Shown: piece after piece, positions 1-45,004 of the stretch
Layout of the letters: every line of letters begins with the position of its first letter
How positions within the stretch are numbered: position 1 is the stretch's first letter
From: a virus
Strand: one strand, 5' to 3'
IMG/VR virus record: IMGVR_UViG_3300036846_000873
Coordinates: 1-45,004 of that record
Length of the DNA stretch: 45,004 bases
Made by a program: the position numbers and the translations under genes
The notes under the pieces: generated by a model
Told to the model about the DNA's origin: nothing
What the model saw: the letters and a program-made list of their open reading frames with translations, nothing else
Database searches by the model: none

Positions 1-28
1 ATTCATACACGCAGATAGGGTCTTTCAT
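1..28 (-). CDS. 5' end of a truncated gene
   Basis: An ATG at 28-26 (minus) opens a frame that runs off the left edge; only MKDPICVYE can be read. An AAAGGA Shine-Dalgarno lies 6 nt upstream, and a strong promoter (88-117) points at it. The product cannot be identified from nine residues. It would be the first gene of the next leftward transcription unit. Confidence 0.5.
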
Positions 29-87
29 GGCATTCCTTTGGTGCTAGGATTGAAGGAGTTGGTTTCTTTTTATTAACTGAGAAGCGC

Positions 88-117
88 ATTATACACCAAA
101 CCCATCAAAATTGTCAA
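88..117 (-). promoter_or_regulatory. sigma70-type promoter, leftward
   Basis: Read on the minus strand, TTGACA (117-112) and a perfect TATAAT (93-88) are separated by 18 nt. The spacer contains GATGGGTTTGG, a version of the GGTGGGTTTG motif also found in the two other leftward promoters. The promoter sits just downstream of the terminator at 171-189 and drives the truncated gene at the left edge. Confidence 0.8.
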
Positions 118-170
118 TAGATAAGGTGCATTACTGTGAAAAAAGTGGCAAGTCTGAGAAGGAAGAAATA

Positions 171-189
171 CCGGGGCAGTTAGCCCCGG
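171..189 (-). terminator. rho-independent terminator of the left operon
   Basis: CCGGGGC and GCCCCGG form a perfect 7-bp GC stem with a 5-nt loop, followed on the minus strand by TATTTCTT. It lies 43 nt beyond the last gene of the leftward operon and just before the next promoter, as expected for an operon end. Confidence 0.65.
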
Positions 190-232
190 CTTTAAATGAG
201 ACGGAACGAAGTGACGGCTCGAAGCCTCGGGC

Positions 233-430
233 TCACCCTTCAGAGACATCGAGGCAGTCGAACTCCTCATCCTCGAGTTGCCAATCGATGTGGCCAAGTT
301 GGGACTGCTTCTCATAGTCATTGAGGAGGGACATCACCCTTTCTTGCGCTGTGTCATCATCGGGGGCTTCGATAATGATGTCGGCTGTGTTGGTTATAGT
401 TTGGGAGACGGAGACTATGAATTTGGGCAT
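233..430 (-). CDS. small acidic hypothetical protein (65 aa)
   Basis: The protein begins MPKFIVSVSQTITNTADIII and is rich in Asp and Glu, ending FDCLDVSEG. The first half reads as beta strands (FIVSVSQT, ADIIIEA), then a probable helix (DDDTAQERVMSLLNDYE). No family is recognised. It is the last gene of the leftward operon, 2 nt after the preceding stop, so it is probably co-translated with it. The frame is clean and the composition protein-like. A role in host take-over is possible but is only inferred from the position. Confidence 0.7.
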   Translation of the reverse strand: MPKFIVSVSQTITNTADIIIEAPDDDTAQERVMSLLNDYEKQSQLGHIDWQLEDEEFDCLDVSEG

Positions 431-432
431 GG

Positions 433-678
433 CTAGGCTTCCTTCTTGGAAGTGAGGGCTATGTAGTAGGAAGGAGGATAGACGGGGAGAGCGCCGTACT
501 TGTGGACGTTCTCAGATTTGGCTAGCTCGTCGAGGATACCTCCATCGAAGGTGGAAGAAGGGATGTATTCAATGCCGAAGCGGACTGCATCGGGGACTGA
601 GAAGAACGGGCCAATGAAGCAGGCGTCGTAGGGGCCGGTAATTAGGATGTGATACTCCTCGGTATCTGGGCGAGTCAT
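433..678 (-). CDS. hypothetical protein (81 aa)
   Basis: I chose the ATG at 678, giving MTRPDTEEYHILITGPYDAC, because AAGGGAG lies just upstream; the longer frame would need a TTG at 702. The ATG overlaps the stop of the 27-aa gene at 675-758 in an ATGA arrangement. The protein has a beta-rich start (YHILITG), a PSYYIAL segment near the end and a lysine-containing tail. No domain is recognised. It is part of the string of small genes fired from the promoter at 3019-3047. Confidence 0.65.
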   Translation of the reverse strand: MTRPDTEEYHILITGPYDACFIGPFFSVPDAVRFGIEYIPSSTFDGGILDELAKSENVHKYGALPVYPPSYYIALTSKKEA

Positions 679-758
679 GAGATACTCCCTTGGATAAGCC
701 AAGCTATGATGAAGATAGCTAGGATGATGAGGATGGTTAGGGTGACTTCATACTTCAA
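675..758 (-). CDS. 27-aa single-span membrane peptide
   Basis: A TTG start at 758 is preceded by GAGGAG. The frame codes MKYEVTLTILIILAIFIIAW followed by LIQGSIS, that is, one hydrophobic transmembrane helix with a charged N-terminus. Its stop overlaps the ATG of the next gene (ATGA), the coupling used throughout this operon. It is too short for a family assignment. It could be a membrane micro-protein acting on the host or in lysis. The non-ATG start and tiny size keep confidence moderate. Confidence 0.45.
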   Translation of the reverse strand: MKYEVTLTILIILAIFIIAWLIQGSIS

Positions 759-801
759 TCGAAGCTCCTCTATTTGTAAGTAGACGGAGCGTAAGCGACG
801 G

Positions 802-1074
802 CTACCGGGTGTTGCAGTTCATGTAGGCGCCTACACCGGCGCAATTAGTGTAGGCAGGTGACGGCGATGAGTACTGCGGGATAGGGATGGGTTGTGGGTT
901 GAAGGGCGGTGTAAAAGGCTGCACTGTTGACGGCATTGGGATATAGGGAGGGATGGGTGCAGGCATCTGTATGGGTGGTAAGGAAGGTGGCTGTATTACC
1001 ACGTATTGAGCTTGGGCATGGGAAAGAGGGATGGTGATAGCGGCGGCGAGAATGTACTTGTTCATGGCATTCAT
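802..1074 (-). CDS. secreted proline-rich protein (90 aa)
   Basis: The start at 1074 is chosen because GGAG lies 8 nt upstream. Residues 1-22 form a signal peptide: charged MNAMNK, a hydrophobic ILAAAITIPL core, and AQA before the predicted cut. The rest is dominated by Pro, Ile and Gln (PPSLPPIQMPAPIPPYIPMP) and ends with two cysteines (TNCAGVGAYMNCN). Such proline-rich periplasmic proteins occur among phage spanins (Rz1-like), but no lipobox is seen, so spanin is only one possibility. Confidence 0.65.
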   Translation of the reverse strand: MNAMNKYILAAAITIPLSHAQAQYVVIQPPSLPPIQMPAPIPPYIPMPSTVQPFTPPFNPQPIPIPQYSSPSPAYTNCAGVGAYMNCNTR

Positions 1075-1100
1075 GGCATAGACTCCAAACAGGGTTGAAT

Positions 1101-1152
1101 GCGAGGGGAAGCCCTCGCCCCAAAAGCCCGCTGGGATCATCCATACGGGCTT
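1101..1152 (-). other. two intercistronic hairpins
   Basis: Between the genes starting at 1074 and ending at 1174 lie two stems: GCGAGGG/CCCTCGC (1101-1118, 4-nt loop) and AAGCCCG/CGGGCTT (1124-1152, 15-nt loop). Neither is followed by a U run on the minus strand. They may control mRNA stability or attenuate transcription within the operon. Confidence 0.5.
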
Positions 1153-1173
1153 CTTGAGAGGATAGGGAGGAGA

Positions 1174-1383
1174 TTAGTCTTCTTTGGCTTCGAGATGGTC
1201 GGTAACTTTGAGAGAGACGGGCTCGAGGCCGATGCCAGTTAGGCGAATGGACTCGAGTTCAGAGCTGGAACCGGGCTGGCCCCATAACCAGAGGATGATA
1301 TGGCCGTCAGAATAACGCTCCACCTCGATGCGGCCAACGTAGCGGTAGGAGAGGCAGAGATCTGCTTTCATATTGTTAGGCAT
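1174..1383 (-). CDS. hypothetical protein (69 aa)
   Basis: The protein starts MPNNMKADLCLSYRYVGRIE and contains a beta-rich pattern (HIILWLWGQPG) that suggests a small all-beta or alpha/beta fold. It has no recognised motif. A TTTGGAG Shine-Dalgarno lies upstream within an ACCCTAGTTTGGAGCC leader that recurs before the genes at 802 and 5023. It is part of the leftward operon. Confidence 0.65.
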   Translation of the reverse strand: MPNNMKADLCLSYRYVGRIEVERYSDGHIILWLWGQPGSSSELESIRLTGIGLEPVSLKVTDHLEAKED

Positions 1384-1407
1384 GGTGATGGCTCCAAACT
1401 AGGGTTA

Positions 1408-1641
1408 TTAAGGTAGAAGGCATTGCTGCCGAAGGCTAAAACACCATTCAAGGATTAGGGATTCGGAGGCACCTTCCTTTCTAAGGGCTGCTCGCATTTT
1501 GTAACGATGGTTGTAAGAGCGTTTGTAGTGGTAGTTAGTCTTTGAATGGACAACGGCGGCCTGGTATGCGGAGATGGCGTTGTCGAAGTGGTACCAGGCA
1601 ATATGGCTTGGAGGGATTGGATCTAGGAATTTAGTTCTCAT
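1408..1641 (-). CDS. basic hypothetical protein (77 aa)
   Basis: The start at 1641 follows AAAGGA. The protein (MRTKFLDPIPPSHIAWYHFD...) is rich in Tyr, His, Arg and Lys, with a strongly basic centre (HYKRSYNHRYKMRAALRKEG), so nucleic-acid binding is possible. Its 5' end overlaps the 3' end of the next upstream gene by 11 nt. No family is recognised. A longer in-frame extension to 1791 exists but runs under the neighbouring gene and lacks a ribosome site. Confidence 0.6.
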   Translation of the reverse strand: MRTKFLDPIPPSHIAWYHFDNAISAYQAAVVHSKTNYHYKRSYNHRYKMRAALRKEGASESLILEWCFSLRQQCLLP

Positions 1642-1876
1642 TGGGCTTTCCTTTGTCTGAGCGAGTCGAAGACTCGCGAAGGGCCTGAGCCCAAAGCTTG
1701 GTAACGAGGGCTTTGTGCTCCCGCCAGTCACTCCAATTGATACTGGCGTCCTCAGCGATCGCTGCATTGGAGGAGCGCCGGAGACGTTCAACTAGGCGGA
1801 TGGTTGTGTTAATCATGCGTTCGACGGAGGATATGCGGATAAGGGCCTTTTCTCGTTCGGTGAGTTCAAATGCCAT
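1631..1876 (-). CDS. helical hypothetical protein (81 aa)
   Basis: The protein (MAFELTEREKALIRISSVER...) is almost wholly alpha-helical by composition, with amphipathic repeats through RMINTTIRLVERLRRSS, a short break, then NWSDWREHKALVTKLWAQAL. It could be a small coiled-coil or DNA-binding dimer. Its ATG overlaps the end of the upstream 59-aa gene, with GAGGAG upstream. No family is recognised. Confidence 0.65.
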   Translation of the reverse strand: MAFELTEREKALIRISSVERMINTTIRLVERLRRSSNAAIAEDASINWSDWREHKALVTKLWAQALRESSTRSDKGKPNEN

Positions 1877-2045
1877 TGGAAGACTCCTCTTTCAGCTTCT
1901 TCCATTTCTCCATACCAGGCATGTTGAGAAGCTCGTCTGGCATGTCAAGGGCGATCTGCTTTTGCATTGCCTCATTTGGCTTGTAAGCTTTCACGCCTTT
2001 GTAGGATGATGGAACGCGGTCAAACTTTGGTGTTTGCTTTGGCAT
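1866..2045 (-). CDS. small hypothetical protein (59 aa)
   Basis: The ATG at 2045 directly follows the stop of the 167-aa gene. The frame begins MPKQTPKFDRVPSSYKGVKA and ends KKLKEESSNGI. It is lysine-rich with a helical C-terminal half (DMPDELLNMPGMEKWKKLKE). It fills what would otherwise be a gap in the operon and carries the ribosome site of the gene at 1876 (GAGGAG). No family is recognised. Confidence 0.6.
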   Translation of the reverse strand: MPKQTPKFDRVPSSYKGVKAYKPNEAMQKQIALDMPDELLNMPGMEKWKKLKEESSNGI

Positions 2046-2549
2046 TTATGCCTCCTCTTGGAAGAAGTCTTCATCGAAGTCCATGACCAGGGTCTCGGTG
2101 ATGGGCTTCTTGCTTTTGGATGAGGCGCCTTTGGGGACTCGGCGGACGGTTACACTGCCGTTGCCCATCTTGAAGGGGGAGGAGGCGATTCGACGCTGCT
2201 CCTTGAGCATGGCGCGGGCTCTGTTATGAGCCTTCTGATCTGTCGAGAGGCCCATTGTATGGGCTAGGCACCATACGCAGGTATCGGGAGATAGCTTGCC
2301 GATGGAGAGGACTGCGCCGGTGCGGTGGTCGACTCGCTCGAGATGCTGCTCCCAATGGGTGACCTGGGAGACGGTTGGCTTGCCATCGGTGCCGATGGTG
2401 TCAGCCCGGTTGTGCAATTGGGCAGCCAAGGCGCGGCGGATGGTCTCGAAATCGAAGACGGGAGTTTGAATGCGTGCACCGTTGTGCATACGCTCTAAGG
2501 CGAGAGTGCCGTCGGGGAGCATGGTGATGGTGACTTGGACAACTCTCAT
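2046..2549 (-). CDS. hypothetical protein with a CxxC pair (167 aa)
   Basis: The N-terminal part is a beta hairpin (MRVVQVTITMLPDGTLALER), followed by a helical region. Near residues 91-96 there is a CVWCLAHTMG segment whose CxxC and nearby His could bind a metal or be redox active. The C-terminal third is basic (RARAMLKEQRRI, SSKSKKP) and ends in an acidic DFDEDFFQEEA tail, like some phage DNA-binding proteins. No family is recognised. It overlaps the upstream TM gene by 4 nt (ATGA). Confidence 0.7.
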   Translation of the reverse strand: MRVVQVTITMLPDGTLALERMHNGARIQTPVFDFETIRRALAAQLHNRADTIGTDGKPTVSQVTHWEQHLERVDHRTGAVLSIGKLSPDTCVWCLAHTMGLSTDQKAHNRARAMLKEQRRIASSPFKMGNGSVTVRRVPKGASSKSKKPITETLVMDFDEDFFQEEA

Positions 2550-2767
2550 GGCCTTGTTCCTAGGGAGAGGGGCTGGTCAAAGTGAACGATGATTGCCTGT
2601 GGAGGAGCTGTGCCGATTTTGTAACCAAGCAAACCAGCGGTGGCTCCTACTAGGGCTACAATGACTCCAAGAATAATGGCTGCATTGCGTGGGTGCTCCC
2701 ACCATTCCTGCTTCTTTCGAAGTAGGATGTCGAGGCGAAGGAGTTCGGACTTGAGGTCTTCGTCCAT
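2546..2767 (-). CDS. single-span membrane protein (73 aa)
   Basis: A charged helical N-terminus (MDEDLKSELLRLDILLRKKQ) is followed by one transmembrane helix around residues 28-48 (AAIILGVIVALVGATAGLLG) and a short tail. Together with the gene at 2777, which has the same charged-helix plus TM plan, it forms a tandem pair of small membrane proteins. Such pairs can be holin/antiholin or i-spanin components, but no lysin is next to them, so the role is open. Confidence 0.7.
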   Translation of the reverse strand: MDEDLKSELLRLDILLRKKQEWWEHPRNAAIILGVIVALVGATAGLLGYKIGTAPPQAIIVHFDQPLSLGTRP

Positions 2768-2776
2768 GGGATGCTC

Positions 2777-2968
2777 CTAGGAAAGGATCTTCATGAAGGC
2801 AATGCCTGCAGCGAAGAATGCAGCACCGCTTGTCATACCGGCGATGACTAATGCCCAAGGAGCAAGGCGGATTTCTTGCCGCTTGCGATCATGGTCAGCT
2901 AACATGGCGTCGATATGGGCTAGCTTTTCGCGGATATCGAGGGTCTCGGTTTCGAGCGTGGTAGGCAT
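2777..2968 (-). CDS. single-span membrane protein (63 aa)
   Basis: This is the first gene after the promoter at 3019-3047; GGAG is 7 nt before the ATG. The N-terminal 35 residues are charged and helical (TLDIREKLAHIDAMLADHDR), and the C-terminal half is a transmembrane helix (WALVIAGMTSGAAFFAAGIA). It is a probable partner or paralogue of the adjacent TM protein. A holin or superinfection role is possible, but not shown. Confidence 0.7.
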   Translation of the reverse strand: MPTTLETETLDIREKLAHIDAMLADHDRKRQEIRLAPWALVIAGMTSGAAFFAAGIAFMKILS

Positions 2969-3018
2969 TATGGGCTCCGGTGGGTTTGGAGTAGGTTTCT
3001 TATTAGGTATTAGATGCC

Positions 3019-3047
3019 ATTTTACGCCAAACCCACCGGAATGTCAA
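3019..3047 (-). promoter_or_regulatory. sigma70-type promoter of the left operon
   Basis: On the minus strand TTGACA (3047-3042) and TAAAAT (3024-3019) are separated by exactly 17 nt. The spacer holds CGGTGGGTTTGGC, shared with a dispersed repeat near 41234-41254. It should drive the eleven-gene operon from 2968 down to 233. The motif in the spacer could be an operator. Confidence 0.8.
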
Positions 3048-3097
3048 ACAGTAAAGGGATGGAGGAGAACATGGCAGGTATGGCAGTAATGCATGGC

Positions 3098-3781
3098 TTA
3101 TGTAGGCTGACGACCAGTTGGTGGAATTACTTGCTCTTCTGAGTTGATAGGCTCGAACACTTCATCGTCCTCGGGTTTGAGAGTAGGTGGGGTCCATATA
3201 GACTGCGAAGATGGGGTTTGATTTTCAAATGGTGTGCGTGGTTTGCCGGTACGTGCAGCTATATCGTCTAACAGAGCTTGCTCTTGTTCTGGAGTCAATT
3301 CGCCATCTTTGGGGCCGTAAGGACGGGCTGGATCATCGTTGAATTGGGAGATAGGTGGAGGTTGATTGGAGGGAGCTATAACGATTGATGCTTCGAAGAT
3401 GGAATGAGGCTGAGAGAGACGGCGATTGCGGCGAGGATTGGATGCATTGCGAGCGGTGCGCATGTATTCAGCTTTGGTTGCGTTTCGAGCGGCATTGCGG
3501 TTGAAATGCCTCCACTCCTCCATGATAACGTGCTCGATTTTGGAGAATGTGGTCATGGTGTTGCGGAGGTCGGGTGCGAAGCCAGGGATGGAGGGTGGGA
3601 AGAGTTGATCATTGTCTGTGATGAATAGACCGAGTTCAGCGAAGGCGACTGCGGGAGACATGAGGCCCTGATTGATGCGAGTTTGTTGGGTTTGGAGGAA
3701 GGTACGGATGCGTTCGATGGCCTGGAAGGATAATAACGCCGCATTGTTCTGCGTTATTAACCGCGATTGGTTGATAGGCAT
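3098..3781 (-). CDS. hypothetical protein (227 aa)
   Basis: The N-terminal half is helical (MPINQSRLITQNNAALLSFQ...) with a basic Asn/Arg-rich stretch in the middle (FNRNAARNATKAEYMRTARN). The C-terminal half is disordered and rich in Pro, Gln, Glu and Asp. This looks like a nucleic-acid-binding or adaptor protein with a flexible tail, but no family is recognised. It is the second gene after the promoter at 4183-4211 and starts 1 nt after the preceding stop. Confidence 0.7.
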   Translation of the reverse strand: MPINQSRLITQNNAALLSFQAIERIRTFLQTQQTRINQGLMSPAVAFAELGLFITDNDQLFPPSIPGFAPDLRNTMTTFSKIEHVIMEEWRHFNRNAARNATKAEYMRTARNASNPRRNRRLSQPHSIFEASIVIAPSNQPPPISQFNDDPARPYGPKDGELTPEQEQALLDDIAARTGKPRTPFENQTPSSQSIWTPPTLKPEDDEVFEPINSEEQVIPPTGRQPT

Positions 3782-3782
3782 T

Positions 3783-4148
3783 TTAATTCTCCCTGGAGAG
3801 TTGCTGCTTTACTTCGTAGGTTAGTTTGTTGAATATCTCTTGATAGTCTAGACCTACTCTACTAACTTCGAAGCGAAGCCAGCTTAAAACCTCTGAATAT
3901 AATTGACTGTTTCCTAATAGAGCGAAGTAGATTGCGTCTTGGAATGCTTTGTTTAGGTGGCTGAAATACTCTTCATTGGTTATCACTACTTTGTCTGTCA
4001 GTGGGTATTTTGCCATGGCACGAACTATTCTTCGGACGTAGTCCATGATAATGGTGCGATGGTCTGCTTTGATTGTGTTTAAGAGTATTTGCAGTTCTTC
4101 TAGCAATTGTTCTGATGTTATGTTCTTTACATTTGGTGGAGAATGCAT
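3783..4148 (-). CDS. hypothetical helical protein (121 aa)
   Basis: The start at 4148 is set by AAAGGAG 8 nt upstream; the longer reading to 4214 would begin inside the promoter. The protein (MHSPPNVKNITSEQLLEELQ...) appears all-helical, with a long amphipathic helix through LNTIKADHRTIIMDYVRRIV. No motif is recognised. It is the first gene of a two-gene unit with the 227-aa gene. Confidence 0.75.
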   Translation of the reverse strand: MHSPPNVKNITSEQLLEELQILLNTIKADHRTIIMDYVRRIVRAMAKYPLTDKVVITNEEYFSHLNKAFQDAIYFALLGNSQLYSEVLSWLRFEVSRVGLDYQEIFNKLTYEVKQQLSREN

Positions 4149-4182
4149 TTGTTTGACTCCTTTATTTGGTATTGACTGGGTA

Positions 4183-4211
4183 ATTGTAACATAAAATGGT
4201 GGGTTTGTCAA
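4183..4211 (-). promoter_or_regulatory. sigma70-type promoter, leftward
   Basis: On the minus strand TTGACA (4211-4206) and TACAAT (4188-4183) are 17 nt apart, a near-consensus promoter. Its spacer contains AACCCACC, the inverse orientation of the GGTGGGTT motif in the other two leftward promoters. Transcription would start about 28 nt before the ATG at 4148. Confidence 0.85.
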
Positions 4212-4313
4212 CATTTCTGTCGTATTGTATACGAGTATATTCCACCCGGAACATGTACCTGGAATAGGGTCAATCCAATGATTTCAATGAGTTAGGGGAA
4301 GAACAGGGTCGGT

Positions 4314-4522
4314 AACAATACCCATAACGATGCCATTTCAGGGATTGTATGGGAATGTGGTAGTAGAAGGGAATAGGAGTATAGGGGAGATCTACTCCCC
4401 CTCTTACTTCTGAATTAAAAAAAAAAAAAAAAAAAAAAACTCTTTAACACCGGGAGTAAAAAACTTTTTAGCTGCGGGGTATTCCCGATTGCCCTGGTCT
4501 TGGCATTGTTATGGGTATTGTT
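4314..4522. repeat. 21-bp inverted repeat around an A23 tract
   Basis: The left arm 4314-4334 (AACAATACCCATAAC...) and right arm 4502-4522 (...GTTATGGGTATTGTT) are reverse complements at 20 of 21 positions. The 167-nt spacer holds the A23 run. The arms are too far apart for a terminator; a cruciform or paired protein sites is more likely. Confidence 0.8.
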
Positions 4523-4571
4523 AGGGGTATTAAAGCCCTATTCCAGTCCTTGTTATAGGTAATAATGTCAC

Positions 4572-4713
4572 CAGACTGCACAAATCAGACTGCACTGACC
4601 GCAGACTGCACCATTTTTTCGCCTCCAAAGGCAGACTGCACCTAAATCCCAGGCTGTTCACGTTTTGTTCCGTGGAGGGCAAAATTTTTTTGGACTGCAA
4701 GGCTAGACTGCAC
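4572..4713 (+). repeat. iteron-like AGACTGCAC direct repeats
   Basis: AGACTGCAC occurs five times in the same orientation, in 10-nt units beginning at 4572, 4586, 4602, 4632 and 4704. Four of the five are preceded by C. A degenerate GGACTGCA lies at 4692. The first three starts are 14 and 16 nt apart. Such direct repeats bind replication initiators or repressors in other systems. Confidence 0.75.
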
Positions 4714-4759
4714 GAAATAGACTCTATTACAACCAGCGATTGAATGCAATGCAACACAC

Positions 4760-4779
4760 GGGGAGGCTTTCGCCTCCCC
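4760..4779 (-). terminator. GAAA-tetraloop hairpin
   Basis: GGGGAGGC and GCCTCCCC form an 8-bp stem with the loop TTTC (GAAA on the minus-strand RNA). It lies 8 nt after the stop of the 52-aa minus gene. The following sequence GTGTGTTGC is not a clear U run, so this may be a processing or stability hairpin rather than a strong terminator. Confidence 0.55.
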
Positions 4780-4787
4780 CTCCTAAA

Positions 4788-4946
4788 TCAGGTCGCAGCC
4801 GCTATATTCCACGCAGGCTTGCAAATACGGTGTGCGTCGTCCGATGTGAAGCGGCCAGCGTTGCGTATTTGTGAAGTGAAGCCAGCTGACTCGCTTATGA
4901 GGTACAAGGTTTCGCCAAAGTAGGATAGGATGATATGGTAGAACAT
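4788..4946 (-). CDS. small hypothetical protein (52 aa)
   Basis: The frame reads MFYHIILSYFGETLYLISES then AGFTSQIRNAGRFTSDDAHR and ends ICKPAWNIAAAT. The pattern of a short beta hairpin (HIILSYFGETLYLISES), a charged loop and a helix (TSDDAHRICK) looks like a real folded domain. AAGGG lies upstream of the ATG. It is flanked by hairpins on both sides, as are its two upstream minus-strand neighbours. No family is recognised. Confidence 0.65.
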   Translation of the reverse strand: MFYHIILSYFGETLYLISESAGFTSQIRNAGRFTSDDAHRICKPAWNIAAAT

Positions 4947-4968
4947 TGCCCTAACCCTTGCAAGAGAG

Positions 4969-4992
4969 AGATGGGGGCTTTCGCCCCCATCT
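4969..4992 (-). terminator. GAAA-tetraloop hairpin
   Basis: AGATGGGGGC and GCCCCCATCT pair perfectly over 10 bp around TTTC (GAAA in the minus-strand transcript). The hairpin lies between the minus genes at 5023-5262 and 4788-4946. On the plus strand the stem is followed by TGTT, so it may work in either direction. Confidence 0.6.
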
Positions 4993-5022
4993 TGTTACTC
5001 GGCCGCTCGCCTCCCCTCGATA

Positions 5023-5262
5023 TTAGGCCGTAGGATTAGGATTAGGATAGAGGCAATTGCCACGTCGCTGCAAGATGCCTTTATCGACTACGAGTTTGAC
5101 AACGGCCTCGAAGGTCTCGAGTGATATATTATGGTCCATGAAGGCCGCGTACATTGGGCCTAGAGGTGCTCCGCGATCGCCTGTCTCCTTTACTGTGTCT
5201 ATTACAGCGACTGCGAGAGTGTAGAGGGCTATTTGCGTGTTGTTTAGCTTGTCTAGGTTCAT
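5023..5262 (-). CDS. winged-helix-like small protein (79 aa)
   Basis: I chose the ATG at 5262 (MNLDKLNNTQIALYTLAVAV) because GGGAG sits 8 nt upstream; a TTG at 5277 is possible but poorer. The order of helices and the short terminal hairpin (FEAVVKLVVDKGILQRRGNCLYPNP) resemble the wing of winged-helix DNA-binding domains. This is a fold guess only; regulation of nearby genes would fit. The leader contains the recurrent ACCCCAGTTTGGGAG element. Confidence 0.65.
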   Translation of the reverse strand: MNLDKLNNTQIALYTLAVAVIDTVKETGDRGAPLGPMYAAFMDHNISLETFEAVVKLVVDKGILQRRGNCLYPNPNPTA

Positions 5263-5284
5263 GAGATTGGCTCCCAAACTGGGG

Positions 5285-5305
5285 TTTGAAATTCATAGGG
5301 TGGGT
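5285..5305 (+). repeat. degenerate copy of the 21-bp dispersed repeat
   Basis: This copy, beginning TTTGAAATTCATAGGGTGGG, matches the other three copies at 18 of 21 positions; the three central bases differ. It lies in the leader region between the minus genes at 5023 and 5339. Confidence 0.65.
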
Positions 5306-5314
5306 CGGGGGAAT

Positions 5315-5332
5315 TGGGGGCTTTCGCCCCCA
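5315..5332 (-). terminator. GAAA-tetraloop hairpin
   Basis: TGGGGGC/GCCCCCA forms a 7-bp stem with the loop TTTC (GAAA on the minus RNA), ending 6 nt beyond the stop of the 227-aa gene. It is the third hairpin of this type within 600 nt. Confidence 0.6.
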
Positions 5333-5338
5333 CCTAGT

Positions 5339-6022
5339 CTATTCGGCCGCTTCGTCTTCGTCGTCGAACATCGACTCGGCCAATTCATCGGCTGGGACGG
5401 GTGTTGCGAGACGTGCTTCCTGTTCCGCTTTTTCGCGGGCCACTTCGGCGGTTGCCCACGTGCGGACTTCGTTGTTGGGGTCAGATGCGATCATGTTGGA
5501 CACCATTTGACCCAACGTCTTGCCGTCCTTGGTTAGGACAGTCTTCGCGGTGTTCGCGTTGAATTCACGCGGGAAGTCGCGTGCGCGTCGCTGTGCTCCT
5601 TCGTCGTTGGGAGCCGACTCCGCTTTGCGGATTGCCATGCCCAAGAGCCGTTCATGCATTCTGAATTGCATTTTGGCTGTGACGGGATCTACAACCACTT
5701 GGGTTGATGTACCACGCGACTTGCCAAACGAGCCGTCAAGGATACGATTGCGGAAAGACATGCGGTGATCGTGCAAGAACTGCACGTAGTTAAAATCCGC
5801 ATTGCCTTCCTGCGTCGCTTTCGTTTCCATGCGGCCGCAAGCGGAAATGGTCTCGTTGTTGTAAAGATGTGCGACCGCGCGAGTAAGCAATTCGTTCGTC
5901 ACATCTTTGGAGACCGAGTCCATGTCGATTGCGTAGTCAGCGCGAACGATGCCATCGGGCAATTCCGCGAAACGTGACGCGTCTTTGCGGTTGGACTCGC
6001 GCCATGTGATGATGTTGGTCAT
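5339..6022 (-). CDS. hypothetical protein with acidic tail (227 aa)
   Basis: The start at 6022 follows AAAGGG. The protein (MTNIITWRESNRKDASRFAE...) has an N-terminal region with NNETISACGRMETKATQEG, a basic middle (RRARDFPREF) and a long helical region, and ends with a strongly acidic tail (ESMFDDEDEAAE). Acidic C-termini occur in single-strand DNA-binding proteins, but no OB-fold signature is seen. No family is recognised. It is the first and largest gene of the three-gene minus cluster, next to the divergent non-coding region. Confidence 0.75.
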   Translation of the reverse strand: MTNIITWRESNRKDASRFAELPDGIVRADYAIDMDSVSKDVTNELLTRAVAHLYNNETISACGRMETKATQEGNADFNYVQFLHDHRMSFRNRILDGSFGKSRGTSTQVVVDPVTAKMQFRMHERLLGMAIRKAESAPNDEGAQRRARDFPREFNANTAKTVLTKDGKTLGQMVSNMIASDPNNEVRTWATAEVAREKAEQEARLATPVPADELAESMFDDEDEAAE

Positions 6023-6600
6023 TGTTTACCCTTTCAGATTTACCATGCCTGAAGGCGAATGCCTGCATTTAACATGGTTGCTATTCGGACCTTGCTTAAG
6101 GGTCAGAGTTCGATGCGCCTTTCGGCCGCCCGCGATATCGTCGCGACTCGTTGGTGGCGTCTTGCGTTTGCTTTCCGTTGGGCGACTCCGTGTTTGCTAT
6201 CAACAAAGTAAATATTGACCTTTACCGCACGATTTAACCACACATTTTTTAGTTGTGTGTCTGATCCATGGCCCATCATAGGTTGTGGTAGAGCTTGACC
6301 CGAGTCGTGCACGCGTGGGTTGTGGTGGAGTAGATGGTGGCTGACTCGTGTGTTGGTTGTACTCCACCATAGGTTGCAGGAAGCCGGGGGACTGGCCTGA
6401 GGGTCCGGTGGAGTCCCTTAAGGGGGGTAGGGGGGTCGAACCCAACTGGCACAGTTGCCCCAAACACTCTCCACACCACTCTTTACCCATCTCAGTATTT
6501 TTCCTCCTAACTCGGAACAAATTTCTCTATTTTTTTCCTAGGATCGTTATATTTCCCCCGCTATAACGCTTTCTACTCTTTACTTCCATGCCCATCCTTT
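6023..6600. other. divergent non-coding region
   Basis: This stretch separates leftward genes from the long rightward block and holds no convincing gene. It contains a perfect inverted repeat CGTTATA...TATAACG (6545-6551/6562-6568) just before the rightward block, and a 9-bp stem GGTGGAGTA/TACTCCACC (6324-6332/6360-6368). No strong consensus promoter is seen, although rightward transcription must begin about here. A sequence with a partial T-arm look near 6440 does not fold as a tRNA. Confidence 0.5.
6545..6568. promoter_or_regulatory. operator-like palindrome before the late block
   Basis: CGTTATA and TATAACG are perfect 7-bp inverted repeats separated by 10 nt of mostly C. Arms of this size, one DNA turn apart, suit a dimeric regulator. 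It lies about 33 nt before the first rightward gene. The role is inferred. Confidence 0.4.
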
Positions 6601-7545
6601 TTGTATCCCCTACTGGCCCATGTTGACATATCATCGCGGCGGTCGCATCATCGTGGAGCGGCCTCTCGCCCTGCTTTGGAGCATTTCTTGGACCAGTTTG
6701 ACCTGCCGGGTTCACCCGATAACCCGCTGAGACCGAAACCGGGCTCGCAATGGAAGACACCTGCGCCGAGGATTGAAAATGGGGTGGAGGTGCCAAGGGG
6801 TGCGTTCTATGAACCACCCTCTCTTCATGATGCTCAAGCGGCGAAGCCGCTAACTGCCGATGCAACCGATTCGGTCCAGGCCCTTGATTTGGGGGCGATT
6901 GCCCTAGGTCCTGCTCGCGGCGGGAAGAGACCTCGGAAGAAGCAGGTGATTTGGGAAGTTATCCGGAGCCTCACCCCTGACGATTTCTCCCTTTTGAATA
7001 CAACCTTGCCTTCGCCTCGAGCGAGCCTCGTTCAGATCCGGCATAGCCATCACCAGTTGGCGCAGCTCCTCTCCGAGGGAAGACAGCAGTCCGAAGCGGC
7101 CCTCTTAACCGGGTATTCCCCCACATATGTCTCTGTCCTCAAGGATGACCCGTCTTTCCAAGAGTTGGTTGCGTATTATGCCGCGCAACAGGAGTTAGTC
7201 TACGTCGATGTGCTTGAACGGATGAAGAGCCTGGGGCTGTCGACGGTTGATGAATTGCAGAATAGGCTTGAAGAGGACTCCACGCAATTCACCAATCGGG
7301 AGTTGCTGGATCAGGTTGAGATGATGTTGGTGAAGCCGATGGTGGCAACCCGTGGGGGTATCCTCCCTGGGCATGCTGCGCCATCAGGGAGTGGGGTGTC
7401 GGTGAACGTCAATTTCATCGGGCAGTCCTCTCCGCAAGCTCAACCAGATGGCCTTCAAAATCAGCGGCCTCAAGGATTGCAGCAGCCAGGGCATCCAGTT
7501 GAGCCGTTCACCATCATTGATGTGAAGGCGGAGGATATATCTTGA
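6601..7545 (+). CDS. probable terminase small subunit
   Basis: The C-terminal two-thirds looks like a small terminase: a helix-turn-helix (LLSEGRQQSEAALLTGYSPTYVSVLKDDP, from about residue 160), then a long oligomerisation helix (FQELVAYYAAQQELVYVDVLERM). The last 60 residues are Gly/Pro/Gln-rich. Small terminases recognise the packaging site and regulate the large subunit. At 314 aa it is long for the family, because of a disordered basic N-terminus. The start is uncertain: the frame opens with TTG at 6601 and no Shine-Dalgarno is visible; a TTG at 6676 is an alternative. The large subunit lies 4 kb downstream, an unusual gap. Confidence 0.65.
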   Translation: MYPLLAHVDISSRRSHHRGAASRPALEHFLDQFDLPGSPDNPLRPKPGSQWKTPAPRIENGVEVPRGAFYEPPSLHDAQAAKPLTADATDSVQALDLGAIALGPARGGKRPRKKQVIWEVIRSLTPDDFSLLNTTLPSPRASLVQIRHSHHQLAQLLSEGRQQSEAALLTGYSPTYVSVLKDDPSFQELVAYYAAQQELVYVDVLERMKSLGLSTVDELQNRLEEDSTQFTNRELLDQVEMMLVKPMVATRGGILPGHAAPSGSGVSVNVNFIGQSSPQAQPDGLQNQRPQGLQQPGHPVEPFTIIDVKAEDIS

Positions 7546-7657
7546 AAAGGGCCGCGGCGCCGCAAGGCGCCGCTGTACACTGGGTGACACTCTCTTCGTC
7601 CCTAGCGGGACTCATCGAATGACTCGAAGTTCTTTCCTTCGGAGAAGAGTGCTTTGA

Positions 7658-7930
7658 ATGACCGGGACACCTCCCACCCCTGCATCCCCTAGAGGTGGGA
7701 ATAACGGAGGCAGCCTTAATGGAGGCAAGGGTGTGGTTGCTGGAGCGCTGGACCTTTCAAAGTCCCTTGTGGGTGCCCTGCCTCCGGCTTTTTTGCTCCT
7801 CCTCCTTCTCAATGCGGCGTTTGTGGGACTTTTGGTTTGGTTTCTGGGGGACCAGTTGGAGCAGAGGGATAAGATGGCACAAGCTCTTTTCGACCGGTGT
7901 ATGGCGATTGCACTGGGGAAAACCCCATGA
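7658..7930 (+). CDS. single-span membrane protein, holin candidate (90 aa)
   Basis: A Gly/Pro-rich N-terminus (MTGTPPTPASPRGGNNGGSL) is followed by one strongly hydrophobic helix at about residues 40-64 (ALPPAFLLLLLLNAAFVGLL) and a charged helical tail (LGDQLEQRDKMAQALFDR). GGAG lies upstream. The plan fits a class III-like holin or another small phage membrane protein. It sits just before a nuclease-like gene rather than a lysin, so the holin call is tentative. Confidence 0.7.
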   Translation: MTGTPPTPASPRGGNNGGSLNGGKGVVAGALDLSKSLVGALPPAFLLLLLLNAAFVGLLVWFLGDQLEQRDKMAQALFDRCMAIALGKTP

Positions 7931-7963
7931 TTTGTTCTTCCAGCGCCGTTCGGGACGCTTTGA

Positions 7964-8557
7964 ATGATTGAAGATCTCCAGCCGGCAAAGCCGTTCCGAA
8001 GCCTCTTAGGCCTTAAAAGGGCCGCTCTTCTCCCCTCTCGTCCTGCTTGCATCCCGCCCTCTCGCCCTCGCGGGGCGAAAGCCGCCGGCCTCCGCTTTGA
8101 GAGGGCCTTGGCTTCTTCCCTCAAGGGCTGTCTTCATGGGGCTTGGTTTGAATTTGAAGATTTGAACGGGTTTGGGTACTGTCAGACGGATATAATTATG
8201 CCTTTCTTGCCGCATTTCTTGGCTGTCATTGAGGTGAAATACACTTTCGTACCTGGGGCGCATTCGAAGTTGGCGAATCTTTATTTGCCTATAGCCGAGA
8301 AGGCGTTTGGAGCACCTGCTGTTGGGGTTGTCGTGGTGAAGAACCTTGATCCTCGTTTTAGAAGGGGCCGGATTTATACAAACTTGTGGAATGCAGCAAT
8401 GGCTTCTAGGGATACAGGGTATCCAACCTTGATCCAGTGGGCAGGACAGGCTCTCCTTAATGAGACGCAGCGGGCGAAGCCATTCGGGACGTCAGAAGCG
8501 ACGCCACCTGCTGCATTATTTGCATCTGAGAGACCGACCGAAGGGAGGGTTCTATGA
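7964..8557 (+). CDS. PD-(D/E)XK nuclease-like protein (197 aa)
   Basis: After a basic N-terminal extension the core reads LRFERAL (E47), then GYCQTDIIM (D76), then AVIEVKYTF (E90, K92). An upstream Glu, an Asp after a strand, and ExK on the next strand are the catalytic layout of PD-(D/E)XK nucleases, which bind Mg2+ and cut DNA. Phages use such enzymes as resolvases or in DNA processing. The neighbours are packaging-associated genes, so a role in trimming branched DNA before packaging is plausible. The exact subfamily is not determined. The gene overlaps the next start (ATGA). Confidence 0.7.
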   Translation: MIEDLQPAKPFRSLLGLKRAALLPSRPACIPPSRPRGAKAAGLRFERALASSLKGCLHGAWFEFEDLNGFGYCQTDIIMPFLPHFLAVIEVKYTFVPGAHSKLANLYLPIAEKAFGAPAVGVVVVKNLDPRFRRGRIYTNLWNAAMASRDTGYPTLIQWAGQALLNETQRAKPFGTSEATPPAALFASERPTEGRVL

Positions 8558-8805
8558 AGACAAAGGACGACGGGAGGTATGGGCCTTGGGAACCGATGCA
8601 AGGGGCTCGTGGGCGGGCTGAGGCGATCCAGAAGGAGCAAAGCATGGCCCCCAGCGCTGATAAGGCCAATGCGAACTATAAGAAGGCCGTTCGGAACCCT
8701 GGGTATACCAAGCCGGAATCAATCCGGCGGTCGCGGAATATGGCAAGACGCGGTCTTACAAAAGGAAGCAACCCGGATACGCCGGATAGGTCGTCTCCTT
8801 TCTGA
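8554..8805 (+). CDS. basic hypothetical protein (83 aa)
   Basis: The protein begins MKTKDDGRYGPWEPMQGARG and is rich in Arg, Lys, Asn, Pro and Gly, with a basic segment PESIRRSRNMARRGLTKGSN. It is probably unstructured and nucleic-acid binding, or a minor virion component. Translational coupling to the nuclease gene through the ATGA overlap supports it being real. No family is recognised. Confidence 0.6.
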   Translation: MKTKDDGRYGPWEPMQGARGRAEAIQKEQSMAPSADKANANYKKAVRNPGYTKPESIRRSRNMARRGLTKGSNPDTPDRSSPF

Positions 8806-8810
8806 CGGTA

Positions 8811-8861
8811 GGTGGTAGGGTCCAGTCCTCATTCAAGGTGGTAGGGTCCAGGCCACATTCA
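8811..8861 (+). repeat. tandem 25-bp direct repeat
   Basis: GGTGGTAGGGTCCAG begins each unit (8811-8835 and 8837-8861), and the whole 25-nt units match at 22 positions. They fill most of the gap between two genes. They could be protein-binding sites, for example for the packaging machinery, or a simple duplication. Confidence 0.7.
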
Positions 8862-8879
8862 GGGCCAAGGGAGGGCAAG

Positions 8880-9038
8880 ATGGTGATTGAGATCCTGCTG
8901 GTGGTTGACCTCTTCTTGTGGTTTCTTTCCCTCTTACCAGTGCCGCAGATAACACCTTTCTCTTGGGCATCTAGCTGGCTGGCGTGGATCGCAGTCACCC
9001 TCCTCTCTCTTTTCCTCTTTGTACCGGGGATGAGGTGA
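8880..9038 (+). CDS. two-span membrane micro-protein (52 aa)
   Basis: The ATG at 8880 follows GGGAGGG. The protein is almost entirely two hydrophobic helices, MVIEILLVVDLFLWFLSLL and WLAWIAVTLLSLFLFV, joined by PVPQITPFSWASS. It ends in TGATG overlap with the HAD gene. The length and topology suit a small class II holin or another membrane modulator; no signature decides this. Confidence 0.65.
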   Translation: MVIEILLVVDLFLWFLSLLPVPQITPFSWASSWLAWIAVTLLSLFLFVPGMR

Positions 9039-9508
9039 TGGCCCTTCATAAGAAGACCCTTTGCTTGGACTTTGATGGGGTTATCCATTCCTATTCCTCT
9101 GGCTGGAAAGGCCATGCTGCTGTTGATGACCCTCCTGTGCCTGGTGCTATTGCATTCCTCTATGACGCTCTGAAGACTTTTAAGGTGGCTATCTATTCCA
9201 GCCGGTCCTCGACGGAGGGTGGGATTGCTGCGATGCAGCACTATATTGCGAAGCATGCGGGGGAGGCTGGGTTCGATTATGGGCAGCCCTGGTGGTTGCA
9301 GCTGGAGTGGCCGGTGAATAAGCCAGCAGCACATGTTACGCTGGATGATAGGGCTATTCAATTTAATGGGGCCTGGCCCTCTATGATTTCTTTGGTCAAT
9401 TTTAAGCCCTGGTTTGAACTCGAGAAGAGGGTTGAAGAGGTGTTTAGTTTGCCAGAGGAGAGCCTCCTCCCTCTCTTCAAGAAGTCTTTTACTAAGGAGG
9501 GGGATTAG
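9038..9508 (+). CDS. HAD-superfamily phosphatase-like protein (156 aa)
   Basis: I start at 9038 (MALHKKTLCLDFDGVIHSYS) because the ATG overlaps the upstream stop; a longer frame from 8984 would lie under the membrane gene. Motif I DFDGV is at residues 11-15 with nucleophile D11, motif II YSSRSS is at about 64-69, and motif IV VTLDDRAIQF is near 105. HAD proteins use the first Asp to form a phosphoaspartate; phage members may act on nucleotides or polynucleotide ends. No kinase domain is attached. The substrate is unknown. Confidence 0.8.
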   Translation: MALHKKTLCLDFDGVIHSYSSGWKGHAAVDDPPVPGAIAFLYDALKTFKVAIYSSRSSTEGGIAAMQHYIAKHAGEAGFDYGQPWWLQLEWPVNKPAAHVTLDDRAIQFNGAWPSMISLVNFKPWFELEKRVEEVFSLPEESLLPLFKKSFTKEGD

Positions 9509-9511
9509 GCG

Positions 9512-9598
9512 ATGGTCAAGGCGATGGTCAATAGTGGGCAGCCGGCGAAGCCGGCACCTGCCGAATGGCGCCGAATGCATGAAAGTCACTCAACCTGA
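9512..9598 (+). CDS. possible 28-aa peptide
   Basis: An ATG at 9512 follows a strong AAGGAGGGGG (within the end of the HAD gene) and opens MVKAMVNSGQPAKPAPAEWR, ending RMHESHST. The DNA includes a perfect GCCGGC-GAA-GCCGGC hairpin at 9541-9555. The ribosome site is good, but the peptide is short and low in complexity, so it may not be a real gene. Confidence 0.3.
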   Translation: MVKAMVNSGQPAKPAPAEWRRMHESHST

Positions 9599-9628
9599 GC
9601 GACTGTAAGGAGCGAAGAGGAGCAAGAT

Positions 9629-9874
9629 ATGACAGCGGGTAAAGGTGGGATGGGTGGGGAAAGTCCTCCGTGGAATCCTCCGCCTCCAAGGACTCCGCCC
9701 ATCTCTCAGCATCAGCCAAGTGTGGGGACTGATACATTGGGTGCTGGGGTTGCACATCTCCATCATGAGCACCCACATCATGTGCAGGGGGAGGGCCTTC
9801 AACATATGGGGGCTGATGCGATTCATCACCCAGTTGGGCGGCCTGGCTCGGTCTATAAGGGCAAGATGAGGTAG
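9629..9874 (+). CDS. Gly/Pro/His-rich hypothetical protein (81 aa)
   Basis: AGAGGAG precedes the ATG. The sequence (MTAGKGGMGGESPPWNPPPP...) has a disordered proline-rich start and a histidine-rich segment (HLHHEHPHHVQGEGLQHMG), which might bind a metal. It has no recognisable domain. It is probably a minor structural or accessory protein. Confidence 0.55.
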   Translation: MTAGKGGMGGESPPWNPPPPRTPPISQHQPSVGTDTLGAGVAHLHHEHPHHVQGEGLQHMGADAIHHPVGRPGSVYKGKMR

Positions 9875-9966
9875 CTTGCTCCTGGGGAAGCTTGGAGGGT
9901 TCCTCTTGTGTGTGGTGAACACTCCAAGCCGACCCGGCTCTGGATTAAGGCCCTGCGAACCCGACC

Positions 9967-9987
9967 TTTGAAATTCAAACGGTGGGT
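9967..9987 (+). repeat. 21-bp dispersed repeat, copy 1
   Basis: This is an exact copy of the dispersed 21-mer that starts TTTGAAATTCAAACGGTGGG. It ends 24 nt before the ATG of the gene at 10012. The left half is a palindrome (TTTGAA-TTCAAA with one extra central A). It could serve as an operator or promoter part. Confidence 0.8.
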
Positions 9988-10011
9988 GGGTGACATGATA
10001 AGGAGAGTAGG

Positions 10012-10371
10012 ATGGCAGATGAACCAACAATGAAGAGGGCGCTTGATTGGGAGCGGCCTGATCCGGCGCGGTTGAATGACACAGCGGCGCTGGTGCGGAA
10101 GGGCACCTATAATTACCAGCTTGAGACTAGGGCGGGATGCAAGTCCGATTGCGAATACCCTTGGAATGCGGAGAATACGTTTAATAAGAGGATGCTTCCT
10201 GCGGCTGGGGTATGCGGGCCGTATGGGGCTGGCTCGGTGATTGCGGTGCGGACTCCCAAGGGAGGGAATGGAGGGGGCGGGGCTGATAGGAATACAAGGG
10301 TGCCGGGGAACGGGAATAGTTTGGCTGGTGGGATTGGGGAAGTGAGGAGAAGTGGAAGGGATCACCCCTAA
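10012..10371 (+). CDS. hypothetical protein (119 aa)
   Basis: AAGGAGA precedes the ATG. The protein (MADEPTMKRALDWERPDPAR...) has two cysteines in CKSDCEYPW, one in AAGVCGPYG, and a Gly-rich C-terminus. No family is recognised. It follows copy 1 of the 21-bp repeat and may begin a transcription unit. Its place ahead of the terminase suggests a packaging or virion accessory role, which is only inferred. Confidence 0.65.
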   Translation: MADEPTMKRALDWERPDPARLNDTAALVRKGTYNYQLETRAGCKSDCEYPWNAENTFNKRMLPAAGVCGPYGAGSVIAVRTPKGGNGGGGADRNTRVPGNGNSLAGGIGEVRRSGRDHP

Positions 10372-10411
10372 GCTTCTTCTTTGACTTGGGTAAATAAAGG
10401 AGGCTAGGATT

Positions 10412-10897
10412 ATGAGAACTCTAAATGAACTCATGAATGAGGCAAGACGTTCTTTTGAAAGTACTCATTGGGAGTTTGTCGATGGTTATTATGTTAAGAC
10501 GTTTAATGATGGGACTGTTATAAGTAGGCATAGATATATAGCTGAAAAAGTATTGGGCAAACCTCTGCCTGTTGGATCGGAGGTGCATCACGTGAATGGG
10601 AATGGATTTGATAATAGACATTGGAATTTAGTTGTTTGTCAGGATTATAACTATCATATGCTTCTACATGAGAGGACAAAGCAAATATTTGGAGAGCATT
10701 GGACTTATTATAAGCTTAAAGAAGCTAGCTGGGATTGGCGAGAGGGCCGTAAAGCCAAGACTGAGGGCAGAGAACCCCTGCCGTACAGGGACCATGTAAA
10801 TCAGCTAAAAGCTGCGAGCATGCTTGCTATGTTGCAAGAGCAGGAATGGTGGAATAAGCAGTGGGAAGGGACTCCATTGGGAATGTGGAGGTTGTGA
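10412..10897 (+). CDS. HNH homing endonuclease (161 aa)
   Basis: The HNH core is clear at about residues 57-74: EVHHVNGNGFDNRHWNLVV, with paired His, a central Asn and a final Asn. The N-terminal part (SRHRYIAEKVLGKPLPVGS) is typical of phage HNH_3-type enzymes. These free-standing nucleases cut DNA and spread their own gene between phages. AAAGGAGG is found upstream of the ATG. The AT-rich composition differs from the neighbours, which suggests transfer. It differs in sequence from the two AP2-type HNH genes flanking the coat gene. Confidence 0.9.
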   Translation: MRTLNELMNEARRSFESTHWEFVDGYYVKTFNDGTVISRHRYIAEKVLGKPLPVGSEVHHVNGNGFDNRHWNLVVCQDYNYHMLLHERTKQIFGEHWTYYKLKEASWDWREGRKAKTEGREPLPYRDHVNQLKAASMLAMLQEQEWWNKQWEGTPLGMWRL

Positions 10898-11076
10898 TGG
10901 CTGACACGAAGAAGACAGGGACTTTCAGGGGGAAGAGTAACAGGTTGGGGATGGGTGGCAGAGCGGCTCAGCTGAAGGCGAAGGGGGTGCCAGAGGGCGT
11001 CATTGGGGAGATTGCGAGGAAGAAGGGTGCGGCTCCTGGTGGACCGAATTATAGGGGTGGGAGTGGGAAGAAATGA
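10897..11076 (+). CDS. small basic protein (59 aa)
   Basis: The ATG at 10897 overlaps the HNH stop (TGATG) and is preceded by GGAGG. The sequence begins MADTKKTGTFRGKSNRLGMG and is rich in Lys, Arg and Gly, with a central helix (RAAQLKAKGVPEGVIGEIAR). It looks like a small nucleic-acid-binding or virion-associated protein. No family is recognised. The stop overlaps the next start (ATGA). Confidence 0.65.
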   Translation: MADTKKTGTFRGKSNRLGMGGRAAQLKAKGVPEGVIGEIARKKGAAPGGPNYRGGSGKK

Positions 11077-11441
11077 AGCTGTATGTCGTGGCTGATGTGC
11101 CAGACAGGTGGGCTCTGCTTTGGCTGAATCACATGCAGAATTTTGACACATTGTATAAGGGATGTCATTTTGAGCTTATGAAGGATTTGCCTCATATTGC
11201 TTTGATGGATGCTATAGAGGTGTTGAGAGATACGACTGTTGAAGAGCTTATGCGAATGCTGAATATAGATCCTTCTGTATCGCTCCATAATTTGATACGA
11301 AATCTTGTGGATAATAGGAGGAACAGGGTTGTTGAAAGTGATGATGGGATTGAAAGCATTGAAAGTATTAGGAGCAAGATGGAGTTGAAAGAGAAGTACG
11401 GAGATGAAGGAGTCAATTTGAAGGCGATAGCTGTGAGATAA
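11073..11441 (+). CDS. hypothetical helical protein (122 aa)
   Basis: The protein (MKLYVVADVPDRWALLWLNH...) starts with a short strand and a helix and continues mostly helical, with an acidic and serine-rich stretch ESDDGIESIESIRSKMELKE near the end. It lies just before the large terminase. No family is recognised. Confidence 0.65.
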   Translation: MKLYVVADVPDRWALLWLNHMQNFDTLYKGCHFELMKDLPHIALMDAIEVLRDTTVEELMRMLNIDPSVSLHNLIRNLVDNRRNRVVESDDGIESIESIRSKMELKEKYGDEGVNLKAIAVR

Positions 11442-11531
11442 GGAGGCTAGGGTTGAGTGTCACGCAGTGGGATGCGGGCTGTCGCTGGGAAACCCCAGCC
11501 CTTAAAGTGAGGCCGACCAAAGGGAGGACTC

Positions 11532-12872
11532 GTGGAAGTTAATGCCGATTTTCCAGCTGCCTTTCAGATCTTATTTGAACCAAGGCGGTATAAAATACTG
11601 TATGGCGGGAGAGGAGGAGGGCGAAGCTGGGCCTGTGCTAGAGCTTTGCTCCTTAAGGGTATTCAGAGTCCTATTCGGGTGCTATGTGCTAGAGAGCTGC
11701 AGAACTCAATTAGCGATTCGGTACATAGACTTTTATCCGACCAGATCAGTGGACTCGGGCTGGATCAGTATTACGAGGTTCAGAACGCAAGGATACTTGG
11801 TCAGAATGGAACCCAGTTCAGCTTCGAGGGTATCAAGAATAACGTTACTAAGATTAAAAGTTATGAGGGCATCGACTATTGTTGGGTGGAGGAAGCGCAT
11901 AAGGTGAGTCGGAACTCTTGGAGCATCCTCATTCCTACAGTCCGAAAGGAGGGGTCGGAGATTTGGATGACCTTTAACCCGGAGCTGGAGACGGATTACA
12001 CTTATAATAGGTTTGTGAAAGAGGCTGATGCCTCCCAGATGCTGGTCATTAAGACAACTTGGCGGGACAATCCATTCTTCCCCCAGGTTCTAATGCAAGA
12101 GATGGAGACGGAGAAGCAGAGGGACTATGACTCCTATTTAAATATATGGGAGGGGTTCTGCCGCCAGGTCCTCGAGGGGGCGGTTTATGCGAAGGAGCTG
12201 AGGAAGGCACAGGAAGAGGATAGGATAACTAAGGTGCCCTGGGTGAGAGAGGCGCCGGTTGATGTATTCTTTGATTTGGGGCGGGCTGATGCGACAGCGG
12301 TCTGGTTTGCGCAGAGGATCGCGATGCAGTATAGAATTATTGATTTCTATTCTGCTACTGGGGAAGACATCATCCATTATATTAAGTGGTTGCAGAATAG
12401 GGAATATATCTATGGGACTGTCTGGCTGCCACACGATGCGTATGCTAAGCAGCTGGGGACCCAACGATCCATTTATGAGCTTATAAAGCATCATGGCTTC
12501 AAGTGTCAGAAGGTGCCTAAGCTAAGCCTGGTTGATGGGATTAATGCGGCGAGGCTTATCTTCCCTAACTGCTGGTTTGATGAGGATAAATGCGAAGAAG
12601 GCATCCAAGCGTTGAGGCATTATAGATACCGGGTGATTGATAATCAATACTCGAATGAGCCCCTTCATGATTGGGCGTCGGATGCAGCGGATGCATTTCG
12701 CTATCTTGCTGTTGCATTCCGGGAGAGGAAGGAGAGTGTTGCAGCAAGTGTCCTTGAGAAGTTGACGGCGATTGCAACACAAGCTATGGCGAGGAAGCAG
12801 GATGAGATGAGTGAGGCTTGGGAGATGGGGGGAAGGGAGAGTAGAGGGAGAGGGACTAGCTGGATGAGGTAG
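11532..12872 (+). CDS. terL: terminase large subunit
   Basis: The motor ATPase domain shows Walker A YGGRGGGRS (residues 24-32), Walker B IDYCWVEEAH (113-122) and the coupling motif IWMTFNPE (about 145). The C-terminal RNase H-like nuclease shows VFFDLGRADATAVWF (about 247) and HDWASDAADAFRY (about 378), whose Asp residues bind metal. This matches PBSX-type large terminases, which pump and cut DNA during headful packaging. The GTG at 11532 is chosen for the upstream AAGGGAGG. The leader carries a 6-bp GCTGGG/CCCAGC hairpin (11484-11499). Confidence 0.95.
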   Translation: MEVNADFPAAFQILFEPRRYKILYGGRGGGRSWACARALLLKGIQSPIRVLCARELQNSISDSVHRLLSDQISGLGLDQYYEVQNARILGQNGTQFSFEGIKNNVTKIKSYEGIDYCWVEEAHKVSRNSWSILIPTVRKEGSEIWMTFNPELETDYTYNRFVKEADASQMLVIKTTWRDNPFFPQVLMQEMETEKQRDYDSYLNIWEGFCRQVLEGAVYAKELRKAQEEDRITKVPWVREAPVDVFFDLGRADATAVWFAQRIAMQYRIIDFYSATGEDIIHYIKWLQNREYIYGTVWLPHDAYAKQLGTQRSIYELIKHHGFKCQKVPKLSLVDGINAARLIFPNCWFDEDKCEEGIQALRHYRYRVIDNQYSNEPLHDWASDAADAFRYLAVAFRERKESVAASVLEKLTAIATQAMARKQDEMSEAWEMGGRESRGRGTSWMR

Positions 12873-12913
12873 CTATCCCTGGGGTGTCTGCGGACGACTG
12901 AAAGGAGGACGCA

Positions 12914-14107
12914 GTGGTTGATATAGTAGTTAATGGGGAGACTACCTTTCTGGATATGAATGGAGACCCGTTGGCAGCGGGGCAGGTATTCTTTTATCTG
13001 CCTGGGACGACGACGCTTACGAATACTTATCAGGACGCAGCAGGGACGATAGTAAATACTAACCCGGTGGTCCTTGACCAAGCTGGGAGGGCGGTGATTT
13101 GGGCTCCTTTAGGGCAGATAAGACAGGTGGTGGAGGATCAGTTTGGAAATGTGCAATGGGATAGAGTTGCTGCAGCAGGGATAACGTCACAAAATATAAC
13201 TATTACTGGGCTTACGGTTAATGGGAATGGGACGATTACCGGGACTTTTACTGCTTCCGGACCTGCAGTTTTTAATGGAGCTTCTACCTTTAATGAAGGG
13301 GTGACAAGTAACGGAGGATTACAGGTTAATGGGCATCTTGGTGTTAATGGATTTACAGATACTCAGGGGATAGTTGTTTCACCGACAGGGATTGATGCAA
13401 TTCAAGCTAATGGGGATATAATTGTACAGGATGGGTCAGGAGGGGGAGGGAACACCGTCCTTATCACAAGCTCTGTAACCCCTGCCTTCTCACTGGTTAA
13501 TACGGCGGGGACTGCTATTGGCTGGGGGATGTGGAATGCCTCGGAGGATTTGCAGTGGGGGACGGTGGATGCGGCTGGGAGACCGATAACGTCGGAAATG
13601 AGCTTGGATAGTAGTGGTGTTCTTGGTTTAGGTAGTTTAAATGCGAGCGGTAGTGCTACTGTAGGGGGTTCGTTAACTGTTGGTACTTTTGCGACTATTG
13701 ATGGGGGTTTGACTGTAGATAATGGTTTTACTTTGGCTGGTGGTCAGGCGACTTTCAGTGGTACAGTTTTTCTTGAAGGTGGGTTGGGTGCAGCGCCTTC
13801 TGGAGGATCACCTGTTGATATGGGGACTGCGAGCAATCCATTTAATAATATGTATGCCCATGCCTTCAATGTGGTTTCAACTGATGCAAGCTCGGCTTTG
13901 TTGGGAGACGGGCAGCTTGGACTTGTACAGAGGGTTCCAGTGAAGACGCTGCCACATGTGGGGATTGCAGAGGCGGATGCAAAGGCAGGGGGACTTGGAG
14001 TTGTTGAAGGAGGGGGGATGAATTATAATACGGTTATAGGGGTGCTGTGGAAGGCTCTGCAGGAGTTGAAGTCTGAGTTTGATACGTATGTGGCGGCTCA
14101 TCCGTAA
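12914..14107 (+). CDS. tail fibre-like protein (397 aa)
   Basis: The N-terminus (about residues 8-80) resembles the head- or tail-binding domain of phage fibres: FLDMNGDPLAAGQVFFYLPG, then NTNPVVLDQAGRAVIWAPLG. The rest is Gly/Thr/Asn-rich with repeated beta patterns (ASGSATVGGSLTVGTFATID), as in trimeric fibres. The end (LWKALQELKSEFDTYVAAHP) could form a coiled coil. It lies between terminase and portal. The start is GTG at 12914, with AAAGGAGG upstream. The receptor is unknown. Confidence 0.75.
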   Translation: MVDIVVNGETTFLDMNGDPLAAGQVFFYLPGTTTLTNTYQDAAGTIVNTNPVVLDQAGRAVIWAPLGQIRQVVEDQFGNVQWDRVAAAGITSQNITITGLTVNGNGTITGTFTASGPAVFNGASTFNEGVTSNGGLQVNGHLGVNGFTDTQGIVVSPTGIDAIQANGDIIVQDGSGGGGNTVLITSSVTPAFSLVNTAGTAIGWGMWNASEDLQWGTVDAAGRPITSEMSLDSSGVLGLGSLNASGSATVGGSLTVGTFATIDGGLTVDNGFTLAGGQATFSGTVFLEGGLGAAPSGGSPVDMGTASNPFNNMYAHAFNVVSTDASSALLGDGQLGLVQRVPVKTLPHVGIAEADAKAGGLGVVEGGGMNYNTVIGVLWKALQELKSEFDTYVAAHP

Positions 14108-14119
14108 GAGGGCTAGGAG

Positions 14120-16453
14120 ATGAGAGGGCAAGGGGCTCCAGATCAGACGGTCGCATCGCTTCGCAGCCTTGGAACGCTGGATATCATGGAGGAGATGCGG
14201 GAGAGGTTCCGTGCTTGCGCTGACTGGGAGTCCACATATAGAAGGAAATTCTTGGAAGATCTTAAGTTTGCTGAGGCGGATGCCTTTAATGGCTATCAAT
14301 GGCCGGATTCTATCCGCCGGACAAGAGACCTCTCTGATAAGCCTTGCCTGACGTTGAATGTAACTCGGCAGCATAACTTGAAAATAATAAATGACATGAG
14401 GAAGGCGAAGGAGAGTTGTAAGATACTTGGAATGGGGAATGGAGCAACGCAAGAGTCCGCTGAGATAATAAAGGCAATAATAAGGCATATTGAATACACC
14501 TCGAAGGCGCAGAGGAATGCATATACACCGGCGAGAGGGTTTCAAGTAAAGGGCGGGATTGGGTGGTGGAGGATTGTGACAGATTATGAGAGTAATGAAA
14601 GCTTCGATCAAGAGATTTATATTAAGAGTGTGCCGGATCCTTTGTCTGTTTATATGGACCCTGATTGTAATGAGCCTGATTGTTCTGACGGGCGCTATGC
14701 TTTCATATTTAGTTTCATGCCGAGAGACCTTATCGAGGCTTTGATTCCTGACTATCCTTGGAATGTTGGGGCTCCAAGGATGCCGATTGGCATTGCGCCG
14801 GGGGAAAGCTTCTTCCTTGAGAAGGACCACTGGATTGTTTGTGAGTATTTCCGGAAGGTGCCATTGCAGGATAAGCTAATAAGCTTCATGAGTCCGATGG
14901 GAGATCGGGTGACGGTCAGGGAGAGTAGGCTCCCCAATGAGGTTGCCTCCAAGCTGAAGGAAGACGACAGGACTATGGTTAGGAATGTCGTTGACCAGCA
15001 GATTGAGTGGAAGCTTGTGGTGGGAGATGAAATTGTCGATGAAACTATATGGCCGGGGAAGTACATCCCCCTTATACGATGCCTGGGGGAAGAGAGCGTC
15101 ATTGAAGGCATTCTCGACCGCAAGGGCCACACTCGAGCCCTCATGGATGCCCAACGAATGTTCAACTACAATGCCTCGGCGTCTGTTGAGTTCGGAGCCC
15201 TTCAGACTAAGAGCCCCTGGCTTGCCGCAGCGGCAGCGATTGAGGGGCTTGAAGGGATGTGGAACACCGCTAACACGGAGAACCATTCTGTCCTGATTTG
15301 GAAGCATGTGGATGATGATAACGCTGAAGCAACTATTCCGCCTCCGCAGAAGATTGAACCACCTTCCTCCTCTCCTGCTTTCGAGGGGGGGATGCAAACG
15401 GCGTTTCAGCAGATGATGATGACGAGTGGGCAGTATCAGAATCAGCAGGGGGCGATGGGGAATGAGAGGACTGGAGCGGCGATCGATAAGAGGATACAGG
15501 AGGGGGAGAGTGCAACCTACCATTTCACGGACAACTATGAGGACGCCCTGGTTTATACGTATCAGCAGATCATCGATTTGATTCCTAAGATCTACGATAC
15601 GAGAAGGGTGAAGCATATCTTGGCTGACGACGGGATTGAGATGGAGATTGAACTTGACCCAGGAGCAGCACAACCGTATGCCTATCAGGTTGATAGGCAG
15701 AATAGGATTATACAGCGAGTCCTTAATCCTACGATGGGTACGTATGAGGTCGCGGCATCGGTTGGCCCGAATGTGGAGTCGAAGCGGCAAGAGGCGGTGG
15801 AGGATCTTACGCAAATTCTGACTGAAGCACCGGCCCTCACGGCGATAATTGGGGATATCCTCTTCCGGAATATGGACTTTGATGATGCGCAGGAGGCTGC
15901 GATGAGGCTCCGGCGGATGGTGCCGCCGCAAGCGTTGGGGCAAGGCCCCTCGCAGGCAGAGCAGCAAGCGCAGCAGCAGATACAAGCCCTTCAGGCTAAT
16001 CTGGCCAAGGCGCTTGAGCAGCATGGGAAGGACGCATTGAAGATCCAGGGGAAGGATCAGATGCGAGATATTGATGTGTATGGGGCTGAGACAGATAGGA
16101 TCAAAGCCCTTGCTCCGCTGCTGCCGATGGATCAAGAGGGCCTAAAGCAGCTTATTGAGCAACTTGTGACTGATTCGCTCGAGACGAATATCCTGCCTAT
16201 CCTCAAAGCGAACCTGAGTGCTACGTCTGAGACGGGAGAAGAGGCTGGGCAAGCAGGGATGGATGGGCAGGTTGGAGGAGGTAATGGGGGAGGTGGTAGC
16301 GAAGCTCCGCCAATCCCTGGGGCTAATAAGGCCCCGGATGGAGAATGGTATATCCTCGACCCTACTAGGCGGACGAGATACCTGAGGATTGGGCCTTTGG
16401 CTCAGGAGAGGACACCACCAGGGACCGCCACAGTGGGTGGTGGGGGGAGCTAG
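14120..16453 (+). CDS. portal protein, P22 gp1-like (777 aa)
   Basis: The N-terminal region has the family's features: WESTYRRKFLEDLKFAEADA, DKPCLTLNVTRQHNLKIIND and the following NDMRKAKESCKI segment. Portal proteins form the dodecameric ring through which terminase pumps DNA. The middle contains the Pro-rich and Gln-rich clip and wing regions (AFQQMMMTSGQYQNQQG), and residues about 600-640 form a long Gln/Ala-rich helix like the P22 barrel. The length is close to that of P22 gp1 (about 725 aa). The start at 14120 follows GGGCTAGGAG. It is followed 3 nt later by the next gene. Confidence 0.9.
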   Translation: MRGQGAPDQTVASLRSLGTLDIMEEMRERFRACADWESTYRRKFLEDLKFAEADAFNGYQWPDSIRRTRDLSDKPCLTLNVTRQHNLKIINDMRKAKESCKILGMGNGATQESAEIIKAIIRHIEYTSKAQRNAYTPARGFQVKGGIGWWRIVTDYESNESFDQEIYIKSVPDPLSVYMDPDCNEPDCSDGRYAFIFSFMPRDLIEALIPDYPWNVGAPRMPIGIAPGESFFLEKDHWIVCEYFRKVPLQDKLISFMSPMGDRVTVRESRLPNEVASKLKEDDRTMVRNVVDQQIEWKLVVGDEIVDETIWPGKYIPLIRCLGEESVIEGILDRKGHTRALMDAQRMFNYNASASVEFGALQTKSPWLAAAAAIEGLEGMWNTANTENHSVLIWKHVDDDNAEATIPPPQKIEPPSSSPAFEGGMQTAFQQMMMTSGQYQNQQGAMGNERTGAAIDKRIQEGESATYHFTDNYEDALVYTYQQIIDLIPKIYDTRRVKHILADDGIEMEIELDPGAAQPYAYQVDRQNRIIQRVLNPTMGTYEVAASVGPNVESKRQEAVEDLTQILTEAPALTAIIGDILFRNMDFDDAQEAAMRLRRMVPPQALGQGPSQAEQQAQQQIQALQANLAKALEQHGKDALKIQGKDQMRDIDVYGAETDRIKALAPLLPMDQEGLKQLIEQLVTDSLETNILPILKANLSATSETGEEAGQAGMDGQVGGGNGGGGSEAPPIPGANKAPDGEWYILDPTRRTRYLRIGPLAQERTPPGTATVGGGGS

Positions 16454-16456
16454 GCT

Positions 16457-18352
16457 ATGCCTTATGGAAGTGCAAATTTAGTCGCCCCGCCAACCCCGAG
16501 TCTGGATACGACTAATCAGTTGGCTTTGAGCCCAGATTTGGCGGGGGTTGCTGCGATTGCTCCGACGGATAGTGTTAGGTTGCAGAACGCCCGCTATCCC
16601 CTTTATAACCCGCTGGCACCGACCGGAGGGGGAGCTACGGCCTCGAGGCCAGTGTTCGATATGGGGTTTGGAGACTCTATTGCTGCACAGCAGTTTGCAA
16701 ACCCTGCGCTTGGTAGGGCAATGGGGAGGATGGGTGGGACGGCAGGGATGCAGTATGATGCAAAGAACCCTGCTGATTTTGTAATGGGGGAGAATGCAGG
16801 GGTTGGTGATCCACCGGATAGGATTCTGGCAAGGATGCGATACATGCTCCAGCAGAATCCAGATTACTTCCGGGGGAAGAATGTATTTGCGACCTCGGGA
16901 AGTAACGATCCGAGTAAGCTGGGGGATGTGGCAACGCTGGTGTCGGAGTTGAAGAGGGCGGGGGCGAATAGTGTGGTTATGCCAGGGGTTGGGCCTGGAG
17001 TGCAGAATAGTGAGGCTGTTAATACGGTGCTGCAGAATAGCGTGAAGGATGCAGGGGGGATATTCTTCCAACCGCAAATTAAATGGGCGAAAGATGGAGT
17101 GCATCCTGCGAGTGGGCAGGATATGTATGACCAGGCTGTAAAGGCTTACTATGGAGGGCAGGTGGTACCGCCTGTGGCAGCAGGGCCAGCAGCAACGCCA
17201 ACGATGGATCCAGTAACGGGTGCACCAACAAGTCTTCAACCACAGCAAACACCACAGAATGCTTTGGTTCCACCACCTGCGAGAGCACCGGCGGGAGCAC
17301 CTGTGGCCTACACTGGGCCTTTCCCAGATATTTATGCTGGGGCGGCTCCGTATGGAGTAGATCCGTCGCTGGTAATGGCTACTGCTGCGATTGAAAGTAA
17401 TTATGGGCGTGATCCGAATACTAATACACCTGGGAAGACTTATAGGGGGATATTCCAGCTGGGGCCGGATGAATGGAACCAGATGGGGGGTGGAGATAGA
17501 GATGATAGAGCTTTGCAGATAGATCATGGAGTGAGGCTATTAGCGCAGAGGAAGCAAGAGCTTGCAGAGAAATTGGGGCGTGAGCCTACCAATGCAGAGG
17601 TGTATTTGGCGCATCAACAAGGAGTGGCTGGCGCTACAGCTCTTATTAATAATCCAGGTATGCCTGCGGGACAGGCAGTGACGATGGTAGGAGGGGCGCC
17701 TACGAATATTAAGTCTAATGGAGGAAATCCTGATGCTCCGGCTTCAGAATTTGTAAAGCATTGGAGTGATATGTATGATAGGAAACTGGCTGAGGCGGGG
17801 AGTCTGCCACCATATACGCCAGTAGCTTCGACAATGCAACCTCATTATGGATATAGGAGCGGGCAGAATATACCAGGGACAAGCTTTGCTGCGGGAGGGC
17901 GGCTTGAAAGGTCTATTCCACAGCCAAGTTCAATTATACCTGGTACAATGTTACCTGAAGTGAATGCATTAGCACCTTCTGCATCGGTGGCAGCTAAGAG
18001 CCCAGGGGATATGGTGAACCAAATGCAGACGCAGGCTGCAGAGCAGGAGAGAAGGCAGAGGGCATTGATGATGTGGTCGATGCTGGGGCAAGCCTTGAGA
18101 CAACAGGTGCCGGTGAGGAGTGGGTATGACCCTAGGAAGGTTGCGGAAGCAGCTGCTCCTGAAGGGCCTGCGCCTCAGATAAGAGGGATGGAGCCTTATA
18201 GGCCGATGGCATCGCCAGTGACTGGGTTTGGGAGGCAGGAAGTGAGGCCATTGGCGACCAATTCGCTGGTTAGGCCTGCTGCGGGTGGAGGAGTGAGGGC
18301 GCCGGTGTTCCCTGAGCTGTATGAGGGGCTTTATAAGCAAGGGGGAGTTTGA
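16457..18352 (+). CDS. SGNH hydrolase / lytic transglycosylase fusion (631 aa)
   Basis: Two enzyme domains can be read. Residues 66-235 carry the four SGNH blocks: GDSI (72-75, Ser74), a Gly loop near 176-181, GSND (148-151) and DGVH (213-216), as in GDSL/SGNH esterases. After a Pro/Gln linker (236-285), residues 290-415 resemble SLT lytic transglycosylases: AIESNYG with catalytic Glu313, then GIFQLG (331-336). The second activity would open peptidoglycan for DNA entry; the first might deacetylate surface glycan or peptidoglycan. The C-terminus is low complexity, typical of ejected proteins. Confidence 0.75.
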   Translation: MPYGSANLVAPPTPSLDTTNQLALSPDLAGVAAIAPTDSVRLQNARYPLYNPLAPTGGGATASRPVFDMGFGDSIAAQQFANPALGRAMGRMGGTAGMQYDAKNPADFVMGENAGVGDPPDRILARMRYMLQQNPDYFRGKNVFATSGSNDPSKLGDVATLVSELKRAGANSVVMPGVGPGVQNSEAVNTVLQNSVKDAGGIFFQPQIKWAKDGVHPASGQDMYDQAVKAYYGGQVVPPVAAGPAATPTMDPVTGAPTSLQPQQTPQNALVPPPARAPAGAPVAYTGPFPDIYAGAAPYGVDPSLVMATAAIESNYGRDPNTNTPGKTYRGIFQLGPDEWNQMGGGDRDDRALQIDHGVRLLAQRKQELAEKLGREPTNAEVYLAHQQGVAGATALINNPGMPAGQAVTMVGGAPTNIKSNGGNPDAPASEFVKHWSDMYDRKLAEAGSLPPYTPVASTMQPHYGYRSGQNIPGTSFAAGGRLERSIPQPSSIIPGTMLPEVNALAPSASVAAKSPGDMVNQMQTQAAEQERRQRALMMWSMLGQALRQQVPVRSGYDPRKVAEAAAPEGPAPQIRGMEPYRPMASPVTGFGRQEVRPLATNSLVRPAAGGGVRAPVFPELYEGLYKQGGV

Positions 18353-20076
18353 TGGCTGGCTCTGACCCCTCCCTCTCCTATGCAGCGCCGGGGGACTTTG
18401 CACCTCCAGCGGAGCCTTCTGGGAGGATCATTGATCCTAGAAGCCTTATTGGGAATGCACTGTGGAAGAGTGTTAAAAGTGGGGCAGAGGGACTATGGCA
18501 GAATGTTATTAAGCCTCCGGGGCAGATCCTAGAGGGTAGCTTGACTCCTAGTATGGAACCGGGATCAAACCAGCTTGCAGTCCCGGAATATGCGCTTGAG
18601 TTGCTTGGGACGGCGATGGGGACAAGAGGGTTAGGCTTCTCCGCTCCTGAAGGGGCATTGACACATTTCCCTGTGTATCAGGGAACTGGAGCAAGGAAGG
18701 TATTCACGCAGCACGATGACGCATTCTTGGGGACGGGGGAAGGTACGGCATATGAAGGGCCGGGACATTACACTGCTGAGAGACAGGGTGTAGCTGATGA
18801 GTATAGGAAGCAGCTTGCTAGGTCAGATCAGGTTCCAGTTGATGAGCAAGGGCTGCCACTGAGTGGAGCAGATATAGTTAAGAAGTTTTATGAACCAGGA
18901 AGTATTGTACCGAGCTATGGTGGAAGTTTTGATAAGGTTGTGAAGTTGAATGAGGAAGATCCACAGACAGGAAGGTGGTCTGTGGATGTGAGGTCGGCAC
19001 GGCCTGATCATGACTTGATAGCTAATAAGTACGGACATGAGGTTGGTGGATATTTTCTGCAATATGGCCGTTTGCCAAATAATGTACTGGGTGATAATGG
19101 CTTGTTAAAAGATCCAAGTTTGTGGAAGGAAACAGGAGGGACTAGAAATCATGCTACATTTCCCTCAGAGTATGAAATAGGTCAGGCGGCAAGTGCAAAT
19201 CCAGATAAATGGCCCATGGGGGAGCCGGGAGGACTGCTGCATATCAATGTGGTGCCAGAGAAGAACGAGTATTTGGATATGAACGCGCCTTGGAAGGATC
19301 AAGACCAGGGAGTGAAGGAGAGGTTGGAGAAGGCTTTCATGGCTCCAGAGCATCTTGATCCACAGTATTATCAGATACATGAGGACACTCATATTCCGAA
19401 TACACCTGGGAGTGAGCATCAATATATGACTGGGAGGGATTTGTTTTGGAGCCATGTGAATCAGAGGTCGAATGAAATTGCTTCTGATGCTGTAGCAAGA
19501 GGAGACGCTGATCCATTTGCTGTTTGGCCCAGTACATATACGGACCAAGCGGCGACGGAGATTGGACAGGAGATGGATAAGGCGGGAGTGCCGGGGAGGA
19601 AGTTCTTGGATAGGCCTTCGAGGCAGGTGGGGCCAGTGCTGGCGCATGATGATAACTTTAATGGGATGCCAGGGGTCTTTGCCCTGGACCATATTATGCG
19701 GGAGCCTTTGAGTCCGGGGGTATTCAATGTTGGCGATGCAGTTCAAGCTAAGATTAACGCTTTGCAAAATCATGTGAAGTCACTAGATGATTTAGCTAGT
19801 ATGCAATGGGAGTATCCTAGGCAACGACAAGGAGTATTAAGTAATAAAAGCTTTACTGAACAAGCTATTGATTGGATGCAGCAGGAGAAAGAGGCGGGGA
19901 GATTTAGTTTGGATGATAATAAGAGGACGAGGAATTTTATAACAACCAATCCGAAGAACCTTCAGATTAGGACTTGGAATGGGATTCCACTCGAGCCGGT
20001 GGAGCATAATCCGTTTACTCATAGCGCTACGCCGGTTGAGGGTGATCCGTTCGGAGTACAAGGACAAGTGCCATGA
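18352..20076 (+). CDS. ADP-ribosyltransferase-like virion protein (574 aa)
   Basis: The ATG at 18352 overlaps the previous stop (TGATG). The blocks VYQGTG (108-113), FLGTGEGTAYEGPGHYTAER (125-144), GGLLHINVVPEKNEYLDM (293-310) and AGVPGRKFLDRPSR (411-424) match the order of a phage and prophage family whose usual forms are YHGT, IGTGEGxQxYGxGLYFAE, LYKVDIPDE..LDWDKP and AGIPGIKYLD. That family is related to PARP/ART ADP-ribosyltransferases of polyvalent phage proteins. The family His is Gln110 here, and about 130 residues are inserted after the second block, so activity is uncertain. Its place among ejection genes suggests an injected protein. Confidence 0.6.
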   Translation: MAGSDPSLSYAAPGDFAPPAEPSGRIIDPRSLIGNALWKSVKSGAEGLWQNVIKPPGQILEGSLTPSMEPGSNQLAVPEYALELLGTAMGTRGLGFSAPEGALTHFPVYQGTGARKVFTQHDDAFLGTGEGTAYEGPGHYTAERQGVADEYRKQLARSDQVPVDEQGLPLSGADIVKKFYEPGSIVPSYGGSFDKVVKLNEEDPQTGRWSVDVRSARPDHDLIANKYGHEVGGYFLQYGRLPNNVLGDNGLLKDPSLWKETGGTRNHATFPSEYEIGQAASANPDKWPMGEPGGLLHINVVPEKNEYLDMNAPWKDQDQGVKERLEKAFMAPEHLDPQYYQIHEDTHIPNTPGSEHQYMTGRDLFWSHVNQRSNEIASDAVARGDADPFAVWPSTYTDQAATEIGQEMDKAGVPGRKFLDRPSRQVGPVLAHDDNFNGMPGVFALDHIMREPLSPGVFNVGDAVQAKINALQNHVKSLDDLASMQWEYPRQRQGVLSNKSFTEQAIDWMQQEKEAGRFSLDDNKRTRNFITTNPKNLQIRTWNGIPLEPVEHNPFTHSATPVEGDPFGVQGQVP

Positions 20077-20414
20077 ATACAAGTGAGACGGGGCAGAGGG
20101 TCTGCCATGCGAAGGTGATGGAGGTGGCGAAGGCTGCGGCAGGGGAGCTGTATGAAAGTATGATGAGTAATGATGCCTTCTTTAAGGCTTGGAAGAAGCA
20201 GAATCCTGGGATGGGGCCGAAGCAGCTCGAGGCCAGGTTCATTGAGAAGAATTGGGGGTCCTGCCTTGAATTTGCAAGGGCGACTCTGACTGTTATGCTG
20301 ACAAGGCCAGATGTGGCGGAGGAAATGAAGGAGGAGATAATGCTAGTGCTGGAACAGGATCAAATACTAAGACATAAAAGGGTTGCAAGCCCACCGTTTC
20401 GGCCCATTCATTAA
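20073..20414 (+). CDS. hypothetical helical protein (113 aa)
   Basis: The protein (MNTSETGQRVCHAKVMEVAK...) is predominantly helical and ends with a basic RHKRVASPPFRPIH tail. It overlaps the ART-like gene by 4 nt (ATGA), so the two are likely translated together. No family is recognised. A chaperone or accessory role for the larger protein is conceivable only from the coupling. Confidence 0.65.
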   Translation: MNTSETGQRVCHAKVMEVAKAAAGELYESMMSNDAFFKAWKKQNPGMGPKQLEARFIEKNWGSCLEFARATLTVMLTRPDVAEEMKEEIMLVLEQDQILRHKRVASPPFRPIH

Positions 20415-20504
20415 TCACATATTGACTGGGATGCCCAAAGAGGTAGAGTAATTAGGCCATACGTGGGGATTTTTAGAGGCGACTGACCGAAGGGAAGAAG
20501 CCCA

Positions 20505-21320
20505 ATGGCTGGAAGTGAAGAGAATCCTGGTCCGGGTGGACCGAATGAAGTGCAGGAGCCGGCTGGTACGCCTGCGACCCCCATCGATGCACCAGAGACG
20601 CCAGTTACTCCCTCCGCTGGTCCGGCTCCTGCGCCAGAGGCAAGGGAAGAGGTCTCGGAGAGGCCTAGGACTGACTGGCGAGATAGGCGGATTGGGGAAC
20701 TGACCGCAAGGACAAGGGAGCTGAGAGCGGAGCTGGAGAGGGTGAGAGCTGGGCAGGCTCCATCGAATGGGCAAGCACCTCAGCCTGGGCAGCCACCAGG
20801 ATATAACCAGGGGCCGCCGAATCAGCAGACTATTGATGCACAGATAGAGCAAAGAGCTAGGATCTTGGCTGAGAACCAGGATTTTAATAGGAGGTGTAAT
20901 GAAACAGCTGAAATAGGAAGAAGAGCTTATACTGATTTTGATATGCAAGTAGGAAGATTAGTAGGGCTGGTGGATAATAATGACCCTCAAGGAATAGCCT
21001 CCTATAATGCATTTTTGAATGCGGCGCTGGAGACGGGGGAAGCAAGTAAAATTATCTATTCTTTGGGAAGCGATCTCAATGAAGCGTCTCGCATTCTTAG
21101 TTTGAGTCCACTGAAGATGGCGGTTGAGCTGACTAAAATGGCCATTAAACCAGTAGCACAGATAAGTAATGCACCGAGGCCAATCAATCCAGCCTCAACA
21201 GCAGCACAAGCTGCAAGAAGTAGCACGAGTCCAGATGATCCTGGAAGTGATCACATGTCAACCGAGGAGTGGATGCGTCGGAGAAATGAACAAATAGATG
21301 GCCGGAGGGTCCGACGATGA
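20505..21320 (+). CDS. capsid scaffolding protein (271 aa)
   Basis: It lies just before the coat gene, where P22-type scaffolds are found. The N-terminal 80 residues are acidic and Pro-rich, then comes a long charged helix (RIGELTARTRELRAELERVR). The C-terminal region ends DPGSDHMSTEEWMRRRNEQI and a basic DGRRVRR, like the coat-binding helix-loop-helix at the end of P22 gp8. Scaffold directs coat assembly and then leaves. The leader contains the 19-nt GCGACTGACCGAAGGGAAG also found before the gp10-like gene. Confidence 0.8.
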   Translation: MAGSEENPGPGGPNEVQEPAGTPATPIDAPETPVTPSAGPAPAPEAREEVSERPRTDWRDRRIGELTARTRELRAELERVRAGQAPSNGQAPQPGQPPGYNQGPPNQQTIDAQIEQRARILAENQDFNRRCNETAEIGRRAYTDFDMQVGRLVGLVDNNDPQGIASYNAFLNAALETGEASKIIYSLGSDLNEASRILSLSPLKMAVELTKMAIKPVAQISNAPRPINPASTAAQAARSSTSPDDPGSDHMSTEEWMRRRNEQIDGRRVRR

Positions 21321-21823
21321 TTACACAGGGGGAACTCCGCAATCTCATCGAGTATAATCCAGATACTGGATTATTTAGCTGGGTACGGCCTACTGGTGGA
21401 GGTAATTATAAGCGTGGGTGGTTTCCTGGATCTCCAAGGAATGGGTATTTTGTTATTAAGATAAATGGTAAAGATTATCCAGCACATACCTTAGCCTGGC
21501 TGTGGATATATGGAGACTGGTTCATTGGATTAGACCATATTAATAGAAATGGAGCTGATAATAGAATATCTAATTTAAGAATGTCTAGTCATTCTACAAA
21601 TGCAATAAACTCTAAGATGAGAACAAGTAATACCTCAGGTGAGAAAGGAGTTTCTTACAGGGGTACTATAAAGAAGCCTTGGGTCGCATTCATTATGCAG
21701 AATTATGTTCTAAAAAGAGAGTATTTTGATACTAAAGAAGAAGCAATAAGATGGCGTAAGTTAATGGAGAAGAAGCTGTTTGGCGAGTTTGTGCCTAAGA
21801 TCGTAGCCTCCGATGGAAAATGA
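21317..21823 (+). CDS. HNH endonuclease with AP2-type domain (168 aa)
   Basis: The HNH part shows LIEYNPDTGLFSWVRPTGGG and GLDHINRNGADNRISNLRMS (the His-Asn-Asn core at about residues 73-92). The C-terminal NTSGEKGVSYRGTIKKPWVA segment matches the AP2-like DNA-binding domain often attached. Its ATG overlaps the scaffold stop (ATGA), so it is co-translated. It is clearly related to the gene at 23445. It lies upstream of the intron-bearing coat gene and outside the intron itself, so it is free-standing. AT-rich codon use suggests acquisition. Confidence 0.9.
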   Translation: MITQGELRNLIEYNPDTGLFSWVRPTGGGNYKRGWFPGSPRNGYFVIKINGKDYPAHTLAWLWIYGDWFIGLDHINRNGADNRISNLRMSSHSTNAINSKMRTSNTSGEKGVSYRGTIKKPWVAFIMQNYVLKREYFDTKEEAIRWRKLMEKKLFGEFVPKIVASDGK

Positions 21824-21826
21824 GGC

Positions 21827-21879
21827 GTTCGCTCCCGAGAGCGTAAGCTCGGTGTTCGCTCCCGACTGCGTAAGTCGGT
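21827..21879 (+). repeat. tandem hairpin repeat upstream of the coat start
   Basis: Two adjacent units (21827-21853 and 21854-21879) both begin GTTCGCTCCCGA and end TCGGT. Each forms a hairpin: CCGAG/CTCGG in the first and CCGAC/GTCGG in the second. The closing pair changes from G-C to C-G while pairing is kept, which supports an RNA structure. A further AGGCT/AGCCT stem follows at 21885-21907. Confidence 0.7.
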
Positions 21880-21939
21880 GCTACAGGCTGATACCTGGGG
21901 GTAGCCTGGACCCTAATAGCACCTACTGGGAGACAGACA

Positions 21940-23420
21940 GTGCCAAATCAGCTTTTGACTATAAACATGATCACGAGGGAAGCGGTGCGTCTCTGGAAAA
22001 ATTCAAATGCCTAGACTTTGGGCCTTCAGGAAGTAATTCCTGTCGATACCGGGTGAATTCGGTGGAACTCCAGAACGGACAATACCGAGCCAAGCCGCCT
22101 CTGGCGGAAGGTGTAACGACTAGAGCGAAAGCTCGTAGGGACAAGCGTCCCGAAGTGCCCGGCTCCACGAGAGTGGATGAAGAGATAGTCTCCTCTGCAT
22201 GGGAACATGCAGCAGCCTGAAAGGGCGGTCACGGATTAGCGACTCGTGGCGAAGGATAGGTTCTCCAGAACGTCGATATGCAGTATGACGACTCCTTCGC
22301 TGTAACAGGGGCGAAGATCGGATCCAGTCTGAGGATTAGGCTGCCCAATGACTTCACAGTAACAACTGGGCCTGCGTTGAATGTTCAAGATACTGCGGAG
22401 CAGTCCACTACCCTTGTTCTGGCGACTCAGAAGCATGTTGATGTCGCTTTCAGCATGGCTGATCGCACTCTGTCTTTGGATGATTATAGCAGGCGCATTC
22501 TGGCTCCTATGGTGAATAACTTGGCGGGGCAGGTGGCCGTCGATTTGATTGGAGGCTCGGAAGGTGGCATCTGCAACATTACGGCCAATCTTGACTCGAG
22601 CTTGAACATTATCGCGCCTATTGCTTCCACCTACTTGCGAAGCGGGGCGACGCTGAGGAACAACTCGAGCCCTGTGGCGAACTGGAAGATTGTGAACAGC
22701 CCAGATACCGAGGCGAGTGTGGTGAGCAGCCTCACGGGGTTGCTTAACCCGGCCCCGGAGATCAGTCGGCAATATATCACTGGCCGGATGTATGATGCGC
22801 TGGGCTTTATTTGGATGGCGGACCAGACCATCATTACCCATACAAATGGGGCGGCAGCGTCTGGAGGATCGACGGTTAACGGGGCGGGGCAGACAGGGCT
22901 AAGTTTGACGGTGAATGCCCTGGCTAATGGCTTCAATATGGGAGACATTATCCAGATTGGTGGTGTCCATGCGGTGAACCGTATTACTAAGCAGTCTTAT
23001 GGCCGCTTGCGGACGTTTGCGGTGACGGCGAATGTGCCGTCTGGTGCCACCTCCATCCCCATCTATCCGGCGATTGTGCCGCAACTGGCACCGGGTATCC
23101 CTCAGCAGTATCAGACGGTTGATGTGAGCCCGGCGAATGGAGCGAATGTTGACCCGGCGATGAGCTTGCCGGCGAGCACGGCTTATACGAAGAACTTTGC
23201 GTATGCTCCAGAGGCGGTGACGCTTGCGACGGCGGACTTGGAGATGCCGAGGAATGTGCATGAGGCGGCGAGAGAGGAGTTTGATGGGGTCTCCATGCGC
23301 ATGGTTACAGACTACTTCATCGGGACTGACCAACTTATTACTCGTCTTGACGTGCTCTATGGGTATCTCTGGATCCGCCCCGAATGGGCCTGTGTCGTGG
23401 CTGACCAGATATATCAATAG
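21940..23420 (+). CDS. major capsid protein, P22 coat-like, split by an intron
   Basis: The coding parts are 21940-22012 and 22261-23420; the region between is a group I intron. Exon 1, from GTG at 21940 with GGGAG upstream, codes PNQLLTINMITREAVRLWKN then SNA. Joined to exon 2 it continues FLQNVDMQYDDSFAVTGAKI, the N-terminal pattern of P22-like coat proteins. The product is 410 aa, near the P22 gp5 length of 430. Reading into the intron gives a stop (GCC TAG) at once, so splicing is needed. Exon 2 includes the conserved EQSTTLVLATQKHVDVAF and the C-terminal LYGYLWIRPEWAC. Annotating from 22278 alone would lose 30 residues. Coat protein forms the icosahedral shell. Confidence 0.9.
22013..22260 (+). 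ncRNA. group I self-splicing intron in the coat gene (248 nt, no ORF)
   Basis: The fold can be drawn by eye. P1: exon GCCU (22009-22012) with GGGC (22020-22023), U-G at the splice site. P2: 22027-22032/22037-22042. P3: CCGGG 22049-22053/CCCGG 22158-22162. P4: UCGGU 22059-22063/ACCGA 22084-22088. P6: 22095-22099/22103-22107. P7: GACUA 22118-22122/UAGUC 22186-22190. P7.1 and P7.2: 22123-22134 and 22138-22151. P8: 22164-22168/22173-22177. P9: 22195-22201/22206-22212. The intron ends in G (22260). Two helices between P7 and P3 indicate subgroup IA. The ligated exons restore the coat frame. Confidence 0.93.
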
Positions 23421-23444
23421 TTACTCTAACAAAGGAACAAACAA

Positions 23445-24005
23445 ATGGCTGACTTTACAAGAGCAATGGGTGGCTGGATTAAGGAATTGCTTGAGTACAA
23501 TCCAGCCACGGGTGAGTTCTTTTGGAGAAAGAGCACTGGTCCTAATGCTATAGTTGGCTCTCGCGCGGGGTCAGTCTATGACAACGGATATCGCTATATC
23601 CAGATAATGGGAGAAGATTATAAGGCTGGAAGACTTGCCTGGTACTTTATGACTGATGAAGATCCAGATCTCTTTATCGACCACAAAAACGGTGTAAGAG
23701 ATGATGACAGGTTTGACAACCTGAGAATTGCCACTAATAGTCAGAACCAAGCTAATGCCTTCTGGAGCACGAATACCTCTGGCTTCAAAGGTGTGTCTTG
23801 GCAGAAGTCTAGAAGTCAATGGATTGCAGTAATAACTGTGGATGGCAAAGCAAAGAACCTTGGACGCTACTCTCGAAGGATTGATGCAGCCAGGGCTTAC
23901 AGGAGGGCCGCGATCGAAGCCTGGGGTGAGTTTGCCAACGTGCCATCCGAGGAAGAGATGGAAGCGCTGGATGAGCATTTGACAGAAGTTCAAGGCCGGG
24001 TTTGA
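23445..24005 (+). CDS. HNH endonuclease with AP2-type domain (186 aa)
   Basis: It shares the plan of the gene at 21317: LLEYNPATGEFFWRKSTGPN, the HNH core FIDHKNGVRDDDRFDNLRIA (about residues 77-96), then NTSGFKGVSWQKSRSQWIAV and the AP2-type end. AAAGGA lies upstream of the ATG. It starts 24 nt after the coat stop, so the coat gene is bracketed by two related nucleases. Its stop lies inside copy 2 of the 21-bp repeat. Confidence 0.9.
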   Translation: MADFTRAMGGWIKELLEYNPATGEFFWRKSTGPNAIVGSRAGSVYDNGYRYIQIMGEDYKAGRLAWYFMTDEDPDLFIDHKNGVRDDDRFDNLRIATNSQNQANAFWSTNTSGFKGVSWQKSRSQWIAVITVDGKAKNLGRYSRRIDAARAYRRAAIEAWGEFANVPSEEEMEALDEHLTEVQGRV

Positions 24006-24021
24006 AATTCAAACGGTGGGT
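24001..24021 (+). repeat. 21-bp dispersed repeat, copy 2
   Basis: This is an exact copy of the element beginning TTTGAAATTCAAACGGTGGG. It overlaps the HNH stop codon and lies 42 nt before the start of the next gene. Copies 2 and 3 share three further G bases upstream. Confidence 0.8.
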
Positions 24022-24063
24022 GCGTTGCATGGATTAACCAGGACGAGTGAAGCGAGGACTGGG

Positions 24064-24249
24064 ATGCCATACATCATGTTCTATAATAGGACGACGCAGC
24101 TGCCATTGAATACAGTCGGCCAGACTTCGGTTCCGAATGGAACCCCGCTGGATGTGTATGCGAGCCAACTTGGTATCATCGCGATGTCAATGGACAGGTT
24201 TCCTGGGGTTCAGATTATACAAGTCACCTTGGCTCCGGAGAAACCTTAA
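24064..24249 (+). CDS. small hypothetical structural protein (61 aa)
   Basis: I start at 24064 (MPYIMFYNRTTQLPLNTVGQ), with GAGG upstream; an upstream extension to 24016 would cover the leader. The protein is beta-rich and without charged helices. Its position just after the coat gene suggests a decoration or capsid-stabilising protein. No family is recognised. Confidence 0.65.
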   Translation: MPYIMFYNRTTQLPLNTVGQTSVPNGTPLDVYASQLGIIAMSMDRFPGVQIIQVTLAPEKP

Positions 24250-24263
24250 AGCGAGGGCTGGAC

Positions 24264-24689
24264 ATGAGCGAAGATCGTGCAGCGAAGATCCGAGAGGCCC
24301 AAGAGGCGTCTCAGGATCAAACACAGCGGATGGCTTGGGCTATACTGGCTTCTCAGGCATCCGCACCAGAAGTTTATAAAGACCCACCATCTGTTGTCGA
24401 TACTCCAGTTATAATGCTTAGTGGTGCCGTTGCCACTTCCTGTAATGTCGGTGACACCCTCGACGTAACTGAAGGTAATTGGATTGGTGAGCCGATCTTC
24501 ACTAACTCATGGACTTCAAATGTAACTGAGGTTGGAACCTCTACTAACTATACGACACAGGCGAGTGATGCTGGGAATAGCATAGTGTGTGAAGTCACTG
24601 CAACTAATAATGCTGGTTCAACCAAAGCTGCATCAAACAGTGTTACGGTGGCAGCAGGAGCAACAGGGGCAGCAGCGAGGAAGAAGTGA
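24264..24689 (+). CDS. Ig-like decoration protein (141 aa)
   Basis: An N-terminal charged helix (MSEDRAAKIREAQEASQDQT...) is followed by a beta-sandwich-like region from about residue 46: PVIMLSGAVATSCNVGDTLD, the tryptophan in EGNWIG, and a late strand with NSIVCEVTATNNAGSTKAAS. The Cys-Trp-Cys spacing and the last strands resemble immunoglobulin-like domains found on phage capsids and fibres, which may bind surface sugars. A basic tail ends it. It is probably exposed on the head. Confidence 0.7.
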   Translation: MSEDRAAKIREAQEASQDQTQRMAWAILASQASAPEVYKDPPSVVDTPVIMLSGAVATSCNVGDTLDVTEGNWIGEPIFTNSWTSNVTEVGTSTNYTTQASDAGNSIVCEVTATNNAGSTKAASNSVTVAAGATGAAARKK

Positions 24690-24690
24690 G

Positions 24691-25203
24691 ATGAATTGGC
24701 GGCAGAGGATCTTAGCTGACTGGCCACATGATCTGCAAAGGGCGCATAAGGCTCAGGCAGCTTTGAGGCAGATTGAAGAGGGACTGCTCCAACTCGCCAG
24801 TCTTGGGCATCCTCTTCATGTGGAGGAGGGCTACAACCCTCCTCCACCCCCTGAGTGGCCGAAGGCGATGTTCCACCTATTCCAGGGAGGGAAGGTCTTT
24901 GCCTGTCAAGCAGATGTTGAAGAGGCCGGACCAGACTGGTATTTCTCTATGGAAGAGGCCAGACACGCGGCAGGAGTTACAAAGCAAAACCAGAGAGGAG
25001 GCATTTTTAGTAAGAGCCTTCCGACTATGCTTATGCGGACTCCCGAGGAAATCGTTGCTGAAAGGGCTGCTGAGGAGGAGGCCGAGCGGGTAATAGCCGC
25101 TGCAAAAAGAGAAGCGATCGCAGAACAGAGGGCGATACATAGGACTCGAGCGAACGCGATGAACGGAGTCCCCTTTGAGAAGCGAAATGCAAGGCAAGTT
25201 TAG
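24691..25203 (+). CDS. hypothetical protein (170 aa)
   Basis: The ATG at 24691 (MNWRQRILADWPHDLQRAHK) is chosen because GAGGAAG lies upstream, 1 nt after the Ig-like gene. The N-terminus is helical, then Pro-rich (EEGYNPPPPPEWPKAMFHLF). A segment VFACQADVEEAGPDWYFSME is seen at about 92-111. The C-terminal third is a long Ala/Glu/Arg helix. Its place near the P22 gp4 homologue suggests a virion role. No family is recognised. Confidence 0.65.
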   Translation: MNWRQRILADWPHDLQRAHKAQAALRQIEEGLLQLASLGHPLHVEEGYNPPPPPEWPKAMFHLFQGGKVFACQADVEEAGPDWYFSMEEARHAAGVTKQNQRGGIFSKSLPTMLMRTPEEIVAERAAEEEAERVIAAAKREAIAEQRAIHRTRANAMNGVPFEKRNARQV

Positions 25204-25232
25204 CTGGTCGGGACGACCAGCGGGAGGACCGA

Positions 25233-25730
25233 ATGGCTAATGCAAGGAAAACCCGCTTCACGATCTACGATGTGATGGAGAGTCAGGGGGTGTTCGATGA
25301 CAACCCGGCCAACTCCTATAGCGGCGAGTTTAAAGGCCCTTTGCAATACCCTAAGATGTTCTACCACCCATTAGGGCAAGAGAGGGTGGTGCAGCGGGCT
25401 GAGATTATAGCTACTCCGATGGGACCGGAGAGGGTAGGGGAACTGAAGCAGATGATCAGCCGGGTGGCTCGCGACCCTGATGAGGAAGCGGCGTTGAGGG
25501 AACTGGGGTGGCATGACCATCCAGCGAAGGCAATGAAGGCAGCAGGGAAAGAAGCTCCGACGTTTGTAGGGGCGAATAGGGAAAGCGAGCTTGAGGAGCA
25601 GATTAGGAAGCTGACAGCGGAATTAGCGGTTGCGAGAGATGCACCGAAGCCGCCACCTCCGGAAGAGGATTACCTGCCCAAGCCAAAACCGCCTCTTGCA
25701 CCTCTTGCTGCTAAGCCTCCAGCGAGTTGA
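25233..25730 (+). CDS. hypothetical protein with Pro-rich tail (165 aa)
   Basis: A CTGGTC/GACCAG hairpin (25204-25220) and GGGAGG precede the ATG. The protein (MANARKTRFTIYDVMESQGV...) has an N-terminal segment with the aromatic GPLQYPKMFYHPLGQER, a helical coiled stretch (ESELEEQIRKLTAELAVARD), and a Pro/Lys tail. No family is recognised. It may be a head-tail accessory protein. Confidence 0.65.
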   Translation: MANARKTRFTIYDVMESQGVFDDNPANSYSGEFKGPLQYPKMFYHPLGQERVVQRAEIIATPMGPERVGELKQMISRVARDPDEEAALRELGWHDHPAKAMKAAGKEAPTFVGANRESELEEQIRKLTAELAVARDAPKPPPPEEDYLPKPKPPLAPLAAKPPAS

Positions 25731-25741
25731 AAGGAGGGCTG

Positions 25742-26602
25742 ATGTCCTACCTAGAACCAGAGAATACGACATTGGGAGACATCTGCCGGGCCTCGCTGAA
25801 GGAGTGTGGGGCTATTGGGGTGGGGCAAACCCCCCTCGCAGAGGATATTAATGATGCATGGGCAAGGCTCCAATGGATGCTTATGCAGTGGGAGAGGAAG
25901 AGGTGGCTGGTTTATCACTTGGTTGATTTGGCTAAAGTCTCGACAGGGGCAGTTAGCTATTCGGTTGGCCCTAGTGGTGACTTTGACACGGGGACTGGCT
26001 CTATGCGGCCAACGAGATTGGCCAGTGCGTTTACAAGAAAATTACATGGACCAGGACCTGTATTTTTGACTGATGATGCCAGGCGTTTTTTAACTGATGA
26101 TGCCGGGAATTTTTTGACTGCTGATGGTCCTGTAACAGGTATTAGTGCGGGATCTAATGATATAGACTATGGATTAGAGATATTGGAAAGTAGAGAGGAT
26201 TATAATAGGATAACGTTGAAAGGCTTGGTGGCTGGCCCTGGTGAGGCAGCGTTCCTAGATACGGACTTTCCCTTGGCTCGGCTGTTTGTGTGGCCGATAC
26301 CGCAGCCGTTTATTTATGAGATACATGCGTCGTTTTATGCTCAGTTGCAGGTAAGGTTTGCAACGCCTGCAACTTTGTTTGATCTTCCTTGGGAATACTA
26401 TAATGCAATGATGCTGAACTTGGCGATTAGACTGAGGCCTAAGTATAGGTTGGGTACGTATCCAGGAGATCCTTTGCCGGGGATGGCGAAAGATAGTTTG
26501 GCTGTGTTGCGTAGTAGCCAGGTTCAAGTTGCGAGGTTGAGGATGCCAAATAGTATTAGGAGAAGAGGCCTCTACAATATATTTTCAGATAGACCTTACT
26601 AG
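25742..26602 (+). CDS. tail accessory factor, P22 gp4-like (286 aa)
   Basis: GGAGGGCTG precedes the ATG at 25742. The start LGDICRASLKECGAIGVGQT and the next helix with DAWARLQWMLMQWERKRWLV are typical of gp4-like proteins, which bind under the portal ring and start tail assembly. The C-terminal LPWEYYNAMMLNLAIRLRPK also fits the family. It is longer than P22 gp4 (about 166 aa), as in many related podoviruses. An internal triplet FLTDDA-x-x-FLTDDA-x-x-FLTADG stands at about residues 106-126. Confidence 0.8.
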   Translation: MSYLEPENTTLGDICRASLKECGAIGVGQTPLAEDINDAWARLQWMLMQWERKRWLVYHLVDLAKVSTGAVSYSVGPSGDFDTGTGSMRPTRLASAFTRKLHGPGPVFLTDDARRFLTDDAGNFLTADGPVTGISAGSNDIDYGLEILESREDYNRITLKGLVAGPGEAAFLDTDFPLARLFVWPIPQPFIYEIHASFYAQLQVRFATPATLFDLPWEYYNAMMLNLAIRLRPKYRLGTYPGDPLPGMAKDSLAVLRSSQVQVARLRMPNSIRRRGLYNIFSDRPY

Positions 26603-26612
26603 GAGCTGGAGG

Positions 26613-27905
26613 GTGAGGCGTCAGCTAACTTCTATTATTGGTTTGGTATTGGGGCTAATGCCAGTATTAGCATTAGCCCAAGTTCCTGCGTCGACTTCTT
26701 TTACCTCATTTATTACTAATGCACCGCCTGCAACCATTCCACTTGGGCCTAATGATAAGATTCCAGTAGTGCAAGGTAACCTAACGCATTCGGTTACGCC
26801 GGCAAGTCTGGCGGCGGGCATTCATTTGATTACCACTCCGTTTAGTGCGCCTGTTACTAGTGATCAATATGCATTAACGGTGCAGGCTCAGACTGGTACT
26901 ACGGCTAATCAGATTTGGCAGGAAATGATTTGTAACGGACCTTGCTCGACTTTTACCGCTGATGCACTGCGCAGCATTGTCGTTGTGCCGGATCAATCGA
27001 CAGATCTAGTCAATGCTATCGCTGGCTACACGAAGAACAATAATACACAGGGAACTCTTGCCGGGCAGGAGAGGGCTAGTGTTTCTGTTGGTGCCTATGG
27101 CATCTCGAATGTTGCCGGGGCCTACACTTGGGGATTTGATAGTATATTGGCTGATTGCAGTGCTCGTAGCGGATGCACCGGCACTCGTGGCCTGTTTAAT
27201 GAGTTTGATTTTAATATCAGTAATGCAGGGACTATTGGTGGCGGGCTGATGCTTGGCGGGACTGCGCTTGTGCAGCCGGCGGGTGTTAATGGGTTTGCCG
27301 TCAACTCGTTCTGGGGGAATAACTTTAGCAGTCCTAGCCCGCCTTTTGCCAAGTGGGCCAACGGACTCATCCTTCAGGACGGCTGCTGCCAGGTCTCGCT
27401 GAGTATTGGAGCACAGGACTTTGATTTCAGTACAAATAGCAATAATGCCGGCGGGAGTATCGCCTTAGGATTCTGGGACGCGACATCGTCCCATGCTAAG
27501 CAAGCTATCACACTGGCGGCGGATGCTGGAGCTACAAGTGGAACGACTGGCGGGACGCTATTTATTGGGGGAAGTAGCGGGTGGGGAATCACCCTGCCGG
27601 ATGGAAGTAGTAATGCATTTGGCTTGTCGCTCGGGGCACTAGCTACTTCAGGTGCAAATATAGCTAGTCAGAGTGTCGTGTTTATTTACCGTGATAATGC
27701 AAATGTCAGACAGAATTATACGATTGGAGTTGATGCTAGTCAGCAGCTTACCATTGCTGGATCGACTGCAGCTCAGACTCTGCTTATTGACCAGCCGGGT
27801 ATAAAGCTGGGGAATGTCCCGCTCACTGGGGCTGCTACCGGGTCGATCTGTGTATCCGCTGGCAATCTTGTTTTTATAAAGACAACAGCGGGGGCGTGCT
27901 TATGA
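26613..27905 (+). CDS. signal-peptide-bearing tail fibre-like protein (430 aa)
   Basis: The GTG at 26613 is preceded by GGAGG and opens a classic signal peptide: basic MRRQLTSI, a hydrophobic IGLVLGLMPVLALA core and a likely cut after AQ. The rest is Ser/Gly/Thr/Ala-rich and beta-rich (GTTGGTLFIGGSSGWGITLP), as in fibre or appendage proteins, with several cysteines. A signal peptide is unusual in a virion protein and may indicate export, or cleavage of the leader. The receptor is unknown. Confidence 0.65.
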   Translation: MRRQLTSIIGLVLGLMPVLALAQVPASTSFTSFITNAPPATIPLGPNDKIPVVQGNLTHSVTPASLAAGIHLITTPFSAPVTSDQYALTVQAQTGTTANQIWQEMICNGPCSTFTADALRSIVVVPDQSTDLVNAIAGYTKNNNTQGTLAGQERASVSVGAYGISNVAGAYTWGFDSILADCSARSGCTGTRGLFNEFDFNISNAGTIGGGLMLGGTALVQPAGVNGFAVNSFWGNNFSSPSPPFAKWANGLILQDGCCQVSLSIGAQDFDFSTNSNNAGGSIALGFWDATSSHAKQAITLAADAGATSGTTGGTLFIGGSSGWGITLPDGSSNAFGLSLGALATSGANIASQSVVFIYRDNANVRQNYTIGVDASQQLTIAGSTAAQTLLIDQPGIKLGNVPLTGAATGSICVSAGNLVFIKTTAGACL

Positions 27906-28153
27906 GGTTTGTGCTTTTACCGTTAATGTTGTTGGCATCGTCAGCTATGGCGCAGACTGACTCTCGTTTTGCTGTTGCTGAGCAACGCTATGTGGCAAGC
28001 CTTTCAGCTAATACGATATCGAGTTTGGTTAGTCAAGCGGCACGGGCTGCAGCATTGTATGAGATCGAACATGAAGATCACGTTGCGCTCCAGAAGTACT
28101 GGGAAGCTTGGTGTGACAAGCGGCCAGGGTGTGCAGATGCAAAACAGCCTTGA
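27902..28153 (+). CDS. small secreted protein (83 aa)
   Basis: The ATG at 27902 overlaps the previous stop (ATGA). The protein starts MRFVLLPLMLLASSAMAQTD, a signal peptide with an AMA cut site, then a helical mature part and CDKRPGCADAKQP with two cysteines near the end. It is secreted or periplasmic. It follows another signal-peptide protein and is followed by fibre-like genes. No family is recognised. Confidence 0.65.
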   Translation: MRFVLLPLMLLASSAMAQTDSRFAVAEQRYVASLSANTISSLVSQAARAAALYEIEHEDHVALQKYWEAWCDKRPGCADAKQP

Positions 28154-28182
28154 CTGCTTTAGCTGCTTTGGTGTTGGAAACC

Positions 28183-28198
28183 GTCAGCTTTTGCTGAC
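28183..28198 (+). terminator. possible weak terminator hairpin
   Basis: GTCAGC/GCTGAC form a perfect 6-bp stem with a TTTT loop, followed by TTTAG. It lies between two plus genes, after a stop at 28153. The T run is short, so attenuation or RNA stability is possible. Confidence 0.4.
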
Positions 28199-28215
28199 TT
28201 TAGAAGGAGGATAAG

Positions 28216-28635
28216 ATGGTTGCAGGTCCTGGTGCTCCTAATCCTTCCGGCTTGCCGGGCTTTAATGCGGTTTATGGGATCACTGCTCATGCAGGTGGAG
28301 GTAATGCTAATGCCACGCTGCTGAATGGGTGGCTGAATACAATTACGACTGTAGCGACTGCGGCGGATAGTGTGATGCTGCCACCGGGGTATGCAGGTGC
28401 GGAGATTACAGTGATTAATCATGGGGCTGCTGCCTGCCAGGTATTTGGCTTCCAGAGTAGCTCACCGGGGGATGTTGTAACGGACTTGATTGCTCCGGCA
28501 GCCTCGGGGACACCTGGAACTGCTGGTGTGGTATTGGCAGCACTTGCAGTTGGCATCTTCTGGTGTATGACTGGTCAGGGTGGGCCGACGAACGGGATCA
28601 CTCCGGCGCAATGGCAATTCAAGTCAATCGCCTAG
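28216..28635 (+). CDS. hypothetical beta-rich structural protein (139 aa)
   Basis: AAGGAGG precedes the ATG. The protein (MVAGPGAPNPSGLPGFNAVY...) contains VMLPPGYAGAEITVINHGAA, then VFGFQSSSPGD and FWCMTGQG. The same pattern, a strand ending in NHG or NNG followed by a polar loop, is seen in the gene at 28673, so the two may share a fold. It is a probable minor tail or fibre component. No named family. Confidence 0.6.
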   Translation: MVAGPGAPNPSGLPGFNAVYGITAHAGGGNANATLLNGWLNTITTVATAADSVMLPPGYAGAEITVINHGAAACQVFGFQSSSPGDVVTDLIAPAASGTPGTAGVVLAALAVGIFWCMTGQGGPTNGITPAQWQFKSIA

Positions 28636-28672
28636 CCTTGCTTAATTTTGCCCTAGAGAAAAGGGAAGACCC

Positions 28673-29095
28673 ATGGACGGATCAACTCCTCCTAAGTTGC
28701 TGCTGGATATAGCACCTTCGCTGTTTACAGCAGGTTTTAGGCTTGTCGACGCAGGAGAGATACAGGCGCTTTTCCAGGCTCTGGTTGGTTCACAAGTAGG
28801 TTTGGCAGCGACAGGAACTACAGCAGCAACAGCCCTGGGATTGAAAAATGTGGCTACTAACGTAGTAGCCACAACGCCTTCCGGGACTGGAGTTAGGTTG
28901 CCACATGCGCTTGTAGGCAGCCGAATAACTGTAGCTAATAATGGGGCGAATGCTCTGCTTATCTATCCTAATCCACCAGATCAGATTATCCCGGTGGGGT
29001 CAGCAACGCCAGCGGTGACCCCTGTATCTGCAGCCACATTGACGGTACATACTTTCGTCTGCACGACTGTTGGTATCTGGCAGCAGGTAGCCTAG
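28673..29095 (+). CDS. hypothetical structural protein (140 aa)
   Basis: AAGGGAAGACCC precedes the ATG. The N-terminal LLLDIAPSLFTAGFRLVDAG then EIQALFQALVGSQ closely resembles the 163-aa protein at 31001 (QIAPCLGETGKRLLDAGELY), so the two are paralogues. The second half (VRLPHALVGSRITVANNGAN) is beta-rich with TPSGTG. It is a likely virion or appendage subunit. Confidence 0.65.
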   Translation: MDGSTPPKLLLDIAPSLFTAGFRLVDAGEIQALFQALVGSQVGLAATGTTAATALGLKNVATNVVATTPSGTGVRLPHALVGSRITVANNGANALLIYPNPPDQIIPVGSATPAVTPVSAATLTVHTFVCTTVGIWQQVA

Positions 29096-29121
29096 ATTGG
29101 TGTATTTGAAAGGAGAGCCCA

Positions 29122-29403
29122 ATGGCTGGAATCGTGCTGAGGGAGACGTTGACGGGGAATGTGTGGAACTTTGGGACTCTCCCTGGTGGTATTCTTTCAT
29201 TTGGCTCGTATAAGCCAGGGCTCTATACACTGATTAACTCGAGTGGAAGTAGTGTAAATGTTGTTCTGTTTGGACAGACTCATACGGTTGCGGCGCATTC
29301 GAGGTGGGATTTTATGGCTAATGCTAATATAGAGAGTATACAGCCGCAGTTTGGAGTTAGGTTGGCAGGAAGGTTTAGGGTGCATGATCCGGTCGAGGCA
29401 TAA
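29122..29403 (+). CDS. hypothetical beta-rich protein, paralogue of next gene (93 aa)
   Basis: AAAGGAGAGCCC precedes the ATG. The sequence FGSYKPGLYTLINSSGSSVN then VVLFGQTHTVAAHSRWDFMA is matched by the neighbour (RWKPGVYFIENNASGSIPVL, then LFGVTYTVNVGEVWKFIA), so the pair arose by tandem duplication. It looks like a small beta domain. A tail or fibre subunit role is inferred from the region. Confidence 0.65.
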   Translation: MAGIVLRETLTGNVWNFGTLPGGILSFGSYKPGLYTLINSSGSSVNVVLFGQTHTVAAHSRWDFMANANIESIQPQFGVRLAGRFRVHDPVEA

Positions 29404-29421
29404 TGGACGAAGGGAAGACTC

Positions 29422-29763
29422 ATGGCTGAGTCTGCTATTGTGCTTTCTAACGAGTTGACTGGGGAAGCACACGGATTTAGTAGTGTTGCTGCTATGATAG
29501 GTGTGTTGCCTTACTTTGACTTTAGTAGGTGGAAGCCTGGTGTTTATTTTATTGAGAATAATGCGAGCGGCTCTATTCCGGTGCTGTTGTTTGGTGTGAC
29601 TTACACTGTTAATGTTGGAGAGGTTTGGAAGTTTATAGCGCATCCTGAGATTGGAAGTTATCATTTTGTAACGGCTGGAACTAAGATAGTTGCGGCTCCA
29701 AGTGTTTGGGATGGAGGTGCTTCTATCTGGGACTCGGGTCAATCGATATGGGATGTGCCCTGA
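29422..29763 (+). CDS. hypothetical beta-rich protein, paralogue of previous gene (113 aa)
   Basis: GACGAAGGGAAGACTC precedes the ATG. It shares the KPG-Y, NxSGSxxV and LFGxTxTV pattern with the 93-aa gene before it. The extra C-terminus carries a repeat VWDGGASIWDSGQSIWDVP, in which three WD pairs are spaced by short linkers. A structural role is inferred. Confidence 0.65.
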   Translation: MAESAIVLSNELTGEAHGFSSVAAMIGVLPYFDFSRWKPGVYFIENNASGSIPVLLFGVTYTVNVGEVWKFIAHPEIGSYHFVTAGTKIVAAPSVWDGGASIWDSGQSIWDVP

Positions 29764-29764
29764 C

Positions 29765-30985
29765 ATGACAAGTGCTATCGATCCTACTGTCCCGGTGTTT
29801 GGAACACCAACAACAGCCTCGGTACGAAGCAACTTCTCTATTGCTGGGAGTGAGATTACAGCGCTGCAAAGGGGCACTTTCACTCCGGCGTTTGCGGTGA
29901 ATAGACCGCTGGTAGGTGGGGCCACTGCGGTTGTGTCGTCATCTATTACGACTGATGACGGGACGACGCTGACAGTTTCGACGCAGCAGGTTATCGGGAC
30001 TGTGGTGACTTCGCCACCAGTGCATTGTTTGACTGTCAACGCTGCAAGCACTACACCGCAAGCGGTTCCATCAGTAGCACCGCAGGTATGGGTAGCGCAG
30101 GAGGGGCAGGCAGAGATTCTGGTTGATGGCTACGGCACTGCTGGCACTACAGGTTTGGTAAACTTCCGGAGGGCTAGAGGAACAGCGGCAGCACCGACTG
30201 CTGTGCTGGCTGGAGATAATTTAGGTACTATTGGTGGTATTGGCCGAGGTGCTACAGGATATAGCGCTGGCTTTAATCCTCGGATTGATCTTGCAGCGTC
30301 AGAGAACTGGAGTGACATAGCGCAAGGCACTCGTATAGGCTTTGCCACGACAACTCCAGGTGCCGTATCAGGCCCGTCTGTTAGGATGACCGTTGGTCAA
30401 GGAGTGCAGATTGGTAATGTAATTGCTGATCCAGGTAATCAGAATTTAGGAGTTGCCAACGCGATTATTGTTGGAGGCACTAGTACAGCGAGTGCTGCGT
30501 GGATGAACTCGTCGCCAGCGGGCAATGCGATCAGCTTTGTCAGCGGCCCTAACAATACACCGTTTGTGTTTTTCAGTAGCACTCCGACTACAGTAGTTCA
30601 GTTCAATACGACGACGCCGTTTGCGACACTGAATACGAGCGGAGCTTGGGGGACAATCTCAGACCCTCGGACGAAGAGTGATATTGAACCGTATGCGCAG
30701 GGATTGGCTGCTGTTCTGCAGCTGGAGCCGATTAGCTTTAGGTATAATGGAGAACTAGGAGCAGTGTTGGATGGACCGGAGGTGACGAGGTATGGGCTGG
30801 ATGCGAGTGTAGTGCAGGGAATTATGCCGGAGTTAGTAAGCAAGCATACTAATAGAGATATTGAAGGTAATGCTTTTGATGAGATACTGGTGCTGGAGAA
30901 TGGGCCTCTGATCTACGCACTGGTTAATGCTGTTAAAGAGCTGTCTGCAGAGGTGGAGGCCTTGAAAAGCAAGCTTCCAGCCTGA
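29765..30985 (+). CDS. tail fibre with S74 chaperone domain (406 aa)
   Basis: The ATG at 29765 begins 1 nt after the previous stop. The protein (MTSAIDPTVPVFGTPTTASV...) has a long beta-rich shaft. The C-terminal WGTISDPRTKSDIEPYAQGL (about residues 295-314) is the intramolecular chaperone (Peptidase_S74) signature, with the Ser-Asp pair at the self-cleavage site. Such domains help trimeric fibres or spikes fold and then are released. The end is a helical coiled coil (LVNAVKELSAEVEALKSKL). Confidence 0.85.
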   Translation: MTSAIDPTVPVFGTPTTASVRSNFSIAGSEITALQRGTFTPAFAVNRPLVGGATAVVSSSITTDDGTTLTVSTQQVIGTVVTSPPVHCLTVNAASTTPQAVPSVAPQVWVAQEGQAEILVDGYGTAGTTGLVNFRRARGTAAAPTAVLAGDNLGTIGGIGRGATGYSAGFNPRIDLAASENWSDIAQGTRIGFATTTPGAVSGPSVRMTVGQGVQIGNVIADPGNQNLGVANAIIVGGTSTASAAWMNSSPAGNAISFVSGPNNTPFVFFSSTPTTVVQFNTTTPFATLNTSGAWGTISDPRTKSDIEPYAQGLAAVLQLEPISFRYNGELGAVLDGPEVTRYGLDASVVQGIMPELVSKHTNRDIEGNAFDEILVLENGPLIYALVNAVKELSAEVEALKSKLPA

Positions 30986-31000
30986 GGTAAGGGAAGACCC

Positions 31001-31492
31001 ATGGCATTGACGCTAAGGTTTGTGCAGCCAGCTATCCAGCCAGAGGAGCTGCTTGGGCATAGTATATTCGCGCCGACCATCCTTCAGATAGCACCGTGCT
31101 TGGGAGAGACAGGCAAGAGGCTGCTGGATGCGGGGGAGCTTTATCAGCTCTTCCTGGCCCTGTTGGATGGGCAGATAATTATTCCTGCTACACCATTTAA
31201 TTCACCCTTAGTTATAACAGGGTCAACAAGCGTTGATATACCGTTAGGTGTTAATTATGTGCCAGTGAGGCAGACAACAGCAACAGCTATTACTATTACA
31301 TTACCAACGCCAGTTGCTCAAGGGTATCAAATACTAATTAAAGATAGTCTTGGAGTTTGCTTTGCTAATAACTTCACGATTAATACAAGGGATGGAACGT
31401 TAATAGACCTGGTGCCGACTTTTGTGTTTGCAAACGCGTTTCAGGCGCAGCAGTTTGTGTTTGATGGAATTGGCTGGGGAGTGACAGCATGA
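31001..31492 (+). CDS. hypothetical structural protein (163 aa)
   Basis: AAGGGAAGACCC precedes the ATG. It is a paralogue of the gene at 28673 over the N-terminal helix region (LQIAPCLGETGKRLLDAGEL). The rest (VDIPLGVNYVPVRQTTATAI) is beta-rich with many Thr and Ile. Its stop overlaps the next start (ATGA). A virion appendage subunit is likely. Confidence 0.65.
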   Translation: MALTLRFVQPAIQPEELLGHSIFAPTILQIAPCLGETGKRLLDAGELYQLFLALLDGQIIIPATPFNSPLVITGSTSVDIPLGVNYVPVRQTTATAITITLPTPVAQGYQILIKDSLGVCFANNFTINTRDGTLIDLVPTFVFANAFQAQQFVFDGIGWGVTA

Positions 31493-33261
31493 AGAGGCTT
31501 TCTTTACTTTCTTTGCTTGCTTTGCTGGGGTTGGCAGGTGATGCGCTGGGGTATACACCGACGGCTGTACCGAGTAATGCCTTGTTGTCAGGGGCTTCGA
31601 CGATTACTTATCCTGGAGGGCTTCAGAGGGACACCTTTGGGAATGGCAACGGTGCACCGCCTATGCAGTTTGTGCCAGGTACAGGGCCTTGCTCGCTGAA
31701 TGGAGGGAATGGAGATGGAGGAAGTCAGGTTAAGAGTGCTGATGGGAAGTGTTGGTTAGGAGTTTTTCCGGCAAAGGGCGGAGACCCTCGGCAGTGGGGC
31801 GTAAAGACTGATGGAACGGACAGCAGTGCAGGGATGCAGGCGGCTGTTAATTGGGCTGCACAGGGCAAAGAGTTGGTGCTGCCTCCGGGGGTTATAGCTT
31901 TCGGGACTGGGCTGGTGGCGACGGTTCACCAGCTTACTATGTTGAATATAAGTGGGGCAGGAGTTAATAATTCGTTTCTTGAATATAGTGGTGCTAGCGG
32001 GACAGCATTGACTGTTAATGAGCCGGACAGTCAAAATTCGGCGTCATTTCACTTTAGGAATTTTACTCTAACATCGACGCATCCAGGGGGTGCTAACGGC
32101 TTCGCGATTAATTATACAGGCTCTGGTGCGGTCAAGTTCACTTACCCGGTTATAAATTCATTTGAGAATGTTATGATCCAGGGCAGTGACGGGCCGCAGA
32201 TGGTGAATTATTTTACAACTGGAATTAGCCTGTCACAAGTTTCTTGGGTTAACTTCTTGGTAGGGATCTCGGGGCCGCAGACAGCTGGACCCGCAGGAGT
32301 AGGCATCACGGCAGTGGCGACGGGGGCTATTCCAGGGATTGTGTATAATATCTTGCCTGGGTCGAATTTCTGGCAATTGGATGCTGGGCTTAGTATTGGG
32401 ACTGAGACGCAGGGGTATCAGATCTCTGGGACGAACTTCACGGGGAATAATAGAGGGATTTATATTCCTCCTGGAGGAACGGCGGTATTCCAGGTGGCGG
32501 TGGCGAACTCGCAGTTTGGTCCTTGTGTGATTTATTGCTTTGACTCCGAGACTGATCCGACCACGACGGCGAGTAATATTATTTTGACAGGTAACTTGTT
32601 CTTCGCTCCTAACAATGCAGGGCATGCAGCGATTAATTTGGCTAATGCTAGAGACTTTAACATCACTGGGAACCAATTCTCCTATCAGCCAACACCTAAC
32701 GTTGGCGATGGCATTCATATTGGACAGATGCCTAATATTGGTGGGCTGATTGCGAATAATACCTTCCTGGCAATGAAGAATGCGATCACGCTGGATTCTG
32801 GAAGCCAGAATGTGATGGTTGGGCCGAATGTTCATAGTGCGGATACTTGCACTGGATGCAACTACCTTGTCAATAATGGACCTAATACTAATACCGGAAT
32901 TGATATTAATTTCAATTACACGCCTGAGTTTGTATCGTGCGGCTCTGGTTCGGCGACATTCTCGGCAGCTAGCGGGACTTATAATGTTACCGGGAATATA
33001 GTGAATATAGACATTTCGATTACCATTGGGACAACAAGCAGCTGTAATAATATAGCCTATTCTCTGCCAACTTTGTTTAATAATGTTGCAGTATCGACAG
33101 CTGGTGCTGGTGTGGATGATACAATTGCATCTCCTATCACCTTGCGGGTTGATCCTACACCGGGAGGGGGGCCAGCCGCAGGTAATATGGTGACGGGGCT
33201 GGTAACGGCGGGGCATATTTACTTGGGTCATCTGACCTACAAGATTGTCAGTCCGTTCTAA
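31489..33261 (+). CDS. pectate-lyase-like beta-helix spike with signal peptide (590 aa)
   Basis: The N-terminus is a signal peptide (MKRLSLLSLLALLGLAGDAL). At about residues 105-135, QWGVKTDGTDSSAGMQAAVN then WAAQGKELVLPPGV is the standard opening of Pectate_lyase_3-type right-handed beta-helices, as in phage tailspikes that bind or cleave capsular polysaccharide. Repeated NITGNQF- and NNTFLAMKNAIT-type coils continue to about residue 460. A C-terminal beta domain follows. The catalytic residues are not obvious, so binding rather than cleavage is also possible. Confidence 0.75.
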   Translation: MKRLSLLSLLALLGLAGDALGYTPTAVPSNALLSGASTITYPGGLQRDTFGNGNGAPPMQFVPGTGPCSLNGGNGDGGSQVKSADGKCWLGVFPAKGGDPRQWGVKTDGTDSSAGMQAAVNWAAQGKELVLPPGVIAFGTGLVATVHQLTMLNISGAGVNNSFLEYSGASGTALTVNEPDSQNSASFHFRNFTLTSTHPGGANGFAINYTGSGAVKFTYPVINSFENVMIQGSDGPQMVNYFTTGISLSQVSWVNFLVGISGPQTAGPAGVGITAVATGAIPGIVYNILPGSNFWQLDAGLSIGTETQGYQISGTNFTGNNRGIYIPPGGTAVFQVAVANSQFGPCVIYCFDSETDPTTTASNIILTGNLFFAPNNAGHAAINLANARDFNITGNQFSYQPTPNVGDGIHIGQMPNIGGLIANNTFLAMKNAITLDSGSQNVMVGPNVHSADTCTGCNYLVNNGPNTNTGIDINFNYTPEFVSCGSGSATFSAASGTYNVTGNIVNIDISITIGTTSSCNNIAYSLPTLFNNVAVSTAGAGVDDTIASPITLRVDPTPGGGPAAGNMVTGLVTAGHIYLGHLTYKIVSPF

Positions 33262-33271
33262 GGAGGCAGGG

Positions 33272-33403
33272 ATGGCAAGCAATAAGAATGGAGGGAAGGT
33301 GAAGGCTGGGGTGCATGCTCACGAGAAGAATATACATCCAGGAAAGAAGCTGACGAAGATGCCCTTTAAGACAACTAAGAATGAAAACAAGAAAACAAAG
33401 TGA
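33272..33403 (+). CDS. very basic 43-aa protein
   Basis: GGAGGCAGGG precedes the ATG. The sequence begins MASNKNGGKVKAGVHAHEKN and ends KTTKNENKKTK, with about one-third Lys. It is probably unstructured and could bind nucleic acid or the virion. No family is recognised; its length and clear ribosome site make it likely to be real. Confidence 0.6.
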   Translation: MASNKNGGKVKAGVHAHEKNIHPGKKLTKMPFKTTKNENKKTK

Positions 33404-33431
33404 TTGCGACTGACCGAAGGGAAGGCGCAAG

Positions 33432-34973
33432 ATGAGATTACCGCTGGTAGGAGGCTCTTATACAAGTCGAAGCATTATTGCATCGGCGCAGCGGTGTGTT
33501 AATTACTATAGTGAGATAAATCCGAAGTCAGCTATAGTACCACTGACGCATTACCAGAGGCCAGGACTCGACCCGCTCTTTAATGTTGGAAATGGCCCGA
33601 TCAGAGGCCTATTTAGGGCCTCGAATGAGAGAGGTTACTGCGTAAGCGGGAATCAGCTTTTTCTTATTAATGCAGATAATAGCTTGGCAGCGCTGGGAAC
33701 GTTAGGGACTTCTACTGGCCCTGTTTCTATGGCAGATAACGGAGCCGTTCTGGTGGTGGCGGATGGCAGTGCGCAGGGCTATGCATCAACACTGAATAGT
33801 ACAGATTTTAGTGTGATAAATGATCCAGCAGGATCTTTTAATGGGGCCGATCAGTGGCAGTATGTTGACCAATACCTCATTTGGAATATGCCTAACAGTC
33901 GGAACTTTGGATCGACGCTTCCATCAAATGCAGCTCCCATATCATTTGATCCACTTGGGCTCTTCTTCGCTGGGAAAGTAAGCTATCCAGACCTCTTGAA
34001 GGCGATTTATGTTAATAGGCGGGAAGTGTTCCTCTTCGGTGATATGAAGACTGAGATTTGGTATAATGCTGGTGGGACTACTGAGAGCCCATTCCCCTTC
34101 CAGCAACTGCCAGGGACGTATGTTGAGCATGGGATTGCAGCACCATTTAGTCGAGCTAGTCATGATATTACGGTATTTTGGTTGTCGGATGACTTGCAGG
34201 GTGGTGGAGTTGTTCTCTCGTTCCGAGGTTACTTTGCAACACGGGTATCCAATCACGCTCTGGAAGATGCAATAAGGAAGATGAGAAGTACAGTGGGAAT
34301 AAGTGATGCACTTGGTTTTACTTATATCCTTGACGGTCATCAGTTCTACATGCTTACTTTCCCGGCAGGAGATCAGACTTGGGTTTATGATATGACTATA
34401 CAAGATCCTAATGCTGCGTGGCACCAGGAGACATGGACAAACCCGGTAGATGGGTTTGAGCATAGGAGTCGGGTGAATTGTGTTGCCCTCATCAATAATA
34501 GGCTCATGGCGGGGGATTGGGAGAATAACACTGTTTATTCCCTCAATCTGGATAAGTATACTGATAGAGTTATGCCATCGCCAGGTGCGAGTCCAGTTGA
34601 ATGTCCCATCGTATTTGTTAGGTCTTTTCCTCATATTGGCGCTGCTAGGATGGCAGGTGGCTCTAATATGGTAGAGGTGGATGGTAGGAGGCTCCAGTTC
34701 GCTGCATTCCGGGCTGATATGGAATGTGGGATGGCCCCACTTGATAGCCAGGGGCAGCCAGCAATTGTTAGCTTGAGATGGTCTGACGACCGGGGGCGGA
34801 CGTTTGGCAATGCCTTGCTGCAGAGCGGAGGAGCCCCTGGTGAGTTCCTCACCCAACCACAATGGCTCGGGATGGGAATAGCAAGGGACAGGATCTTTGA
34901 GTTGTCTCATAATATTGCTGGGCCTGCAGCATTGAATGGGGCCTGGGTAGATGCGGAGGTGCTCGGCACCTGA
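33432..34973 (+). CDS. tail accessory factor, P22 gp10-like (513 aa)
   Basis: The N-terminal MRLPLVGGSYTSRSIIASAQ then RCVNYYSEINPKSA is the family start; in P22, gp10 assembles below gp4 and forms the tail hub that holds the needle and the tailspikes. The interior KVSYPDLLKAIYVNRREVFL and FWLSDDLQGGGVVLSFRGYF segments fit too. The length is close to P22 gp10 (about 472 aa). The leader carries the exact 19-nt GCGACTGACCGAAGGGAAG found before the scaffold gene. Confidence 0.85.
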   Translation: MRLPLVGGSYTSRSIIASAQRCVNYYSEINPKSAIVPLTHYQRPGLDPLFNVGNGPIRGLFRASNERGYCVSGNQLFLINADNSLAALGTLGTSTGPVSMADNGAVLVVADGSAQGYASTLNSTDFSVINDPAGSFNGADQWQYVDQYLIWNMPNSRNFGSTLPSNAAPISFDPLGLFFAGKVSYPDLLKAIYVNRREVFLFGDMKTEIWYNAGGTTESPFPFQQLPGTYVEHGIAAPFSRASHDITVFWLSDDLQGGGVVLSFRGYFATRVSNHALEDAIRKMRSTVGISDALGFTYILDGHQFYMLTFPAGDQTWVYDMTIQDPNAAWHQETWTNPVDGFEHRSRVNCVALINNRLMAGDWENNTVYSLNLDKYTDRVMPSPGASPVECPIVFVRSFPHIGAARMAGGSNMVEVDGRRLQFAAFRADMECGMAPLDSQGQPAIVSLRWSDDRGRTFGNALLQSGGAPGEFLTQPQWLGMGIARDRIFELSHNIAGPAALNGAWVDAEVLGT

Positions 34974-35036
34974 AGGTACCTAAATGCTGGAGGCTAATTA
35001 AACAATTGTGCGGAACTAGACTCAGGATGGTTTGAG

Positions 35037-35597
35037 ATGGCTAATCCTCCATTTCCTTCTGTGAATAGCCCAGCAAACTGGTACACGCTGCCTTCCTACA
35101 ATTCGGCTATTATGGACCCGAATAATGGGACGCTTGGTATCCCCTGGAATAACTTGATGGTTTTTATCTCGACCAGAGCAGCATTCTTGACACAGATGCA
35201 GGCGCAGGTGACTGCTTTGCAAACGGCGGTGACGACGCTCCAAGGGCAGGTTGCGACGTTGCAAGGGCAAGTGACTACTCTCCAGGGAGATGTGACTACC
35301 CTCCAAGGGCAGGTTGCCACCCTCCAGAGCCAGGTCGCGACGTTGCAAGCTGATGTGGCGACGATACAAGGGCAAATAACAGCCCTCCAGGCTGAAGATG
35401 TTCACCTTCAGAATGAGATTGATACGATAAATGCAATCTTTGCTGTGCATACTGTTGCGACGCTGCCAAGCCCAGCAGCAGGGCTTAAGAGTAATGTAAG
35501 TGATGCACTGACACCTGCATTCGGGGTTGCTGTTGTTGGTGGTGGCGCTGTCTTTACTCCGGTTTATTCTGATGGAAGCGGCTGGTTTGTGGGGTAA
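35037..35597 (+). CDS. coiled-coil needle or fibre protein (186 aa)
   Basis: Residues 54-128 are a run of 7-residue repeats of the form V-x-x-L-Q-x-x (for example VTTLQGQVATLQGQ), a trimeric coiled coil. The C-terminal region (PAAGLKSNVSDALTPAFGVA then VVGGGAVFTPVYSDGS) is a small beta tip. The gene directly follows the gp10 homologue, where P22 encodes the gp26 needle, so a needle role is plausible; a short fibre is the alternative. The DNA of the repeats is itself a tandem array of about 21 bp. Confidence 0.7.
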   Translation: MANPPFPSVNSPANWYTLPSYNSAIMDPNNGTLGIPWNNLMVFISTRAAFLTQMQAQVTALQTAVTTLQGQVATLQGQVTTLQGDVTTLQGQVATLQSQVATLQADVATIQGQITALQAEDVHLQNEIDTINAIFAVHTVATLPSPAAGLKSNVSDALTPAFGVAVVGGGAVFTPVYSDGSGWFVG

Positions 35598-35603
35598 GAG
35601 GCT

Positions 35604-36194
35604 ATGGCTTTTATAATATATTGCCTTCCTCGGAGTCGATCGGCTTGGATGGCCCATTATCTCAATTACCCTTTTGTGACCCCAGCTCAGCCGGTGGCAC
35701 ATGATGTAGCAACCCTCTGCAAGAGCGTTGAAGGCTTCGTGAAGGCATATAAAGAGGAAGGGATGTGGGGCTCGGTGGAGATTGCAGGGATGATTGGGTG
35801 GCAGCTTATAAGGAAGGAGATGCCGGACCTCAAGACGGTGGTGGTCCGGAGGCCTCTGCAAGAAGTGTACGGCTCCATAGTCGGCCTAGGGCTCCAGGCA
35901 AACCTCTCTAACCTTGCTGAGTTTAATGCAATACTTGACCTCATCTCGGAGCAGCCAAACGTTTATTCGATTAATAGTAGGGATTTGGATGCACCTGTGG
36001 TAGGGAAATGGCTCTTTGAATACTGCCTTGAGCTTGAATGGGATTTCGATTGGTGGTATCAACTTAATCAGATGAATATACAGATAAAGATAGATGAGGC
36101 GATGGGGATCAAGGATGAAGCAGCAGAGAGATACAACCTTTACCAGAAGGATGTGCTCGACCGGATGAAGGAAATTGGAAGTTGTCTGAACTAG
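35604..36194 (+). CDS. sulfotransferase-like P-loop protein (196 aa)
   Basis: The N-terminal strand and loop IIYCLPRSRSAWMAHYL (residues 4-20) matches the 5'-phosphosulfate-binding loop of PAPS-dependent sulfotransferases (PRSRT/SAWL type). VVVRRPLQEVYGSIV (about 79-93) is in the place of the 3'-phosphate-binding motif. The C-terminal part is helical and aromatic (WDFDWWYQLNQMN). Function could be sulfation of a virion or host-surface glycan; a non-sulfating nucleotide-binding P-loop is the alternative. The next gene, GNAT-like, overlaps it. Confidence 0.65.
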   Translation: MAFIIYCLPRSRSAWMAHYLNYPFVTPAQPVAHDVATLCKSVEGFVKAYKEEGMWGSVEIAGMIGWQLIRKEMPDLKTVVVRRPLQEVYGSIVGLGLQANLSNLAEFNAILDLISEQPNVYSINSRDLDAPVVGKWLFEYCLELEWDFDWWYQLNQMNIQIKIDEAMGIKDEAAERYNLYQKDVLDRMKEIGSCLN

Positions 36195-36640
36195 AGATAG
36201 GATTTGAGAAGGTGGCGGATACTTGGCAGGAGCTTGAAAGGCTTGTGCTCTTAGAAGTGAATGAGGTTGAGGAGCAGAGACCATTTGGACCTGATTGGGC
36301 TTCTATGAAGACTCTGAATGAAGCAGGGATCTTCCAGGTGCTGATTGCTCGGGTTGATGGGAAGATGGTTGGTTACTTCAGCTGGCTTGTGGACTTTGAC
36401 CTGGAGTCGAAGGGGACGCTGATAGTCAACCAGAGTGCGTGGTTTGTGGAAGAGGGCTATCCGATTGTGGCTGTGAAGATGCTGAATAGGGCTATTGCAG
36501 AATTTAAGAAAATAGGGGTTGAGTTTGCTTACTTCCATCACACTGTTAAGGGTAGGGGTGCAGGCTTGGGGAGGCTGTTTGAGCGGAAGGGTGCCAAGCT
36601 TCTAGGCTATAATTACGTCCTGAGTTTGAAGAAGGCTTAA
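36182..36640 (+). CDS. GNAT acetyltransferase-like protein (152 aa)
   Basis: The TTG at 36182 is used, with GGAAG upstream. The central strand pattern VLIARVDGKMVGYFSWLVDF and the later helix and loop region (VAVKMLNRAIAEFKKIGVEF, then VKGRGAGLGRLFERKGAKLL) follow the GNAT order of motifs. It would transfer an acetyl group from acetyl-CoA. Related genes occur in many podovirus late regions. The target is unknown. It overlaps the sulfotransferase-like gene by 13 nt. Confidence 0.7.
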   Translation: MSELEIGFEKVADTWQELERLVLLEVNEVEEQRPFGPDWASMKTLNEAGIFQVLIARVDGKMVGYFSWLVDFDLESKGTLIVNQSAWFVEEGYPIVAVKMLNRAIAEFKKIGVEFAYFHHTVKGRGAGLGRLFERKGAKLLGYNYVLSLKKA

Positions 36641-36644
36641 AGAT

Positions 36645-37526
36645 ATGCCAGTAGCGCTTGCAGTTCTTGGTGGAGCTGGACTTCAAGCTACCTCCTCTCT
36701 GGCCGGTGGGAAGAAGGGTGCCTCCGCTGCAACGCAAGCGGCCAATATCCAGGCGGCCACGGCAAGGCAGGCTCTGGCTCTTGAGCAGGCTAAGTTTCAA
36801 ACAACTCAACAACAGATACAGCCTTTTCTTGACTTTGGAACAGGTCAGTTACCTGCTTTGGGAGGAGCATTACAGAATCTCACAAGCCCAATTGATACAA
36901 GTTTGCCTCAGTTTACCTTTCAGCCGACAGCAGCTGATTTGGCGCAGACGCCGGGGTATCAGTTTACTTTGCAGCAAGGCCTCGAAGCAGAACAAGCCCG
37001 GATTAATGCTTCGGGTTTAGGCAGCAGCGGCTCGGCAATCAGAGGGGCGGGGCAATATGCAGCGGGCTTGGCAAGCCAGACATGGCCGCAGGTCTTTCAG
37101 GCAAAGCAGTCTGAATACCAGACCAATATTAATAGTTTGATAGCTGATAGGACTATGAACTTGCAGCAGCGGCAGCAAATTATTAATCAGCTTATGGGTG
37201 GGGTTAATGTAGGGCAACAAGCTGCTGGAACCTTAGCAGGTGTTAATACCGCTGCCTCTCAGCAGCAAGCATCGACCATTACAGGGATTGGTGCGGCACA
37301 GGCTTCAGGTGTGGTTGGATCTGCTAATGCACTCGTTGGTGGACTCCAGGGAGTTGGATCAGCAGCAGGGGGTGCAGCTAGCAACCTGGCTTTGATTAAT
37401 GCGTTGCAGGGGCCTGGTACTAGCTTCAATGTTCCACCCGGCTATGGAGGATATTCGACAGCAGCCAATTATTATGGCTTTGGTGGGACAGGTGGTTCTG
37501 GACCTAATTATGGACCGGGCTATTAA
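36645..37526 (+). CDS. ejection protein, P22 gp7-like (293 aa)
   Basis: The protein (MPVALAVLGGAGLQATSSLA...) is Ala/Gln/Gly-rich and helical, with the family's ALEQAKFQTTQQQIQPFLDF and a Gly/Tyr-rich C-terminus (FNVPPGYGGYSTAANYYGFG). P22 gp7 and relatives leave the virion with the DNA and help build the entry channel. The N-terminal hydrophobic Gly/Ala segment is consistent with membrane insertion. It begins the ejection block. Confidence 0.7.
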   Translation: MPVALAVLGGAGLQATSSLAGGKKGASAATQAANIQAATARQALALEQAKFQTTQQQIQPFLDFGTGQLPALGGALQNLTSPIDTSLPQFTFQPTAADLAQTPGYQFTLQQGLEAEQARINASGLGSSGSAIRGAGQYAAGLASQTWPQVFQAKQSEYQTNINSLIADRTMNLQQRQQIINQLMGGVNVGQQAAGTLAGVNTAASQQQASTITGIGAAQASGVVGSANALVGGLQGVGSAAGGAASNLALINALQGPGTSFNVPPGYGGYSTAANYYGFGGTGGSGPNYGPGY

Positions 37527-37542
37527 TTAGAGGAGGAGGGTG

Positions 37543-38283
37543 ATGGCTGGTGGAAATCCTTTCGCGCCACTGGGGGCTAATCCAGGTGGCCCAGTGCCGC
37601 AGGGAGGCACCTCTCAAGGGCCACTAGGTCAAAGTGCGAGTAGTGCAGGACCTGGCAGAGGACGCATGACTGAAGTAGGCCGAGCGCCGTTCAATGGTGC
37701 GGGGGCCTCGATCCTTGTGCCAGGGGGTGGAATGCAACCTCCGAGTGGGCAAGGTCCTTCCAATGCCGTGCCACCCTCGAAGCAAGGTGACCCTTTCGCT
37801 GACATCCATCAGAACTTTAGGCAAGTGAAGAGTCGGTATGATGATGGGGTGAAGGCCCAACAGGTCCTCGACCACCTGAGGGTGGAGCTGGATCAGCTGA
37901 TGGATAAGGGGGATACAGTAAGACCAGAGCATGTAATAGAAGCCGCTGGCCGACTTGTTGGCCACGGCCTGGGAGCAACGCAGCTCGCACAGATAATGAG
38001 TGATATGCCTGCGACAGGGGGAGAGGGATTGGCAAGCTGGATAAGGATGCATGATGTTACTATAAGTAATGCCGAACAGCAGCTAAGCCGGGCGAATGAT
38101 ATACTGCGGAATAGATTGGGGGTGGCTGGAATAAGAGCATTGAGCGCGGACCATGTTGTCCAGACTGTAAAACATGCCCAAGAAGGAATACCAGAGCAGG
38201 GAATACCTCCGGTGGGAGGCTCTGCTCCAATGGGGGGAGGAGAGGGGAATGGTTTGACATCTCCTGGAGGAGATAATGCCTAG
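37543..38283 (+). CDS. hypothetical virion protein (246 aa)
   Basis: The ATG at 37543 is preceded by AGGAGGAGGG; the GTG 3 nt earlier is equally possible. The first 80 residues are Gly/Pro-rich and disordered, followed by a helical domain (DIHQNFRQVKSRYDDGVKAQ, then LDQLMDKGDTVRPEHVIEAA). It overlaps the next gene by 8 nt and lies between gp7-like and other ejection genes, so it is a likely internal virion protein. No named family. Confidence 0.65.
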   Translation: MAGGNPFAPLGANPGGPVPQGGTSQGPLGQSASSAGPGRGRMTEVGRAPFNGAGASILVPGGGMQPPSGQGPSNAVPPSKQGDPFADIHQNFRQVKSRYDDGVKAQQVLDHLRVELDQLMDKGDTVRPEHVIEAAGRLVGHGLGATQLAQIMSDMPATGGEGLASWIRMHDVTISNAEQQLSRANDILRNRLGVAGIRALSADHVVQTVKHAQEGIPEQGIPPVGGSAPMGGGEGNGLTSPGGDNA

Positions 38284-40090
38284 GAATACAGTTGCATTGC
38301 AGGTAAGACCCCCTGAGGTAGCACAAGGAGGTGCTGCGAATCCATTTGCTGCTGGCGTCGATATTATGCGGATGCAGCAGCTGGGAAATGAGAATAGGCG
38401 ATTCCAACTACAGCTTCAGGCTAATGGTAGGATAGGAGATATCATGTCAGCCGCTCCCTCTCTTGAAGAGGGACTAGCACAAGTTGCTCGAGACCCAATT
38501 GCAGGGGCGTACGGTTCTGAGTACTTGAAGAACATGCGGGATATGCAAAGTGCGTTGGCAACCACGCAAAAGACAGAATTGGAGACTAATAGAACAGCGC
38601 TGCAAGCGTATACCCAGGCTTTGGCTCCTCTTTACCAAGCTAATTTGGCTGGAGCAAGTATGGATGAGATGCAAGCTATTGCATCAGGGGCAATGAGGCA
38701 AGCGACAGCATTGTCGCCACCTGGGAGAGCAGCTCGGACGAACCAGATAGTTGACGCGGTCAATAGCGCCCTCTTCGATGGACTACCTGCTGATAGAACG
38801 CAGGCGGGGGTGGCTTTTGGTCGCAGGATGTCGAATATGCTTGCTACAAGTGGGATGGGGGCTCCGGAGTATGCAAACATTGTTGGGAAGCCAGATACGA
38901 TTGATGATGGTCTCCACCTTCATACTGGAATGAATGTCCCAGGCTTCGGCTTTGTGCCTTCGGGGCAGGTCATCCAGAAGCAGGTGCCACTGGGTACGAC
39001 TGTTACACCAGGACAGGTGCCACTTGGAGCCCAGCCAGATCCAGCTACTGGGCTTATGCCTTCGTCTAGTATGCAGCTTCCTCTCTCTCCAAGGGTTAGA
39101 CCAGACTTTGCACCAGGGGGCATCATCCCTAACCAGTTAGCGCCACCGGCTCCTGCTCCAACAGCCGCTGCTCCTGCTCTAACAACTGCACCAGCAGCGC
39201 CGACTGTAGCTCCTGGTTCAACAACGACTCCATCAGCTGGCCAGACCTCGGAATTGACTGGTAAGCCTATATACGACCCGGCGCATGTACAGGTTCCAAG
39301 TGTTCCTGGTACAACAGGGACAGGGGGTAGATTTATTTGGAGTAATCCAGTTCAAGAGAAGGCAGCAGAAGGTTTGTTGGATCATTATAATACTGATGGA
39401 CACAGAGAGTACGAAGGCTTCACTAGAAGCCAAGAGCAACTGACTTATATTGATAATGCAATTGACCAACTTGCTATGGCAACAGACGATCATGGGCTGT
39501 TGAAGCCTGGAGCATTTGGCGAGGTAAGGCAAGGATTAGCTAGGGCTTGGAACACCGCTATTGATGTTCTACAGGCTAACAACTTTAATGTAGGGGAGAA
39601 AGATAAGGTTGATCCACGTGCACTAGCGTCGGAGGAGAGCTTGCAGAAGGCAAGTCGCCTCTTACAATATTCAACAGTTACAGCAGCCTTTGGTGCACAG
39701 AGGGAAGCAGCACAAACTATTCAAAGTGCAGGAAAGTCTGTGCCAGGGCTTGAAAACACGATATTGGGTAATAAGCTGCTCATTGAGAGCTTGAGGACAG
39801 CGGCTCAACGCGGTGTTGACCTCCGCAGATTCCAGAATAGCTGGCTTGCTGATCCTAGAACACATGGGAGTTTGCAGGGATCGGAGGAAGAATTTAATAG
39901 GATACATCCACCAGGCACTTATGCACAGGCTACACTTGATAAGTTTGGATTGGGGGCTAACGGCTTCCAAAGCGTTGGCGCAATTGAGAATGCTGTGCAG
40001 CATAGGTGGATAACACCGGAGTTTGCTTCTCAAGCTGCAATAAGGTTTGAAAGGGCTAATCCGCAGCCTTCTGGAGCAGGAGGTCCATAA
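38276..40090 (+). CDS. probable ejection protein (604 aa)
   Basis: The protein (MPRNTVALQVRPPEVAQGGA...) has long Ala/Gln/Met-rich helices in its first 200 residues. A Pro/Thr/Ala-rich linker follows at about 270-345, then a helical C-terminal domain (YNTDGHREYEGFTRSQEQLT, later AQTIQSAGKSVPGL). Size, place and composition resemble large internal proteins such as P22 gp16/gp20, but no enzyme motif or direct family match is seen. Confidence 0.65.
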   Translation: MPRNTVALQVRPPEVAQGGAANPFAAGVDIMRMQQLGNENRRFQLQLQANGRIGDIMSAAPSLEEGLAQVARDPIAGAYGSEYLKNMRDMQSALATTQKTELETNRTALQAYTQALAPLYQANLAGASMDEMQAIASGAMRQATALSPPGRAARTNQIVDAVNSALFDGLPADRTQAGVAFGRRMSNMLATSGMGAPEYANIVGKPDTIDDGLHLHTGMNVPGFGFVPSGQVIQKQVPLGTTVTPGQVPLGAQPDPATGLMPSSSMQLPLSPRVRPDFAPGGIIPNQLAPPAPAPTAAAPALTTAPAAPTVAPGSTTTPSAGQTSELTGKPIYDPAHVQVPSVPGTTGTGGRFIWSNPVQEKAAEGLLDHYNTDGHREYEGFTRSQEQLTYIDNAIDQLAMATDDHGLLKPGAFGEVRQGLARAWNTAIDVLQANNFNVGEKDKVDPRALASEESLQKASRLLQYSTVTAAFGAQREAAQTIQSAGKSVPGLENTILGNKLLIESLRTAAQRGVDLRRFQNSWLADPRTHGSLQGSEEEFNRIHPPGTYAQATLDKFGLGANGFQSVGAIENAVQHRWITPEFASQAAIRFERANPQPSGAGGP

Positions 40091-40969
40091 ATGGCTGATG
40101 AACCTCAAAGCAAGTATACACCAGAATACTTTAAGAGCTTGCTGCCTCCTCCGGTTGTAGATCCCCATCCTATGGAGCCGACAATTAGCACGGCTGAGAG
40201 CCCAGATACAACCCCCTCGCAGTGGCTTACAGGGCCTAGTGGAACACCCCTGCAACCTTACTTGCGTGAAGGGGCCATTGCAGCTAATCAGCTGGGTGTT
40301 GGTGTAGCACAGCTCGGAGCGATAATTCCCAGGCTTGGTTATTACGGAGTTGAACAAGCTGGTCTTATTCCTAGAGATAGCACACCTAGTTGGTTAAAGA
40401 GCGAAAATATAGCAAGTGAATTGACATTACCTGGATTGCAGCCACAAAATATGCTAGAGAGAGAAACCGCTGCTGGAGCAAGAGGTGCTGGATTTATGCT
40501 GCCTATTGCTGCAGCTACTAGGAATCCAAGCTTGGTTTTGAGAGGAGCCTTACCAGGCATAACTTCACAAACAGCTAGGGAGTTTGGTGCCTCTCCTGGT
40601 ACAGCTGATGTGATTGGTGCGGTTACAGGATTAGCTACTATACCTGGACAGGGTGGTGGTTTCATGGGTACAGCAGGCACACTCGCTGATAGATCAGAGA
40701 GAGCTGTCTTGGGGTTACGGGCTGGAGAAGCTGGTGCTGCAATAGGTGGGTTAATTCATCCAAGTGTTGCTGTAGCTGGTAGACTAGCTGGTTTATATTT
40801 ACCTGCATTAATACACAGATTGCGAGGTATTAATTTTGGTTCCGTTGCAAGGACTCTTGCACCAAGCTTAGGATTGGGGTACGGTATTGCTGATCAGGGG
40901 GATATTGCTCCACCCGAGGGTGGAGCGCCATTCACAATGCCTAACCCATTCGGAGCCGCCGTACCATAA
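40091..40969 (+). CDS. probable ejection protein, hydrophobic (292 aa)
   Basis: The protein (MADEPQSKYTPEYFKSLLPP...) has a disordered N-terminus, then Gly/Ala-rich semi-hydrophobic helices (AGAAIGGLIHPSVAVAGRLA, then GLYLPALIHRLRG) that could insert in a membrane. It follows the 604-aa protein with no gap and ends the rightward block. It is convergent with the minus-strand gene at 40941, which overlaps it by 29 nt. No family is recognised. Confidence 0.6.
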   Translation: MADEPQSKYTPEYFKSLLPPPVVDPHPMEPTISTAESPDTTPSQWLTGPSGTPLQPYLREGAIAANQLGVGVAQLGAIIPRLGYYGVEQAGLIPRDSTPSWLKSENIASELTLPGLQPQNMLERETAAGARGAGFMLPIAAATRNPSLVLRGALPGITSQTAREFGASPGTADVIGAVTGLATIPGQGGGFMGTAGTLADRSERAVLGLRAGEAGAAIGGLIHPSVAVAGRLAGLYLPALIHRLRGINFGSVARTLAPSLGLGYGIADQGDIAPPEGGAPFTMPNPFGAAVP

Positions 40970-41204
40970 TGGTAAAAGGTAAGGCAAGAAGCTTCCATAG
41001 GGCAAGAAGCAAATAATATGCAAGCATAGTCATAGCCCAGAACATGAGCGCCAGACAAATTGCTGTAAAGAAGCCTAGCTCATGTGCAAGTATAAGCATA
41101 ATCACAGCGAACATTATAAACCTTATGATTGATCGAATCCTGCCCAAGTTAGCTAAGATGAAGAAGGCAAGGAGGATGCCTGTGGCGATTTCGAGGATAA
41201 ACAT
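40941..41204 (-). CDS. multi-span membrane protein (87 aa)
   Basis: AAAGGAG precedes the ATG. Three hydrophobic segments can be read: MFILEIATGILLAFFILANL, then RFIMFAVIMLILAHELGFF, then LMFWAMTMLAYYLLLALWKL. A basic tail (MVRRLRMG) ends it. The size and three spans suit a class I holin, but no lysin is next to it; other membrane roles are possible. It is the last gene of the minus-strand replication block. Confidence 0.65.
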   Translation of the reverse strand: MFILEIATGILLAFFILANLGRIRSIIRFIMFAVIMLILAHELGFFTAICLALMFWAMTMLAYYLLLALWKLLALPFTIMVRRLRMG

Positions 41205-41233
41205 TGAAGGTCTCCTTTGATTGAGCGTGCCAA

Positions 41234-41254
41234 ACCCACCGTTTGAATTTCAAA
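41234..41254 (-). repeat. 21-bp dispersed repeat, copy 3
   Basis: Read on the minus strand this is identical to copies 1 and 2 (TTTGAAATTCAAACGGTGGG...). It lies 29 nt before the start of the membrane gene and on the same strand, like copies 1 and 2 relative to their next genes. Downstream, GTTTGGC extends the match to the spacer of the promoter at 3019-3047. Confidence 0.8.
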
Positions 41255-41273
41255 CCCGTCTATTGTAGCTATC

Positions 41274-41633
41274 TCATTCCTTTGCCTCCTTCCCCTCTTG
41301 AGGGTCTTTTTCCTTCATCAGCTTCACAACCGGTCTCCGTGCCTTAGCTCCAAGCGGGGTCTTTTGGAAGATAGGCAAAGCTGGCTGCCTTGTCGTCGTC
41401 GTTACCATATCTCTTTGCTCCAAGACGGCCCTGCCTGCTGCGGTTATCCCCCATATCCTAAGGCGGACTTCGATGCGGTGGCCCTTGTGGTCTGCATAGT
41501 CCCTTGCGTACCCTGCATTCACCAGATCCTGCACCATCCTAATTCTTGCCTCGGAAACGAGGTCGATTGCGGTTAGGTGCCGCAGGGCAAGCTTCCTAAG
41601 AAGATCCATCTTTGCGGGGCTGAGGGCCATCAT
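41274..41633 (-). CDS. winged-helix-like protein (119 aa)
   Basis: The protein (MMALSPAKMDLLRKLALRHL...) has helix, helix, and a strand pair (RIEVRLRIWGITAAGRAVLE) that together resemble a winged-helix domain of the type that ends in ITxxGRxVLE. The C-terminus is basic and Pro-rich. The first of two adjacent ATGs is used; it overlaps the helicase-like gene's stop. It may regulate this block or bind origin DNA; this is inferred. Confidence 0.65.
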   Translation of the reverse strand: MMALSPAKMDLLRKLALRHLTAIDLVSEARIRMVQDLVNAGYARDYADHKGHRIEVRLRIWGITAAGRAVLEQRDMVTTTTRQPALPIFQKTPLGAKARRPVVKLMKEKDPQEGKEAKE

Positions 41634-42895
41634 TCCACTCCTGCATGAATGAACTTAGGTTGAGGCATCCATTTGGTTGTGTCGACCCGGATCATGCGCT
41701 GTGTTTTCTCTGCGACAGCGATGAGGGAGGGGATTTTGTCTGTTGTTGCTCGCATAGAGAGGAACTCATATATCTCCTTGTCCTCAAGGGGCTTCTTTTT
41801 GTCCCTGTATTTGGATATAAGGAAGTAATGCAGCTCTTCGAGGATCTGGGAGTCAGACTTTCCTGTCATTGCCCGGAAGATGTCAGGCATTCGCTTCTCG
41901 GCCTCTAAGAGCCATCCTAGTGCCCTTGTCACATCCTCTCCATGTATTAGCATCTCCCCTGTCCGGCTCACCGCCGCGATCATGCTCAATTTTATCAAAT
42001 ACTGGGTCCGAGTGGTGTTGTAATGAACCAGCTTGGAATGGGTTGGAGTTGGCGGACCGTCTGCGGCATCCCAGTCAGAGAGGAGCTTCTCTGCATTCTT
42101 CGAGGCCCGCATCCGGCCGAACTGGGCTTTTATAAAGCCAAGCCGCTTTAGGATGTGATCCTTGATTTTCTCCCGACCTGGGGCCTTGTACCACAGCTCT
42201 TTCTTGATGGTGGAATCGGAGTAGATCATTATGATGCGGCGGGCGAGGCCTGTGTCCCAGGCGACATCGGGGAAGTGGGAGACGAAGTAAGCTGGCTGGA
42301 CACCGCCGAGGATGGTGAACTGGGGGTTAGGTATCTTGACATCCTGCGATGGGCCATGGCGACGGGTCTCCGAGTGCATAGGGTTGTTGTTCCAAATTCC
42401 ATTGAGGACAGACATGAAAGAGGAGTCGTATATGGGCAAGAGGAGTTCGAATTCTTCCGCTGCAACTAGGAGGGTGTGGTAGATGAAGGTTGGGTTTTGG
42501 TCTTTGAGGGGGTTAACATTCGAGAGGAGATGCACTTGCTTGGCATCATTCAGATCATCGATGATTGAGGCGCGAGTAACGTTATGCGGGGCTACGTGAA
42601 AGGCATTTGCTAACTCTCCATTGCTGGCGCTATGGTCGGGGTCTTTTGCCTCACTCCATAGCTGCCGCACAATTTCTATTATGGCCTTGCCATGTCCTGG
42701 TGGAGCCACAAGGAAGACATAGAGATTGGGGTAGGTGATATAGGGTCCCACCTCTATCCATATTCGTCTTTCACAGGCGCCTCCTACGAGGGTAATGGCT
42801 GACCAAATCCGATGGATCTCGCTAGTGCGGAAGTCCTCTGTGTAGAGCATGAAGTCAGAGATAAGGTCTGTCCAGGCTCCATTGCTTTGTGGCAC
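41630..42895 (-). CDS. P-loop helicase/primase-like protein, DUF3987-type (421 aa)
   Basis: The N-terminal IHRIWSAITLVGGACERRIW then YITYPNLYVFLVAPPGHGKA is the start of a phage P-loop family often annotated as DUF3987 or primase-helicase. Walker A is APPGHGKA (64-71), with Ala71 in place of the usual Thr/Ser. A Walker B-like LLVAAEEFELLLP is at about 142-154 and an arginine-rich DTGLARRIIMIY near 215. It probably drives DNA unwinding at replication. GTG start at 42895 with GAGAGGGG. It lies next to the polymerase gene. Confidence 0.75.
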   Translation of the reverse strand: MPQSNGAWTDLISDFMLYTEDFRTSEIHRIWSAITLVGGACERRIWIEVGPYITYPNLYVFLVAPPGHGKAIIEIVRQLWSEAKDPDHSASNGELANAFHVAPHNVTRASIIDDLNDAKQVHLLSNVNPLKDQNPTFIYHTLLVAAEEFELLLPIYDSSFMSVLNGIWNNNPMHSETRRHGPSQDVKIPNPQFTILGGVQPAYFVSHFPDVAWDTGLARRIIMIYSDSTIKKELWYKAPGREKIKDHILKRLGFIKAQFGRMRASKNAEKLLSDWDAADGPPTPTHSKLVHYNTTRTQYLIKLSMIAAVSRTGEMLIHGEDVTRALGWLLEAEKRMPDIFRAMTGKSDSQILEELHYFLISKYRDKKKPLEDKEIYEFLSMRATTDKIPSLIAVAEKTQRMIRVDTTKWMPQPKFIHAGVE

Positions 42896-42953
42896 ATTGC
42901 CCCTCTCTCATTTGAGTTTTCACTGGAGCCTTCGCTTTCGCTCAGTCTCCATA

Positions 42954-44444
42954 TTAATGCCTAAACTCAAATTTCTTAAGCCCCCTGGGGTTATTTTCTT
43001 TGTGAAAATAACCCCAGTTGTAGCCAGCTTTGACTTCCACCGGGACTTCAAAGCTTCGCCCGCTCTTCGGATCTACCATTCTTGTTCGAAGGTGATGCAT
43101 AACCCCTCTAATTCTCTCTTCAACTCTATTATCATCTGGAAGCTCAAAGGTGATTGAGTCATATCCTTGAGCAAGGAGCTTAACCTCAGGCACATACTTC
43201 CAGACGCGCCAAAACCCGAGGTTGGTCCTATCTGACGTGGTAGATTGTGGAACAAAAGCAATTGCTTCTCTTGCTGTTGTATCGGCATGAGTGTCCCCAA
43301 AGAAGTGCCGCTCCCGGCCGAAAGGCGTGATTATTTTATAGTTGGTCTGAACCTGTTCAATGCACCACTGCCAGTAGAGGGGAATGCAAGGGAAGGCCGC
43401 CTTGTCCCCTCGACAGTACCTATCTTGGAAGTCTTGTGCATCTTTCTGCGGGATCTTGAGATGCCTTCCCATTGTGAAGGGCGTCCCCATGTAGTTGGTC
43501 AGATGCGATCCCCTCTTTGCCATGTCTCTGAAAGAGAAGTCTCTATAAAAGTTGCGGTTGGCGATTTGTCTATCCTCTGCGGGGTCTCCGGTCCATGGAA
43601 GCTCGGGCCAGACGAGCTTTGCATTGGAGGTATGGAGATCAAAAGACTCGCAAGCATCAAGGTACGACCAATCACCGAACAGGCAGCCGATAATAAAGCC
43701 AACATCACGGGCCTCGCTTTGTTCGAAGTCAATCACGCAAAGAAGATGTCCAGGATCAGCAATGAAGACGTGGCGCAAACGCGGGGAGAGATTCTGTGCA
43801 TTTCCTCCAGTACCGAAGGAGCTTTCAGAGGATGAGGGTCTTCCGCTCTCTGTTCCAGCAATGTTATAGCTGCTTCTAAATCTGAAGTCGCTGTCAACTT
43901 CGGTTTCCATGACTTCAAGTTGCTTAGAGAGGTCACGAATCGCCAATATGTGACTAACAAAGGGTCGGGAGTATAGGTAGTTGTCATGGAGCTTCTCCAG
44001 AGCTGTTCGATCAAGAGAAACTTTCTTCACACCCTTCTTGGAGGTTATGATCTCCGGGAATTTCATAGCGCCGAAGAAGAACTCCCGCAGGTTCTTATTG
44101 CTTCGGGGGATGAGGGGTCTATCCCAAACTGCCTGGGCCATCCTCTGTAAGTTTGTATCAATGCGGGCTATGCGTTCTTTCAAATCTTCACATGCTCTCC
44201 ATCTGGCCTCGATATCGATTGCGAAGCCTCGGAGCATGATGTCCATGTAGGGTGCTTGAAGGGCTCGTTCGAAGTCATAAATGTGCTTGGCTTGCGGCCG
44301 AGGATTGGCATTGCTGTCAAAGAGTTCGTACTCGGCAGACAAGCTTTCATGTGTGAGGGCATTATCCATCCCACAGTAGATTTGATGGATCTCAAACTCG
44401 GTGTGCTGCTTCAGGTCAAGAGTTGCGGATTGCACGGAGGACAT
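42954..44444 (-). CDS. DNA polymerase, family A, without exonuclease domain (496 aa)
   Basis: Motif A is LCVIDFEQSEARDVGFI (about 235-251, DFEQSE), motif B is RDMAKRGSHLTNYMGTP (about 308-324), and motif C is LLAQGYDSITFELPD (about 434-448). The motif C His is replaced by Tyr, but the catalytic Asp remains. Residues 55-230 hold the thumb and template-binding region (NLREFFFGAMKFPEIITSKK). No 3'-5' exonuclease domain precedes it, and the start (MSSVQSATLDLKQHTEFEIH) resembles complete phage proteins of this class. It replicates the phage DNA. Confidence 0.9.
   Translation of the reverse strand: MSSVQSATLDLKQHTEFEIHQIYCGMDNALTHESLSAEYELFDSNANPRPQAKHIYDFERALQAPYMDIMLRGFAIDIEARWRACEDLKERIARIDTNLQRMAQAVWDRPLIPRSNKNLREFFFGAMKFPEIITSKKGVKKVSLDRTALEKLHDNYLYSRPFVSHILAIRDLSKQLEVMETEVDSDFRFRSSYNIAGTESGRPSSSESSFGTGGNAQNLSPRLRHVFIADPGHLLCVIDFEQSEARDVGFIIGCLFGDWSYLDACESFDLHTSNAKLVWPELPWTGDPAEDRQIANRNFYRDFSFRDMAKRGSHLTNYMGTPFTMGRHLKIPQKDAQDFQDRYCRGDKAAFPCIPLYWQWCIEQVQTNYKIITPFGRERHFFGDTHADTTAREAIAFVPQSTTSDRTNLGFWRVWKYVPEVKLLAQGYDSITFELPDDNRVEERIRGVMHHLRTRMVDPKSGRSFEVPVEVKAGYNWGYFHKENNPRGLKKFEFRH
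42985..43017. repeat. 14-bp perfect inverted repeat in the polymerase end
   Basis: CTGGGGTTATTTTC (42985-42998) and GAAAATAACCCCAG (43004-43017) are perfect reverse complements around TTTGT. The hairpin lies within the last codons of the polymerase gene. It has no U-tail on either strand, so it is not a typical terminator. It may be a protein site or mRNA-stability element. Confidence 0.75.
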
Positions 44445-44793
44445 GTTCTTGTACCTTTCTCTCTTCGTAGGGAACCCGGAATCGAGCTGTCTTCAAGTCA
44501 TTCAAGCAAGCAAGCATCCCACGAGACATGCCAAAATCAACATAGAATGCCACCAGATCAGCTGCTTTGAGCCAAGCAAAACCCAAGTTAATGCCAAGTT
44601 CCCTCTCTTCTGGATCATTATCATTGAGGATGTCTGTGTAGAGCTTGTGGCTTGCAATTGGAGCTTCACCTCTTTCCATCGAGTCCATAAAGGCTATCTT
44701 AAGGTAAGCTTTATTCCTCTCTATATACCCGCTGTAAGGGCTCTCTATCACAACTTTCTTGTACTGGATCAGGTTCCTCTTTATGTATTCCAT
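44416..44793 (-). CDS. nucleotide-metabolism-like protein, DUF7768-type (125 aa)
   Basis: The core reads VVIESPYSGYIERNKAYLKI, then EAPIASHKLYTDILNDNDPE, then LGINLGFAWLKAADLVAFYV and DFGMSRGM. This order of SPYxG, APIASHLLYT and DxGxSxGM is typical of phage DUF7768-type proteins, related to nucleoside 2-deoxyribosyltransferases. It may act on nucleosides, but the catalytic Glu is not assigned here. It overlaps the polymerase start by 29 nt. Confidence 0.75.
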   Translation of the reverse strand: MEYIKRNLIQYKKVVIESPYSGYIERNKAYLKIAFMDSMERGEAPIASHKLYTDILNDNDPEERELGINLGFAWLKAADLVAFYVDFGMSRGMLACLNDLKTARFRVPYEERKVQEHVLRAIRNS

Positions 44794-44996
44794 TACTTCT
44801 CACTCCTTATCTCCTTCATCCAGCCATAACTGACTTGTTGCCAGTCCGGATCGGATCGGAGGATGCGAAGAAGCTCATCCTTCCATGACAGGCTGCTGAT
44901 CTCATCATTAGTTAAGTACTTTGCTTTTGTTATCGAGAGACTTCGCCAGCGTCCATTGCGAAAGAGGCGAAGATAGAGACCGTCGAGGTCACTCAT
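44793..44996 (-). CDS. small hypothetical protein (67 aa)
   Basis: AGGGAGAA precedes the ATG at 44996. The protein (MSDLDGLYLRLFRNGRWRSL...) is basic, with aromatic residues and a likely helix (SWKDELLRILRSDPDW). Its stop overlaps the next start (TAATG). No family is recognised. It is upstream of the polymerase cluster; the cluster's promoter must lie beyond the window. Confidence 0.6.
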   Translation of the reverse strand: MSDLDGLYLRLFRNGRWRSLSITKAKYLTNDEISSLSWKDELLRILRSDPDWQQVSYGWMKEIRSEK

Positions 44997-45004
44997 TTCT
45001 CCCT

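Follow-up and report, generated by a model that had tools for sequence, protein, structure and literature searches.

The window, by which we mean the whole 45,004-base virus record analysed here, carries genes for terminase (phrog_3717/phrog_2), portal (phrog_156), scaffold (phrog_8865) and P22-type coat, in that order. Matches to PF11651 (1.2e-27) and phrog_283 (3.8e-48), with a scaffold gene upstream, place the coat protein in the P22 coat fold family. Its gene is flanked on both sides by nuclease genes (Table 1). The uninterrupted readable coat frame opens at ATG 22278, already inside a conserved region as an earlier first-pass annotation of this DNA had noted, and the N-terminal 30 residues are conserved upstream of it. 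That annotation assigned the missing N-terminus to a GTG with a ribosome site at 21940. This was borne out: the Shine-Dalgarno sequence GGGAG lies at 21928-21932, 7 nt 5′ of the GTG, and the exon-1 peptide is identical or nearly identical to the contiguous N-terminus of intronless relatives. Most of 80 IMG/VR relatives, retrieved with exon 2 only, encode the same N-terminus without a break. Joining T22012 to T22261 restores the frame, as had been proposed, and gives a 1233-nt CDS that has a single terminal stop, encodes 410 aa and is colinear with the intronless genes. Reading without splicing from GTG 21940 does end at the junction, where a UAG spans the first intron bases (GCC U/AG; the slash marks the splice site here and below). 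Conservation of the exon-1 peptide across nearly all relatives led us to reject a coat start at Met31.

The leader before the coat start (21818-21940) contains repeated small hairpins, which also occur upstream of coat in L001, L004, L008, L012, L060 and L066. The last element could, in several relatives, form two pairings: CACCUCCC with the GGGGAG ribosome site, and GGUUGCA with UGCAACC. Energy z-scores range from -0.5 to -3.1, and an Rfam search gave no match.

Table 1. Positions of the split coat gene, its intron and neighbouring nuclease genes in the window, and of intron sites in related coat genes
Feature	Position	Strand	Remarks
HNH endonuclease gene, free-standing, scaffold-coat interval	21317..21823	+	PF13392, phrog_99; candidate homing helper
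Coat gene exon 1	21940..22012	+	73 nt; GTG start; codes VPNQLLTINMITREAVRLWKNSNA and first base of Phe25
Group I intron, ORF-less, subgroup IA-like	22013..22260	+	248 nt; RF00028, covariation, fold z -3.9, P1 U.G, 3′ G
P1 5′ strand GCCU (exon end)	22009..22012	+	pairs with GGGC 22020-22023; U.G at 5′ splice site
Internal guide sequence GGGC	22020..22023	+	partner of exon end GCCU
P2 hairpin	22027..22042	+
P3	22049-22055 with 22156-22162	+	encloses P4, P5, P6, P6a, P7.1, P7.2
P4	22059-22063/22084-22088	+
P5	22069-22071/22077-22079	+
P6	22089-22091/22110-22112	+	P6a also within P3 span
P7	22118-22122 with 22186-22190	+	forms P3/P7 pseudoknot
P7.1	22123-22134	+	100% paired in nine introns
P7.2	22138-22151	+	100% paired in nine introns
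P8 hairpin	22164..22177	+
P9	22195-22212	+
P9.1	22215-22226	+
P9.2	22230-22248	+
Coat gene exon 2	22261..23420	+	remainder of P22-type coat
HNH-AP2 endonuclease gene, second free-standing, just downstream of coat	23445..24005	+	PF13392, phrog_99
Intron site s1	Ile8 AT/C, after base 2		L003, L007
Intron site s2	Phe25 T/TT, after base 1		window, L007
Intron site s3	after Asp30		L003, L006, L007
Second-clade intron, L111	877-1142
Second-clade intron, L227	185-456
Second-clade intron, L235	2612-2886
Second-clade intron, L236	2614-2886
Second-clade intron, L247	2552-2886
Second-clade intron, L252

The first-pass annotation had pointed to the Rfam group I model, and RF00028 matched at 22003-22212, scoring 67.8 bits (gathering score, 50; E = 3.2e-15); a Rfam scan of the whole 45-kb window gave no other match. 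The intron is 248 nt long and free of an ORF, as claimed. One frame within it stays open for 68 codons at the longest and the other frames for no more than 28; a mechanical ORF overlapping it (21813-22220) had no Pfam match. The final base, said to be G, is G22260. All ten helices that had been named (P1, P2, P3, P4, P6, P7, P7.1, P7.2, P8 and P9) are present, together with P5, P9.1 and P9.2, and P1 (GCCU/GGGC) has a U.G pair at the splice site, as in group I introns.

Across nine related introns, the drawn pairs were kept in 92.4% of pair cells, versus 72.3% in shuffles and 32-45% in slid controls, and 44 of 66 pairs had changed on both sides, a count matched by 0 of 500 shuffles. By helix, pairing was 96-100% for P3, P4, P6 and P7 and 71% for P8, the length of which varies; P7 was 100% paired, with 3 of its 5 pairs changed on both sides. 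The single-strand fold was also stronger than that of shuffles (z = -3.9). P7.1 and P7.2 lie between P7 and P3, which we take to be the mark of subgroup IA, and they point to membership of the window intron in that subgroup. As judged by sequence and structure, the insert is confirmed as a complete group I intron, and the claim that an ORF-less intron of this class splits the coat gene was right to the base, with fold and covariation intact.

Three further coat genes among the 80 IMG/VR loci (L003, L006 and L007) were also split, and the interruptions are group I introns. RF00028 scored 77-92 bits in five of them, and the L007 site-2 intron scored under the Rfam gathering score. Spliced in silico, all three genes give the N-terminal sequence of intronless relatives. 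The sites s1, s2 and s3 all fall within 67 coding bases and are occupied by the same intron subfamily. The L007 coat gene (3110-4010) holds all three introns, with an exon of 17 nt (3720-3736) between s2 and s3. A search for further loci with site-1 or site-2 introns found only L003 and L007, and co-conversion of exon flanks was not evident. P1 ends in U.G in every intron of the window's clade. The site-3 (Asp30) introns of L003 and L006 have P1 helices of 7 bp, and a silent difference between their exons (TGTGGAT versus CGTGGAT) is mirrored in the guide sequence (GTCCACA versus GTCCACG).

In a tree of 109 subfamily introns (229 columns, modest support), the s1 introns of L003 and L007 were sisters (support 1.0), as were the s2 introns of the window and L007 (0.89), whereas the three s3 introns fell at separate places among introns from other genes. 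Site-wise grouping at s1 and s2 marks the introns within one gene as separate lineages and not tandem copies. The idea that a single intron was duplicated locally to fill all three sites was rejected on this grouping and on the scatter of s3, within the modest support of the tree. Introns of the subfamily thus appear, from their sequence relationships, to have settled separately at several coat-gene sites. When RF00028 was run on ~123 P22-coat records collected blind to introns, it found introns only in coat; on 93 such records it found none.

Introns of a second coat clade (L111, L210, L227, L235, L236, L247 and L252; 36% identity between the L111 and window coats) grouped together in the tree (0.85). 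They are inserted between LLTxQ and (V/M)ITNELL, where intronless sister genes read straight through as CAG/GTN or CAG/ATG. In every distinct intron of this clade examined, exon CCAG or GCAG lies opposite CUGG or CUGC, giving G-C at the splice site, and the +1 base is A or G, never U. We predict from these alignments that the splice-site pair of this clade is G-C instead of U.G. A U-ended 5′ splice site was rejected, as a workable U.G register is missing from four of the five distinct sequences examined; the alternative register in L111 has 3 bp and would add one residue. The last exon base of group I introns is virtually always U and exceptionally C, and group B IStrons, with G there and U at +1, are an oddity (PMC4227781). 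Their 5′ exon ends in G, like that predicted for the second coat clade, but they keep U.G one base on, whereas in the second clade U is absent at +1 and the guide C would be the partner of the exon G. Should a G-C splice pair be confirmed, the near-universal U.G rule would come into question.

We then asked where else the subfamily lives, using a 25-base core pattern searched in IMG/VR regardless of gene. It matched at least 119 stretches, and loci were typed by clustering flanking frames and scanning representatives; the flanking open frames of 76 loci among the matches listed were scanned with Pfam and PHROGs. Among the matches listed, the introns had a median length of 239 nt, and 62 of 65 classifiable unique loci lay in capsid, tail-sheath or tail-tube genes, a tally that includes IMG/VR contigs possibly related to one another. 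The host was a major capsid gene in 50 of these 65 listed loci (SU10 type, 19; phrog_267/3437, 15; phrog_334, 14; phrog_283, 1; phrog_10, 1, weak), tail sheath in 7, tail tube in 5 and an enzyme of DNA, RNA or nucleotides in 3. Since coat introns supplied the pattern, lineage choice may account for part of this structural-gene excess. The same pattern had one match among 85,000 bacterial and archaeal genomes, and prophage relatives of the coat sought in bacterial genomes were not found. In cultured phages, introns whose cores are similar interrupt genes for DNA polymerase, terminase and other enzymes; none of those checked carries the exact pattern. We tentatively suggest, with slightly less than even confidence, that the window intron belongs to an ORF-less group I branch that has specialised on the most-expressed virion genes of uncultured lytic phages and has in part swapped U.G for G-C. 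The proposed hosts would be the major capsid genes of several unrelated families, tail sheath and tail tube, unlike the known DNA-metabolism pattern.

Several individual loci deserve mention. The single bacterial-genome match (L459, 1852-2713) is an intron that splits a capsid gene of SU10 type; its contig is binned as Rickettsiales and is probably of phage origin. Several genes among pattern loci L082-L161 have two or three introns (e.g. L093, L083 and L136), and L128 apparently has one in sheath and another in tube. In L201 (4286-4520, GenBank MW202674.1), the coat gene is annotated as two P22 coat CDS (phrog_283 1-87 and 89-382) separated by ~220 nt; this gap resembles an unannotated group I intron, and RF00028 does not detect one in it. 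In L456 (1198-1351, GenBank MW202512.1) an intron core adjoins an HNH gene and lies directly 5′ of a capsid CDS that has no N-terminus (phrog_334 from 65).

Counting only relatives with the region in view, an HNH gene lies between scaffold and coat in all three testable intron-bearing records (window, L003 and L007) versus 2 of 15 close intronless ones (one-sided Fisher p = 0.012, kinship ignored); L006 was left out because its sequence is truncated here. The upstream HNH proteins of the two exceptions, intronless L002 and L011, share 80-84% identity with the one in intron-bearing L003, so nuclease and intron do not strictly go together. The downstream HNH-AP2 gene likewise follows coat in some intronless relatives. 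Among the pattern loci listed, nuclease-like stretches numbered 11 in 183 kb lying ≤1.5 kb from introns versus 3 in 376 kb beyond (p 6e-4), and with a small nuclease panel a nuclease was found within 1.5 kb in 9 of 69 pattern loci among the matches listed. The intron would most likely spread between related phages by recombination at the conserved exon site. In the window's clade this would probably be helped by the neighbouring HNH enzyme as collaborative homing, in which a free-standing nuclease adjoins an ORF-less intron (PMC3984707, PMC10448857). Mobility through the adjacent nuclease is plausible. A real intron that spreads without the neighbouring HNH gene has a considerable chance of its own, if somewhat under one half. 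Its routes would be ordinary recombination when phages co-infect a cell, or reverse splicing into late mRNA, which is abundant, with later return to DNA. The introns have no ORF, their host genes are typically those most expressed, and no nearby nuclease was detected at most subfamily loci among the matches listed. Most second-clade introns lack an upstream HNH gene too, the scaffold end lying directly before coat, and L111 has an endonuclease VII/HNH gene upstream. The HNH association in the window's clade argues the other way, and the site-wise lineages fit DNA homing equally well.

For the window we favour the following course. The coat gene would be transcribed as a precursor containing the 248-nt ribozyme, which is predicted to self-splice. 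The intron would fold into its P3-P9 core with exon end GCCU docked on guide GGGC, an external guanosine would attack the 5′ splice site at the U.G pair, and exon 1 would be joined to exon 2 after the terminal G to encode the 410-aa P22-type coat protein. The in-frame UAG at the junction would halt ribosomes ahead of the intron. Virion production would be tied to splicing, as the first-pass annotation held, if splicing is the sole route to full-length coat, and a regulatory role is putative. That the insert is a group I intron removed by splicing seems to us highly probable, and the whole account, including its hedged parts on splicing, subfamily spread and HNH help, is very probable. It is unlikely that selection keeps the intron as a regulatory switch through which coat synthesis would be coupled to GTP level or the state of translation. 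Every site-2 and site-3 intron has an in-frame stop at its junction, such stops are regarded as a splicing aid (PMC3984707), and a switch role has been put forward for phage introns (PMC11878797), but presence is patchy among close relatives, most of which have no intron, so a mobile element fits better than a needed switch. The ATG that opens the readable frame would suit a decayed, unspliced remnant with coat made from 22278. This is very improbable given the intact core and covariation, N-terminal 30 residues conserved in nearly all relatives, and a closest purine-rich stretch ~17 nt from that ATG. An assembly artefact or chimera is hardly credible: every intron-bearing relative is indeed a metagenome contig, but independent contigs from different samples share the site and colinear exons, and in the second clade two samples yield the same intron sequence (L111 and L210).

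Group I introns in capsid genes are already known, and the one in the window is a further example. Its interest lies in the setting: several related introns crowd into a small part of an essential late gene, and their subfamily turns up repeatedly in virion genes, both capsid and tail, of unrelated phages. The L007 arrangement, with three related introns spread over 67 coding bases and a 17-nt exon among them, offers a natural test of how ribozymes choose splice partners. Where one to three introns split a coat gene, the gene is misannotated as truncated (e.g. GenBank MW202674), so capsid-based surveys may miss them. Most split phage genes serve nucleotide and DNA metabolism, and a 2025 study asks why phage group I introns colonise only such genes (PMC11878797); recurrence in capsid, sheath and tube genes makes this question testable in environmental phages.

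The literature searched, which omits most subscription journals, yielded no account of a P22-type coat gene interrupted by an intron. The capsid intron of mycobacteriophage LittleE and the tail intron of BAKA are group I introns in virion genes (PMC3706429), and that paper also cites lactococcal phage Tuc2009. The LittleE capsid intron is spliced at the RNA level to give a normal-length protein, as is predicted for the window. The LittleE intron, like ours, lies in a capsid gene, with exon 1 ending in U and the intron in G, but it is 819 bp long and has a putative homing endonuclease, whereas the window intron is 248 nt, ORF-less and in a P22-type coat gene (PMC3706429). Up to three introns per gene and exon skipping are known in phages (PMC11878797). 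Twort orf142 (tail tube), for which that paper cites Landthaler and Shub 1999, reportedly contains three group I introns and shows exon skipping, and resembles the L007 coat gene in bearing several in one virion gene; the three in L007 differ in lying only 67 coding bases apart at most and in flanking an exon of 17 nt. The DNA polymerase intron of Klebsiella phage RCIP0099 belongs to the same subfamily (74.6% identical to the window intron over 190 nt), as do by sequence those of Xanthomonas MK21 DNA polymerase and of the phiTE and Henu2_3 terminases, which have similar cores; their hosts are polymerase or terminase genes, whereas ours is coat. T3-like phages, S-PM2 and ICP1 also have an ORF-less intron beside a free-standing nuclease gene (PMC10448857, PMC6083498). 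Compared with collaborative homing in these phages, cleavage at the intron site in the window is putative, and two intronless relatives retain a similar nuclease.
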